The notes under the pieces are model-generated. The model did no database searches, was not told where the DNA came from, and worked only from the letters and a program-made list of their open reading frames with translations. The translations under genes were made by a program, and so were the position numbers. Below are positions 1-43,651 of a stretch of 43,651 bases of DNA, piece by piece. Origin of the DNA: Alphaproteobacteria bacterium (GTDB lineage: Bacteria > Pseudomonadota > Alphaproteobacteria > GCA-2731375); NCBI GenBank assembly GCA_030747035.1, contig JASLLM010000009.1, forward strand, positions 1 through 43,651. The letters are read 5' to 3'. Numbering within the stretch: the stretch's first letter is position 1; each line of letters begins with the position of its first letter.

Positions 1-587
1 AGGTTGACCACGCCGGGGGGGAAGCCCGCATCCTCGAAAATCTTGAAGGTTTCCACCGCCGTCAGGGGCGTCGCCTCCGCCGGTTTCAAGACCACCGTGC
101 AGCCAGCCGCCAGGGCCGGGCCGAGCTTTCGGGTGATCATCGAGATCGGATAGTTCCACGGCGTAATGGCGGCAACCACGCCCACGGGCTGGTGCAGCAC
201 ATGGAAGCGCTGGTCGGCCCGGGCCGAGGGGATGATCTCGCCATAGACCCGCTTGCCCTCCTCGGCGAACCATTGCAGGAAATCGGAGGCGTATTTCACT
301 TCCGTCATGGCTGCCCGCAGCGGCTTGCCCTGTTCCGCCGTCATCACCTTGGCCAGGTCTTCCTGCCGCTCCAGCATCAGGGCATAGGCCCGCATGAGGA
401 ATTCCGCTCGCTGATACGGCGTTGTGTTGCGCCAGGTCTTGAAGGCCTCGGCCGCCGCCTCAATCGCCGCCCGCGCCGCCTCCGCCCCGCCGTCGGGCAG
501 GGATTGAATGACCGCGCCCGTGGCCGGGTTGAGAACTTCGAACTCCGCGTCCGCGGCTGCATTGGCCCAATTGCCGTTGATGTACAT
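1..587 (-). CDS. NAD(P)-dependent aldehyde dehydrogenase, N-terminal part (SSADH-like)
   Basis: This is the first ~195 residues of an aldehyde dehydrogenase running off the left edge, so the catalytic Cys/Glu half is not in the window. Reading the minus strand from the ATG at 587 gives MYINGNWANA, then LNPATG, a helical segment ending in AEQGKPL, and the cofactor-binding motifs TPWNYP (~residue 145) and KPAEATPL (~170). These are typical of the succinate-semialdehyde dehydrogenase branch, which oxidises an aldehyde to its acid with NAD(P)+. A Shine-Dalgarno-like AGGGA sits just upstream of the start. The substrate-binding protein gene ends 50 bp upstream on the same strand, so the two are probably co-transcribed. 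Exact substrate unknown. Confidence 0.9.
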   Translation of the reverse strand, partial: MYINGNWANAAADAEFEVLNPATGAVIQSLPDGGAEAARAAIEAAAEAFKTWRNTTPYQRAEFLMRAYALMLERQEDLAKVMTAEQGKPLRAAMTEVKYASDFLQWFAEEGKRVYGEIIPSARADQRFHVLHQPVGVVAAITPWNYPISMITRKLGPALAAGCTVVLKPAEATPLTAVETFKIFEDAGFPPGVVN

Positions 588-637
588 GGCTTTGTCCCTG
601 GATATGATGACTTTGGCCGATCATTAGGCCATCCGCT

Positions 638-1534
638 CTATTCGGGCAAGTCCGTCACCACCAAGCGGTCGTAGGGCGGATCATGGCTGATCAGGCCGCC
701 GGAGATCATGGCGGATTTCAGGCGGACAAAGGCCTCCGCCGGCAGTTCTGTGCTGCGCGGCCACAGGCCGGAAGACCGATAGCCGTCGATCATGCGGGCC
801 AGGCTTTCCGTGGTCAGATCGGGGAAATAGCCGATCACCGCCTCGGCGATGGTCGTCGCGCTGTCTTCGTGCAAGACCGCCAGGGCCCGCTCGATGCCGC
901 GCACCAGGGCCCGGCAGGTATCGGGCTGTTCCTGGGTAAAGGATCTTGTGGTGTAGAACGAGGTCCAGGAACTATCGCCGCGCACGGCGCAACGGTGCCA
1001 GATATGGCCCTCTCCCGATTGCACCAGGGCGTCCACATGGGGTTCAAACACCTGAGCTACATCCAACTCGCCCGCCCGTAACGCGGCGGCGTTCTCGGCC
1101 ATGCTTTGATCCTTGGTCCATTGAATGCAGTCCAAATCTACGCCGGCGCGGCGGACGTCGTCCTGCAGGGTCATCCAGGGTGTGGGCACCTCGGTCATGG
1201 CACCGACCCGCTGGCCCACCAGATCGGCGAAACGAAAACGTTCGTTTGGCACCCGCCCCACAAGGATCGAGGGGTCGCGGGCCACCACCTGGGCGAAACA
1301 GACCAGCGGGCATTCCCGGTCTTTGTCATGGTGCAGCATCACTCGCATGGGCCCGCCCCAGGAGACATCGGCCCGGCCGTCGATCAACCCTTGGGCGGTC
1401 TCCGGCGTGTTGGGGGAGGTTTGCACCGAAACATCAATGCCTGCCGCGGCCCAATCGCCCCGTTCGATGGCCAGATAGAACGGCACGTAGACCACGGTGC
1501 GCATGTTCTCATACAGAATGATCGGATCGCTCAT
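638..1534 (-). CDS. NMT1/THI5-like ABC transporter substrate-binding protein without signal peptide
   Basis: 298 residues with the fold signature of the NMT1/THI5-like periplasmic binding proteins: an N-terminal strand followed by FYLAIERGDWAAAGIDV, then GRADVSWGGPMRV and a middle AAALRAGELDVAQVFEPH segment. Relatives bind thiamine precursors, taurine-like sulfonates or other small organic ligands for ABC import. The protein starts MSDPIILYENMRTV, with no hydrophobic signal peptide or lipobox, and no permease or ATPase gene lies nearby. It may therefore be cytoplasmic, acting as a ligand-binding or pyrimidine-precursor protein. It is divergent from the hydantoinase genes (88 bp between starts) and lies upstream of the aldehyde dehydrogenase. 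Family call is good; ligand unknown. Confidence 0.75.
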   Translation of the reverse strand: MSDPIILYENMRTVVYVPFYLAIERGDWAAAGIDVSVQTSPNTPETAQGLIDGRADVSWGGPMRVMLHHDKDRECPLVCFAQVVARDPSILVGRVPNERFRFADLVGQRVGAMTEVPTPWMTLQDDVRRAGVDLDCIQWTKDQSMAENAAALRAGELDVAQVFEPHVDALVQSGEGHIWHRCAVRGDSSWTSFYTTRSFTQEQPDTCRALVRGIERALAVLHEDSATTIAEAVIGYFPDLTTESLARMIDGYRSSGLWPRSTELPAEAFVRLKSAMISGGLISHDPPYDRLVVTDLPE

Positions 1535-1621
1535 TATGCCAGCCTAGCGGACATTGGGGCTGGACGGAACGATTATGGCCCGGCAAACTTTGAGGCACCC
1601 GCCGAAAGGACATTCAATACA

Positions 1622-3409
1622 ATGGCCAAAATCGAAGATCCCATCGAGTTCGAATTGTTCAAGAACGCCATTTTCGCCATCGGCGACGAGATGGCGGTGA
1701 CCGTCTGCCGGACCACCTATTCCGGGGTGCTGCGGGATAACATGGATTTCTCCACCGCCCTGGCCGACGCGGACGGCAGAATGGTGGCGCAGGGCCTGAC
1801 CCTGCCCGGCCATCTGGGTTCGATCCCCGCCGCCTTGGCGGTTGTGGTGGAACGGTTCGCCGGCGATATTCATCCGGGCGATATGTTCATCATGAACGAT
1901 CCCTTTGATGGCGGCATGCATCTGCCGGATATCTTCATCTTCCAGCCACTGTACGATGGCGACCGCCGCGTCGCCTTCGCCGCCACCATCAGCCATCATT
2001 CCGACGTGGGCGGGCGGGTACCCGGCTCAAACGCCTCCGACTCCACCGAAATATATCAGGAAGGCCTGCGCATCCCGCCCCTGAAGCTGTTCGACAAGGG
2101 CGTGCGCAACGAGACCATGTGGTCCCTGATCGAGAAAAATGTCCGCATACCGATCCTGGTCATGGGTGATCTGCGGGCGCAACTGGCGGCCTGCCACATC
2201 GCCGAGGTGCAGTTCGGCGAGTTGTTGCGGCGTTACGGCGCCGACAAGGTAGAGCTGTATATGGAGGAGGTGATCGATTACGCCGAACGCCTGACCCGGG
2301 CGGCGGTGGCGGAGCTGCCCGATGGCCAATGGAGTTTCGAGGATTGGATCGATGACGACGGCATCGATCTGAAGCAGCCCATCCGCCTGTTCGTCACCAT
2401 CACCAAATCCGGCGAGGAAATGACCGTGGATTGGACCGGCAGTTCGCCGCAGGTCAAGGGCGCGATCAACAGCTCGCTGTCCTTCACCGTGGCCCATTCC
2501 GTGGGTGCCATCCGCTGTATCCTGCCCTTGAATATCCCCTCCAATGAAGGCGTCTTCCGGGTCATCAAGGTAATCGCGCCGCCCGCCACCATCACCAACA
2601 TGGTGCTGCCGGCGGCCTGCGCCGCCCGTGGCCTGACCGGCTTCCGCATGGGCGATTGCATGTTCGGCGCCCTGGCCATGATGCTGCCCGACCGGGTCTG
2701 CGCCGCATCCGATGGCGGCAACACCGGCGTTTCCATCGGCGGCTACGATGACGAGCGCCAGCCCTATATTTACGTTGATTTCTCCTGCGGCACCCATGGC
2801 GGCCGGCCCTGGGCCGATGGCCTGCAGGGCAATTCCAACATGTTCGCCAACATGGCCTCGCAATCGATCGAGGTGATCGAGACCGAACAGCCCATGCAGA
2901 TCCTGGCCTATGAGTTTGTTCCGGACCGGGCCGGGCCCGGCAAATTTCGCGGCGGGGCGCCGTTCCGCAAGGATTATCGTTTTCTGGAGAAGGAAGCGGT
3001 CTTGCAGGTCCGCTCGGACCGGCGCGATTTTCGTCCCTACGGCCTGTATGGCGGCTATCCCGGCAAGGCATCGGCCAACAGCCTGAACCCCGATGGCGAA
3101 AACCGCCCTCTGGAATCCAAGATCACCATGAATATCGGCTATGGCACCGTGTTTCGTCATGACCTGGCGGGCGGCGGCGGCTGGGGCGATCCGCTAGAGC
3201 GCGATCCGGAGAAGGTCCTGAGGGATGTGCGCAACGAACTGGTCAGCCCGGAAGCCGCCTGCGCCGACTATGGCGTGGTGGTTGATACCGATAGCTGGAG
3301 CATCGACCTGCCGGCAACCGAAGCCCAACGGGCAAGCCTGCGCGCGGGCAGGCCGGACGAGCAGCCGAAAATTCTCTGGCAGGAACCCACATCCGTGGAG
3401 GGCGCGTAG
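1622..3409 (+). CDS. hyuB: Hydantoinase B / 5-oxoprolinase family subunit
   Basis: 595 residues from the ATG at 1622, which has GAAAGGA 11 bp upstream; the frame is open further upstream but that part lacks homology-like sequence. It matches the Hydantoinase_B family: VCRTTYSGVLRDNMDFS near the N-terminus, GHLGSIPAA, then FIMNDPFDGGMHLPDI, a HHSDVGGRVPGS motif and a glycine-rich C-terminus (GGGGWGDPLERDP). With HyuA it forms an ATP-dependent enzyme opening cyclic amides such as N-methylhydantoin, hydantoin or 5-oxoproline; related pairs act as acetone carboxylases. hyuA follows after 3 bp, so the subunits are translated together. The substrate cannot be read from sequence. Confidence 0.92.
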   Translation: MAKIEDPIEFELFKNAIFAIGDEMAVTVCRTTYSGVLRDNMDFSTALADADGRMVAQGLTLPGHLGSIPAALAVVVERFAGDIHPGDMFIMNDPFDGGMHLPDIFIFQPLYDGDRRVAFAATISHHSDVGGRVPGSNASDSTEIYQEGLRIPPLKLFDKGVRNETMWSLIEKNVRIPILVMGDLRAQLAACHIAEVQFGELLRRYGADKVELYMEEVIDYAERLTRAAVAELPDGQWSFEDWIDDDGIDLKQPIRLFVTITKSGEEMTVDWTGSSPQVKGAINSSLSFTVAHSVGAIRCILPLNIPSNEGVFRVIKVIAPPATITNMVLPAACAARGLTGFRMGDCMFGALAMMLPDRVCAASDGGNTGVSIGGYDDERQPYIYVDFSCGTHGGRPWADGLQGNSNMFANMASQSIEVIETEQPMQILAYEFVPDRAGPGKFRGGAPFRKDYRFLEKEAVLQVRSDRRDFRPYGLYGGYPGKASANSLNPDGENRPLESKITMNIGYGTVFRHDLAGGGGWGDPLERDPEKVLRDVRNELVSPEAACADYGVVVDTDSWSIDLPATEAQRASLRAGRPDEQPKILWQEPTSVEGA

Positions 3410-3412
3410 ACG

Positions 3413-5503
3413 ATGGCAAAGTTTAGAGTAGGTGCCGATATTGGCGGCACATTCACCGACCTGGTGCTATTGGGTCAGGACGGCACCCTGCATACCAAGA
3501 AAGTCTCTTCCACGGTCGGTGAATACGAAGCTGCCATCGTCGATGGCCTGTCCAGCGTCTTCGAGAGCGCCGGTTTGAACGCGGCGCAGATCGAGGAAGT
3601 GCTGCACGGTACCACGGTCGCCTCCAATGCCATTCTTGAACACAAGGGCGCCAAGACCGGCCTGATCACCACCGAAGGTTTCCGCGACGTGCTGGAAATC
3701 CGCACCCTGCGCATGCCCCGCCTGTACGATTTGCATTGGGAAAAACCACCGCCCCTGGCGGAGCGCTATTTGCGCCTGGGCGTCAACGAACGGGTCAATA
3801 ACAAGGGCGAAGTGGAAATCCCCCTGGATCTGGATGAGGTTGAGCGGGTGGTGCGCCGGTTGCTGGACGAGAATGTGGAGACAATCGCTGTCTGCCTGAT
3901 CAACTCCTACACCAATGCAGATCACGAACGTGCCATCAAGGCGGTGATTGAGCGCCTGGCGCCTGATCTGCTGCATTGCATTTCCGCCGATGTGCTGCCG
4001 GAGATTTCCGAGTATCAGCGCACCTCCACCACGGTGATCAACGCCTATGTCATGCCCATCGTCAGCCAATATTTGCGCCAGTTGAGCGCACGTCTGAAAG
4101 GCGCGGCGATTGATGCGCCGCTATTGCTGATGCAATCTAACGGCGGCCTGATCAGCGCCGAGGTGTCGGAGCGTAAACCGGCCAATATCATCGAATCCGG
4201 ACCCGCCGGCGGCGTCGTCGGGGCCCAGGCCCTGGCGCGCAAGCTGGATCTGCCCGATATCATTACTTTCGATATGGGCGGCACAACGGCCAAGGCCTCG
4301 TTGGTGGAGGACGGCGAATTTACCCGCAGCCTGGATTACCAGGTGGGCGGCGGCATCATGATCGGCTCCCGCCTGATGAGCGGTGCGGGCTATCATCTGA
4401 AGATACCGGCCATTGACCTGGCCGAGGTTGGTGCGGGCGGCGGCTCCCTGGTCTGGATCGATGCCGGCGGCTCCATGCAGGTCGGCCCGCAAAGCGCCGG
4501 CGCGGTGCCCGGACCGGTCTGCTATGGCATGGGCGGGGAGGATCCCACCGTCACGGACGCCAATGTCCTTCTGGGCTATTTGAACCCGGACTATCTGGTC
4601 GGTGGCGAATTGCCCCTGCAGGCCGACAAAGGCCGCGCCGTGTTCGAGGAACGGATCGCCGGGCCCATGGGGCTGGAGCTGGCGCATGCCGCCCATGGCG
4701 CGCATCAGATCGTCATTTCCAACATGATCCGCGCCATCCGCGCCATTTCCAGCGAACGGGGGCGTGACCCGCGCGATTATGCCCTGTTCGCCTTCGGCGG
4801 CAACGGGCCGCTGTTCGCCGCCGGCATGGCCAAGGCGCTGGATATGAAGCGTATCGTGGTGCCGCCCCATCCGGGCCTGTTCTCCTCATTTGGCCTGCTT
4901 TATGCGGATGTGGAGCATCATTATTCCCGTTCCATGATGGAGGTTTTGCGTGAAGCTACGCCGGGCGCCTTGAACGAGATCTGGGGCGGCCTGGAGCAGG
5001 AGGCCCGCGAACAACTGGCCGCCGACGGCTACCGCCCCGACCAAATCGACATCCGCCGTTCCGCCAACATGCACTACAAGGGCCAGATCTTCGAACTAAC
5101 GGTTCCGGCCCCGGATGGTGATTTCGACGCCGAAAAAATCGCCGAGCTGGAGGAACGCTTCGGCCAGGAGCATGAACGCACCTATGGCCACCGCGCCGGC
5201 CCGGAAGAGCCGGTAATGCTGGTCAACGCACAGCTAATAGGCCGGGCCATTCCAGATCATCCGCCCGTGCCCGACCGACTGCAGGGCATGGACGCGCGGG
5301 CGGCAGCGGAAACCGGCAGCCGTCGAGCCTACTTCGGACCGGAGTTGGGCTGGCGGGAGGCACGGGTGCTGACCCGCGCCGATCTGGCCGCCGAGCAGAC
5401 CGGGCCGCTGATCGTGGAGGAATACGATGCCACCTGCCTGGTACCGCCCGACGCAAGGGCCAGGCAGGACGATTTCGGTAACATCATTGTCGAGCTGGAT
5501 TAA
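3413..5503 (+). CDS. hyuA: Hydantoinase A / 5-oxoprolinase family subunit
   Basis: 696 residues with the complete hydantoinase A architecture. The N-terminal actin-like ATPase half opens with GADIGGTFTDLVL and has HGTTVASNAILEHKGAKTG and TTEGFRDVLEI. The central domain has ESGPAGGVVGA, FDMGGTTAKASLV and GAGGGSLVWID. FAFGGNGPLFA (~460) precedes the C-terminal domain. This subunit binds and hydrolyses ATP to phosphorylate the lactam or ketone substrate used by HyuB. It follows hyuB by 3 bp. The 3' end overlaps the 3' end of the convergent FkbM-like gene by 4 bp, so no separate terminator fits between them. Confidence 0.94.
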   Translation: MAKFRVGADIGGTFTDLVLLGQDGTLHTKKVSSTVGEYEAAIVDGLSSVFESAGLNAAQIEEVLHGTTVASNAILEHKGAKTGLITTEGFRDVLEIRTLRMPRLYDLHWEKPPPLAERYLRLGVNERVNNKGEVEIPLDLDEVERVVRRLLDENVETIAVCLINSYTNADHERAIKAVIERLAPDLLHCISADVLPEISEYQRTSTTVINAYVMPIVSQYLRQLSARLKGAAIDAPLLLMQSNGGLISAEVSERKPANIIESGPAGGVVGAQALARKLDLPDIITFDMGGTTAKASLVEDGEFTRSLDYQVGGGIMIGSRLMSGAGYHLKIPAIDLAEVGAGGGSLVWIDAGGSMQVGPQSAGAVPGPVCYGMGGEDPTVTDANVLLGYLNPDYLVGGELPLQADKGRAVFEERIAGPMGLELAHAAHGAHQIVISNMIRAIRAISSERGRDPRDYALFAFGGNGPLFAAGMAKALDMKRIVVPPHPGLFSSFGLLYADVEHHYSRSMMEVLREATPGALNEIWGGLEQEAREQLAADGYRPDQIDIRRSANMHYKGQIFELTVPAPDGDFDAEKIAELEERFGQEHERTYGHRAGPEEPVMLVNAQLIGRAIPDHPPVPDRLQGMDARAAAETGSRRAYFGPELGWREARVLTRADLAAEQTGPLIVEEYDATCLVPPDARARQDDFGNIIVELD

Positions 5504-6492
5504 TAGGCCACCGCCGGATTGATGGCGGTCAGGACGCCGTCGTCGTTGGTCCAGGAACCGTAGGGTGTCTCGAAGCTGCGCTTGGGCGGATAGCTGAAGA
5601 TGATCTCCCAACCATAGCTTTCGTACAGGCGCACCATCAGGTCATGGATTTCGTCCGTATGGGTGCCCATGTGCACGCGGCGGACTTTCCGGCTCATCTG
5701 CTCCATGGCGGGCGGGAAGACGATGACTTCCGACATCTGAATATCGGCCTCGACGAAATCGACCCGGTCGAACGGCGCCAACAGATTGTTCAGGGTTACG
5801 GCGGAGACGAAACGCAATTCGGCCTTGGTGTCATGCTCGACATCGGGGACCAGGTCGACCTCTACGCCGGTGCCGTTGGTAGTGATGATGTTGTTCAGGA
5901 TAGCGGACGCCCGGTCCGACCCCACCATCGATTGCGCCAGTTGTTCCCGTCCGCCGGCGCTGTTCATGCCCATGGCGCTTTGATTACCCAGGCCGGCCCC
6001 GCCGACCGGAAAAATTACCGGCTGGTTGTTGTCGCTCAGCACCGCCTCGATGATCCAATGTTCGTCCGGATCGATGCCGTTGTTGCGGAACTGCCGCAGC
6101 ACCCAGTCAATATTGTCGGACACCCCTTCCACGGCAACCAGCCGTGCCGGCATGGGATTGAGTTTTTGCAGGGCAAGATAACTGCCAACCGCCTGGGCCG
6201 CATAACAGGCACCCAGGGTCATCATGACGTAGGAGCCGCGGGCCTCACGCGCCGCCGCTATCCAGTTGAAGATTTCGAACCAGCCCTCGCCGTCATTCAG
6301 CGTCGGCGTCTCGGTCTGGATATGACGCTCCCGGTCCCAACTGTCGCTTTCGCCCGACAGCCAGATGGTCCTGAATTCGGCCTCGGTCAGTTGGCCCAGG
6401 AAATCCACGACGAAGCCCTTGGGAACGGTGCCGGAAAATGGCTCGATATCGGCAAAGATATCCTGAAAAGCTTCAAGATCGTTCATGGCCAT
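5500..6492 (-). CDS. FkbM family SAM-dependent methyltransferase
   Basis: 330 residues. The central part resembles a Rossmann methyltransferase of the FkbM type: MMTLGACYAAQAVGSYLAL (SAM-binding loop region), then PARLVAVEGVSDNIDWVLRQ with the acidic residue after strand 2, and the FkbM-specific C-terminal run FDRVDFVEADIQMSE followed by RRVHMGTHT. FkbM proteins O-methylate sugars or polyketides, but the acceptor here is unknown. The usual GxGxG of motif I is degenerate (LGACYA), which also occurs in FkbM relatives. Two in-frame ATGs (6492 and 6486) lie behind a GGGATGG; either could be the start. It converges on hyuA with a 4-bp overlap. Confidence 0.75.
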   Translation of the reverse strand: MAMNDLEAFQDIFADIEPFSGTVPKGFVVDFLGQLTEAEFRTIWLSGESDSWDRERHIQTETPTLNDGEGWFEIFNWIAAAREARGSYVMMTLGACYAAQAVGSYLALQKLNPMPARLVAVEGVSDNIDWVLRQFRNNGIDPDEHWIIEAVLSDNNQPVIFPVGGAGLGNQSAMGMNSAGGREQLAQSMVGSDRASAILNNIITTNGTGVEVDLVPDVEHDTKAELRFVSAVTLNNLLAPFDRVDFVEADIQMSEVIVFPPAMEQMSRKVRRVHMGTHTDEIHDLMVRLYESYGWEIIFSYPPKRSFETPYGSWTNDDGVLTAINPAVAY

Positions 6493-6651
6493 CCCATCCC
6501 GTCACCGAATCAAAATCTGTCCCGATGATAATCTGATTTGCCTCCGCGGGGTGAATATTTACGAGGCAAACGCACCTAATCCGCCAGACGAGAATTTGAC
6601 GTAATTCGCGGCTGACGTATGATTAGGCGGCTAGGGGAAGAGGGGATTGTC

Positions 6652-7668
6652 ATGTCCACATCCACGGATCCGCAAACGGGGAACGCCATCCCCCTGATTG
6701 ACCTGGCGGGCTTGACCGCGGACGAGCCGTCGGCCGCGCGGGATTTGGTGCCAGATATGCGCCATGCGCTGGAGGAAATCGGCTTCCTGATGATCGTCAA
6801 TCATGGCGTGCCCCAGGCCCTGATTGAGCAAACATTCGCCCAGGCCAAGCGCTTTCATGACCAGAGCATGGCGGCAAAACATGCGGTGCTGATGAACGCC
6901 CACAACAACGGCTACATGGCCATGGCGCGCTACAACGTCTCCACCAGCCGGGTCAGCGAGGACGCCTTGCCGGATATGAACGAATCTTTCTTCATTAAGC
7001 GGGAGCGGCCGCCCGATGATCCCCTTGTCTTGGCGGGGCGCAGATTTGCCGGGCCGAATGAGTGGCCGGCGGACTTGCCGGGCTTTCGCGAGGCCCTTTT
7101 GGCCTATACCGACACCGTCGATGCCCTGGGCCGCCGTTTGCTCCCCGCCGTGGCCCTGGCCCTGGACCTGCCAGCCGATACTTTTGACGCCGCCTTTGCC
7201 GAGAGTCAGTTTTCCTTCCGCCTGTCCCACTATCCGGCCGTTGATCGAAAACCCGGCCAGTACGGCTTCGCACCCCATACGGATGCCAATTTCATGACCT
7301 TTCTGGCCCAATCAGGCGTGCCGGGGCTGCAAATCAAGATGGCATCGGGAGATTGGTGGGACGTGCCCCATGTGCCAGGGTCGTTCGTGGTCAATACCGG
7401 CGATATGCTGCACCGCTGGACCAACGGAAGGTTCAAATCCACGCCGCACCGGGTGGTCCCGCCCCAAGGCCAGGCGCGTTACGCCATTCCCTATTTTTTT
7501 GGACCGCACATGGACAGTTTGATCTCCTGCCTGCCGACCTGCTGCGATGAAGATAACCCGCCGCGCTATCCGCCGATTACCTATGACGACTATATCAACT
7601 GGTGGTACGACGCGAACTACAGCGCCGCCGAGCAGGATGACCTGTTGTCCGCTGAAAAGGCCCGCTAG
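6652..7668 (+). CDS. 2-oxoglutarate/Fe(II) oxygenase, isopenicillin-N-synthase family
   Basis: 338 residues from the ATG at 6652, preceded by GAGGGG at good distance; an ATG 33 bp upstream in frame has no such site. The N-terminal DIOX_N region contains IPLIDLAG and EEIGFLMIVNHGVP. The C-terminal jelly roll carries the iron ligands H209 and D211 (FAPHTD) and H266 (STPHRVV), with R276 (QARYAIPYF) in the position that binds 2-oxoglutarate. The usual RxS is RxA here. Such enzymes hydroxylate or oxidise small molecules using O2 and 2-oxoglutarate. It stands alone, and substrate prediction is not possible. Confidence 0.9.
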   Translation: MSTSTDPQTGNAIPLIDLAGLTADEPSAARDLVPDMRHALEEIGFLMIVNHGVPQALIEQTFAQAKRFHDQSMAAKHAVLMNAHNNGYMAMARYNVSTSRVSEDALPDMNESFFIKRERPPDDPLVLAGRRFAGPNEWPADLPGFREALLAYTDTVDALGRRLLPAVALALDLPADTFDAAFAESQFSFRLSHYPAVDRKPGQYGFAPHTDANFMTFLAQSGVPGLQIKMASGDWWDVPHVPGSFVVNTGDMLHRWTNGRFKSTPHRVVPPQGQARYAIPYFFGPHMDSLISCLPTCCDEDNPPRYPPITYDDYINWWYDANYSAAEQDDLLSAEKAR

Positions 7669-7674
7669 AGACGG

Positions 7675-7689
7675 TTAACCTGTGGTTAA
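7675..7689. promoter_or_regulatory. CtrA-like binding site (TTAA-N7-TTAA)
   Basis: TTAACCTGTGGTTAA matches the alphaproteobacterial CtrA box, TTAA-N7-TTAA, and is also a perfect 6-3-6 inverted repeat. It lies 7 bp after the oxygenase stop and about 100 bp before the methyltransferase start. CtrA is the master response regulator of cell cycle or motility in alphaproteobacteria; the assignment rests on pattern alone. Confidence 0.4.
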
Positions 7690-7691
7690 GG

Positions 7692-7764
7692 CAAATATTG
7701 CAAAGTAGCTGCACTAAGGGTGCGTTGGGGTTGCGAACTTTGCAAACGCGCCGGGGCAATATTT
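7692..7764 (+). repeat. Nested inverted repeats in the leader of the methyltransferase gene
   Basis: Two arm pairs nest around a ~30-nt loop. TGCAAAGT (7699-7706) pairs with ACTTTGCA (7737-7744), and CAAATATT (7692-7699) pairs with AATATTTG (7757-7764), with a 12-nt insertion on the right side. Transcribed, this would be a long bulged hairpin ending 24 nt before the start codon at 7789. It could be a cis-regulatory RNA or a spaced operator. No T-run follows, so it is not a simple terminator. Confidence 0.45.
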
Positions 7765-7788
7765 GGGATTCTTGATCAGACAACGCAA

Positions 7789-8714
7789 ATGTCGACAGAT
7801 AGCAATACAGATCACGCGGCCGGCAAGGTTTCATTGCTGAGCCGGCTGCACGCCTGGTGGGAAGGCGAAGACGCCGAAACGGAGGACGGCGATGCCGCCG
7901 ATAGCGGGGCCGCCGCAGGTGCCGATGACAACGCCGCGGAGACCGTCGGATGGCCGGCGCCCCGTCTCGCGGCGGCACAAAAGCTGTTTGGCGAGGGCTG
8001 CACGATTCCGGGCTGTGAGCAGGCCGTTGTCCAGTTGATCGAGCCCTTGCAGTTGGATCAGGAGAAGTCGGTTGTGGATATCAACGCGGGCATAGGCACC
8101 GCGGCGCGTATCATCGCCGAGAAATTTGGCTGCACGGTCCAAGGGCTAGCGGAAGACCCCGCTTTGGTGGAACAGGGAACCAAATTCGCCGAAAAGGCGG
8201 GATTGGGCGAAAAAGTCATCATGCGGGAAGGCTCCCTCGGCCACTCCGGTTTGGAGAACGACAGCCAGGACGCCATTTTTGGCCTCGCTGCCTTGCTGGG
8301 GCAGGAGGACAAGGCCACGGCATTTCTTGACATGTGGACGCTGTTGAAACCGGCGGCCAGGTTCTGTTGGCGGAATATGTCGTGAAGAAGCCGGCTGAGG
8401 CCAAGGAAGATGCCGCCGAATGGGCGAAACTCGAAAAGCGAAAGCATCACCTTTCGACCTTGGACCAGATCAAGCAGGGTCTGTCGGCAAGCCACATGGA
8501 TGTTCATCTGACGTTGGATATTTCAGAGGCATTCTGCGGCCATATTACCCACGGTCTGGCTGATTTGACGGATGTTTTGAAACAGGAATCGATACCCAAG
8601 GATCAACGCCCCTGGATCATGTGGGAAGTTGAATTATGGGCCCGCAAGGTCAGCATGCTCGAGTCGGGCAGTATCGGCTTCTTCCTAATTCACGCCAGCA
8701 AGGCGAAGGAATAG
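7789..8714 (+). pseudogene. Class I SAM-dependent methyltransferase-like gene, split by a -1 frameshift
   Basis: A reading frame from the ATG at 7789 gives an acidic, low-complexity N-terminus (MSTDSNTDHAAGKV), then a methyltransferase-like fold: VVDINAGIGTAARIIAEKFG (motif I, with D-x-N-A-G-I-G) and LDMWTLLKP. It then falls out of frame and stops at 8385. The expected continuation, GGQVLLAEYVVKKPAE to IGFFLIHASKAKE, is in the other frame up to 8714. Adding one G in CCGGCGGCC near 8352 restores a ~308-residue protein. The break is a one-base loss in a GC-rich run: a real mutation, an assembly error, or less likely programmed shifting. No strong ribosome site precedes 7789, so the start is uncertain. 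Target unknown. Confidence 0.7.
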
Positions 8715-8720
8715 GCGCCG

Positions 8721-8749
8721 TTGACAGGCCGGGGGGCCATCTGTATGTT
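8721..8749 (+). promoter_or_regulatory. Sigma-70-type promoter of rpmJ
   Basis: TTGACA (8721-8726), a 17-bp spacer and TATGTT (8744-8749) form a near-consensus housekeeping promoter. It begins just after the methyltransferase stop and lies about 60 bp before rpmJ, with no gene between. Confidence 0.65.
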
Positions 8750-8806
8750 CCGCCGACATTTTGCCCGGAAGCGGGTCCGCGCATAGCTTAGTGAACTGGT
8801 GCTGCA

Positions 8807-8932
8807 ATGAAAGTTCGAAATTCCTTAAAGTCGGCGAAAAATCGCCACCGCGATTGCCGGGTTATCCGCCGCAAGGGGCGGGTCTATGTGATCAACAAGA
8901 CCAATCGCCGCTTTAAGGCGCGCCAGGGCTAG
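8807..8932 (+). CDS. rpmJ: 50S ribosomal protein L36 (zinc-free type)
   Basis: A 41-residue gene starting [16 protein letters not shown] and ending [12 protein letters not shown], the diagnostic alphaproteobacterial L36 sequence. L36 binds 23S rRNA in the large subunit. It is the C-minus form: only one cysteine (C17) remains of the CxxC...C...H zinc ribbon, so it should not need zinc. It is a single-gene transcription unit with its own promoter (8721-8749) and terminator (8970-8994), away from the main ribosomal operons. Length and sequence fit the family exactly. Confidence 0.97.
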
Positions 8933-8969
8933 ATTCCGCAACGATACGGCCTTACGCGGGCTGCTGATG

Positions 8970-8994
8970 CCGCGCCCAAGGGGCGCGGTTTTTT
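8970..8994 (+). terminator. Rho-independent terminator of rpmJ
   Basis: CCGCGCCC, loop AAG and GGGCGCGG make an 8-bp GC stem followed by six T, 38 bp after the rpmJ stop. Confidence 0.9.
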
Positions 8995-9063
8995 GTATTT
9001 CCATTCATTGTCGCCACTTCTTTTGCTATTACTGGTGCCGTCCATTGGCTGGAGACGATAACC

Positions 9064-10548
9064 ATGCAAATGCCTGAACCCGATGCCTCAATCCTGGCGC
9101 GGCGGTCGGAACTGATCACTGCCTTGCGTAAAATCGTGCCGGGCGACGGGGTCATCGCAGATGATGCGGGCATGCGGGTCTACGAATCCGACGGACTGCC
9201 CGCCTACCGGCAAATCCCCCTGGCCGTGGTGCTGCCCGATACGGTGGCGCAAATCGCGGACATTCTGCGTCTGTGCGATGAATGGGGGGTCAAGGTGGTG
9301 CCCCGGGGTGCCGGCACCTCGCTTTCGGGCGGCGCCCTGCCGCTGGCGGACGGCATTATCCTGGGCCTGGGAAAATTCAACAAGGTCTTGGAGATCGACT
9401 ACGACAACCGCGCCGTCAGGGTGCAGCCGGGCGTCACCAACCTGGGCATCAGCCAGGCCGTGGATGGCGAAGGATTTTACTACGCACCCGATCCGTCCAG
9501 CCAGATCGCCTGCTCCATCGGCGGCAATGTGGCCGAGAACGCCGGCGGCGTGCATTGCCTGAAATATGGCGTCACCACCAACAATTTGCTGGGGCTGGAG
9601 ATGGTGCTGCTGTCGGGCGAGGTTATCCGCCTGGGTGGCAAGCATCTCGATAGTGGCGGCTATGATCTGATGGGCCTGTTGACCGGGTCGGAAGGTCTGC
9701 TGGGCGTGATCACGGAAGTCACGGTAAGGATCCTGAAGAAGCCGGAGACCGCCCGCGCTGTACTGATTGGCTTTCCTTCCAGCGAGGCCGCCGGCACCTG
9801 CGTGGCCGAGGTTATCGGCGCCGGGATCATTCCGGGCGGCATGGAAATGATGGACCGGGCGGCCATTCATGCAGCGGAAGAATTTTGCCGGGCCGGCTAT
9901 CCGCTGGAGGCCGAGGCACTGTTGATCGTGGAACTGGACGGACCCGGGCCGGAGGTTGATCATCTGATCGAACAGGTGCGAAAAATCGCTGAGAGTTGCG
10001 GCTCCACCTCGCTCCGGGCATCCGAAAACGAGGCCGAGCGGACCGCGTTCTGGGCCGGACGCAAGGCCGCCTTCCCCGCCATTGGACGGATCAGCCCCGA
10101 TTATATGTGCATGGACGGCACCATTCCCCGCAACCGCCTGCCGGACGTGCTGGCGCGCATGAGCCAGTTGAGCGAAAAGCACGGACTGCGCGTCGCTAAT
10201 GTCTTCCATGCCGGCGACGGCAATCTGCATCCCTTGATCCTGTACGACGCCAACGCCGGTGAATTGGAAACGGCGGAGGCCTTCGGCGCCGACATCCTAC
10301 GCCTTTGCGTCGAGGTCGGCGGCGTGCTGACCGGTGAACATGGTGTCGGGGTGGAAAAGCGCGACCTGATGGCCGAGGTTTTCACGGAAGAGGACCTGGC
10401 CCAGCAACAGCGGGTGAAATGCGCCTTTGATCCCAATGGCCGCCTCAATCCGGGCAAGGTCTTTCCCGTGCTGCACAGTTGCGCCGAACTGGGCCGGCTG
10501 GAGGTGCACAAGGGAGAGCTGCCGTTCCCGGAAATTCCACGTTTCTGA
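9064..10548 (+). CDS. glcD: Glycolate oxidase, FAD-binding subunit GlcD
   Basis: 494 residues, the usual GlcD length. The FAD-binding_4 (PCMH) domain shows VVPRGAGTSLSGGALPLADG (~80), SSQIACSIGGNVAENAGGVH (~145) and LTGSEGLLGVITEVT. The C-terminal FAD-oxidase domain has HAGDGNLHPLILYD and LTGEHGVGVEKRDLM. GlcD oxidises glycolate (or D-lactate) to glyoxylate and passes electrons through GlcE and GlcF to the respiratory chain at the inner membrane. The start has GGAG 8 bp upstream. glcE and glcF follow directly. No glcC-type regulator is adjacent. Confidence 0.95.
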   Translation: MQMPEPDASILARRSELITALRKIVPGDGVIADDAGMRVYESDGLPAYRQIPLAVVLPDTVAQIADILRLCDEWGVKVVPRGAGTSLSGGALPLADGIILGLGKFNKVLEIDYDNRAVRVQPGVTNLGISQAVDGEGFYYAPDPSSQIACSIGGNVAENAGGVHCLKYGVTTNNLLGLEMVLLSGEVIRLGGKHLDSGGYDLMGLLTGSEGLLGVITEVTVRILKKPETARAVLIGFPSSEAAGTCVAEVIGAGIIPGGMEMMDRAAIHAAEEFCRAGYPLEAEALLIVELDGPGPEVDHLIEQVRKIAESCGSTSLRASENEAERTAFWAGRKAAFPAIGRISPDYMCMDGTIPRNRLPDVLARMSQLSEKHGLRVANVFHAGDGNLHPLILYDANAGELETAEAFGADILRLCVEVGGVLTGEHGVGVEKRDLMAEVFTEEDLAQQQRVKCAFDPNGRLNPGKVFPVLHSCAELGRLEVHKGELPFPEIPRF

Positions 10549-10558
10549 TGGGCTTCTG

Positions 10559-11791
10559 ATGGCCGAAACTCTGAAACCACGGGACGCCGCGCAAGTGGCC
10601 GAGCTGCTGACCTGGGCCGGTGCGGAGGATAAGACCGTCGAGCTGGTGGGCGGCGGCAGCAAGGCGGGCCTGGGCCGGCCCATGGACACGGACTACCGCC
10701 TGGACCTATCCGCCCTGGACGGCGTCAGCCTGTACGAGCCCGAAGAGCTTGTGCTGCGCGCCGGCGCCGCCACGCCCCTGGGTCAGATACAGGCCATGCT
10801 GGCGCAGCAGCGTCAGCAACTGGCTTTCGAGCCGCCGGATTTCGGCGATCTCTATCAAAATCTGCAGGAGCAGACCATCGGCGGCGTCCTGTCGGCCAAT
10901 CTAGCCGGTCCGCGGCGCATCAAGGCGGGCGCGGCACGGGACCATTTCTTGGGCCTTGAGGCCGTTTCGGGCCGGGGTCAGGCTTTCAAGTCCGGCGGCC
11001 GGGTGGTCAAGAACGTTACGGGCTACGATCTGTGCAAGCTGATGGCCGGCAGTTTCGGGACCCTGGCGGCGCTGACGGAAGTGACGGTCAAGGTATTGCC
11101 GGCGGCGGAAAAGGTCCGCACGGTGCTGCTGTTCGGCCAGGACGATGCCGCCGCCATATTGGCCATGAGTCAGGCCGCCGCCAGCCCGCACGAGATTTCC
11201 GCTCTGGCCCATCTGCCAGGCCCCATCGCGGCCCGTTCCGCTGTGTCCTATGTCGGCGGCGCCGGCGCGGCGGTAACGGCGGTACGCATCGAAGGGCCGG
11301 AACCGTCCGTCCTGCACCGGACCGCGGCCTTGCGGCGGCAATGGGGCACACTTGGCGCGGTGGAGGAATTGCACGGCCACAACAGCGCCGCCCTGTGGCG
11401 GGAGATCGCCAACGTGGCGCCCCTGTTGCCCGATGCGGAGGCCGCCATTTGGAAACTATCGGCAACGCCGTCCCTGGGCGCCGGCATCATGGCGGCAGCC
11501 CTGGCATCGGGCGGCGAAGGTTACTATGACTGGGCCGGCGGTCTGTTGTGGCTGTCCATTCCGGGCCAGGATGACGGCGGCGCGGCACTGGTGCGCGGCG
11601 CCTTGACCGGAACTGATGCCCGGGCGGATACGGGACATGCCACCTTGATGCGGGGCCCGGCTGCTCTGCGTGAACGCATAGACGTCTTTCAGCCCGGCGC
11701 GCCGGCCCTGGCCGCCTTGAGCGCACGGATCAAGGACTCCTTCGACCCCCGCCGGATCTTGAATCCCGGCCGCATGTATGGAGCCTACTAG
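10559..11791 (+). CDS. glcE: Glycolate oxidase subunit GlcE
   Basis: 410 residues from the ATG at 10559, 10 bp after the glcD stop; the frame is open further upstream but only inside glcD. It is a shorter FAD_binding_4 paralogue of GlcD: VELVGGGSKAGLGRP, LVLRAGAATPLGQIQAML, QTIGGVLSANLAGPRR and GRVVKNVTGYDLCKLMAGSF. The C-terminus ends in FDPRRILNPGRM, the usual FAD-oxidase tail. GlcE is required for the GlcDEF complex to work, probably binding a second FAD. Confidence 0.94.
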   Translation: MAETLKPRDAAQVAELLTWAGAEDKTVELVGGGSKAGLGRPMDTDYRLDLSALDGVSLYEPEELVLRAGAATPLGQIQAMLAQQRQQLAFEPPDFGDLYQNLQEQTIGGVLSANLAGPRRIKAGAARDHFLGLEAVSGRGQAFKSGGRVVKNVTGYDLCKLMAGSFGTLAALTEVTVKVLPAAEKVRTVLLFGQDDAAAILAMSQAAASPHEISALAHLPGPIAARSAVSYVGGAGAAVTAVRIEGPEPSVLHRTAALRRQWGTLGAVEELHGHNSAALWREIANVAPLLPDAEAAIWKLSATPSLGAGIMAAALASGGEGYYDWAGGLLWLSIPGQDDGGAALVRGALTGTDARADTGHATLMRGPAALRERIDVFQPGAPALAALSARIKDSFDPRRILNPGRMYGAY

Positions 11792-11793
11792 AC

Positions 11794-13077
11794 ATGCGTA
11801 CGGATTTTCAGAGCGAGCAGCTGGCCGATCCGGCGGTGGCCGAGGCTGATGGTATCCTGCGCAAGTGCGTCCATTGCGGCTTTTGCACCGCGACCTGTCC
11901 CACCTATGTCATGCTGGGCGATGAACTGGACAGCCCCCGGGGCCGGGTTTACCTGATCAAGAATATGCTGGAAAGCGGCGCCCCGCCCGATGAACGCACG
12001 GTGCGCCATATTGACCGCTGTCTCTCGTGTCTATCGTGCATGACCACCTGCCCCTCCGGCGTCGACTATATGCACCTGCTGGATGGGGCCCGGTCCCGGA
12101 TCGAACAGCAATTCCGCCGGCCCCTGGCGGAACGCTGGCTGCGTACGCTGCTGGCGACGGTGTTGCCCCGGCCGGGCCTGTTCCGCCTGGCCTTGCGGGG
12201 CGCGCGGCTGGCCAAGCCCTTCGCCGCGCTGGCACCGGGCCGTCTAAAGGCGATGCTGGCCATGGCCCCGGATAGACTGCCCCCGGCCTCCGCTCTTGAC
12301 CGCCCGCAAGTGCACCCGGCTCAAGGACCCCGCAAGATGCGCGTGGCCATGCTGACCGGTTGCGCCCAACAGGTGCTGGATCCGGATATCAATGCCGCCA
12401 CCATCCGCCTGCTGACCCGCCTGGGCTGTGACGTCGTGGTGGCCAGGGAGGCTGGCTGTTGCGGCGCCTTGACCCATCACATGGGACGGGAAGCCGAGGC
12501 CATGGCCGCCGTGCGCGCCAACGTCGCAGCCTGGGGGAAGGAACTGGAGGGCGAGGGCCTGGACGCGGTGGTGATCAATGCTTCCGGCTGCGGCACAACG
12601 GTCAAGGATTACGGCCATATGCTGGCCGATGATCCTGACTGGGCCGAACCGGCCAAACGCATCGCCGCCCTGGCTCTGGATATCAGCGAATTGTTGCAGC
12701 GGCTGGAATTGCCAGCGGCGAAATCGCCCCAGTCGTTGAAGGTGGCCTACCATGCCGCCTGCTCCCTGCAACATGGCCAGAAGATCACCGAGGCGCCGAA
12801 ACAGTTGTTGGAACAGGCGGGCTTCCAGGTCATGGCGGTGCCGGAGGGGCATTTGTGCTGTGGTTCCGCCGGCACCTACAATTTGCTGCAGCCCGAACTG
12901 GCGGGACGTCTGCTGGAGCGCAAGGCGGGCAATATCAACAGCCTGCAGCCGGATCTGGTCGCCGCCGGCAATATCGGCTGCATGGTGCAGCTTGGCAATG
13001 GTTTGGATATCCCCGTGGTCCATATGGTGGAACTGCTGGACTGGGCCACGGGCGGCCCTAAGCCCGCGGGTATTTAA
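11794..13077 (+). CDS. glcF: Glycolate oxidase iron-sulfur subunit GlcF
   Basis: 427 residues. Two ferredoxin-type [4Fe-4S] motifs lie at C25-x2-C28-x2-C31-x3-C35 (CVHCGFCTATCP) and C76-x2-C79-x2-C82-x3-C86 (CLSCLSCMTTCP). Two cysteine-rich CCG domains follow, with EAGCCGALTHHMG and HLCCGSAGTYNL. This subunit carries electrons from the flavin subunits towards quinone. It begins 2 bp after the glcE stop, completing a tight glcDEF operon. Confidence 0.95.
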   Translation: MRTDFQSEQLADPAVAEADGILRKCVHCGFCTATCPTYVMLGDELDSPRGRVYLIKNMLESGAPPDERTVRHIDRCLSCLSCMTTCPSGVDYMHLLDGARSRIEQQFRRPLAERWLRTLLATVLPRPGLFRLALRGARLAKPFAALAPGRLKAMLAMAPDRLPPASALDRPQVHPAQGPRKMRVAMLTGCAQQVLDPDINAATIRLLTRLGCDVVVAREAGCCGALTHHMGREAEAMAAVRANVAAWGKELEGEGLDAVVINASGCGTTVKDYGHMLADDPDWAEPAKRIAALALDISELLQRLELPAAKSPQSLKVAYHAACSLQHGQKITEAPKQLLEQAGFQVMAVPEGHLCCGSAGTYNLLQPELAGRLLERKAGNINSLQPDLVAAGNIGCMVQLGNGLDIPVVHMVELLDWATGGPKPAGI

Positions 13078-13124
13078 CAAGCTGGTGAAAAAGTCTGCAA
13101 TATCCTCGCAACAAGGCGAATATC

Positions 13125-13255
13125 GTCACTCCCGCGAAAGCGGGAGTCCATGCCTGTAACCGCTGTATCGTGTAAAGTATTGAAAAATACTATGCTTTAA
13201 GCTCAGCATGGATTCCCGCGAAGCCTGTCCTCGCGAAGGCGGGGGCGGGAATGAC
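13125..13255. repeat. REPIN-like element: two inverted palindromic units
   Basis: The left unit is a perfect hairpin, ACTCCCGC-GAAA-GCGGGAGT (13128-13147), followed by TCCATGC. The right unit, in opposite orientation, begins GCATGGATTCCCGCGAAG and ends GGCGGGAATGAC, with a longer imperfect hairpin. The pair is separated by ~55 bp of AT-richer sequence and sits between the convergent 3' ends of glcF and pdxY. This is the usual place and form of REP doublets mobilised by RAYT transposases. No transposase is in the window. Confidence 0.75.
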
Positions 13256-13303
13256 AGTTTTGCGAACGTTTTAAGCCTGCCGAAATCGTTATTCAGCCGC
13301 CGG

Positions 13304-14134
13304 TCAAGCCAGCCGTTCAACCTCAAACGTTTGACTTGGCGCCATAACCTCCGCTTGAGCGGTGACAATGGCCAATTCGTCGGACCCCTGCGCGATGGAG
13401 GCCTCGATCAAACCATGCAGGGCACTACTGGCCCAGGCCAGGGCGGCGGCGATGTCGCCGTGGTTGAGATAATGGCCCAATAGAATGGCGGCAAAGGCAT
13501 CGCCGGTGCCTTTCGGCACCTTGCCCACGTCCGCCACCAACGGAACCCGGACCTGAAAGACCCCTTCCTTGCAGACCGCTAGATTGTGCAGCCATTCCCC
13601 GCGCCGCGCCGCACTGGTGCAGACCACGATCTCGGGCGCCAGGCCTTGCGCGGCGGCGACGGCGTCATCCAGGCCATTGATCTCCCGGCCACTCAACCAG
13701 GCCAGCTCAAAGAGGTTCGGGGTCGCCAGACCGGCGCGGGGCAACAGCCGCTGCCGCACCGCCCGGGCGAGATCCTCGCCCACGTACAGGCTGCCTTCAT
13801 CGCCCAGCACGGGATCACAAACCACCAGGGCATCGGGTGCGGCATCGAGCGCCCGCAGGGCGACATCAACGCTCTCCGCCTGCCCCAGATAGCCCGTATG
13901 CACGGCGGCGCAATCGCCAAGAAAGCCGCGCTCGATCAAACCGTCCAGCAACTGGTTTTGCCGTTCAATTTCCACCGGCCCGCCGCCATAACCGCCGTGG
14001 CCCGGGTGGTTGGAAAACAACACCGTCGGCAGGTGTTGGACCTGATGCCCCATAAGGTGCCACGCGGGCACGCAGGCCTGCCCGCCCACATGGCCGTAAA
14101 CCACGTGGGAAGTGAGGCTGAAAATATTGGCCAT
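13304..14134 (-). CDS. pdxY: Pyridoxal kinase PdxY
   Basis: 276 residues from the ATG at 14134, which has GGAAGGA upstream; the frame is open for 56 more codons but they look non-coding. It starts MANIFSLTSHVVYGHVGG, with the PdxK/PdxY substrate-binding pattern, then LFSNHPGHGGYGG, DPVLGDEGSLYV and the ribokinase-type KGTGDAFAAILLG containing the catalytic Asp. PdxY phosphorylates pyridoxal to pyridoxal 5'-phosphate in the B6 salvage pathway. It is convergent with the glc operon. Confidence 0.93.
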   Translation of the reverse strand: MANIFSLTSHVVYGHVGGQACVPAWHLMGHQVQHLPTVLFSNHPGHGGYGGGPVEIERQNQLLDGLIERGFLGDCAAVHTGYLGQAESVDVALRALDAAPDALVVCDPVLGDEGSLYVGEDLARAVRQRLLPRAGLATPNLFELAWLSGREINGLDDAVAAAQGLAPEIVVCTSAARRGEWLHNLAVCKEGVFQVRVPLVADVGKVPKGTGDAFAAILLGHYLNHGDIAAALAWASSALHGLIEASIAQGSDELAIVTAQAEVMAPSQTFEVERLA

Positions 14135-14558
14135 GGCGGCAATGTCCTTCCCGGACCGTAAAAATGCAGGCCAACAGCATAGCCTTTGCCTCTGTTTCAG
14201 CGCCACCGGCTTAACATGGATTTGTCGTGAAATACGCCGTCCCAAAATTTGAGCGGCATTCGATTTCCCGCCGTGCCAATACAGTTCAACGGCCAACCGC
14301 ACGCTTCAATGTCTGGCGGGCAAAGGGCAAATACCTTCTACCGCCAATTCATGCGCCAATCGTGACACAGACCATGGACCAGCCGCCCCGCAAATGGTAT
14401 GTGCCAGTCACTATCGCCTCTCATTTAGATTTCCCAAAAAAATAATCTGGATGCCTATTTGACGGAATACGACGCCGGCGAATGTTTTGCCTGGCTGGCG
14501 GCGAGAATGTGCCGGTGGCGCGAATAGAATAGACGAAACAGCGGAATCATCGGATCAC
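14135..14558. other. Intergenic region between pdxY and desaturase
   Basis: About 420 bp between divergent genes. It must hold promoters for pdxY (minus) and the desaturase (plus), but I see no convincing -35/-10 pair. A 72-codon plus-strand frame (14227-14445) lacks a ribosome site and family resemblance. The base composition drops visibly towards the desaturase. Confidence 0.5.
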
Positions 14559-15617
14559 ATGAACACATCTCAAAGCGGCGCGCCCCACCCCGAAGCGCCT
14601 GGTCTCTCCCTGGAAGAGCTGAAGGCGCTTGGTCAGAAGCTTGCCGCGCATTGCAGAAATTACCGCGACACCAGCTTGGGACGCAGCCTGACACAACTTT
14701 TTGTCACAATGGGTCTGTTTCTCGGCAGCTTCGCTCTGATGCTATGGAGTCTTGATTTTTCCTATCTTCTGACCCTTGCACTGGCGCTGCCCGTCGGCGG
14801 GCTGCTGGTTCGCCTCTTTATCGTGCAGCACGACTGCGGCCACGGAGCCTTTTTCAGATCCAGAACCGCCAACGACCAGTTGGGCCGTACTCTCAGCCTT
14901 TTCACCGTTACGCCGTATCATTTCTGGAAGCGGGCGCATGCGATCCATCATGCCAATTGTGGAAATCTGGAAAAACGCGGTGTCGGCGATATCTCAACCC
15001 TCACCGTCGGTGAATACAAGGCCCTGCCCCACTGGTCCCGACTGATATACCGGCTCTACAGAAACCCGGTCGTCTTGTTTCTGATCGGCGTTCCCATTCA
15101 CTTCGCCATTCTTCAACGTATTCCTTTCGGCCAGCCTCTGCCCATGGGACAAATCTGGCGTAGCATTCTGGGGCTCGATCTTGCCCTGGTTGTCTTTCTC
15201 GGCGGCTGGATGTACCTGTTTGGCGTGGGGCCTTTCCTGTCGGTATATCTGCCTATTTTGGCCGCCGCCTCGATTATTAGCGGTTGGATGTTCTTCGTTC
15301 AGCACCAATATGAAGACGTCTACTGGGAGCAGGACGGGGAATGGAGCTTTCATCTCGCGGGCCTATTGGGCAGCTCCTATTATGTCCTGCCAAAAACGGT
15401 GCAATGGCTCACGGGCAGCATCGGCCTGCATCATGTTCACCATCTGAACAGCAGTATTCCCAATTATCGGCTACAGGAATGTCTCGATGCCAGCCCCGAG
15501 CTATTGGCAATACCGAAAAAACTACGCTTTTTCGAAAGTCTCAAATGCATCCCTCTTGCCCTGTGGGACGAGGATAGCAGGAAATTAGTGCGTATCGCGG
15601 AGGTACGGGAGCGATGA
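14559..15617 (+). CDS. Membrane fatty acid desaturase (delta-12/omega-6 type)
   Basis: 352 residues from the ATG at 14559. The three histidine boxes of membrane di-iron desaturases are present: H91-DCG-H95, H127-AI-H130-H131 and H291-HV-H294-H295 (HHVHHLNSSIPNY). Two hydrophobic hairpins flank them (about 45-90 and 195-260). VQHQYEDVYWEQDGEW between boxes 2 and 3 is typical of delta-12-like acyl-lipid desaturases. The enzyme inserts a double bond into membrane acyl chains with O2 and ferredoxin or similar. No strong ribosome site is seen. It converges on the prenyl synthase gene, 36 bp away, and both look less G+C-rich than their neighbours. Confidence 0.88.
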   Translation: MNTSQSGAPHPEAPGLSLEELKALGQKLAAHCRNYRDTSLGRSLTQLFVTMGLFLGSFALMLWSLDFSYLLTLALALPVGGLLVRLFIVQHDCGHGAFFRSRTANDQLGRTLSLFTVTPYHFWKRAHAIHHANCGNLEKRGVGDISTLTVGEYKALPHWSRLIYRLYRNPVVLFLIGVPIHFAILQRIPFGQPLPMGQIWRSILGLDLALVVFLGGWMYLFGVGPFLSVYLPILAAASIISGWMFFVQHQYEDVYWEQDGEWSFHLAGLLGSSYYVLPKTVQWLTGSIGLHHVHHLNSSIPNYRLQECLDASPELLAIPKKLRFFESLKCIPLALWDEDSRKLVRIAEVRER

Positions 15618-15653
15618 TCACCTCCTGCATGCGCTAAACACAGGTCATCGTCC

Positions 15654-16523
15654 TTAAATTGGCGACCAACTCGCATGGCGCGCCAGGTTGCGCAGAATTT
15701 CGGCTTCAGGGCCAAAGCGGTCGAGACAGGACAGCGCGATCTCCTGATACCTCTCGGCCTGGATTCTTGTTTCCCTGACACCGAAGAAATGGATGGCCGT
15801 TCGCTTGCCGACATCACTACCCGGTAGCTTACCGACTTCGCTCAGACCCGCCTCCACATCAGCGACATCATCGAGATACTGGTACGACAGTCCGAGGTTC
15901 ATGCAGGCCTCATAGACGGCCGTGCGATCATCCTCGCTGGCGCCGCAAAAAGTCGCGCCCACCCGCGCAGCCGAGGCGTAAAGCGCACCGCTTTTCCGTC
16001 GGTAGCACTTGAGCATCATCGCTTGCTCGTCACCACTTGACGGCTGAGATAGATCGATCTCCTGACCCTCGATCATCAAAAGAGCGGCGTTGCTCATCTC
16101 GATCGCTCCCGCCAGTCGCCGTTCGGGCCTCACGGATGGGTTGTCGAGCACCACACGATAAGCCATGTTGATCAGATACATCGGCGCCAGATGGACGGCC
16201 CAGGCCGGATATATCATGTGGGCGCTGGGCTTCCCACGCCGGTAGTCGGCATCATCCATCGATGGCAAATCGTCCAGAATAAGTGACGCCCCGTGCGCCA
16301 TCTCGACACCGCAGGCAAGCGGCATACATATCCTCATGGCGTCCTGGTCAAAGATGCTTCCCGCCGCGATGGCCACCATGGCGCGCCAGCGGTGTCCGCC
16401 GCCCAGCACGCCATATTTGGCCGTGCGGCAGATCTCCGTGTCGTCCTGCGACGACAAAAGTTCTTCGAGACGCTGCTCAATGGATTGTCGGACGTGCGTC
16501 TTGAAGGCCTCAAATGTATTCAT
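15654..16523 (-). CDS. Polyprenyl diphosphate synthase (FPP/GGPP synthase-like)
   Basis: 289 residues from the ATG at 16523, preceded by AGGA at 6 bp. The first Asp-rich motif is ILDDLPSMDD (~82-91), followed by YRRGKPSAH; the second is YQYLDDVADVE. These are the Mg-diphosphate sites of trans-isoprenyl diphosphate synthases, which condense IPP with allylic diphosphates. The usual GGKRxRP signature near residue 42 is replaced by GGGHRWRA, so the lysine and proline are missing. That suggests a divergent subgroup of unclear chain length rather than the housekeeping IspA. Alternatives are FPP, GGPP or a secondary-metabolite synthase. Confidence 0.85.
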   Translation of the reverse strand: MNTFEAFKTHVRQSIEQRLEELLSSQDDTEICRTAKYGVLGGGHRWRAMVAIAAGSIFDQDAMRICMPLACGVEMAHGASLILDDLPSMDDADYRRGKPSAHMIYPAWAVHLAPMYLINMAYRVVLDNPSVRPERRLAGAIEMSNAALLMIEGQEIDLSQPSSGDEQAMMLKCYRRKSGALYASAARVGATFCGASEDDRTAVYEACMNLGLSYQYLDDVADVEAGLSEVGKLPGSDVGKRTAIHFFGVRETRIQAERYQEIALSCLDRFGPEAEILRNLARHASWSPI

Positions 16524-16865
16524 CAGAATTCCTAATTGAGCCACTCCATGCCGCGACAATGAAGCTGATTTCTGATTTCGTTTCAACCGACATGCCAATT
16601 TTGCTGATCTGGCCGTGTTCGGCGGCCCATTTGGGCCATGCGTCGTCATCCACTCACAGCCCTCCCGCCGCTTTCCGACTCGCAGTTGGATTCATCGGAT
16701 TATAGGGGCATGGGTTTTCTCGTAGGTCATCAATCAGGCTCGGGATTTTCCGGAACAAATCCTTTGCCACAGCATCACGACCGAAAAAATCATCCCGGTG
16801 CATGACAGACCGCGCTTCGCACGCCGCCGCTTCCGGAGCATCCATATATCAAAAAAAGGGGAGAA
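16524..16865. other. Intergenic region between tRNA-Val and the prenyl synthase gene
   Basis: About 340 bp. On the minus strand a run of seven T (near 16853-16859) just after the tRNA may end its transcript. A 63-codon minus-strand frame (16654-16845) has no ribosome site and no recognisable family, so I do not call it. I find no copy of the tRNA 3' end that would mark an integration site. Confidence 0.45.
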
Positions 16866-16942
16866 TGGTGGGCGCGCCTGGAATTGAACCAGGGACCTCC
16901 GCCATGTCAAGACGGCACTCTAACCATCTGAGCTACGCGCCC
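16866..16942 (-). tRNA. tRNA-Val (anticodon GAC)
   Basis: Minus-strand cloverleaf of 77 nt including encoded CCA. The acceptor stem is GGGCGCG/CGCGCCC with discriminator A. The D-arm contains TAGCTCAGATGGTTAGAG. The anticodon loop is TTGACAT with anticodon GAC, on a five-pair stem that includes one U-G pair. The T-arm is CCTGG-TTCAATT-CCAGG. It reads GUC and GUU valine codons. Confidence 0.95.
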
Positions 16943-16993
16943 GGAAGCATCCAAGCCGCATCGTGGCGGCATCGCGATGTTTCGCTGCCACGG

Positions 16994-17022
16994 GATATAT
17001 GGGAAAGCGCTGTGTGGCGCAA
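16994..17022 (-). promoter_or_regulatory. Promoter of tRNA-Val
   Basis: On the minus strand TTGCGC, a 17-bp spacer and TATATC form a sigma-70-like promoter about 50 bp upstream of the tRNA 5' end. Confidence 0.5.
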
Positions 17023-17129
17023 GCCTCTGTTGCGCGGGCCGGCCATATTCCATCGACGGCGTTGCTCTGACTAGAGAATCTTGCCACCATGCGGCCCGGT
17101 GAATAAGGTGTTTTTGGGGGGATTTCGCC

Positions 17130-17723
17130 ATGCACGTACCGACGTTCTTGAAATACAGCATCATGGCGGTGCTGCTGTCGTTGTCTTTTGCCTTGCCCGT
17201 ACAGGCGGCCGATCCGTTTGTGCTGGCACCGGCGGAGCCACAGCCGGCCGCTTCGGCTTTAAAACCAGGGCTGGCGGTCAAATATGCCTATGGCAGCGTG
17301 GAATGGCTGGATGCGGCGGAAACCTGGCGCGGCCACGCAAAGCCGGGAAAGCCTCTGGAGGGTTTCGTCTATGGCGATACCAACGGGGTCGATAATGCCT
17401 TGACCTCGGGCTCGAATATCGAAGTCATCGCATTCATCGCAGGCTATCTGCATTTCAAGGAAGGGGTGCATGAGCTTGAGTTTCAATCGAACGACGGCCT
17501 GCGCGTGACCTTGGCGGGCACGGAGGTCTACAAGCACGATGGCAAGCACGCCTGTGAATCCCTTGGCGCCATTCAGATCAAGGCCCCCAAAACCGGATGG
17601 TATGCCCTGCAGGCGCTGTATTTTCAAAAGAAGGGCACGGCCTGTCTCGATCTGAGCATGCGCAAGCCCGGCGGGGAGTGGGATTGGACGGCGCCCGAGA
17701 TGTACGGCCATGTTCCACAATAG
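17130..17723 (+). CDS. Secreted PA14-like domain protein
   Basis: 197 residues. A clear signal peptide (hydrophobic YSIMAVLLSLSFALPVQA, cleavage near VQA-AD) points to the periplasm or outside. The rest looks like a single PA14-type beta domain: WLDAAETW, FKEGVHELEFQSNDGLRVTL (the typical 'distorted D-G-x-R-V' core), GTEVYKHDGKHACE and KTGWYALQALYFQKKG. PA14 domains usually bind carbohydrate. Two cysteines (in HACESLG and TACLDL) could form a disulfide. GGGGGGA lies 8 bp before the start. It is upstream of the hydrolase gene on the same strand. Function unknown. Confidence 0.65.
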   Translation: MHVPTFLKYSIMAVLLSLSFALPVQAADPFVLAPAEPQPAASALKPGLAVKYAYGSVEWLDAAETWRGHAKPGKPLEGFVYGDTNGVDNALTSGSNIEVIAFIAGYLHFKEGVHELEFQSNDGLRVTLAGTEVYKHDGKHACESLGAIQIKAPKTGWYALQALYFQKKGTACLDLSMRKPGGEWDWTAPEMYGHVPQ

Positions 17724-17748
17724 TCGGGAAATGTTTTAGACTCGCGTC

Positions 17749-18636
17749 ATGAAAACCTTGCATTTTGGCGACGTCACCGTCGATCGGCTCGTGGAGTTGG
17801 AAGCTCCCGGCTTTCACCCAGGATTTTTCCTGCCCGATTCCAATGAGGAGGCCATCGCGGCCCAGCGCGACTGGCTGTTACCGCATTTCCTGCACGAAGA
17901 AAGCGGCCGCATGATCCAAAGCGTGCACGCCTACATCATCCGCACCGGGCATCACACCATTCTGGTGGATACCTGTATCGGCAATGACAAGCCGCGCGCC
18001 TCAACCCCGCCGTGGGACAATCTGCAAACCCCCTGGCTGGACGATCTCGCCGCCATGGGCGTGGCGGCGGAGGATGTGGATTTCGTCATGTGCACCCATC
18101 TGCACGTGGACCATGTGGGCTGGAACACCCGGCTGCTGGATGGCCGCTGGGTGCCCACCTTTCCCAATGCGAAATACATTTTCGAGAAACGGGAATACGA
18201 ACATTGGCTGAATGACGACACGGATATCGGCGGTCCCGGCTCCAACGACGGCTGTTTCGAGGATTCCGTGCTGCCGGTGATGGAAGCGGGGCAGGCCATC
18301 CTGGTGGACAGCGATCATGCCCTTGACGATCAGATGTGGCTGGATCCGACGCCGGGCCATTCACCGGGCCACGTCTGCATGAACCTTTCAGCGGGCGGCA
18401 GAAACGCGGTCTTCAGCGGCGATCTGCTGCATCACGCGGTCCAGGTGGCGCATCCGGAATGGAACAGCCGTTTCTGCTGGGACGCGGAGATGTCGCGCGC
18501 CAGCCGCCGGAAATTCGTCGAACGAAACGCCGATACGGGCAATATCATCCTGGCGGCGCATTTCCCCGTGCCCACCGCCGGCTGTATCGTCGGCAACGGC
18601 CCGCGCTGTAAATTCGAGCCTATTTCGCCGCCATGA
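17749..18636 (+). CDS. Metallo-beta-lactamase-fold hydrolase (lactonase-like)
   Basis: 295 residues. The metal-binding motif THLHVDHVGW has H117, H119, D121 and H122. Further metal ligands lie in TPGHSPGHV, FSGDLLHHAVQ and AAHFPVPTAG. The spacing and the second-metal Asp are those of the dinuclear zinc hydrolases related to AHL lactonases and similar esterases. The actual substrate is unknown. There is no signal peptide, so it is probably cytoplasmic. Its 3' end overlaps the convergent ridA-like gene by 17 bp. Confidence 0.88.
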   Translation: MKTLHFGDVTVDRLVELEAPGFHPGFFLPDSNEEAIAAQRDWLLPHFLHEESGRMIQSVHAYIIRTGHHTILVDTCIGNDKPRASTPPWDNLQTPWLDDLAAMGVAAEDVDFVMCTHLHVDHVGWNTRLLDGRWVPTFPNAKYIFEKREYEHWLNDDTDIGGPGSNDGCFEDSVLPVMEAGQAILVDSDHALDDQMWLDPTPGHSPGHVCMNLSAGGRNAVFSGDLLHHAVQVAHPEWNSRFCWDAEMSRASRRKFVERNADTGNIILAAHFPVPTAGCIVGNGPRCKFEPISPP

Positions 18637-18967
18637 CCATGATTTCGACCAGATAGCCGGGCGCGGCGAGGTCGCTGCAAAGGCCGGCGCGGACGGGCGG
18701 GTTTTCCGGATCGATCCAGGCATCCCAGACTTCGTTCATGGCGGCGAAGTTGCGCATGTCCGTGACCCACAATTGGGCCCATAGCAGCTTCGATTTGCTG
18801 CTGCCGCATTGCGCCAGCAAGGCGTCGATCTTGGCCAGAACCTGGCGGGTCTGCTCGCCGATATCGGCGTTCTGATCGTTGGCGACCTGACCGGCCAGAT
18901 AGACCGTGCCGTTATGTTCCACGGCCTGGCTCATGCGCGGGCCCGGATTGTGCCGAGTGATGTCCAT
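18620..18967 (-). CDS. RidA family (YjgF/UK114) protein
   Basis: 115 residues, family-typical length. Signatures are the N-terminal NGTVYLAGQVAND, WAQLWVTDMRNF and the C-terminal NPPVRAGL, with the substrate-binding arginine, followed by VEIMVMAAK. Classical RidA deaminates reactive enamines/imines such as 2-aminoacrylate formed by PLP enzymes. This one belongs to the wider family and could act on another imine. It is convergent with the hydrolase. Confidence 0.88.
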   Translation of the reverse strand: MDITRHNPGPRMSQAVEHNGTVYLAGQVANDQNADIGEQTRQVLAKIDALLAQCGSSKSKLLWAQLWVTDMRNFAAMNEVWDAWIDPENPPVRAGLCSDLAAPGYLVEIMVMAAK

Positions 18968-19187
18968 TTCATCCTCCTGAAAAGTTCGTCAATATGCTTG
19001 CCGAAACCCTAGCCCAGCGCATTTGCCATGGCAAAACTAAAAGCTGGAAATCCACTGCCAGCACGGCCAATATCCAAGCTTCATCATTGCTTCCCGCGGT
19101 CGGCCCTGGTAGTTTCCGCCGCCTTGCCAAGCCATTGGGTCACCAGGTGGTCCATCTGCGGGCGGCGCGGCGCATGAGGATGATGTC

Positions 19188-19754
19188 ATGAGAATTAACG
19201 GTAACGCCATTCGGCCCGGCAATGTGGTCGAACACAAGGGCGGCTTGTGGCGGGCGGTCAAGATCGCCCATACCCAGCCGGGCAAGGGTGGCGCCTATTT
19301 GCAGGTTGAATTGCGTAATCTGCGCGACGGCAGCAAATTGAACGAGCGTTTCCGCGCCTCGGAAAATGTTGAGAAGGTGCGCCTGGATCAAAAAGAGCAT
19401 CAGTTCCTGTTCGGCGACGGCGACAGCTTTACCTTCATGGACAGCGAGACCTATGACCAGGTGGCGCTGAACAGCGATCAAATGGGCGAACAGGCGGCCT
19501 ATCTGCAGGACGGCATGACGGTCACCATCGAAAGCTACGAAGGCGCCGTTATCGGCGTTGCCCTGCCCGAACATGTAGTGCTTGAAGTGGTGGAGACGGA
19601 GCCGGTGCTGAAGGGGCAAACCGCCGCCGCCTCCTACAAGCCGGCGGTGCTGGAAAACGACATTCGTTCCTCCGTACCGCCCTTTGTTGGCGTTGGCGAC
19701 AAGATTGTCGTTAGCACCGAAGACGGCACCTACGTCAAGCGGGCGGAAGGCTGA
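19188..19754 (+). CDS. efp: Translation elongation factor P
   Basis: 188 residues, the normal EF-P length. Domain I starts [19 protein letters not shown] and carries the loop TQPGKGGA with K33, equivalent to the lysine modified by EpmA-type enzymes in other bacteria. OB domains follow ([26 protein letters not shown]) up to the C-terminal [19 protein letters not shown] relieves ribosome stalling at polyproline. GAGGA lies 8 bp upstream. The monophosphatase gene follows, as is common in alphaproteobacteria. The window itself encodes a very proline-rich protein at 20936-22165. Confidence 0.97.
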
Positions 19755-19829
19755 GCCCTAGCCGTTGGCGCGTGCCGCGGCTTATTTTGCGGGCCATTCA
19801 AGATGATTTTGGCCGATAGGACCTGATTG

Positions 19830-20630
19830 ATGCCCCGAACCTCTCCTCTAATGAATGTAATGCAGCAGGCGGCGCGCAAGGCATCGCGCCGGCTGGTGCG
19901 CGATTTCGGCGAAATCGAGAATTTGCAGGTTTCCCGTAAGGGCCCGGGCGACTTCGTCACGGCCGCAGATGTGCGCACGGACCAGAAACTGCGCGAATCC
20001 CTGGAACAGGCCCGCCCCGCCATAGGCTTCCTGACGGAAGAAGGGGAAGATGTCGTTGGCGAGGATCATACCCGGCGCTGGATCATCGACCCCATCGACG
20101 GCACCGCCAACTTCATGCACGGCATTCCGATGTTCGCCATTTCCATCGCCCTTGAAGAAGCGGGCGAGGTTACGGCGGCGCTGGTCTATGCGCCGATCTC
20201 GGACGAAATGTTCTGGGCCGAAAAGGGCCAGGGCGCCTATCTGAACGACCGGCGCCTGCGGGTCGCGGCGCGCCGGCACATGGGCGACGCAATGATCGGA
20301 ACCGGTATTCCATATCTTGAAAACCCCAAGAACTCGGAATTTCTGACGGAATTGAGCGCGATATTGACGGAATGCGCCGGCATCAGGCGCATGGGATCCG
20401 CCGCCTTGGACCTGGCTTATGTGGCGGCGGGACGCCTCGACGGCTTTTGGCATACGGGATTGTCACCCTGGGATATCGCCGCTGGCATCTTGTTGGCGCG
20501 CGAGGCCGGCGCCATGGTCAGCCGGACCGATGGCGGCGGCGATCCCCTCTACAAGGGCGATGTGCTGGCCGCGAACGAGGCCATACACAGCCGCATGCTG
20601 CGTCTGCTACGCCAGGCCCGAAAACCATAG
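19830..20630 (+). CDS. suhB: Inositol monophosphatase family protein
   Basis: 266 residues from the ATG at 19830, with AGGA nearby. The Mg-binding motifs of the IMPase family are intact: EEGED (E70/E71), IIDPIDGTANFMHGIP (D87, D90, G91, T92) and SPWDIAAGILLAREAGA (~D212). The family hydrolyses inositol-1-phosphate and similar sugar phosphates; bacterial SuhB also takes part in rRNA antitermination. Placement 75 bp after efp suggests a shared transcript. The name suhB is by family and neighbourhood. Confidence 0.88.
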   Translation: MPRTSPLMNVMQQAARKASRRLVRDFGEIENLQVSRKGPGDFVTAADVRTDQKLRESLEQARPAIGFLTEEGEDVVGEDHTRRWIIDPIDGTANFMHGIPMFAISIALEEAGEVTAALVYAPISDEMFWAEKGQGAYLNDRRLRVAARRHMGDAMIGTGIPYLENPKNSEFLTELSAILTECAGIRRMGSAALDLAYVAAGRLDGFWHTGLSPWDIAAGILLAREAGAMVSRTDGGGDPLYKGDVLAANEAIHSRMLRLLRQARKP

Positions 20631-20935
20631 CCGGGCCGGGTGGTGCATGGATTTTCGGCCCCGCGGCCACAATTTTGCCAATATTGCTCTGTCTACTTCC
20701 CAAAACGCTGCGGCGGTACATGGAATATGTGAGGATATTGCGCTAATCCGTTGCCCGGACATGCGCTCTGGTCTATCGTGCCGGGCCAAAGCAACATGAA
20801 ATGGAACACCTTGTGCAGGCTCCAAGACGACCGTTACGAAGTTGTGCGTTGCCCGGCATGAGTGGCGAGATGTTGTCCAGCATACGGTGTGGTGCATATC
20901 AAATTTTAGCCGCGAGAAGCAGCCGCGAAAGTCCC
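20631..20935. other. Intergenic region before the OmpA-domain gene
   Basis: About 305 bp with no gene I can support. The sense-strand frame of the downstream gene remains open to 20801, but that extension lacks a ribosome site and would put a long non-hydrophobic segment before the signal peptide. No clear terminator or promoter is visible. Confidence 0.4.
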
Positions 20936-22165
20936 ATGAACCCATATTTTGACTTGATCCGTGGCCGCTTCGGCCGCCCAAATCCCCAATTCCGCCGGGC
21001 CATTCCGGCGGTCCTGGCCCTATGTGCGGCAACTTTTGCGGCCCACTCCGCCCTGGCGCAGCAGACCGTCTATATCGGCAATCAAGGCGCGCCGGGCGTC
21101 ACGATCAATCTCAGTGCCATTTATGGCAACAGCAGCGCTTCCGCGGTCGCGCCCATTCCCTCGCTCCAGCAGGGCCTGGCCGGCCAGCAGGCGGGGCGGC
21201 GGCTTTTGATTCCCAATTTGAACCTGGCACCTTCAACGCCACGGGTATCGTTGCGCCCGCCAAGCACGGCCGCCATAGGTAAAACCGCAGCAAAGCCAGC
21301 GCCGAGACGGGCACCCGCCACCAACATGCCGGCCGTCGTAAAGCCACCCGTCATCAAAGCACCCGTCATGGCGGCAAAGCCCATCGCCAGAAAGCCGGCG
21401 GTGAAATTGCCGGTTGCCAGGATGACGCCACCCGCGCCACCGGCCCCGCCAGCGCCGCCTGCCCGCGCCACACCGGCGGCGCCCCCAGCAGCAAAACAGA
21501 TGGCGCCAAAACCGGCCCCGGCCAGGCTGGCCCGCCTTGCGCCACCGCCGCCGCCCGTCGCGGTTGCAAAAACCCCGCCGCCGCCCAGAGTATCATTGCC
21601 AAAGGCACCCCTGCCCAAGGCGCCCAAGCCAAAAGCATCTTTAGCCAAGCCGACGCCACCAAAGGCACCGGCACTGAAGGCCCCCAGCGCACCGAGCAAA
21701 CCCGCGGCCCGGACACTGGCGCCACCACCGCCGCCGGCGATCGTGTCCAGGGCTGACAAGAAGGCGGAAATCTCGCAGCCGTCCAAGCAGGCCACCGGCG
21801 GTGCCGCGAAACAGGCGCCCAAACGGCAGCAGCTTGCGGCCCTGCCGCCATCGGGCGATGCCTTGTTGCAGGTACGATTCCGGGCCGGCAGTTCGGTATT
21901 GACCCGCGATGATGAAGACCTGCTGAAAATCATGGCGGAAAAAGTGGCCCCGACCAATGCGCGCCTGCAATTGAAGGCCTATGCTGAGGGCACGGGCAAT
22001 GATACCTCCAAGGCGCGGCGGCTGTCTTTGTCGCGGGCCCTGGCGGTACGTTCGTATCTGATCGAGAATGGCTTGCGCAGCACGCGCATAGATGTCCGCG
22101 CGCTGGGTATTGCAAGGGACGGCGGCGCGCCGGACCGGGTTGATATATTGCTGCTTGAACGATAA
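20936..22165 (+). CDS. Proline/alanine-rich envelope protein with C-terminal OmpA domain
   Basis: 409 residues from the ATG at 20936. A signal peptide (AIPAVLALCAATFAAHSALA, cleavage before QQT) is followed by a ~70-residue N-terminal region, then ~190 residues rich in Pro, Ala and Lys (PPAPPAPPAPPARATPAA and similar). The last ~110 residues look OmpA-like: LLQVRFRAGSSVLTRDDEDL, LKAYAEGTGN, RRLSLSRALAVRSYLIENG and VDILLLER. The Pro/Lys-rich stretch resembles TonB-like spacers that cross the periplasm, and the OmpA domain would grip peptidoglycan. It lies 167 bp upstream of the ExbB/MotA-like and MotB-like genes, on the same strand. No weak-spot start alternative is better. Confidence 0.75.
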   Translation: MNPYFDLIRGRFGRPNPQFRRAIPAVLALCAATFAAHSALAQQTVYIGNQGAPGVTINLSAIYGNSSASAVAPIPSLQQGLAGQQAGRRLLIPNLNLAPSTPRVSLRPPSTAAIGKTAAKPAPRRAPATNMPAVVKPPVIKAPVMAAKPIARKPAVKLPVARMTPPAPPAPPAPPARATPAAPPAAKQMAPKPAPARLARLAPPPPPVAVAKTPPPPRVSLPKAPLPKAPKPKASLAKPTPPKAPALKAPSAPSKPAARTLAPPPPPAIVSRADKKAEISQPSKQATGGAAKQAPKRQQLAALPPSGDALLQVRFRAGSSVLTRDDEDLLKIMAEKVAPTNARLQLKAYAEGTGNDTSKARRLSLSRALAVRSYLIENGLRSTRIDVRALGIARDGGAPDRVDILLLER

Positions 22166-22332
22166 AGCGTTGACGTCGCCATTAGCTCCGCCATGGCTGG
22201 AAAAGGCGGGGGCGGAAGCCGAACAGGGCAGAAAGTACAAGGGGGGCGAATGATAAATGCCAATATGCGGGCTGCCTCGCCGCATGCAGCCGCGGATGGA
22301 ATGTGTGGCGGGATATCGAACAGGTTCACGGT

Positions 22333-23472
22333 ATGACCCGGCCTGACCGTTATCTTGTCCGTATGCTGATATTCCTGGCCCTTGTGGCTGCCGCCGCCGT
22401 GCTGCTCTATCTGCCGCTGGCGCGGGCGTTTCAGGCCAATTCAGTCTTGAACGGCATGATCCTGGGAACCCTGGCATTCGGCATCGCGCATGCTTTCCGG
22501 CAGGTGTTGATGCTACGGCCCGAGGTGGAATGGGTGGAGACCTTCCGCCGCTCCGATCCTGGGTTATCGGTACAGCGTGAACCGAAACTGCTGGCGCCGA
22601 TGGCAACCATGCTGGGGGAGCGTTCGGGGGGCAGAATGTCCCTGTCGGCGTTGTCCATGCGCTCGATGCTGGATTCCATTTACTCCCGGCTGGACGAAAG
22701 CCGGGATATGTCGCGCTACCTGATCGGCCTGCTGATTTTTCTGGGTCTTCTGGGCACCTTCTGGGGTTTGTTGGAGACGGTCGGCGCGGTCGGCAAGACA
22801 ATCGGCAGCCTGTCGCTGGCGGCGGGGGATTTCGCCAGCATATTCTCCGATCTGAAAGATGGCCTGCAATCGCCCCTGAATGGCATGGCGATCGCATTTT
22901 CATCCTCCCTGTTCGGTTTGGCTGGCAGTCTGGTGCTTGGTTTCCTGGAGTTGCAGGCCAGTCAGGCACAGAACCGTTTCTACAATGACCTGGAGGAATG
23001 GCTGTCCAGCTACACCCGTTTGTCCAGCGGCAGCGGCCTGGCGGAGGGCGACCAGTCGGTACCGGCCTATGTTCAGGCGCTGCTGGAGCAAACCGCCGAT
23101 AGCCTGGAAAATCTGCAACGCACCATCTCCCGCTCGGAAGAGGGGCGAAATTCGGCCCAGCACACGCTGATGGCCCTGGTCGATAAATTGTCCATACTGA
23201 CCGATCAGATGAAGGCGGAACAGGGACTGATGATCAAGCTGGCGGAAAGTCAGATGGAGATCCGCCCGGTGCTGCAAAATCTGAGCAATTATCTGGATGG
23301 CCAGGAAATGGGCCTGGACGAGGCCAGCCGCTCGCATCTGCGCAATCTGGACGTCTACGTGATGCGTCTGTTGGAAGAAATGAGCGAGGGCCGCAACCAG
23401 ACCGTCGCCGAGCTGCGCAGCGAAATAAAGCTGCTGGCGCGCACCATCGCCGCCCTGGCGGACGAACGATGA
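22333..23472 (+). CDS. MotA/ExbB/TolQ-like proton channel subunit with long cytoplasmic tail
   Basis: 379 residues from the ATG at 22333; an in-frame GTG at 22303 is an alternative. Four predicted membrane segments lie at about 10-31, 37-60, 127-148 and 185-206. The third contains LLGTFWGLLETV, the hallmark of the MotA/TolQ/ExbB channel family, and the fourth SPLNGMAIAFSSSLFGLAG. A ~65-residue cytoplasmic loop separates segments 2 and 3. About 170 mostly helical residues follow segment 4 as a tail. Such subunits form a pentamer around two MotB/ExbD-type helices and convert proton or sodium flow into movement. The MotB-like partner follows 40 bp later. No flagellar genes are near. Confidence 0.8.
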   Translation: MTRPDRYLVRMLIFLALVAAAAVLLYLPLARAFQANSVLNGMILGTLAFGIAHAFRQVLMLRPEVEWVETFRRSDPGLSVQREPKLLAPMATMLGERSGGRMSLSALSMRSMLDSIYSRLDESRDMSRYLIGLLIFLGLLGTFWGLLETVGAVGKTIGSLSLAAGDFASIFSDLKDGLQSPLNGMAIAFSSSLFGLAGSLVLGFLELQASQAQNRFYNDLEEWLSSYTRLSSGSGLAEGDQSVPAYVQALLEQTADSLENLQRTISRSEEGRNSAQHTLMALVDKLSILTDQMKAEQGLMIKLAESQMEIRPVLQNLSNYLDGQEMGLDEASRSHLRNLDVYVMRLLEEMSEGRNQTVAELRSEIKLLARTIAALADER

Positions 23473-23512
23473 CCCTTGTCGTCCCGGCGCACATGCGGGT
23501 CTGAAGTCCGGC

Positions 23513-24832
23513 ATGGCCAGACGACGCAATAATACCGCCAACACAGCCAACATCTGGCCTGGCTTCGTCGATGCCCTGGCGACCCTTTTGCTGGTCATCA
23601 TCTTCTTGCTTGTCGTCTTCGTGCTGGCCCAGGTTTTGTTGACCCAGGCGATTTCCGGCAGGGACGAGGCGCTGGACCGGCTAAACCGGCAGGTCAACGA
23701 ACTGGCGGACTTGTTGGACCTGGAGCGCCAGGCGAATGTGGATCTGCGCCTGAACATCGCCCAACTGTCCTCGTCATTGCAGACCACGGTGGCGGACCGG
23801 GACCAATTACAATCACAGCTGCGCCTGATGACGGCCCGGGCCGAGGGCGCCGAGGATGCCCTGGCGGCCTCCCGTTCGCGGGAAGAGGCGAGCGCGGAAG
23901 TCAAACAACGTCAGCTCCTGGAGTTGGAGAGTTTGCGCCGCGATGTCGAGGCCTTGCGCAAACTGCGCGGCGAGTTGGAGGCGAAGGTCGGCAAGCTTGC
24001 CCAGGATCTGCAGGTCAGGGAAACCGAAATCGGCAGCCTAAGGGACCGCAGCAAGGAACTGCAGGCCGAACTCGCCAGCGAACGGGAGCGTACCCTGTTG
24101 GCCCAGCGGGAGGTTGAGGAGCGGGAGGTTCGCCTCTCGGAGTTGCTGGACCTCTACACACGCCTGGAAGAGGACTACAAGGCCGAGCGGATCCTGAGCA
24201 AGGATCAGAAGGCGCACGTGGGTCTGCTGAACCAGCAGATTTTGGCCCTGCGAAGGGAAATTCAGCAGCTCAACGATGCACTTGAGGCCTCGGAGGCCAA
24301 GGACCGTGAGAAAGAGGCGACAATTACGGATTTGGGCAGGCGCTTGAACCGCGCCCTGGCCTCGAAGGTGCAGGAATTGACCCGCTACCGCTCGGAATTT
24401 TTCGGCCGTTTGCGCGAGGTGTTGGGGCAACGGCGGGGTATCCGGGTGGTCGGCGACCGCTTTGTCTTCCAATCCGAAGTGTTGTTTGGTTCCGGCTCCG
24501 ACCGCTTGGAGGTCGAAGGCCAGGCCCAGATCGCCCAATTGGCGGCGACGCTGGTGGAAATATCCAGGCAGATTCCAGCCGAAATCAATTGGGTGATGCG
24601 CGTTGATGGCCATACGGACGCAGTGCCCATCTCCACGCCGCAATTCCCCTCGAACTGGGAATTGTCGTCGGCGCGGGCCATTGCGGTGGTCAAATTCCTA
24701 ATCGAACAGGGCGTGCCCGCGAACCGTCTGGCGGCCACGGGCTTCGGTGAATTCCAGCCCATAGATCCAAGATCCGGCGAAATCGCCAACCGCCGCAACC
24801 GTCGCATCGAGTTCAAGCTGACCCAGCGTTGA
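23513..24832 (+). CDS. MotB-like stator protein with long coiled coil and OmpA domain
   Basis: 439 residues. A short N-terminus is followed by one membrane helix (about 18-44) whose start WPGFVDALATLLLVIIF has D20 at the position of the ion-carrying Asp of MotB. Residues ~50-290 are heptad-rich coiled coil (Leu, Glu, Arg, Gln). The last ~130 residues are a peptidoglycan-binding OmpA domain: FGSGSDRLEVEGQ, VDGHTDAVPI, WELSSARAIAVVKFL and NRRNRRIEFKL. It is the expected partner of the preceding channel subunit. The ~240-residue coil is far longer than in flagellar MotB and would span much of the periplasm. Confidence 0.85.
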   Translation: MARRRNNTANTANIWPGFVDALATLLLVIIFLLVVFVLAQVLLTQAISGRDEALDRLNRQVNELADLLDLERQANVDLRLNIAQLSSSLQTTVADRDQLQSQLRLMTARAEGAEDALAASRSREEASAEVKQRQLLELESLRRDVEALRKLRGELEAKVGKLAQDLQVRETEIGSLRDRSKELQAELASERERTLLAQREVEEREVRLSELLDLYTRLEEDYKAERILSKDQKAHVGLLNQQILALRREIQQLNDALEASEAKDREKEATITDLGRRLNRALASKVQELTRYRSEFFGRLREVLGQRRGIRVVGDRFVFQSEVLFGSGSDRLEVEGQAQIAQLAATLVEISRQIPAEINWVMRVDGHTDAVPISTPQFPSNWELSSARAIAVVKFLIEQGVPANRLAATGFGEFQPIDPRSGEIANRRNRRIEFKLTQR

Positions 24833-24849
24833 CGATTCGGATCGATCGC

Positions 24850-26625
24850 CTAATTTGAGCCGAACTGCAAAGCGGCGAAACGGGCGTAAAGGCCGCCACG
24901 CGCCACGAGTTCCTCGTGCCGGCCCATCTCCACCACAGTGCCCTGATCCATTACCACGATGCGGTCGGCCTTCAACACCGTGGCCAGGCGATGGGCAATG
25001 ACAATGGTGGTGCGTTCCGCCATCAGGCTTTCCAGCGCACCTTGCACGGCACGCTCTGATTCTGCATCCAATGAAGACGTGGCTTCATCCAACAGCAGGA
25101 TCGGCGGATTGGCCAGGATCGCGCGGGCAATGGATAGGCGCTGACGCTGGCCGCCCGAAAGGCGGATGCCGCGCTCGCCCAGGAAGCTGTCAAAACCGTC
25201 CGGCAACGCCTCGATGAATTCAGTGGCGTTGGCGGCATCCGTCGCCGCGCGTAGCTGTTCGGGGCCGGCATCGGGGTCACCATAAAGAATGTTCTCCCGC
25301 GCATTGGCGGCGAAAATCACCGGGTCCTGCGGCACCAGGCCAATGCGGGAGCGGGCCGCCGTCGGATCGGCCCGCCGCAGATCGACGCCGTCGAGGAGGA
25401 CCTTGCCCTCCTGGGGGTCGTAGAAGCGCAGCAGCAGCTGAAAGACGGTGGTTTTGCCGGCGCCCGAGGGGCCCACCAACGCCACGGTTTCTCCCGGTGC
25501 CACATCCAGATTGAAATCGCGCAGGGCCGGTAGATCGGGGCGGGAGGGATACTGGAACGTGACCTCGCGGAAGCTTACCGCAACGGCGCTGCATTCGGGC
25601 AGCGGGATCGGTTGCGCCGCAACGGCGATATCGGGCGTGACGGCCAGCAATTCCATCAGGCGTTCGGCGGCACCGGCGGCGCGCTGCAATTCGCCATAAA
25701 CCTCCGACAGCGCACCCAGGGCGCCGGCCACGATGATGGCGTAGAATACGAACGAGGCCAGTTGCCCACCGCTCATATCGCCGCTGATGACATCCTTGGC
25801 GCCGGTCCAGACGACGGCATCCACCGCACCGAATATCAACAGCATGACCAGGGCGGTCAGCCAGGCCCGGGCTTTTGTCCGCTCAACCGCCACGCCAAAG
25901 GCCTCGGCCGTGACCTTGCCGAAGCGCAGCCGGTCGATCGCCTCGTGGCAGAAGGCCTGCACCACCTGGATCGCGCCCAGGCTTTCCTCGGCATAGCTGG
26001 AAATGTCGGCGATCCTGTCCTGGCTGTCCCGGGACAGCCGGCGCACTTTTCGGCCAAAAATAATGATCGGCAGAATGACCACCGGTAAGAGGACGAAGAC
26101 CAGACCCGTCAATTTCGGGCTGGAGATCACCAACAGCACACTGCCGCCCAGGAACATCAGCAAATTGCGCAGCGCGATCGAGGCGGTGGATCCGATCACG
26201 GTCTGTATCAATGTGGTATCCGCCGTCAGCCTGGAAAGCACCTCGCCCGTCCGCATGGTCTCGAAAAATGACGGGCTGAGGCCGATGACATGGCCGTACA
26301 CCGCGCTGCGAATATCGGCGATGATGCGCTCGCCCAGCCAGGTTACAAGATAGTAGCGGGCGAAAGTGGCCGCCGCCAGGACCGCGACGACGCCCAGCAG
26401 GGCCAGAAAATACTGATCGATCAGGACCTGCTCGCTGCCAAAGCCATGGTCGATGACGCGGCGGATCGCCTGCCCGATGGCCAGGACGGAACCGGCCGCC
26501 ACCACCAGCGCCACGCCGGCGCCCACAGCCATCCATTTATAAGGCGCGACAAAGGGCAGGATGCGGCCCAACTGGCCAACGCTACGCCGTTCTTCCCGAT
26601 CGCTTTCGGGGCCCATTTTTCGCAC
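24850..26625 (-). CDS. ABC exporter, fused permease/ATPase (MsbA-related)
   Basis: 591 residues from a GTG at 26625, chosen because GAAGGA lies 9 bp upstream; ATGs at 26616 and 26649 have no such site. The N-terminal half has six hydrophobic segments of an ABC transporter type 1 domain, starting near LPFVAPYKWMAVGAGVAL. The C-terminal ATPase has Walker A GPSGAGKTT, signature LSGGQRQR and Walker B ILLLDEATSSLD, with H-loop IVIAHRLA. It should work as a homodimer at the inner membrane. Known members of this alphaproteobacterial group are MsbA-related; the cargo (lipid or drug) is not known. Its 3' end is 17 bp from the MotB-like gene, convergent. Confidence 0.92.
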   Translation of the reverse strand: MRKMGPESDREERRSVGQLGRILPFVAPYKWMAVGAGVALVVAAGSVLAIGQAIRRVIDHGFGSEQVLIDQYFLALLGVVAVLAAATFARYYLVTWLGERIIADIRSAVYGHVIGLSPSFFETMRTGEVLSRLTADTTLIQTVIGSTASIALRNLLMFLGGSVLLVISSPKLTGLVFVLLPVVILPIIIFGRKVRRLSRDSQDRIADISSYAEESLGAIQVVQAFCHEAIDRLRFGKVTAEAFGVAVERTKARAWLTALVMLLIFGAVDAVVWTGAKDVISGDMSGGQLASFVFYAIIVAGALGALSEVYGELQRAAGAAERLMELLAVTPDIAVAAQPIPLPECSAVAVSFREVTFQYPSRPDLPALRDFNLDVAPGETVALVGPSGAGKTTVFQLLLRFYDPQEGKVLLDGVDLRRADPTAARSRIGLVPQDPVIFAANARENILYGDPDAGPEQLRAATDAANATEFIEALPDGFDSFLGERGIRLSGGQRQRLSIARAILANPPILLLDEATSSLDAESERAVQGALESLMAERTTIVIAHRLATVLKADRIVVMDQGTVVEMGRHEELVARGGLYARFAALQFGSN

Positions 26626-26728
26626 GCCGCAAAATCCTTCGAAATTCATGCCCGCCGGGCGGACATGACAGCCTAGTAAGATGCCCCATGCCAATGGCGC
26701 AACGGGCCCTAACGGCTGGGGTATAGCA

Positions 26729-26749
26729 ATTGTGCCGGTGCGGCACAAT
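26729..26749. promoter_or_regulatory. Perfect inverted repeat upstream of rpmE
   Basis: ATTGTGCCG-GTG-CGGCACAAT has 9-bp arms. It lies between the divergent ABC exporter and rpmE genes, ~90 bp before rpmE. It is a candidate operator for either gene. I know no regulator with this consensus. Confidence 0.5.
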
Positions 26750-26772
26750 AACGGGCCGCCGCTTAACCGGTT

Positions 26773-26812
26773 GCAAGCAATTGCTTGCTTCCGGCGGCTG
26801 GTTTGGTTATAC
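26773..26812 (+). promoter_or_regulatory. rpmE promoter with overlapping 16-bp palindrome
   Basis: TTGCTT (26785-26790), a 16-bp spacer and TTATAC (26807-26812) make a good sigma-70-type promoter 28 bp before rpmE. The perfect palindrome GCAAGCAATTGCTTGC (26773-26788) overlaps the -35 hexamer. A protein bound there would block the promoter. Confidence 0.55.
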
Positions 26813-26839
26813 ACCCCCGGCAATTCACGGAGCAGCAGA

Positions 26840-27061
26840 ATGAAAAAAGATATCCACCCCGATTACCATGAAATTACCGTGGTTTTGACGGACGGGCAGG
26901 AATTCACCACCCGGTCGACCTATGGCGAACCAGGTGCCGTGTTGAAGCTGGATATCGACCCAAGCACCCATCCGGCCTGGACCGGCGGCCCGCAGCGGGT
27001 GCTGGATACCGGGCGCGTGGCGAAGTTCCGCAATAAATTTAAGGGTTTCGGCCTGGATTAA
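26840..27061 (+). CDS. rpmE: 50S ribosomal protein L31 (zinc-free type)
   Basis: 73 residues, starting [19 protein letters not shown] and ending [10 protein letters not shown], with the L31 pattern [13 protein letters not shown]. The CxxC pairs of the zinc-binding form are absent, so this is the C-minus type. L31 joins the two ribosomal subunits at the central protuberance. GGAG precedes the ATG at 26840; open frame upstream of this start lacks L31 sequence. rpmE is convergent with the rcdA-like gene. Confidence 0.95.
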
Positions 27062-27113
27062 CCGCCTCACGAGGGCCTCGCCTGGGAGCAATCCCAGAGC
27101 ACTATAGAATTCG

Positions 27114-27545
27114 TCAGCCGGCCTCCGCCGCAACCATGCCGTCCAGACGGGCGATCCGGCTGTACAGGCGCTCACTGCGGCGCAACAGGTCGGACAAGTA
27201 GGGCGGCAGCAGCTCCATATCGATTTCAGCTTCCTGCAGGCAGACATCCGCGCCGCCCAGCCGCCAGCTGTCCTCGCGCACTTCTTCACGGGTTAACTCG
27301 CCCTGGTGCACGGCCCGCTGCACCAACAGCCAGGCCATCATGTTGGTCAGGCGCGCGGTCAGACGCATGGTCTCAACCGAGAAATGGGCAGCAACCTCGA
27401 CCGCCAACTCACGGGATTCGTCCTCGCCATAGTCACGCAAATAGTCCCGGGCCTCACGGGTGAGGGCCAGTGCTTCGTCAAAGGTGCGGCCAAAAAAGGC
27501 GGTCGGCGCCACCGTTGCCGATAAACTCGTCTCGTCACTATCCAT
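27114..27545 (-). CDS. rcdA: DUF1465 protein, RcdA-like regulator of CtrA degradation
   Basis: 143 residues from the ATG at 27545; the frame is open to 27611 but the extra residues look unlike the family. It is almost all alpha-helical with FFGRTFDEALALTREARDYL, then ETMRLTARLTNMMAWLLVQR and AVHQGELTREEV, the core of DUF1465. In Caulobacter the family member RcdA is an adaptor that helps ClpXP degrade CtrA at the G1-S transition. The gene next to rpmE in many alphaproteobacteria is of this family. The function here is inferred from family; no direct test is possible. Confidence 0.72.
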   Translation of the reverse strand: MDSDETSLSATVAPTAFFGRTFDEALALTREARDYLRDYGEDESRELAVEVAAHFSVETMRLTARLTNMMAWLLVQRAVHQGELTREEVREDSWRLGGADVCLQEAEIDMELLPPYLSDLLRRSERLYSRIARLDGMVAAEAG

Positions 27546-27591
27546 CAGATCAGTATGGCCCGAAAGGATTAACAAATTCAAATCCATTGGA

Positions 27592-27728
27592 CTTGAAAGG
27601 CCGGCTGCCAATTCTTACATCTGGGATGTCCGGATGCCCCTGTGGGGTCCGGATTTACACGCGGATCCGGCCAATGACGGCGGGTCCCAGGAACCGTAGG
27701 TATTGCTTCGAAAGGAGGGTATCACGCC
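27592..27728 (+). promoter_or_regulatory. ROSE-type RNA thermometer leader of hsp20, with possible sigma-32 promoter
   Basis: In the 5' leader, TTGCT (27703-27707), loop TCGAA and AGGAG (27713-27717) form the ROSE heat-sensor core: the Shine-Dalgarno sequence pairs with U-U-G-C-U, including a G-G pair. The start codon follows at 27729. An upstream hairpin uses CCGGA/TCCGG and CCCC/GGGG (27630-27652). CTTGAAA (27592-27598) resembles a sigma-32 -35 element, with TACATCT ~17 bp further as a weak -10. ROSE elements keep small heat-shock mRNAs untranslated until temperature rises. The core motif is clear; the promoter is tentative. Confidence 0.65.
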
Positions 27729-28157
27729 ATGCGTAGATACGATTTAGCACCACTATTACGTTCATCCGTCGGCTTTGACCGTTTTGACCAGCTGTTTGAC
27801 GCAGCCAGGCGAAGCGACACCGCCTCCAACCCCTATCCCCCCTACAATATTGAGAAACTGAACGATGATTACCGCATTTCCATGGCGGTGGCGGGTTTCA
27901 GCGAGGACGATATCGAGATCACGGTAAAGGAAAATACCCTGATCGTGGAGGGGCGCCCTTTGGCGGAACGGGAAGGTGTGGACTATCTGCACCGCGGTAT
28001 CGCCGGGCGCGGGTTCGAAAGGCGTTTTCAACTGGCCGAAAACGTCAAGGTCAGCGGCGCCAATATGGAAAACGGCCTGCTGCACGTTGAACTGCAACAC
28101 CACACGCCGGAACATATGAAGCCACGGCAGATTGAAATTCAAAAAGCCGCGGCCTGA
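27729..28157 (+). CDS. Hsp20/alpha-crystallin small heat-shock protein
   Basis: 142 residues. The alpha-crystallin domain spans about 33-125, with NIEKLNDDYRISMAVAGFSE, IEITVKENTLIVEGRP, HRGIAGRGFERRFQLAENV and the C-terminal ENGLLHVELQ. The tail after HMKPRQIEI matches the I-x-I-like interaction tail. It holds unfolded proteins as an ATP-independent chaperone. Translation is probably controlled by the ROSE-like leader just upstream, and a strong terminator follows. Confidence 0.95.
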   Translation: MRRYDLAPLLRSSVGFDRFDQLFDAARRSDTASNPYPPYNIEKLNDDYRISMAVAGFSEDDIEITVKENTLIVEGRPLAEREGVDYLHRGIAGRGFERRFQLAENVKVSGANMENGLLHVELQHHTPEHMKPRQIEIQKAAA

Positions 28158-28180
28158 TCCGGTCGTCAATCCCAATACCG

Positions 28181-28214
28181 GGCCCGCCGTTTTCGGACGG
28201 CGGGCCTTCTTTTT
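28181..28214 (+). terminator. Rho-independent terminator of hsp20
   Basis: GGCCCGCCGT, loop TTTCGG and ACGGCGGGCC form a perfect 10-bp stem followed by TTCTTTTT, 24 bp after the hsp20 stop. Confidence 0.93.
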
Positions 28215-28286
28215 GTGGCAATTCGGCCTTTTATGCCTTTCGAAATAGTAAATTCAGCATAAAAAAGGGCGGCGCAACGGGCTGTG

Positions 28287-28301
28287 TTAATACTTTGTTA
28301 A
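28287..28301. promoter_or_regulatory. CtrA-like binding site (TTAA-N7-TTAA)
   Basis: TTAATACTTTGTTAA fits TTAA-N7-TTAA. It lies ~105 bp before the histidine kinase start, in an AT-rich intergenic stretch between the hsp20 terminator and the kinase gene. Confidence 0.4.
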
Positions 28302-28405
28302 TATGGAATTGGATAATTTAATTTCGCGTAGGCGATTGAAAAGGGTGCAGTAAGTTCCAACAAATTATCGCCTCGCCCGCCTTTCTGCCGTGGAGATAAC
28401 CGCCC

Positions 28406-29944
28406 ATGAGACTTGGCCTACGGACCAAGATGATGGTCATTCTCGGACTGCTGGGTTTCACCAGCATCCTGAATTTTGGCGCGCTTGTGGTCACGGAACG
28501 AAATGCCAGCAAGCATCTATCGTGGGTTCTGCACACCCAAGACGTCATCAGGCAGGGCGAGGCATTTCTAGGACATATGCGTGATGCGGAAACGGGGCAA
28601 AGAGGCTTTCTTCTCACCAATCTGCCGAAATACCTGGCACCCTACGATACGGGCGTCAAGAACGCCCGCGCCGATCTTGCGGCGCTGCGGACCCTGACGC
28701 GCGACAATCCGCGGCAGCAAAAGCGCCTGAATTCAGTTCAGAGGCTGATGGATGAAAAACTGACCGAATTGGCGGACACGATCCAGCTGGCGCAAGGGGG
28801 CGGGCTGGACTCGGCACTGGTTATCGTCAAAACCGACGCGGGCAGACGGGCCATGGATATTCTGCGCGGCGAAATGCAGGAATTCAAGGCGGAGGAGTCG
28901 CGACTTTTGCGGCTGCGGCAGTCGGAACTTGCCGCCAGCCAGCGGAATACGCGGATATTGTTCGCCATGGAAGCCCTTCTGCTGCTTTCCCTTATTACGT
29001 TTATTGGTTTCCATATCCAAAAATACCTTGTCTCGCCAATTCTCAAATTGACGGAAAATGCCAGGCGGATGGCCGCTGGCGAAGGTGTTGAAAAAATATC
29101 GGTGGTGAACCGGGACGAAGTGGGCGAACTGGTCGAAGGTTTCGAAAAAATGCACCGGCAGGTGCAATCGCGAACCGAAAGCCTGTCGCAGGCAAGGCAG
29201 GAAGCAGAGAGTGCCAATGTAGCGAAATCGGAGTTCCTGGCCATGATGAGCCATGATCTTCGCACGCCGCTAAATGCCATAATCGGTTTCTCCGATATGA
29301 TAAAGTCGGGCGTCTATGGCCCCATCGGCGATCCCAGGTACTCGGAATATCTCGAAGACATCAACAAGAGCGGAATGCTGCTTCTCAGTCTGATCAATGT
29401 CGTGCTGGACTTGGCCAAGATTGAAGCCGGCAAATTCGAGCTGCTGGAAGAGCGTGTCGACCTGCAATCGTTCCTCCTATCCTCTGTCGAGTTGATATCC
29501 CTTCAAGCCCGCGAACGGCAAATAGATTTGACCTTCCACGCCCAGGAAGATTTCCCGAACCTGCAGTGCGATCCGCGGACCTTGGCCCAGATCATCAACA
29601 ATCTGTTGTCCAACGCCATAAAATTTACCGAAGCAAATGGGTCAGTGACGGTTTCGACCCTCGCGGCGCAAGACGGCGCAATCCTGATCAGGGTCGAAGA
29701 TAGCGGTATTGGCATGGATGAAGACGGCATCAAAAGAGCCCTGGAACCCTTCGGCAGGGTCGACAGCGCCCTGACCCGGAGCCAGGAAGGCACCGGACTG
29801 GGACTTCACGTCAGCAAGTTGCTGATCGAGCGACAGGGCGGCAGCCTGGATATCGAGAGTAGCCCTGGGGAAGGCACCACGGTAACCGCCAGGTTCCCCC
29901 CGGAGCGCGCGCTCGCTATCGGACAAAATGCCCTCGCCGGATAG
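28406..29944 (+). CDS. CHASE3-domain sensor histidine kinase
   Basis: 512 residues. Membrane segments lie at about 8-30 and 184-204. The sensor between them has AETGQRGFLLTN, the diagnostic of CHASE3 domains. A HAMP linker (205-257, EVGELVEGFEKMHRQ) leads to HisKA with H283 (AMMSHDLRTPLN), then an HATPase with NNLLSNAIKF (N box), DSGIGM (G1) and GTGLGL (G2). It should autophosphorylate on H283 in response to an unknown signal. No response regulator is adjacent, so it is an orphan. GGAG lies 11 bp upstream and a CtrA-like site ~105 bp upstream. Confidence 0.92.
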   Translation: MRLGLRTKMMVILGLLGFTSILNFGALVVTERNASKHLSWVLHTQDVIRQGEAFLGHMRDAETGQRGFLLTNLPKYLAPYDTGVKNARADLAALRTLTRDNPRQQKRLNSVQRLMDEKLTELADTIQLAQGGGLDSALVIVKTDAGRRAMDILRGEMQEFKAEESRLLRLRQSELAASQRNTRILFAMEALLLLSLITFIGFHIQKYLVSPILKLTENARRMAAGEGVEKISVVNRDEVGELVEGFEKMHRQVQSRTESLSQARQEAESANVAKSEFLAMMSHDLRTPLNAIIGFSDMIKSGVYGPIGDPRYSEYLEDINKSGMLLLSLINVVLDLAKIEAGKFELLEERVDLQSFLLSSVELISLQARERQIDLTFHAQEDFPNLQCDPRTLAQIINNLLSNAIKFTEANGSVTVSTLAAQDGAILIRVEDSGIGMDEDGIKRALEPFGRVDSALTRSQEGTGLGLHVSKLLIERQGGSLDIESSPGEGTTVTARFPPERALAIGQNALAG

Positions 29945-30063
29945 TGACGGCGCATTCTGATCCGTTGACATGCCCGCATATGGTCACTGCCCAGACCAAT
30001 GCCAGTCAGCCTTGCCTCCGATTGGAAAATGCATCCGCATCCCGCCGCAACCAGCCTTTTTTC

Positions 30064-30109
30064 TTTACATTCTATTAATAACCTATATATATAAAAATAT
30101 CTTTATGTC
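30064..30109 (+). promoter_or_regulatory. Promoter with overlapping operator of the metF-metH operon
   Basis: TTTACA (30064-30069) is followed, at 16 or 18 bp, by TATATA hexamers (30086-30093), a typical -10 region. An imperfect palindrome of 22 bp (30088-30109) overlaps it: left half TATATAAAAAT, right half ATCTTTATGTC, 8 of 11 symmetric positions matching. This position would let the ArsR-type repressor encoded just downstream block its own transcription. The half-site looks like the operators of SahR-type regulators, from memory only. Confidence 0.55.
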
Positions 30110-30132
30110 GTTAGCGGGATTTGGGCGAAAAA

Positions 30133-31074
30133 ATGGAACTCCTGTTGCAAGGGTTACGCGCCGCGGCGGAGCCGACCAGGCTGCGCCTGCTGGCACTTTG
30201 CGCCCACGCCGAGCTGACCGTGACCGAGTTGAACCAGATATTGGGGCAAAGTCAGCCGCGGGTGTCCCGGCATTTGAAATTGCTTTGCGATGCCGGCCTG
30301 CTGGAACGGCACCGGGAAGGCACCTGGGCCTACTATCGCCTGGCCGACACTTCGGAATGCGCGCATCTGGCGCGCACCCTGGTTGACCTGGTACCGGTTT
30401 GCGATGATGCCCTGACCCGCGATCTGGGCCGCCTGGACGCTATCAAGCAAACCCGCGCGGCGGCAGCGGCGGATTATTTTCGCGCCAACGCCGAGCGTTG
30501 GGATGAAATCCGCTCCCTCTACGTACCCGAAGGCGAGGTCGAGGCCGCCCTGCTGAAGGTTATTGGCGAAGACCCGATCGAGGACTTCCTTGATATCGGC
30601 ACCGGCACCGGGCGCATCCTGGAAGTTTTCGCCCCACACATCAGGCGGGGCACGGGAATCGATTTTTCCCATGAGATGTTGCAAATCGCACGCGCCAGGC
30701 TGGAGGAAGCCGGCCACCGGCACTGCCAGGTCCGCCACGGCGATATGTACAATCTACAGCTTCCCGCCAGCGAATTCGATGTCGTGGTGCTGCATCAGGT
30801 GCTGCATTATGCCGAGGAACCGGCATCGGTGATCGCCGAGGCGGCGCAGACCTTGCGCCCGGGCGGCAGACTTTTGCTGGTCGATTTCGCGGTCCATGAT
30901 CAGGAGTTCCTGCGTGGCGAACATCAGCACCGTTGGCTGGGTTTCGAGCATGCGCAGGTTGATGAGTGGTGCGCCCAGGCGCATCTGAACCCGAAACAGG
31001 CGGTTGAACTGGCTGGGGGCCGTTTGACCGTCGTAATTTGGCAAGCCGAGCGCGAAGGGGATACGCCGTCATGA
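30133..31074 (+). CDS. ArsR-family regulator fused to a methyltransferase-like domain (SahR-like)
   Basis: 313 residues from the ATG at 30133; a TTG at 30121 is an alternative. Residues ~1-90 are an ArsR winged helix (AAEPTRLRLLALCAHAELTV, QSQPRVSRHLKLL recognition helix, YYRLAD). Residues ~130-290 are a class I methyltransferase fold with LDIGTGTGRI (motif I) and TGIDFSHEML. In proteins of this build, called SahR in proteobacteria, the SAM-binding-like domain is thought to sense S-adenosylhomocysteine and control methionine-cycle genes. The gene is directly upstream of metF, with an ATGA overlap at 31071-31074. Confidence 0.85.
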   Translation: MELLLQGLRAAAEPTRLRLLALCAHAELTVTELNQILGQSQPRVSRHLKLLCDAGLLERHREGTWAYYRLADTSECAHLARTLVDLVPVCDDALTRDLGRLDAIKQTRAAAAADYFRANAERWDEIRSLYVPEGEVEAALLKVIGEDPIEDFLDIGTGTGRILEVFAPHIRRGTGIDFSHEMLQIARARLEEAGHRHCQVRHGDMYNLQLPASEFDVVVLHQVLHYAEEPASVIAEAAQTLRPGGRLLLVDFAVHDQEFLRGEHQHRWLGFEHAQVDEWCAQAHLNPKQAVELAGGRLTVVIWQAEREGDTPS

Positions 31075-32000
31075 TGCCACCAATCCAGGACAGCCGGGTG
31101 TTTTCATCCACCGGCATGGGGCCGCTGTCCATTTCGTTTGAATTCTTTCCGCCCAAATCCGACGCCATGGCGGAGCAAATGTGGCGGGCCATGCAGCGCC
31201 TGCGCCCGCTGGGCCCGGCCTTCGTCTCGGTCACCTATGGCGCCGGCGGCAGTACGCGCCAGCGCACCCACGACACGGTGGTGCGCCTGCAGGCCGAGGG
31301 CGGACTGCCCTGCGCCGCCCATCTGACCTGCGTTGGGGCCAATCGGGCGGAGATCGACACCATCGCCCAGGACTATTGGGACGCCGGCATCAGGCATCTG
31401 GTTGCCCTGCGCGGCGATGCGCCGGACGGCCAGGAATATCAGCCCCATCCCAACGGCTATGCCAACGCCGCCGAACTGGTCGCTGGCCTGCGCGGGGTGG
31501 CGGATTTCGAAATCTCGGTTGCCGCCTATCCCGAATTGCATCCCAATTCACCCAGCAGCCAGGCCGATCTGGACAACTTGAAACGCAAGATCGATGCCGG
31601 CGCCACCCGCGCCATTACGCAATTCTTCTTTGATGCGGATATCTATCTGCGCTTCTTGGAGCGGGCGCGCGCCGCCGGCATCTGGGTGCCCATCGTGCCG
31701 GGCATTCTGCCGGTCAGTAACTTCGTCCAGGCAGCGCAGTTCGCCAAGGCCTGCGGCGCCACCATGCCGACCTGGATGGCGCATCTGTTCGAGGGCCTGG
31801 AAGACGACGCGGAAACCCGCCGCATGGTGGCCGTCACCACCGCCTCTGAACAATGCCGGAAACTGCAGACCGCCGGCGTAATGGATTTTCACTTTTTTAC
31901 CCTGAACAGAGCCGAACTGACCTACGCGATCTGCCACATATTGGGTCTGCGTCCGAAAAGTGATCTCGTTGTTGATATAGTGGGGGAGACGGCGGCATGA
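31071..32000 (+). CDS. metF: Methylenetetrahydrofolate reductase
   Basis: 309 residues. The start at 31071 overlaps the previous stop (ATGA) and has AAGGGG at ~9 bp. It has the MetF TIM-barrel signatures: ISFEFFPPKSD, PAFVSVTYGAGGSTRQRT, HLTCVG, HLVALRGDAP, AAYPELHP, and FFFDADIYLRFLE. The FAD enzyme reduces 5,10-methylene-THF to 5-methyl-THF, the methyl donor for MetH encoded next. metH starts 4 bp before the metF stop. Confidence 0.96.
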   Translation: MMPPIQDSRVFSSTGMGPLSISFEFFPPKSDAMAEQMWRAMQRLRPLGPAFVSVTYGAGGSTRQRTHDTVVRLQAEGGLPCAAHLTCVGANRAEIDTIAQDYWDAGIRHLVALRGDAPDGQEYQPHPNGYANAAELVAGLRGVADFEISVAAYPELHPNSPSSQADLDNLKRKIDAGATRAITQFFFDADIYLRFLERARAAGIWVPIVPGILPVSNFVQAAQFAKACGATMPTWMAHLFEGLEDDAETRRMVAVTTASEQCRKLQTAGVMDFHFFTLNRAELTYAICHILGLRPKSDLVVDIVGETAA

Positions 32001-35000
32001 CCGATTTATTGGAACATCTGCGCCAGGAGGTGCTGCTTTGTGACGGCGCCATGGGCAGCCGTCTGCAACAGGCCGATCTGGATATCGAAATCGACTATCG
32101 GGGCCAGGAAAACTGTTCCGAGGTGTTGAACCTGAGCCGCCCCGACATCGTCCGCGAAATTCAGCAGGGTTTCGTCGCCGCCGGTGCCGATATCATTCTG
32201 ACCAATACTTTTGGCGGCTCGCCGATCACCCTTGATGAATTCAATCTGGGCGATCAGGCCCATGCAATCAACAAGCGGGCAGGCGAACTGGCGCGGGAAT
32301 CCATTGAAGCCTTCCACCGCGATGGCATCTCCCGCTATGTCCTGGGCGATATCGGGCCGGGCACCAAACTGCCCAGCCTGGGCCAGATCGATTATGACGA
32401 GTTGGAAGCGGCCTTGGCGGTGCAATCGGCCGGCCTTTTGGCGGGTGGCGTTGACGGCATCATGATCGAGACGGTGCAGGATATTCTGCAGCTGAAGGCC
32501 GCCGTAAACGGCGCCCGCATCGCCATGGCGGAGGCCGGACGAGAGGTGCCCCTGCTGACCCAAGTCACGGTGGAGACCACGGGAACCCTGTTGGTGGGGA
32601 CCGATATCGCCGGCGCGGCGATGACAATTCATGCCTTGGGTATCGAGGCCATGGGCCTCAATTGCGCCACCGGTCCGCGCGGGATGGCGGAGCATGTGGG
32701 CTGGCTGTCGGAACAATGGCCCGGCATCATCTCGGTCATGCCCAACGCGGGCCTACCGGAATTGGTCGATGGCAAGCCGAGTTATCCTCTGTCGCCGGAG
32801 GAGCTGGCCGATTGGGCCCGGCGTTTCGTGGTCGAGGATGGCGTCAATCTGGTGGGCGGCTGCTGCGGCACCATTGCCACCCATATCAAGGCGCTGAATG
32901 ACATGCTGGAGTCGATTGGCCAGGAACAGGGTGGGGGCCGCCGGCCCAAGCCAGCGGCACGGCAATCCGAATGGGTGCCGGGCATATCCTCCTTGTATGG
33001 CCAGGTGCCGTATCGGCAGGAAAACGCCTATCTCTCCATTGGCGAACGCTGCAATGCCAATGGCTCGAAAAAGTTCCGCGAATTGCAGGATGCCGAGGAT
33101 TGGGACGGCTGCATCGCCATGGGGCGGGAGCAGGCCAAGGAAGGCTCCCACACCCTGGACATCTGCACCGCTTTCGTGGGCCGGGACGAGTTGGCTGATA
33201 TGAGCGCGGTGGTCAGCCGCATGCGCGGCTCGGTACATGCACCGCTGGTGATCGATTCCACTGAATATCCGGTCCTCGAAGGCGCCCTGAAGCTGTATGG
33301 CGGCAAGGCCTTGATCAATTCCATCAATTTCGAGGACGGCGAGGAACCGGCGGCGAAGCGCCTGCAATTGGCGCGTAAGTTCGGCTGTGGCGTGATCGCC
33401 CTGACCATTGATGAAGAGGGCATGGCCAAGACCACCGAGGATAAGGTTAGGCTGGCCCATCGTCTGCATGACTACGCGGTCAACGAGCACGGCATGGCGC
33501 CGGAGGATCTGCTGTTTGATCCGCTGACCTTCACCATTTGCACCGGCAACGACGATGACCGGCGCCTGGGCCTGGAAACCCTGGACGCGATCGAGCGGAT
33601 CGCCAAGGAACTGCCCGATTGTCAGATTATTCTGGGTCTTTCCAATATCTCATTTGGCCTGAAGCTGGCGGCCCGCCATGTCTTGAATTCGGTCTTTCTG
33701 CAGCATGCCCTGGACCGGGGCATGACCGGCGCCATCGTGCATTTGTCCAAGATCAGGCCGCTGCATTCCATTCCGGCGGAGGAGGTCAAGGCGGCGGAGG
33801 ACCTGATCTATGACCGCCGCGCCGAGGGCTACGATCCCCTGCATGCCTTCATCGCCCTGTTCCAGGACCGCAAGGCGCCCTCCAAGGAGGAAAAAGTCCA
33901 GCCGGCGGAGGTTGAGGAACGCCTGAAACAGCGCATTGTCGATGGCGACCGCCCCGGCCTGGAAGAAGATCTGGACGAGGCCATGACGAAGTATCCGCCG
34001 CTGGATATCGTCAACAATATCCTGCTGGACGGCATGAAGGTGGTCGGCGAATTGTTCGGCTCCGGCCAGATGCAGCTGCCGTTCGTGCTGCAATCGGCGG
34101 AGACCATGAAGGCCTCCGTGGCGCATCTTGAACCGCATATGGAACGTAGCGCCGATAGCCAGAAGGGCACCATCGTGCTGGCCACGGTCAAGGGCGATGT
34201 ACATGACATCGGCAAGAACCTGGTCGATATCATCCTCTCCAACAACGGTTACCGGGTGGTCAATATCGGCATCAAGCAGCCGGTCGGCGCGATCATCGAG
34301 GCGGCCAAGGAGCACGATGCCGACGCCATCGGCATGTCCGGACTGCTGGTCAAGTCAACCACCATCATGCGCGAAAATCTCGAGGAGATGTGCCGCCAGC
34401 AGGTTCATTTGCCGGTGATGCTGGGCGGTGCCGCCCTGACCCGCAATTTCGTCGAGGAGGATTGCGCCCGGGCCTACGAGGCGGCCTCGGGCCGGGTCGC
34501 CTACGCCCGTGACGCCTTCGACGGCCTGGATCTGATGGCCAGGGTCACGGACGGCAACTTCGATGATTACATCACCGAACGGGACAGCAAGCGCGCGGAC
34601 AAACCCACCAACAAACGGCGCAAACTGGGCCAGCCGACTCTAATGCCCCGGCCCTTGGATCTGGAAGAGGTCCGGACCCGGCGTGAGGAACTTCGTAAGG
34701 GCGTGGCCGTGCCCGAAGCGCCATTTTTTGGCCACCGTATGATCGAACAGGTCGGGATCAAGTCCCTGCTGCCCTATCTGAACGAGCGCATGCTGTATCA
34801 ATTCCACTGGGGCTACCGCAAACGGGGCCGTAAACTGGCGGAATACATGGAATGGGCCCGTGGCGAGGTTAAGCCGATCATGACCGACCTGGTAGCCCGC
34901 TGCGAGGCCGAGGATATTCTGCGGCCGCAGGCGGTCTATGGCTATTTTCCCGCCGCCTCCGAAGGCGATGACCTGGTGCTGTTCGGCCCCAATGGAGATG

Positions 35001-35500
35001 ACGAGGTGGCTCGTTTTGCCCTGCCGCGGCAGAACCGCGCGGGCGGTCTGTGCATCGCCGATTTCTTCCGCGAGGCCGATAGTGGCGAGCGGGATGTGAT
35101 CGCCCTGCAGGCGGTCACCATCGGCCAGCATGCCTCGGAAGTGGCGCGGCAATGGTTCGATGACGACAAGTATCAGGACTATCTGTACCTGCACGGCCTG
35201 GGCGTGGAGATGGCCGAGGCCATGGCCGAATATGTCCACAAACGGGTGCGGGCGGAGCTGGGCTTCGGTGATCAGGATGCCCGCGACAATGATGCCCTGT
35301 TGAACCAGGGCTATCGCGGCTCGCGCTATTCCTTTGGCTATCCGGCCTGCCCGACCATGTCGGATCAGCGCAAGATACTGGAACTGCTGGACGCGGACCG
35401 GATCGGTCTGGTCATGGGCGACGAGGATCAGCTACATCCCGAACAGTCCACCTCCGCCATCATCGTGCATCACCCGCAGGCGAAGTATTTCAGCGTTTGA
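31997..35500 (+). CDS. metH: Cobalamin-dependent methionine synthase
   Basis: 1167 residues, full-length multi-domain enzyme. The homocysteine-binding barrel (~1-310) has CDGAMGS and zinc ligands C223 (LNCATGP), C289 and C290 (GGCCGT). The methyl-THF (pterin) domain follows (GERCNANGSKKFREL, HTLDICTAF). The cobalamin domain has KGDVHDIGKNL with H736 as the lower cobalt ligand. The reactivation domain ends with GSRYSFGYPACPTMSD and LHPEQSTSA, a form seen in actinobacterial-type enzymes. It transfers the methyl group from methyl-THF to homocysteine. It overlaps metF by ATGA. Confidence 0.97.
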   Translation: MTDLLEHLRQEVLLCDGAMGSRLQQADLDIEIDYRGQENCSEVLNLSRPDIVREIQQGFVAAGADIILTNTFGGSPITLDEFNLGDQAHAINKRAGELARESIEAFHRDGISRYVLGDIGPGTKLPSLGQIDYDELEAALAVQSAGLLAGGVDGIMIETVQDILQLKAAVNGARIAMAEAGREVPLLTQVTVETTGTLLVGTDIAGAAMTIHALGIEAMGLNCATGPRGMAEHVGWLSEQWPGIISVMPNAGLPELVDGKPSYPLSPEELADWARRFVVEDGVNLVGGCCGTIATHIKALNDMLESIGQEQGGGRRPKPAARQSEWVPGISSLYGQVPYRQENAYLSIGERCNANGSKKFRELQDAEDWDGCIAMGREQAKEGSHTLDICTAFVGRDELADMSAVVSRMRGSVHAPLVIDSTEYPVLEGALKLYGGKALINSINFEDGEEPAAKRLQLARKFGCGVIALTIDEEGMAKTTEDKVRLAHRLHDYAVNEHGMAPEDLLFDPLTFTICTGNDDDRRLGLETLDAIERIAKELPDCQIILGLSNISFGLKLAARHVLNSVFLQHALDRGMTGAIVHLSKIRPLHSIPAEEVKAAEDLIYDRRAEGYDPLHAFIALFQDRKAPSKEEKVQPAEVEERLKQRIVDGDRPGLEEDLDEAMTKYPPLDIVNNILLDGMKVVGELFGSGQMQLPFVLQSAETMKASVAHLEPHMERSADSQKGTIVLATVKGDVHDIGKNLVDIILSNNGYRVVNIGIKQPVGAIIEAAKEHDADAIGMSGLLVKSTTIMRENLEEMCRQQVHLPVMLGGAALTRNFVEEDCARAYEAASGRVAYARDAFDGLDLMARVTDGNFDDYITERDSKRADKPTNKRRKLGQPTLMPRPLDLEEVRTRREELRKGVAVPEAPFFGHRMIEQVGIKSLLPYLNERMLYQFHWGYRKRGRKLAEYMEWARGEVKPIMTDLVARCEAEDILRPQAVYGYFPAASEGDDLVLFGPNGDDEVARFALPRQNRAGGLCIADFFREADSGERDVIALQAVTIGQHASEVARQWFDDDKYQDYLYLHGLGVEMAEAMAEYVHKRVRAELGFGDQDARDNDALLNQGYRGSRYSFGYPACPTMSDQRKILELLDADRIGLVMGDEDQLHPEQSTSAIIVHHPQAKYFSV

Positions 35501-35527
35501 GTTTTCTGTCTGTTGCTGAACCACCCG

Positions 35528-36079
35528 CTAAACCGGATCGGCGTCGATCAGGACGCCGGCCAGGACGGCGGGTTCGTCGCCGTGATTGACCCAGGCATGA
35601 TTGGTGCCGCGCTGGATCACCACGTCCATTGGTTCCATCGCGACCTCACCATCATCCAGGATCAGGCTGACCTGGCCCGATAGCAGGATGATGTAGTCGA
35701 CCGTGTCGGTCTTGTGCATGCCGGGTTGGGAGGAGGCGCTGTCGTGCGCGGAGGTGGCCCCCATCTTGGCAAAATTCTCCGCATCGCGCCGGGCCCTCTC
35801 CTCGGGGGATATCTCGGCATCCCAGGCCGCCGGTCTGATCTGAAAGAAACGAAAGACGCTGCCCTGGCAGGGCGGCGACAGGGTGACCTGGGTATCGGCG
35901 GCATCGGCATTGCCGCTGTTGTCCGCCGGTGTCGCGAAACTGCGCCATAGATCCGTCAGGCCACGGCCTTCCTGGGTCGGGTTTTCCAGGACATGTGGCG
36001 AGGGGCCGTCTTGGAGGATAATCGATTTGCCTTTGTCGTCGTGGCCGGTAACGATCCGGCGGACCGGTCTTAACATCAT
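35528..36079 (-). CDS. Cupin-domain protein
   Basis: 183 residues from the ATG at 36079 (a second ATG lies 3 bp further in), both near AGGGAGAGG. The C-terminal half shows a small cupin barrel: HKTDTVDYIILLSGQVSLIL, then VAMEPMDVVIQRGTNHAW and GDEPAVLAGVLID. The metal-binding histidines are partly present (H in MHKTD and NHAW). The N-terminal half (RPVRRIVTGHDDKGKS) resembles the region found before such cupins in alphaproteobacteria. Enzyme activity is unknown. It converges on metH. Confidence 0.7.
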   Translation of the reverse strand: MMLRPVRRIVTGHDDKGKSIILQDGPSPHVLENPTQEGRGLTDLWRSFATPADNSGNADAADTQVTLSPPCQGSVFRFFQIRPAAWDAEISPEERARRDAENFAKMGATSAHDSASSQPGMHKTDTVDYIILLSGQVSLILDDGEVAMEPMDVVIQRGTNHAWVNHGDEPAVLAGVLIDADPV

Positions 36080-36139
36080 GCCTCTCCCTGAATTTCGCGG
36101 CAATCAGGGTGGCATGAAACGGCCTATCCCGAAACGCAA

Positions 36140-36177
36140 AAAAACCCCGTGTGCCCTTCAGACATCACGGGGTTTTT
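36140..36177. terminator. Bidirectional terminator-like hairpin
   Basis: AAAAACCCCGTG and CACGGGGTTTTT form a perfect 12-bp stem with a 14-nt loop. With the extra A residues to the left it gives a T-run on the minus strand, and CTTTTT on the plus strand. On the minus strand it ends the compact unit at 36165-36365, and perhaps trkH readthrough. Confidence 0.85.
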
Positions 36178-36233
36178 CTTTTTGATCCAATGGGGCTTGG
36201 CCACAGCACACTTTTTTTGGTCTGTCGATCCAT
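36165..36233 (-). CDS. Possible 22-residue peptide (MDRQTKKSVLWPS...)
   Basis: A 23-codon minus-strand frame starts ATGGATCGACAG at 36233, directly behind GAGAGGTGGGG. It encodes a basic peptide beginning MDRQTKKSVLWPSP and ending SKRKTP. Its stop codon lies in the first arm of the terminator hairpin (36140-36177). A promoter-like pair at 36338-36365 would give a transcript of ~190 nt. So this may be a small gene, a leader peptide, or an RNA whose frame is fortuitous. No known family recognised. Confidence 0.4.
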   Translation of the reverse strand: MDRQTKKSVLWPSPIGSKRKTP

Positions 36234-36337
36234 CCCCACCTCTCGATCACGAGACCGAGTTTTGGTTCGTTCCAAATGGTCAGGTGGCGTTTCGTTCAAT
36301 CGCCTCTCCCATTTCTTTGCGATGAAAAAACGCTACG

Positions 36338-36365
36338 ACATTATGTCAAATGACGCAAGTGGCAA
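36338..36365 (-). promoter_or_regulatory. Sigma-70-like promoter of a small transcript
   Basis: On the minus strand TTGCCA, a 16-bp spacer and TAATGT lie downstream of trkH and ~160 bp before the terminator hairpin. The unit between them holds only the small frame at 36165-36233 and hairpin-forming sequence. Confidence 0.4.
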
Positions 36366-36411
36366 ATTGCGATTGTGATCGCCCCGGACGCGGCGCGGTA
36401 CCAATCTGATG

Positions 36412-37860
36412 TTAGCCGCGCCAGAAGGTGCGGGAGAACAGGACAATCACGGTCAGCAGTTCCAACCGGCCCAGCAGCATACCCGCCGCCAACAGCCATT
36501 TTGCCATGTCGGGCAGCGGCGCGAAGGTGCCCGAGGGCCCGATCACATCGCCCAGGCCCGGGCCCACATTGGCGATGGCGGTACCGGCACCGGATACCGC
36601 GGTCAGAAAATCCAGGCCCATCAGGCTGAGCGCCACCGCCAGCACGGCAAAACTAAGGGCGAAAAGGAAAAAGAAACTCATCACCGAATCCATCACCGAG
36701 TCCGGAATGGGCCGGCGGTTGAAGTTGGCGACGAAGACGCCGTGGGGCTGCAACAGACGGCCCATCTGCGTGCGGGCGGCGGCATAGAGCACCTGAAAGC
36801 GGAAGATCTTGATGCCGCAGGTGGTCGAACCGGCGCAGCCGCCGATACACATCACAAAGAAGAACAGCACCACGGCGAAGCCGCCCCATTGGCCGTAGTC
36901 ATCGGTGGCGTAGCCGGTACCGGTCAGGATCGAGGTTACATTGAAAGCGGTGAACCGCACCGCCTGGCCCAGTGCGACGTCATTGCCGCCAACCTGCCAC
37001 AGGGTCATGCCGGCAATCGCTGCGAACAATATGGCGAAAAACCAGCGCACCTGGCTGTCCCGCCACAGCGCCAGGGGGCGGCCGCGCAGGACCTGAAAAT
37101 ACAGCAGGAACGGCAGGCTGCCGATGATCATGAAGGCGGTGGCGGTGTAGTCTATCAAGGCGCTGTCATAAATCCCGATGGAGGCGTCGGAGGTGGAAAA
37201 GCCGCCCGTGGCAATGGTGGTCATGGCATGCGCCGCCGCCTCGAACGGCGGCATGCCCGCGGCCCAGTAGACCAGGGCGCAAATGACCGACAGCGACAAA
37301 TAGATAACGCTGATGGTGCCGGCGATCTGGGCCGTGCGCGGCAGAACCTTTTCCGAGGCGTCCGAGCCTTCCATGCGGAACAGCTGCATCCCGCCGACCT
37401 GCAGAATGGGCAGAATGGCAACCGCGGTGACGATGATGCCGATGCCCCCCATCCATTGCAGCAGGGCGCGCCAGATCAGAATGCCGGGCGGTGCCTGCTC
37501 CAGCCCCGAAATCACCGTTGAACCGGTGGTGGTGATGCCGGACATGGCCTCGAAAAAGGCGTCCGTGTAGCTGAGGTGAAGGTCCGAAAAGGCAAACGGC
37601 AGGGCGGCGAAGGTTGGCGTCACGACCCAGATGGACGTGGTCAGGACAAACGCCTGGCGCAGCTGCAGATCCCCGCCGCTGCCCCAGCAGGTGATACTGA
37701 GGGCACCGCCGACAAAGCCGGTCAGGAATGCGGCCACCAGGAATACCTGCCAGTCCGGGTGACCGACCCGGGCATCCAGCAATGCCGGCACCAACATGGC
37801 GACGCCGAGAATCAAGAGCAATATGCCGTTGACCAGGAAAACCGCCCGATATTCCCTCAT
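36412..37860 (-). CDS. trkH: TrkH-family potassium uptake protein
   Basis: 482 residues, normal TrkH length, almost wholly hydrophobic. The four selectivity-filter loops of the SKT superfamily are visible: SGITTTGSTV, TTIATGGFS, ILTGTGYA and IANVGPGLG. A conserved GGCAGSTTCGIK segment follows the third. It imports K+ across the inner membrane with a cytosolic TrkA-type NAD-binding partner, which is not in the window. The gene starts 11 bp after the CaiB-like gene ends, so they may share a transcript even though their functions look unrelated. Confidence 0.95.
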   Translation of the reverse strand: MREYRAVFLVNGILLLILGVAMLVPALLDARVGHPDWQVFLVAAFLTGFVGGALSITCWGSGGDLQLRQAFVLTTSIWVVTPTFAALPFAFSDLHLSYTDAFFEAMSGITTTGSTVISGLEQAPPGILIWRALLQWMGGIGIIVTAVAILPILQVGGMQLFRMEGSDASEKVLPRTAQIAGTISVIYLSLSVICALVYWAAGMPPFEAAAHAMTTIATGGFSTSDASIGIYDSALIDYTATAFMIIGSLPFLLYFQVLRGRPLALWRDSQVRWFFAILFAAIAGMTLWQVGGNDVALGQAVRFTAFNVTSILTGTGYATDDYGQWGGFAVVLFFFVMCIGGCAGSTTCGIKIFRFQVLYAAARTQMGRLLQPHGVFVANFNRRPIPDSVMDSVMSFFFLFALSFAVLAVALSLMGLDFLTAVSGAGTAIANVGPGLGDVIGPSGTFAPLPDMAKWLLAAGMLLGRLELLTVIVLFSRTFWRG

Positions 37861-37871
37861 GGCCGCGGTCT

Positions 37872-39059
37872 CTAATCTTCCGGCGCAAGCCGCACGGCAC
37901 CCGCCGCGGCCAATTGATCGATCTTTCCCTCGTCATAGCCCAATTCGGCGAGCACCCGCCGGCCATGCTGGCCAAGGGTCGGCGCCTGCTGGCCGGGATC
38001 GTCGGGATCGATGGGCGCGGTGCCGGGAATCTGGGCCAATGGTATCATGCCCATGCCTGGCTGGGTCATCGTCTGGAAAGCCTTGGTCGCGACCACATGG
38101 GGATCCGCCATCCAGTCGCCATAGTCGGCGACGGCATGGGCTAGAACCCCGGCCTCCTTGAAACGTGCCGACCATTCCGCCGTTGTATGTTGCAGCAGGA
38201 TCTCCTGCACTGAGGGGCCCAGGCTGTCCATGTGCTGGGCCCGGCCGGCAAAATCCCTGTAGCGGGGATCATCGGCCAGGGCCGGCTGGCCCAGGGCCAG
38301 GCAAAGTTGTTTATACTGCTCTTCCTTGACCAGGGTGACGGCGATGAAGCCGTCCTGGGTGTTGTAGCAGCCCGCCGGCGCATTGTTCGATGCCGAGATC
38401 CCGCCTTCGAGATGAAAATCCGCGATTTTGGAGGTTTGCAACGCCGCCGCCGCCTGCATCAGGCTGCAATCGATCAAGCGGCCCTCCGGCTCGTCCCGGC
38501 GCGCATACAGGGCCGTGGACAATGCCTGATAGGCATACAGCGCGGTGACGCAATCGATGATGAAATGATTCAGGCGGTGCGGCATTTCGTCGTTGCCCCG
38601 GTTGATGGACATCAGCCCCGAAAACGCCTGCACCACCGTGTCGGTGGCGGGCTCGGACGCATAGGGGCCGTCCTGGCCATAGCCGCTGACCGAGAGATAG
38701 ATGACACCGGGATTAAGCTTGCGCACATCCTCATAGCCCAGGCCGAAACGGCCGCAGACACCGGGCCGGAAACCTTCGATGAAGACATCGCATTCGGCCG
38801 CCAGGTCCTGGGCTATGGACAGCCCGCCCGGGTTTTTCAGATCAAGGACAATGCTTTTCTTGCCCCGGTTGGCGGTCATGGAAATTGTCGAATGATCGCC
38901 ATAGACCTGGCCCAGGCCGCGGGCCCAGTCGCCTTCGGGCGGCTCCACCTTGGTGATATCGGCGCCGTATTGGGCCAACAACTCGGCACAATAGGGACCG
39001 GCATAGCCTTGGCTCAAATCCAGAACCTTCAGGCCACTGAATGGTTTTTCGTAGCTCAT
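37872..39059 (-). CDS. CaiB/BaiF family CoA-transferase (class III)
   Basis: 395 residues, the standard length. Signatures are LKVLDLSQGYAGPYCAELLA, GADITKVEPPEGDWAR, DVFIEGFRPGV, YLSVSGYGQDGPY and FIIDCVTALYAYQALSTAL with D169 at the position of the catalytic Asp. The C-terminus has PAVL-like and LAELGYDE tails. Such enzymes move CoA between carboxylic acids such as formate/oxalate or carnitine. Substrates cannot be predicted. No acyl-CoA enzyme is directly adjacent; a MaoC-like hydratase lies further away (41892-42383). Confidence 0.92.
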   Translation of the reverse strand: MSYEKPFSGLKVLDLSQGYAGPYCAELLAQYGADITKVEPPEGDWARGLGQVYGDHSTISMTANRGKKSIVLDLKNPGGLSIAQDLAAECDVFIEGFRPGVCGRFGLGYEDVRKLNPGVIYLSVSGYGQDGPYASEPATDTVVQAFSGLMSINRGNDEMPHRLNHFIIDCVTALYAYQALSTALYARRDEPEGRLIDCSLMQAAAALQTSKIADFHLEGGISASNNAPAGCYNTQDGFIAVTLVKEEQYKQLCLALGQPALADDPRYRDFAGRAQHMDSLGPSVQEILLQHTTAEWSARFKEAGVLAHAVADYGDWMADPHVVATKAFQTMTQPGMGMIPLAQIPGTAPIDPDDPGQQAPTLGQHGRRVLAELGYDEGKIDQLAAAGAVRLAPED

Positions 39060-39142
39060 GGCGCGGTATCATATTCCGAACCATGGCGCGGTGGCCAGAG
39101 AATGGTCGTCAAGAGACATCCTCGGAGAGACTATTGGCCATC

Positions 39143-39532
39143 TTAATTTGGGATTTCGTCCAGCCACGCCAAGGCCGTTTCCAGATCACGAACGACCCTT
39201 GTCTCCGGCGGTTGCGACATCCCGTCGATGAGGGCAAGCATCATCCGGCCATAAGCATAGAGAAGGTCTTTGGTGGCAACCATGGCGATCCGGCCCATGC
39301 CGGTCGTTCTTTGGCGCGTCTCGAAGCTGGAAACAATCGACCTTATTCCCTCCAGGCTCAACTCCGCCGTTTCCACCGCTCTCACATCTATCAGTATGGA
39401 CAGCCCCGGCTTGAGTTCCGAACTCTCGTTAAGCTGAACATAGAAATTCACGATTTCCTCTTCGCAAAGATCGCCGCTCCAGCTTTCATAGAGAACGCCG
39501 CGGTCATCATCTATGCGATAAGTAACACCCAT
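39143..39532 (-). CDS. Small STAS/SpoIIAA-like domain protein
   Basis: 129 residues from the ATG at 39532; an in-frame start at 39571 would add 13 residues. The body shows VTYRIDDDRGVLYESWSGDL, ILIDVRAVETAELSLEGIRS and GRIAMVATKDLLYAYGRMM, a beta-alpha pattern like the small single-domain STAS-like proteins (often DUF-annotated) of proteobacteria. Its role is unknown; relatives are thought to bind lipid, nucleotide or partner proteins. It stands alone between two minus-strand genes. Confidence 0.55.
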   Translation of the reverse strand: MGVTYRIDDDRGVLYESWSGDLCEEEIVNFYVQLNESSELKPGLSILIDVRAVETAELSLEGIRSIVSSFETRQRTTGMGRIAMVATKDLLYAYGRMMLALIDGMSQPPETRVVRDLETALAWLDEIPN

Positions 39533-39696
39533 GCTCCAGCATCTCCAAGAATGCCGCCGGGGCGGTTGCAAGATATCGATATCACCGGCGCTTCAAGAGG
39601 TTACCTGCCGCAACACTAGTACAGTTCCGGGCTCTCGTCGATGGCTTCGCAATATTATGTAGATTGAAACTCCCGATGCGCCCGCTGCAATTGCAG

Positions 39697-40656
39697 CTAA
39701 CCGGCGCCGCAGGAGCCGCCGCCCAGGACACAGAACCGGGCGCAATGGGGATGGTTCAGGGCGACCGCCCCGTCCGCCGCCGCCAGGGTGGGCCCTATCC
39801 GGAAACGGTCATCGTAGGGCAGCAGGGTGCAGGGCATCACGCTTAGCGCCGCATCGCCCTTGTGCTTCACCACCATGCGCGAGGTGGCGCACATCATGGC
39901 CCCGGGCGATACGTTCAGAATATCCCAGCAGGCCGTGGTGATTTCCGGTACATCCAGGGCTTCATCCATCTCCGGGAACAGCACCAATGCGCCGGGATCG
40001 GCGGCATCGACCGAAATACCGTGGGCCGCGAACAGGCGGGCGTAACCTAGGCGCAGGGTATCCTCCTCCTCCCCCGACAACGTCCGTCCGGCGATATTGA
40101 TATTAAAGCCATGTTCCGCCAGCCAAGTCAGGCCCGCCAACATACGCTGCCAGCTATGGGGGCCGCGTTCCAGCTCATGCAGGTCCGGGGCGTAGTGATC
40201 GACGGATACGCGCAGGCGCAGCCGATCGCCGTATTTCTCCTGCAACAGCAACAGGCCGTCGGCCAGCTTCATCATGGGCCGCATTGCGTTGGTCAGCACC
40301 AGCACCTGGTAGCCGCGTCCCAGTGCATCTTCAAGCATGGCCAGAATCTCTGGATTCATGAAGGGTTCGCCACCGGTGAAGCCGATCTCATGGGCCTGCT
40401 GTCCGGCCTGCAATTCATCCAGCACGGTGGCCACTTCCCGGGCGCTCAAATAGGACAGCCGGTCGTTCGTGGGACTGGATTCGATATAGCAGTTCGCGCA
40501 GGTAAGGTTACAAAGCGTGCCGGTATTGAACCAGAGCAGTTCCAGATGCTTCAACGCCACCGAGGCACGGGGCTGGCCGTCGCGCGTGCGCGAGGGATCA
40601 CAGAATTTCGCCCGATCCAACGCGGCGGGTATTTTGGCCGGTACTGCACTGTTCAT
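39697..40656 (-). CDS. Radical SAM protein with cysteine-rich C-terminus
   Basis: 319 residues. The [4Fe-4S]/SAM motif is C49-x3-C53-x2-C56 (TLCNLTCANCYIES), followed by GFTGGEPFMNPEI, with a TGGEP for SAM binding. The C-terminal third carries more cysteines: TACWDI, MMCATSR, MPCTLL and HCARFCVLGGGSCGAG, which could bind an auxiliary cluster as in SPASM or twitch domains. No peptide substrate or partner maturase gene lies nearby. It is divergent from tRNA-Gly. Function not known; family call is firm. Confidence 0.85.
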   Translation of the reverse strand: MNSAVPAKIPAALDRAKFCDPSRTRDGQPRASVALKHLELLWFNTGTLCNLTCANCYIESSPTNDRLSYLSAREVATVLDELQAGQQAHEIGFTGGEPFMNPEILAMLEDALGRGYQVLVLTNAMRPMMKLADGLLLLQEKYGDRLRLRVSVDHYAPDLHELERGPHSWQRMLAGLTWLAEHGFNINIAGRTLSGEEEDTLRLGYARLFAAHGISVDAADPGALVLFPEMDEALDVPEITTACWDILNVSPGAMMCATSRMVVKHKGDAALSVMPCTLLPYDDRFRIGPTLAAADGAVALNHPHCARFCVLGGGSCGAG

Positions 40657-40841
40657 TATCTGTATCCCAAATCCACGGAAGTCCCCCCCATTTGGCGAAC
40701 GCCGCCAAGTTTCACGGACGCCGCGGCATTGTCAACGGCTCAAACCGCCCCGTCGCGAGACTGTGATCAAGGTTGTACGGGAAACCGCTCCAAATCCCGG
40801 CATTTCGTATTTTTTTCGCCTGTGCTAAACAGCTTTTCGAC

Positions 40842-40915
40842 GCGGGCGTAGCTCAATGGTAGAGCAGGAGCTTCCCAAGCTCAAGACGAGAGTTCGATTC
40901 TCTTCGCCCGCTCCA
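40842..40915 (+). tRNA. tRNA-Gly (anticodon CCC)
   Basis: Cloverleaf of 74 nt with encoded CCA. The acceptor is GCGGGCG/CGCCCGC with discriminator T. The D-arm contains TAGCTCAATGGTAGAGC. The anticodon loop is TTCCCAA, anticodon CCC, and the outer anticodon-stem pair is a G-A mismatch. The T-arm is GAGAG-TTCGATT-CTCTT. It reads GGG glycine codons. Confidence 0.94.
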
Positions 40916-40938
40916 ATCCACCATTCGAGGGCGCCGTA

Positions 40939-41892
40939 ATGAGTAAGTTGAAGGCGGTTTTTCACTATGCGGCCAGCGACGGCATCGCGCAGCGCCTGGC
41001 CGCCGCCGAGAGCGATTGGCTATCCATCGAAACCTGTGACGAGGATGACGAGGATCGCCTGTTCGAATTAATGGCAGAGGCGGACGTGCTGTGGCACGTC
41101 CTTAAGCCGGCCACGGCGGAGGTTATCGCGGCGGCGCCCAAGTTGCGCCTGATCCAAAAGATCGGCGTCGGCGTCAACACCATCGATCTCGACGCCGCCC
41201 GGGCCCGCGATATCCCGGTCTGCAACATGCCCGGCACCAACAGTCAGGCCGTGGCGGAGGCGACGGTGCTGTTGCTGCTGTCCGCCCTGCGCCGCGCTCC
41301 ATCGTTCCATGATGCCGCCCGCCGGGGCGAAGGCTGGCGGCTGGATCCGTCGATTTTCGACCAGGTTGGCGAAGTGGCGGGACGTACGGTTGGCCTGGTC
41401 GGCTATGGCGAGGTTGCCCGCCGGGTCGCCCCGGTGCTCCACGCCCTGGGTGCAAGGATCATCTATACCGCCACCTCCGCGAAGGCGGAGGCCCTGGGTG
41501 AATGGCGGCCGCTGGCGGATTTGCTGGCTGAAAGCGACGTCATCTCGCTGCACATGCCGGTGACGGAGGAAACCGAAAATCTGCTGGATGCCGCCGCCTT
41601 CGCCGCCATGAAGCCCGGCGCCGTGCTGATCAACACGGCGCGCGGTGGCCTGGTGGATCAGGCCGCGCTGTACCATGCCCTGACGGAAGGGACGCTTTTG
41701 GCCGCCGGCCTGGATGTCTTCGCCCAGGAGCCGATTGCCGAAAACGATCCCTTGCTGAGCCTGGATAATGTGACGTTGATGCCCCACGTGGCCTGGTTGA
41801 CGCCGCAAACCTTCGAACGCAGCATCGAGATCGCCGTGCACAACAGCCGCGTTGTCCTTGACGGCGGCGAATTTCTGCACCGTGTCGTCTGA
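40939..41892 (+). CDS. D-isomer-specific 2-hydroxyacid dehydrogenase
   Basis: 317 residues. The NAD-binding Rossmann fold has GRTVGLVGYGEVARRVAP. The catalytic triad is R235 (NTARGGLVD), E264 (FAQEP) and H283 (MPHVAW), as in phosphoglycerate and other D-2-hydroxyacid dehydrogenases. It reduces a 2-oxo acid or oxidises a D-2-hydroxyacid with NAD(P)H; glyoxylate/hydroxypyruvate or 3-phosphoglycerate relatives are candidates. It begins 23 bp after tRNA-Gly. The MaoC-type gene overlaps its stop codon by 1 bp. Confidence 0.92.
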   Translation: MSKLKAVFHYAASDGIAQRLAAAESDWLSIETCDEDDEDRLFELMAEADVLWHVLKPATAEVIAAAPKLRLIQKIGVGVNTIDLDAARARDIPVCNMPGTNSQAVAEATVLLLLSALRRAPSFHDAARRGEGWRLDPSIFDQVGEVAGRTVGLVGYGEVARRVAPVLHALGARIIYTATSAKAEALGEWRPLADLLAESDVISLHMPVTEETENLLDAAAFAAMKPGAVLINTARGGLVDQAALYHALTEGTLLAAGLDVFAQEPIAENDPLLSLDNVTLMPHVAWLTPQTFERSIEIAVHNSRVVLDGGEFLHRVV

Positions 41893-42383
41893 TGCGGATG
41901 ACGCAAACGCCCATGAAGGATAATCCGCCTTTCCTGGACCTGGTTCATTTCGAGGATTTCGCCCTGGGCGACCGCTACGCCTATGGCGGCTACGAGATGA
42001 AGGCGGATGAAATGGTGGCCTTCGCGGAACAGTTCGACCCCGAACCGTTTCATCTTGATGCCGCCGCCGCGAAGCGCCTGGGCTGGCCGGATCTGATCGC
42101 CTCGGGACCGCACGTCTGCGCCGCCTGGCGCCGCATGTCCAAGGATGCCTTCATCGCCGCCGACGCCTTCGTCTCCCCCGGCTGGAGTGAAATCAACTGG
42201 CTGAAGCCGGTGGTGGTCGGCCATGTCCTAAGCGTATGTTCGGAAGTAACGGTTATGCGGCCCCTGAAAAGCCGGCCGGAACTTGGCTATGTGGAGTTCA
42301 GCAACGAAATCCATAACCAGCATGGCGAACTGACGACCACATTGGTGACCAAATGGATGGTCTACCGCCGGGGCGCCAAATAG
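41892..42383 (+). CDS. MaoC-like hot-dog-fold dehydratase
   Basis: 163 residues. The hot-dog pattern is clear: MVAFAEQFDPEPFHLD with D49 and H54 in the active-site order, and DLIASGPHVCAAWRRM with the oxyanion-forming glycine. MaoC-like proteins hydrate or dehydrate enoyl-CoA or enoyl-thioester substrates. Its ATG overlaps the previous stop (TGATG), so it is translationally coupled. Other ATGs at 41898 and 41913 are alternative starts; none has a clear ribosome site. Confidence 0.88.
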   Translation: MRMTQTPMKDNPPFLDLVHFEDFALGDRYAYGGYEMKADEMVAFAEQFDPEPFHLDAAAAKRLGWPDLIASGPHVCAAWRRMSKDAFIAADAFVSPGWSEINWLKPVVVGHVLSVCSEVTVMRPLKSRPELGYVEFSNEIHNQHGELTTTLVTKWMVYRRGAK

Positions 42384-42392
42384 GGAAAAGAG

Positions 42393-43436
42393 ATGAACAT
42401 GAAGACGCCACGCATAGATCTTTACAGCGATACCCACACCAAGCCGACGCCCGCGATGCGCCAGGCCATGGCGGAGGCGGAGGTGGGTGACGAGCAGAAT
42501 TTCGAAGACCCCACCGTGAACAAGCTGTGCGGAATGGTGGCGGAATTGCTGGGGCAGGAGGCGGCGGTGTTCCTGCCCTCGGGTACCATGTGCAACCAGA
42601 TCGCCTTCCGGGTCCATTGCCGCCCCGGCGACGAGATCATCCTGGATTATTTCGCCCACCCCATAAATGCCGAAAGCGGCGGGCCGTCCGCCCTGGCCCA
42701 GGCCCAGACCCGTACCCTGCATACGGAGCGCGGCATCTTCACCGCCGATCAGGTGCGCGAAGCGATCCGGCCCGTGCGCCGGCACGTGCCCAGCAGCCGG
42801 GTGCTGTCGGTGGAGAACACCACCAACGCCGGCGGCGGCAGCGTCTGGCCCATCGCCGACATCGCCGCCGTCACCTCCGTTGCCAAGGAAAACGGCATGG
42901 CGGCCCATATGGACGGCGCCCGCCTGATGAACGCGGTGGTGGAAAGCGGCACCCCGGCCAAGGAATACGGCCGGCATTTCGATAGCCTGTGGCTGGATCT
43001 GTCCAAGGGCCTGGGCTGCCCCGTGGGCGGCGTGCTGGCCGGCAGCGCCGACTTCATCGAACAGGCCTGGCGCTTCAAACAGCAGATGGGCGGGGCCATG
43101 CGCCAAGCCGGCATCATCGCGGCCGCCGGGGTCTATGCCCTGGAACATCACGTGGAGCGCCTGGCCGAGGACCACGAGAATGCCCGCACTTTCAGCCGCG
43201 CCATCGCACAAATTCCCGGTATCAAAATGATCTTTGACCGCTGCGAAACCAACCTGGTGTTCTTCGATGTCTCCGAAACCGGCATGGACGCGGCAACCGT
43301 GGCCGAAAACCTGCTGGCCCACGACGTACGCATCGGCGCCATGGGCCCATATCGTATGCGCGCCGTCACCCATCTGGACATCGCCGCCGGTCAGTTGGAA
43401 GAAGCCGCAGAGGCCCTGCGAAAGGTCGTATCTTAA
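42393..43436 (+). CDS. ltaE: Low-specificity threonine aldolase (beta-eliminating family)
   Basis: 347 residues. It starts RIDLYSDTHTKPTPAM and has FLPSGTMCNQI, YFAHPINAESGG with H89, HMDGARLMNA with D174 that holds the PLP pyridinium, and LDLSKGLGCPVGG with K205 forming the Schiff base. It cleaves L-threonine or related beta-hydroxy amino acids to glycine and an aldehyde. It is 9 bp after the MaoC-like gene, so the three genes form an operon. Confidence 0.93.
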   Translation: MNMKTPRIDLYSDTHTKPTPAMRQAMAEAEVGDEQNFEDPTVNKLCGMVAELLGQEAAVFLPSGTMCNQIAFRVHCRPGDEIILDYFAHPINAESGGPSALAQAQTRTLHTERGIFTADQVREAIRPVRRHVPSSRVLSVENTTNAGGGSVWPIADIAAVTSVAKENGMAAHMDGARLMNAVVESGTPAKEYGRHFDSLWLDLSKGLGCPVGGVLAGSADFIEQAWRFKQQMGGAMRQAGIIAAAGVYALEHHVERLAEDHENARTFSRAIAQIPGIKMIFDRCETNLVFFDVSETGMDAATVAENLLAHDVRIGAMGPYRMRAVTHLDIAAGQLEEAAEALRKVVS

Positions 43437-43605
43437 GCGATCTCGTCCAGCGCTTCAGCCATGGGGAAGCCGCCATTTTCCTCGTCGGGTTAACCCGTCG
43501 GGCTAAGGGGTGGCGTTCCTTTTATCTTAAAGCGCGAATTGGGCGTGCAATTGCGCTATCCTGGCTTATCGTGCCGGGCGGGCGGCGCAGTTGTGGGGAT
43601 CGTTC

Positions 43606-43651
43606 ATGGCAATACGCTGGGTGATGTTGGGGCTGCTATTCGTGGTGCGCC
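43606..43651 (+). CDS. Start of an unknown gene (cut by right edge)
   Basis: An ATG at 43606 with GGGGAT about 6 bp upstream opens the frame MAIRWVMLGLLFVVR, a hydrophobic N-terminus typical of a first membrane helix, as in MFS transporters. Only 15 codons are seen, so the product cannot be named. Confidence 0.4.
   Translation, partial: MAIRWVMLGLLFVVR

Follow-up and report, generated by a model that had tools for sequence, protein, structure and literature searches.

A conserved, putatively non-coding RNA ahead of a cupin gene in one lineage of Alphaproteobacteria

The stretch of DNA analysed here (the window; 43,651 bases) comes from a draft genome of 4.3 Mb and 85% completeness (G000), in which it forms contig C351. 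On its minus strand, trkH (PF02386; 36412–37860) is followed by a compact RNA unit and then by a cupin gene (Cupin_2, PF07883; 35528–36079, with its start codon at 36079); beyond the cupin gene, a long frame on the opposite strand reads as a putative metH. We confirm that, on the minus strand of 36138–36358, a promoter-like block is followed by a structured stretch and then by an intrinsic terminator with a 12-bp stem. A preliminary description of the window had seen a promoter-like pair, a small frame and a 12-bp terminator stem aligned on this strand, with the stop of the frame inside the stem. These elements can all be read directly in the sequence, and the TGA at 36167–36165 does overlap the stem arm at 36177–36166. 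The RNA would be approximately 186 nucleotides (nt) in length (36138–36323), extending from a presumed start near A36323, placed from the position of the promoter, to the T run of the terminator; this stretch is conserved.

A blastn search with the gap sequence gave matches in 12 of 61 genomes, namely all 11 genomes of the genus (the window’s own included; G004 with only 40 bases) and G011, from another genus of the family. A covariance model of the RNA body (138 positions, built from 11 sequences) finds the RNA in 11 of the 15 genomes of the family, which are also the whole order as sampled: 10 of the 11 genus members and one of the four genomes from elsewhere in the family. The RNA of G011 is more diverged, and the model did not find the RNA in the other three family genomes. 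In a class-wide draw of 385 genomes, searched with stricter filters that lose weak matches, only the four genus members that it contained matched and none of the 381 others, which include one of the three family genomes without the RNA (G013). A pattern made from the two best-conserved segments, applied to the same draw, recovered these four genus members, together with single matches in G264 and G338 that we take for chance; its reversed control gave one match, in G138. Plasmid and phage records held no match to the RNA. There is one copy per genome, and the sole further match to the model (G008; 17 bits, E = 0.067) is at chance level.

Mean pairwise identity is 0.80 in the RNA body, compared with 0.37 in the upstream flank and 0.38 between the terminator and the cupin gene (means here and below are for ten genus members, with L011 and L012 left out). 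Conservation therefore reaches well beyond the terminator, a point on which the preliminary description had made its proposal depend: promoter block, body and terminator form one conserved unit, and a reading of promoter, terminator and gap made without tools led to a real conserved element. One locus is damaged (L025; contig C21 of G004, around 3700–3900), in that the RNA is reduced to its 3′ part, beside ambiguous bases and a hydrolase gene; this is probably an assembly fault and possibly a real deletion.

The promoter-like block (36330–36358, minus strand), recognized from sequence, alignment and pattern search, comprises the hexamers TTGCGT (36358–36353) and TAGCGT (36335–36330) on either side of a 17-nt spacer, which holds the conserved TTTGACATAAT and a TTGACA at 36349–36344. 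We provisionally assign −35 and −10 to the two hexamers. A promoter scan for strict sigma-70 matches returned none in 34500–38000, compared with 1.1 in shuffles; the hexamers are therefore weak on their own, and without conservation a promoter here would not be convincing. Calibration on the upstream regions of 6S RNA genes and on the stretches before the two tRNA genes of the window was of no help in the assignment. Conservation is found in the block itself, which has a mean pairwise identity of 0.74 (ten genus members). An exact search of the 11 genus genomes with the block pattern TTGNNNNATTTKACATAATNNNNTAG, written TTGN4ATTTKACATAATN4TAG, gave a single occurrence per genome in nine of them, always before the RNA, and the reversed control gave no matches. 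The two genomes without the pattern are G004, with its damaged locus, and G009, which has TAA in place of TAG. A search for a regulon of the block, made with this exact pattern, gave no second site in the genus.

At the other end of the unit, the intrinsic terminator (36138–36177, minus strand) pairs the arms 36177–36166 and 36151–36140 in 12 perfect base pairs around a 14-nt loop, followed by seven T. A scan of both strands of the window for perfect stems of 9–15 pairs with loops of 3–20 nt, at least five G or C per arm and a run of five T picked out this site and no other; a standard terminator scanner with a loop limit of 8 did not report it. The CCCC/GGGG stem is kept, with a changing loop, in all 11 aligned sequences, and both A-CCCC/GGGG-T and G-CCCC/GGGG-C arms occur among them. 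Mean pairwise identity is 0.68 (ten genus members), and L011 has an interrupted T run (TTCGT). The predicted 3′ end of the RNA coincides with an intrinsic terminator, as it would in an sRNA gene. Read on the plus strand, the stem at 36140–36177 is almost equally good, with the T-rich run TTTTTCTTTTT, and it could also stop antisense transcription from the cupin side.

Three hairpins are predicted between these boundaries from alignments of 11 of the 12 loci; L012 (G004) was left out because blastn aligned only a 40-base piece of its RNA, beside ambiguous bases. Hairpin 1 (36286–36304, minus strand) pairs GGCG (36304–36301) with CGCC (36289–36286); 93.2% of its cells are paired, no pair is changed on both sides and three of the four pairs are broken in one sequence. 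Hairpin 2 (36242–36259, minus strand; CTCGGTC-TCGT-GATCGAG, consensus CTCGRTC-TCGT-GRTCGAG) is paired in 100% of cells across the 11 sequences; one of its pairs shows a both-sided change (UG, UA, AU) and another a one-sided change (AU to GU). In hairpin 3 (36189–36240, minus strand; consensus RTGGGG.../...CCCCAYT plus an upper stem), GGTGGGG (36240–36234) faces CCCCATT (36195–36189) below the upper stem. By the pair count 98.7% of cells in the lower and 97.6% in the upper stem are paired, and two pairs are changed on both sides (AU/GC/GU and AU/UA/GC). An outer 5′ helix is poorly supported (78–85% paired, no both-sided change).

Over the whole structure 93.8% of cells are paired, compared with 28–42% when the partner is slid, a comparison that favours the structure, as the consensus of these very sequences supplied it. 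The pair count excludes the terminator, since MAFFT does not keep it in register. The covariation score of 0.129 (shuffled, 0.092) was reached by 1 of 500 shuffles and drops to 0.013–0.039 with the partner slid; related sequences can exceed shuffles without any structure. Seven cells are changed on both sides, compared with 2.6 in shuffles (reached by 1 of 500). The number of pairs with a both-sided change (three) does not stand above shuffles, 153 of 500 of which reach it, and the number of further pair types is reached by 88 of 500. We judge the case for a conserved paired structure to be good, resting on few events and with modest covariation; together with the lack of a coding signature described below, it fits an sRNA gene. 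With the terminator included, the folding energy of the window sequence has z = −4.5; without it the body has z = −1.5 (20 of 200 shuffles fold as well), and in three relatives the body has z = −2.3 to −3.3. Folding energy alone would be insufficient as proof of an RNA; as far as sequence can tell, the proof comes from conservation.

Outside the well-supported stems, conservation is highest in CCACCTGACCA (36277–36287, minus strand), which is identical in the alignment of 11 sequences except for one base in L002 and one in L008. It is partly unpaired in predicted ensembles and is a candidate seed or protein site. Its exact complement occurs at 42 sites in the 11 genomes. Eight of these are the gene of the RNA itself and the other 34 compare with 28 for the reversed control, so that the complement is not clearly enriched.

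The preliminary description had offered a small RNA or a 22-residue peptide as the product. The small RNA is supported, as a unit conserved among relatives; the peptide is rejected, as neither its start nor its frame nor its length is kept, and we judge the frame (36165–36233, minus strand) not to be a gene. It runs from ATG (36233–36231) to TGA (36167–36165), encodes MDRQTKKSVLWPSPIGSKRKTP and is preceded by GAGAGGTGGGG. The ATG is kept in 7 of the 11 aligned sequences, including that of the window, and lost in four; the frames that begin with it are 5, 22, 24, 24, 24, 25 and 55 residues in length, and their second half is read in different frames owing to small indels. A small protein could also start at an in-frame TTG (44 codons in the window), which lies behind the Shine–Dalgarno-like GGGAGAGG (AGGAGAGG in L002) in 10 aligned genus members and opens a frame of at least 22 codons in 8 of the 11 sequences, but this reading stops after 10 codons in the other three (L009, L010 and L011). 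A protein-coding frame is expected to show an excess of variable columns at codon position 3. Over 22 codons in the eight open sequences, the variable columns number 5, 5 and 6 at positions 1, 2 and 3, so that a coding signature is lacking. With the comparative test failing in this way, a small protein gene with either start is scarcely credible.

Rfam offers no name for the RNA. A cmscan of the window at the family cut-offs reported only two tRNAs, both elsewhere. At E ≤ 10, the region 36100–36400 gave 14 matches, all below cut-off, of which all but one (a 12-bit match outside the RNA) lie on or reach into the terminator hairpin; we reject these look-alikes (F6, isrJ, ncr1175, rdlD and the like). 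The RNA stretches of the 12 loci likewise gave nothing over cut-off at E ≤ 10, and further sub-threshold matches, together with a tRNA in L003, fall in other parts of the loci. The RNA is not covered by any Rfam 15 family. It resembles 6S RNA (RF00013) in being structured and of similar size (6S matches in the genus span 155–157 nt), but all 11 genus genomes have a separate 6S locus, which scores over the Rfam cut-off in three and below it, though recognisable, in eight, and we discard this identity. In L102–L112 the 6S RNA of the genus sits directly behind a coding frame that reads as zapA-like.

Ten genomes have both the RNA complete and the cupin gene assembled (G000, G002, G003 and G005–G011), and in each of them the RNA immediately precedes the cupin gene on the same strand, with 44–216 nt between the T run and the start codon. 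The remnant in G004 likewise precedes the cupin gene; in G001, in which the contig ends 105 bases past the RNA match, no cupin gene was found. The upstream neighbour varies. The window has trkH there, G005 (and, by reading, G004) an Abhydrolase_3 gene, and G010 (by reading, also G002, G003, G007, G008 and G011) an SDR gene; other sequence occupies the place in G001, G006 and G009. The named cupin-gene relatives belong to draft genomes that carry the label Rhodospirillaceae, Alphaproteobacteria or Proteobacteria, including SI072_bin90, SI072_bin164, BS150m-G9, casp150-mb.302 and Arabian10_MAG_43; we read these names as pointing to a marine origin. A second cupin relative, around 40% identical, is found elsewhere in G000, G002, G005 and G007 (L154–L157). 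As each genome has one strong match to the RNA model, these second relatives have no such RNA in front of them.

The element might be no more than the 3′ untranslated region of the upstream gene (trkH in the window) with its terminator, and have no RNA of its own. Here, trkH does lie upstream on the same strand, and scans of the interval from its end to 36177 gave no further terminator-like site. This explanation is nevertheless very unlikely, as the upstream gene differs among genomes while promoter block, body and terminator stay, and mean identity drops to 0.37 once the promoter block is passed on its upstream side. The main rival to an sRNA gene is a cis-acting leader of the cupin gene, an attenuator or orphan riboswitch-like element, in which the promoter would drive the cupin mRNA, the folded RNA would decide on read-through and the short RNA would be an aborted transcript. 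The constant place and strand of the RNA before the cupin gene, next to an upstream side at which trkH, an alpha/beta hydrolase gene, an SDR gene and others alternate, are what such a leader would show, and the three family genomes that gave no match to the RNA also gave none to the cupin gene (E ≤ 1 × 10⁻¹⁰). Some of the sequences between the RNA and the gene can, in addition, form a hairpin over the cupin Shine–Dalgarno sequence. However, the short distance by itself lowers the chance of breaks between the two, and the tie could reflect cis regulation or the joint inheritance of two close neighbours. Distant cupin relatives outside the group (L034 and L035; 62% identity) are without the RNA.

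The RNA shares with terminator-type leaders (riboswitches and attenuators) a promoter, a folded RNA and a terminator, which in 10 of 10 genomes precede the cupin gene in the same orientation, but it differs from them in having neither a shared antiterminator nor a known aptamer. In predicted folds of prefixes of the 11 sequences, no antiterminator partner is common to all: the CCCC arm of the terminator pairs (p > 0.4) with a 5′ GGG in three, with the GGGG of hairpin 3 in one and with nearby bases in three, and has no clear partner in four. The stop therefore looks constitutive. No Rfam match exceeds its cut-off, and thus no known riboswitch family or aptamer is present. We regard the cis-acting leader as possible, if rather unlikely. 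Its more specific form is a new, orphan cis-regulatory RNA, recorded from a single family of marine Alphaproteobacteria, that would respond to a protein or small molecule (such as a ligand or product of the cupin protein, perhaps) and regulate the cupin gene through termination. We consider this form unlikely; a short RNA released by such an element could also act in trans.

We lean towards a lineage-specific, independently transcribed, non-coding regulatory sRNA gene. Comparison of the sequences shows a conserved promoter block, paired structure and terminator, no coding signal and a fixed place before the cupin gene, and the steps that follow are what we infer from them. RNA polymerase would start at the sigma-70-like promoter near 36330–36358 and transcribe an RNA of around 186 nt with three hairpins. 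Transcription would stop at the intrinsic terminator (36138–36177), with the hairpin and U tail protecting the 3′ end and probably offering Hfq a place, as in other sRNAs. The conserved, partly exposed CCACCUGACCA, which loosely resembles an anti-Shine–Dalgarno sequence, would most likely pair in trans with the start regions of target mRNAs, tuning their translation. Pairing of the RNA with the cupin leader gave no consistent signal, with 1 of 10 genomes below 0.05 against simple letter shuffles and with a duplex program that ignores internal folding.

Restriction to one lineage would not be unusual for such an RNA. Excerpts from a study of Rhizobiales (PMC3927594) describe 39 family models of Sinorhizobium meliloti sRNAs, 32 of them limited to Rhizobiaceae and many with conserved microsynteny; by this partial account, genus- or family-restricted sRNAs are common in Rhizobiales. 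The RNA described here is like those trans-encoded alphaproteobacterial families, as far as the excerpts describe them, in being intergenic, structured and lineage-restricted, as they often are. It differs in coming from another lineage, marine Alphaproteobacteria, and in having no Rfam match, and the likeness is to the families as a kind. Among the matches listed in our searches of open papers, in which the lineage name was not among the queries, there was no description of the RNA. As an sRNA, it is thus a new addition to a known kind, that of sRNAs restricted to one lineage. It adds a structured RNA family and a covariance model beyond Rfam 15 for marine Alphaproteobacteria that are known here from draft genomes only, and its tie to a single cupin gene is a testable lead on function.

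The interval between the terminator and the cupin gene has features of its own. A short block after the terminator recurs (CATGCGACCCTG in G001, CGTGCCACGCTA in G002 and CATGCAAGCCGA in G007) and is present even where the cupin start is 155–216 nt away (G002 and G007) or not reached (G001). By eye, it weakly suggests a separate cupin promoter, which would favour the sRNA over the leader; in some relatives it could instead pair with the cupin Shine–Dalgarno region. At 36073–36110 in the window, and at the same place in L025–L033, a hairpin that several relatives could form would cover the cupin Shine–Dalgarno sequence, and its stem seems to change on both sides (CATGCG/CGCATG in L026 compared with CGTGCG/CGCACG in L025). 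This hairpin may reflect translational control of the cupin gene or an overlap with a promoter.
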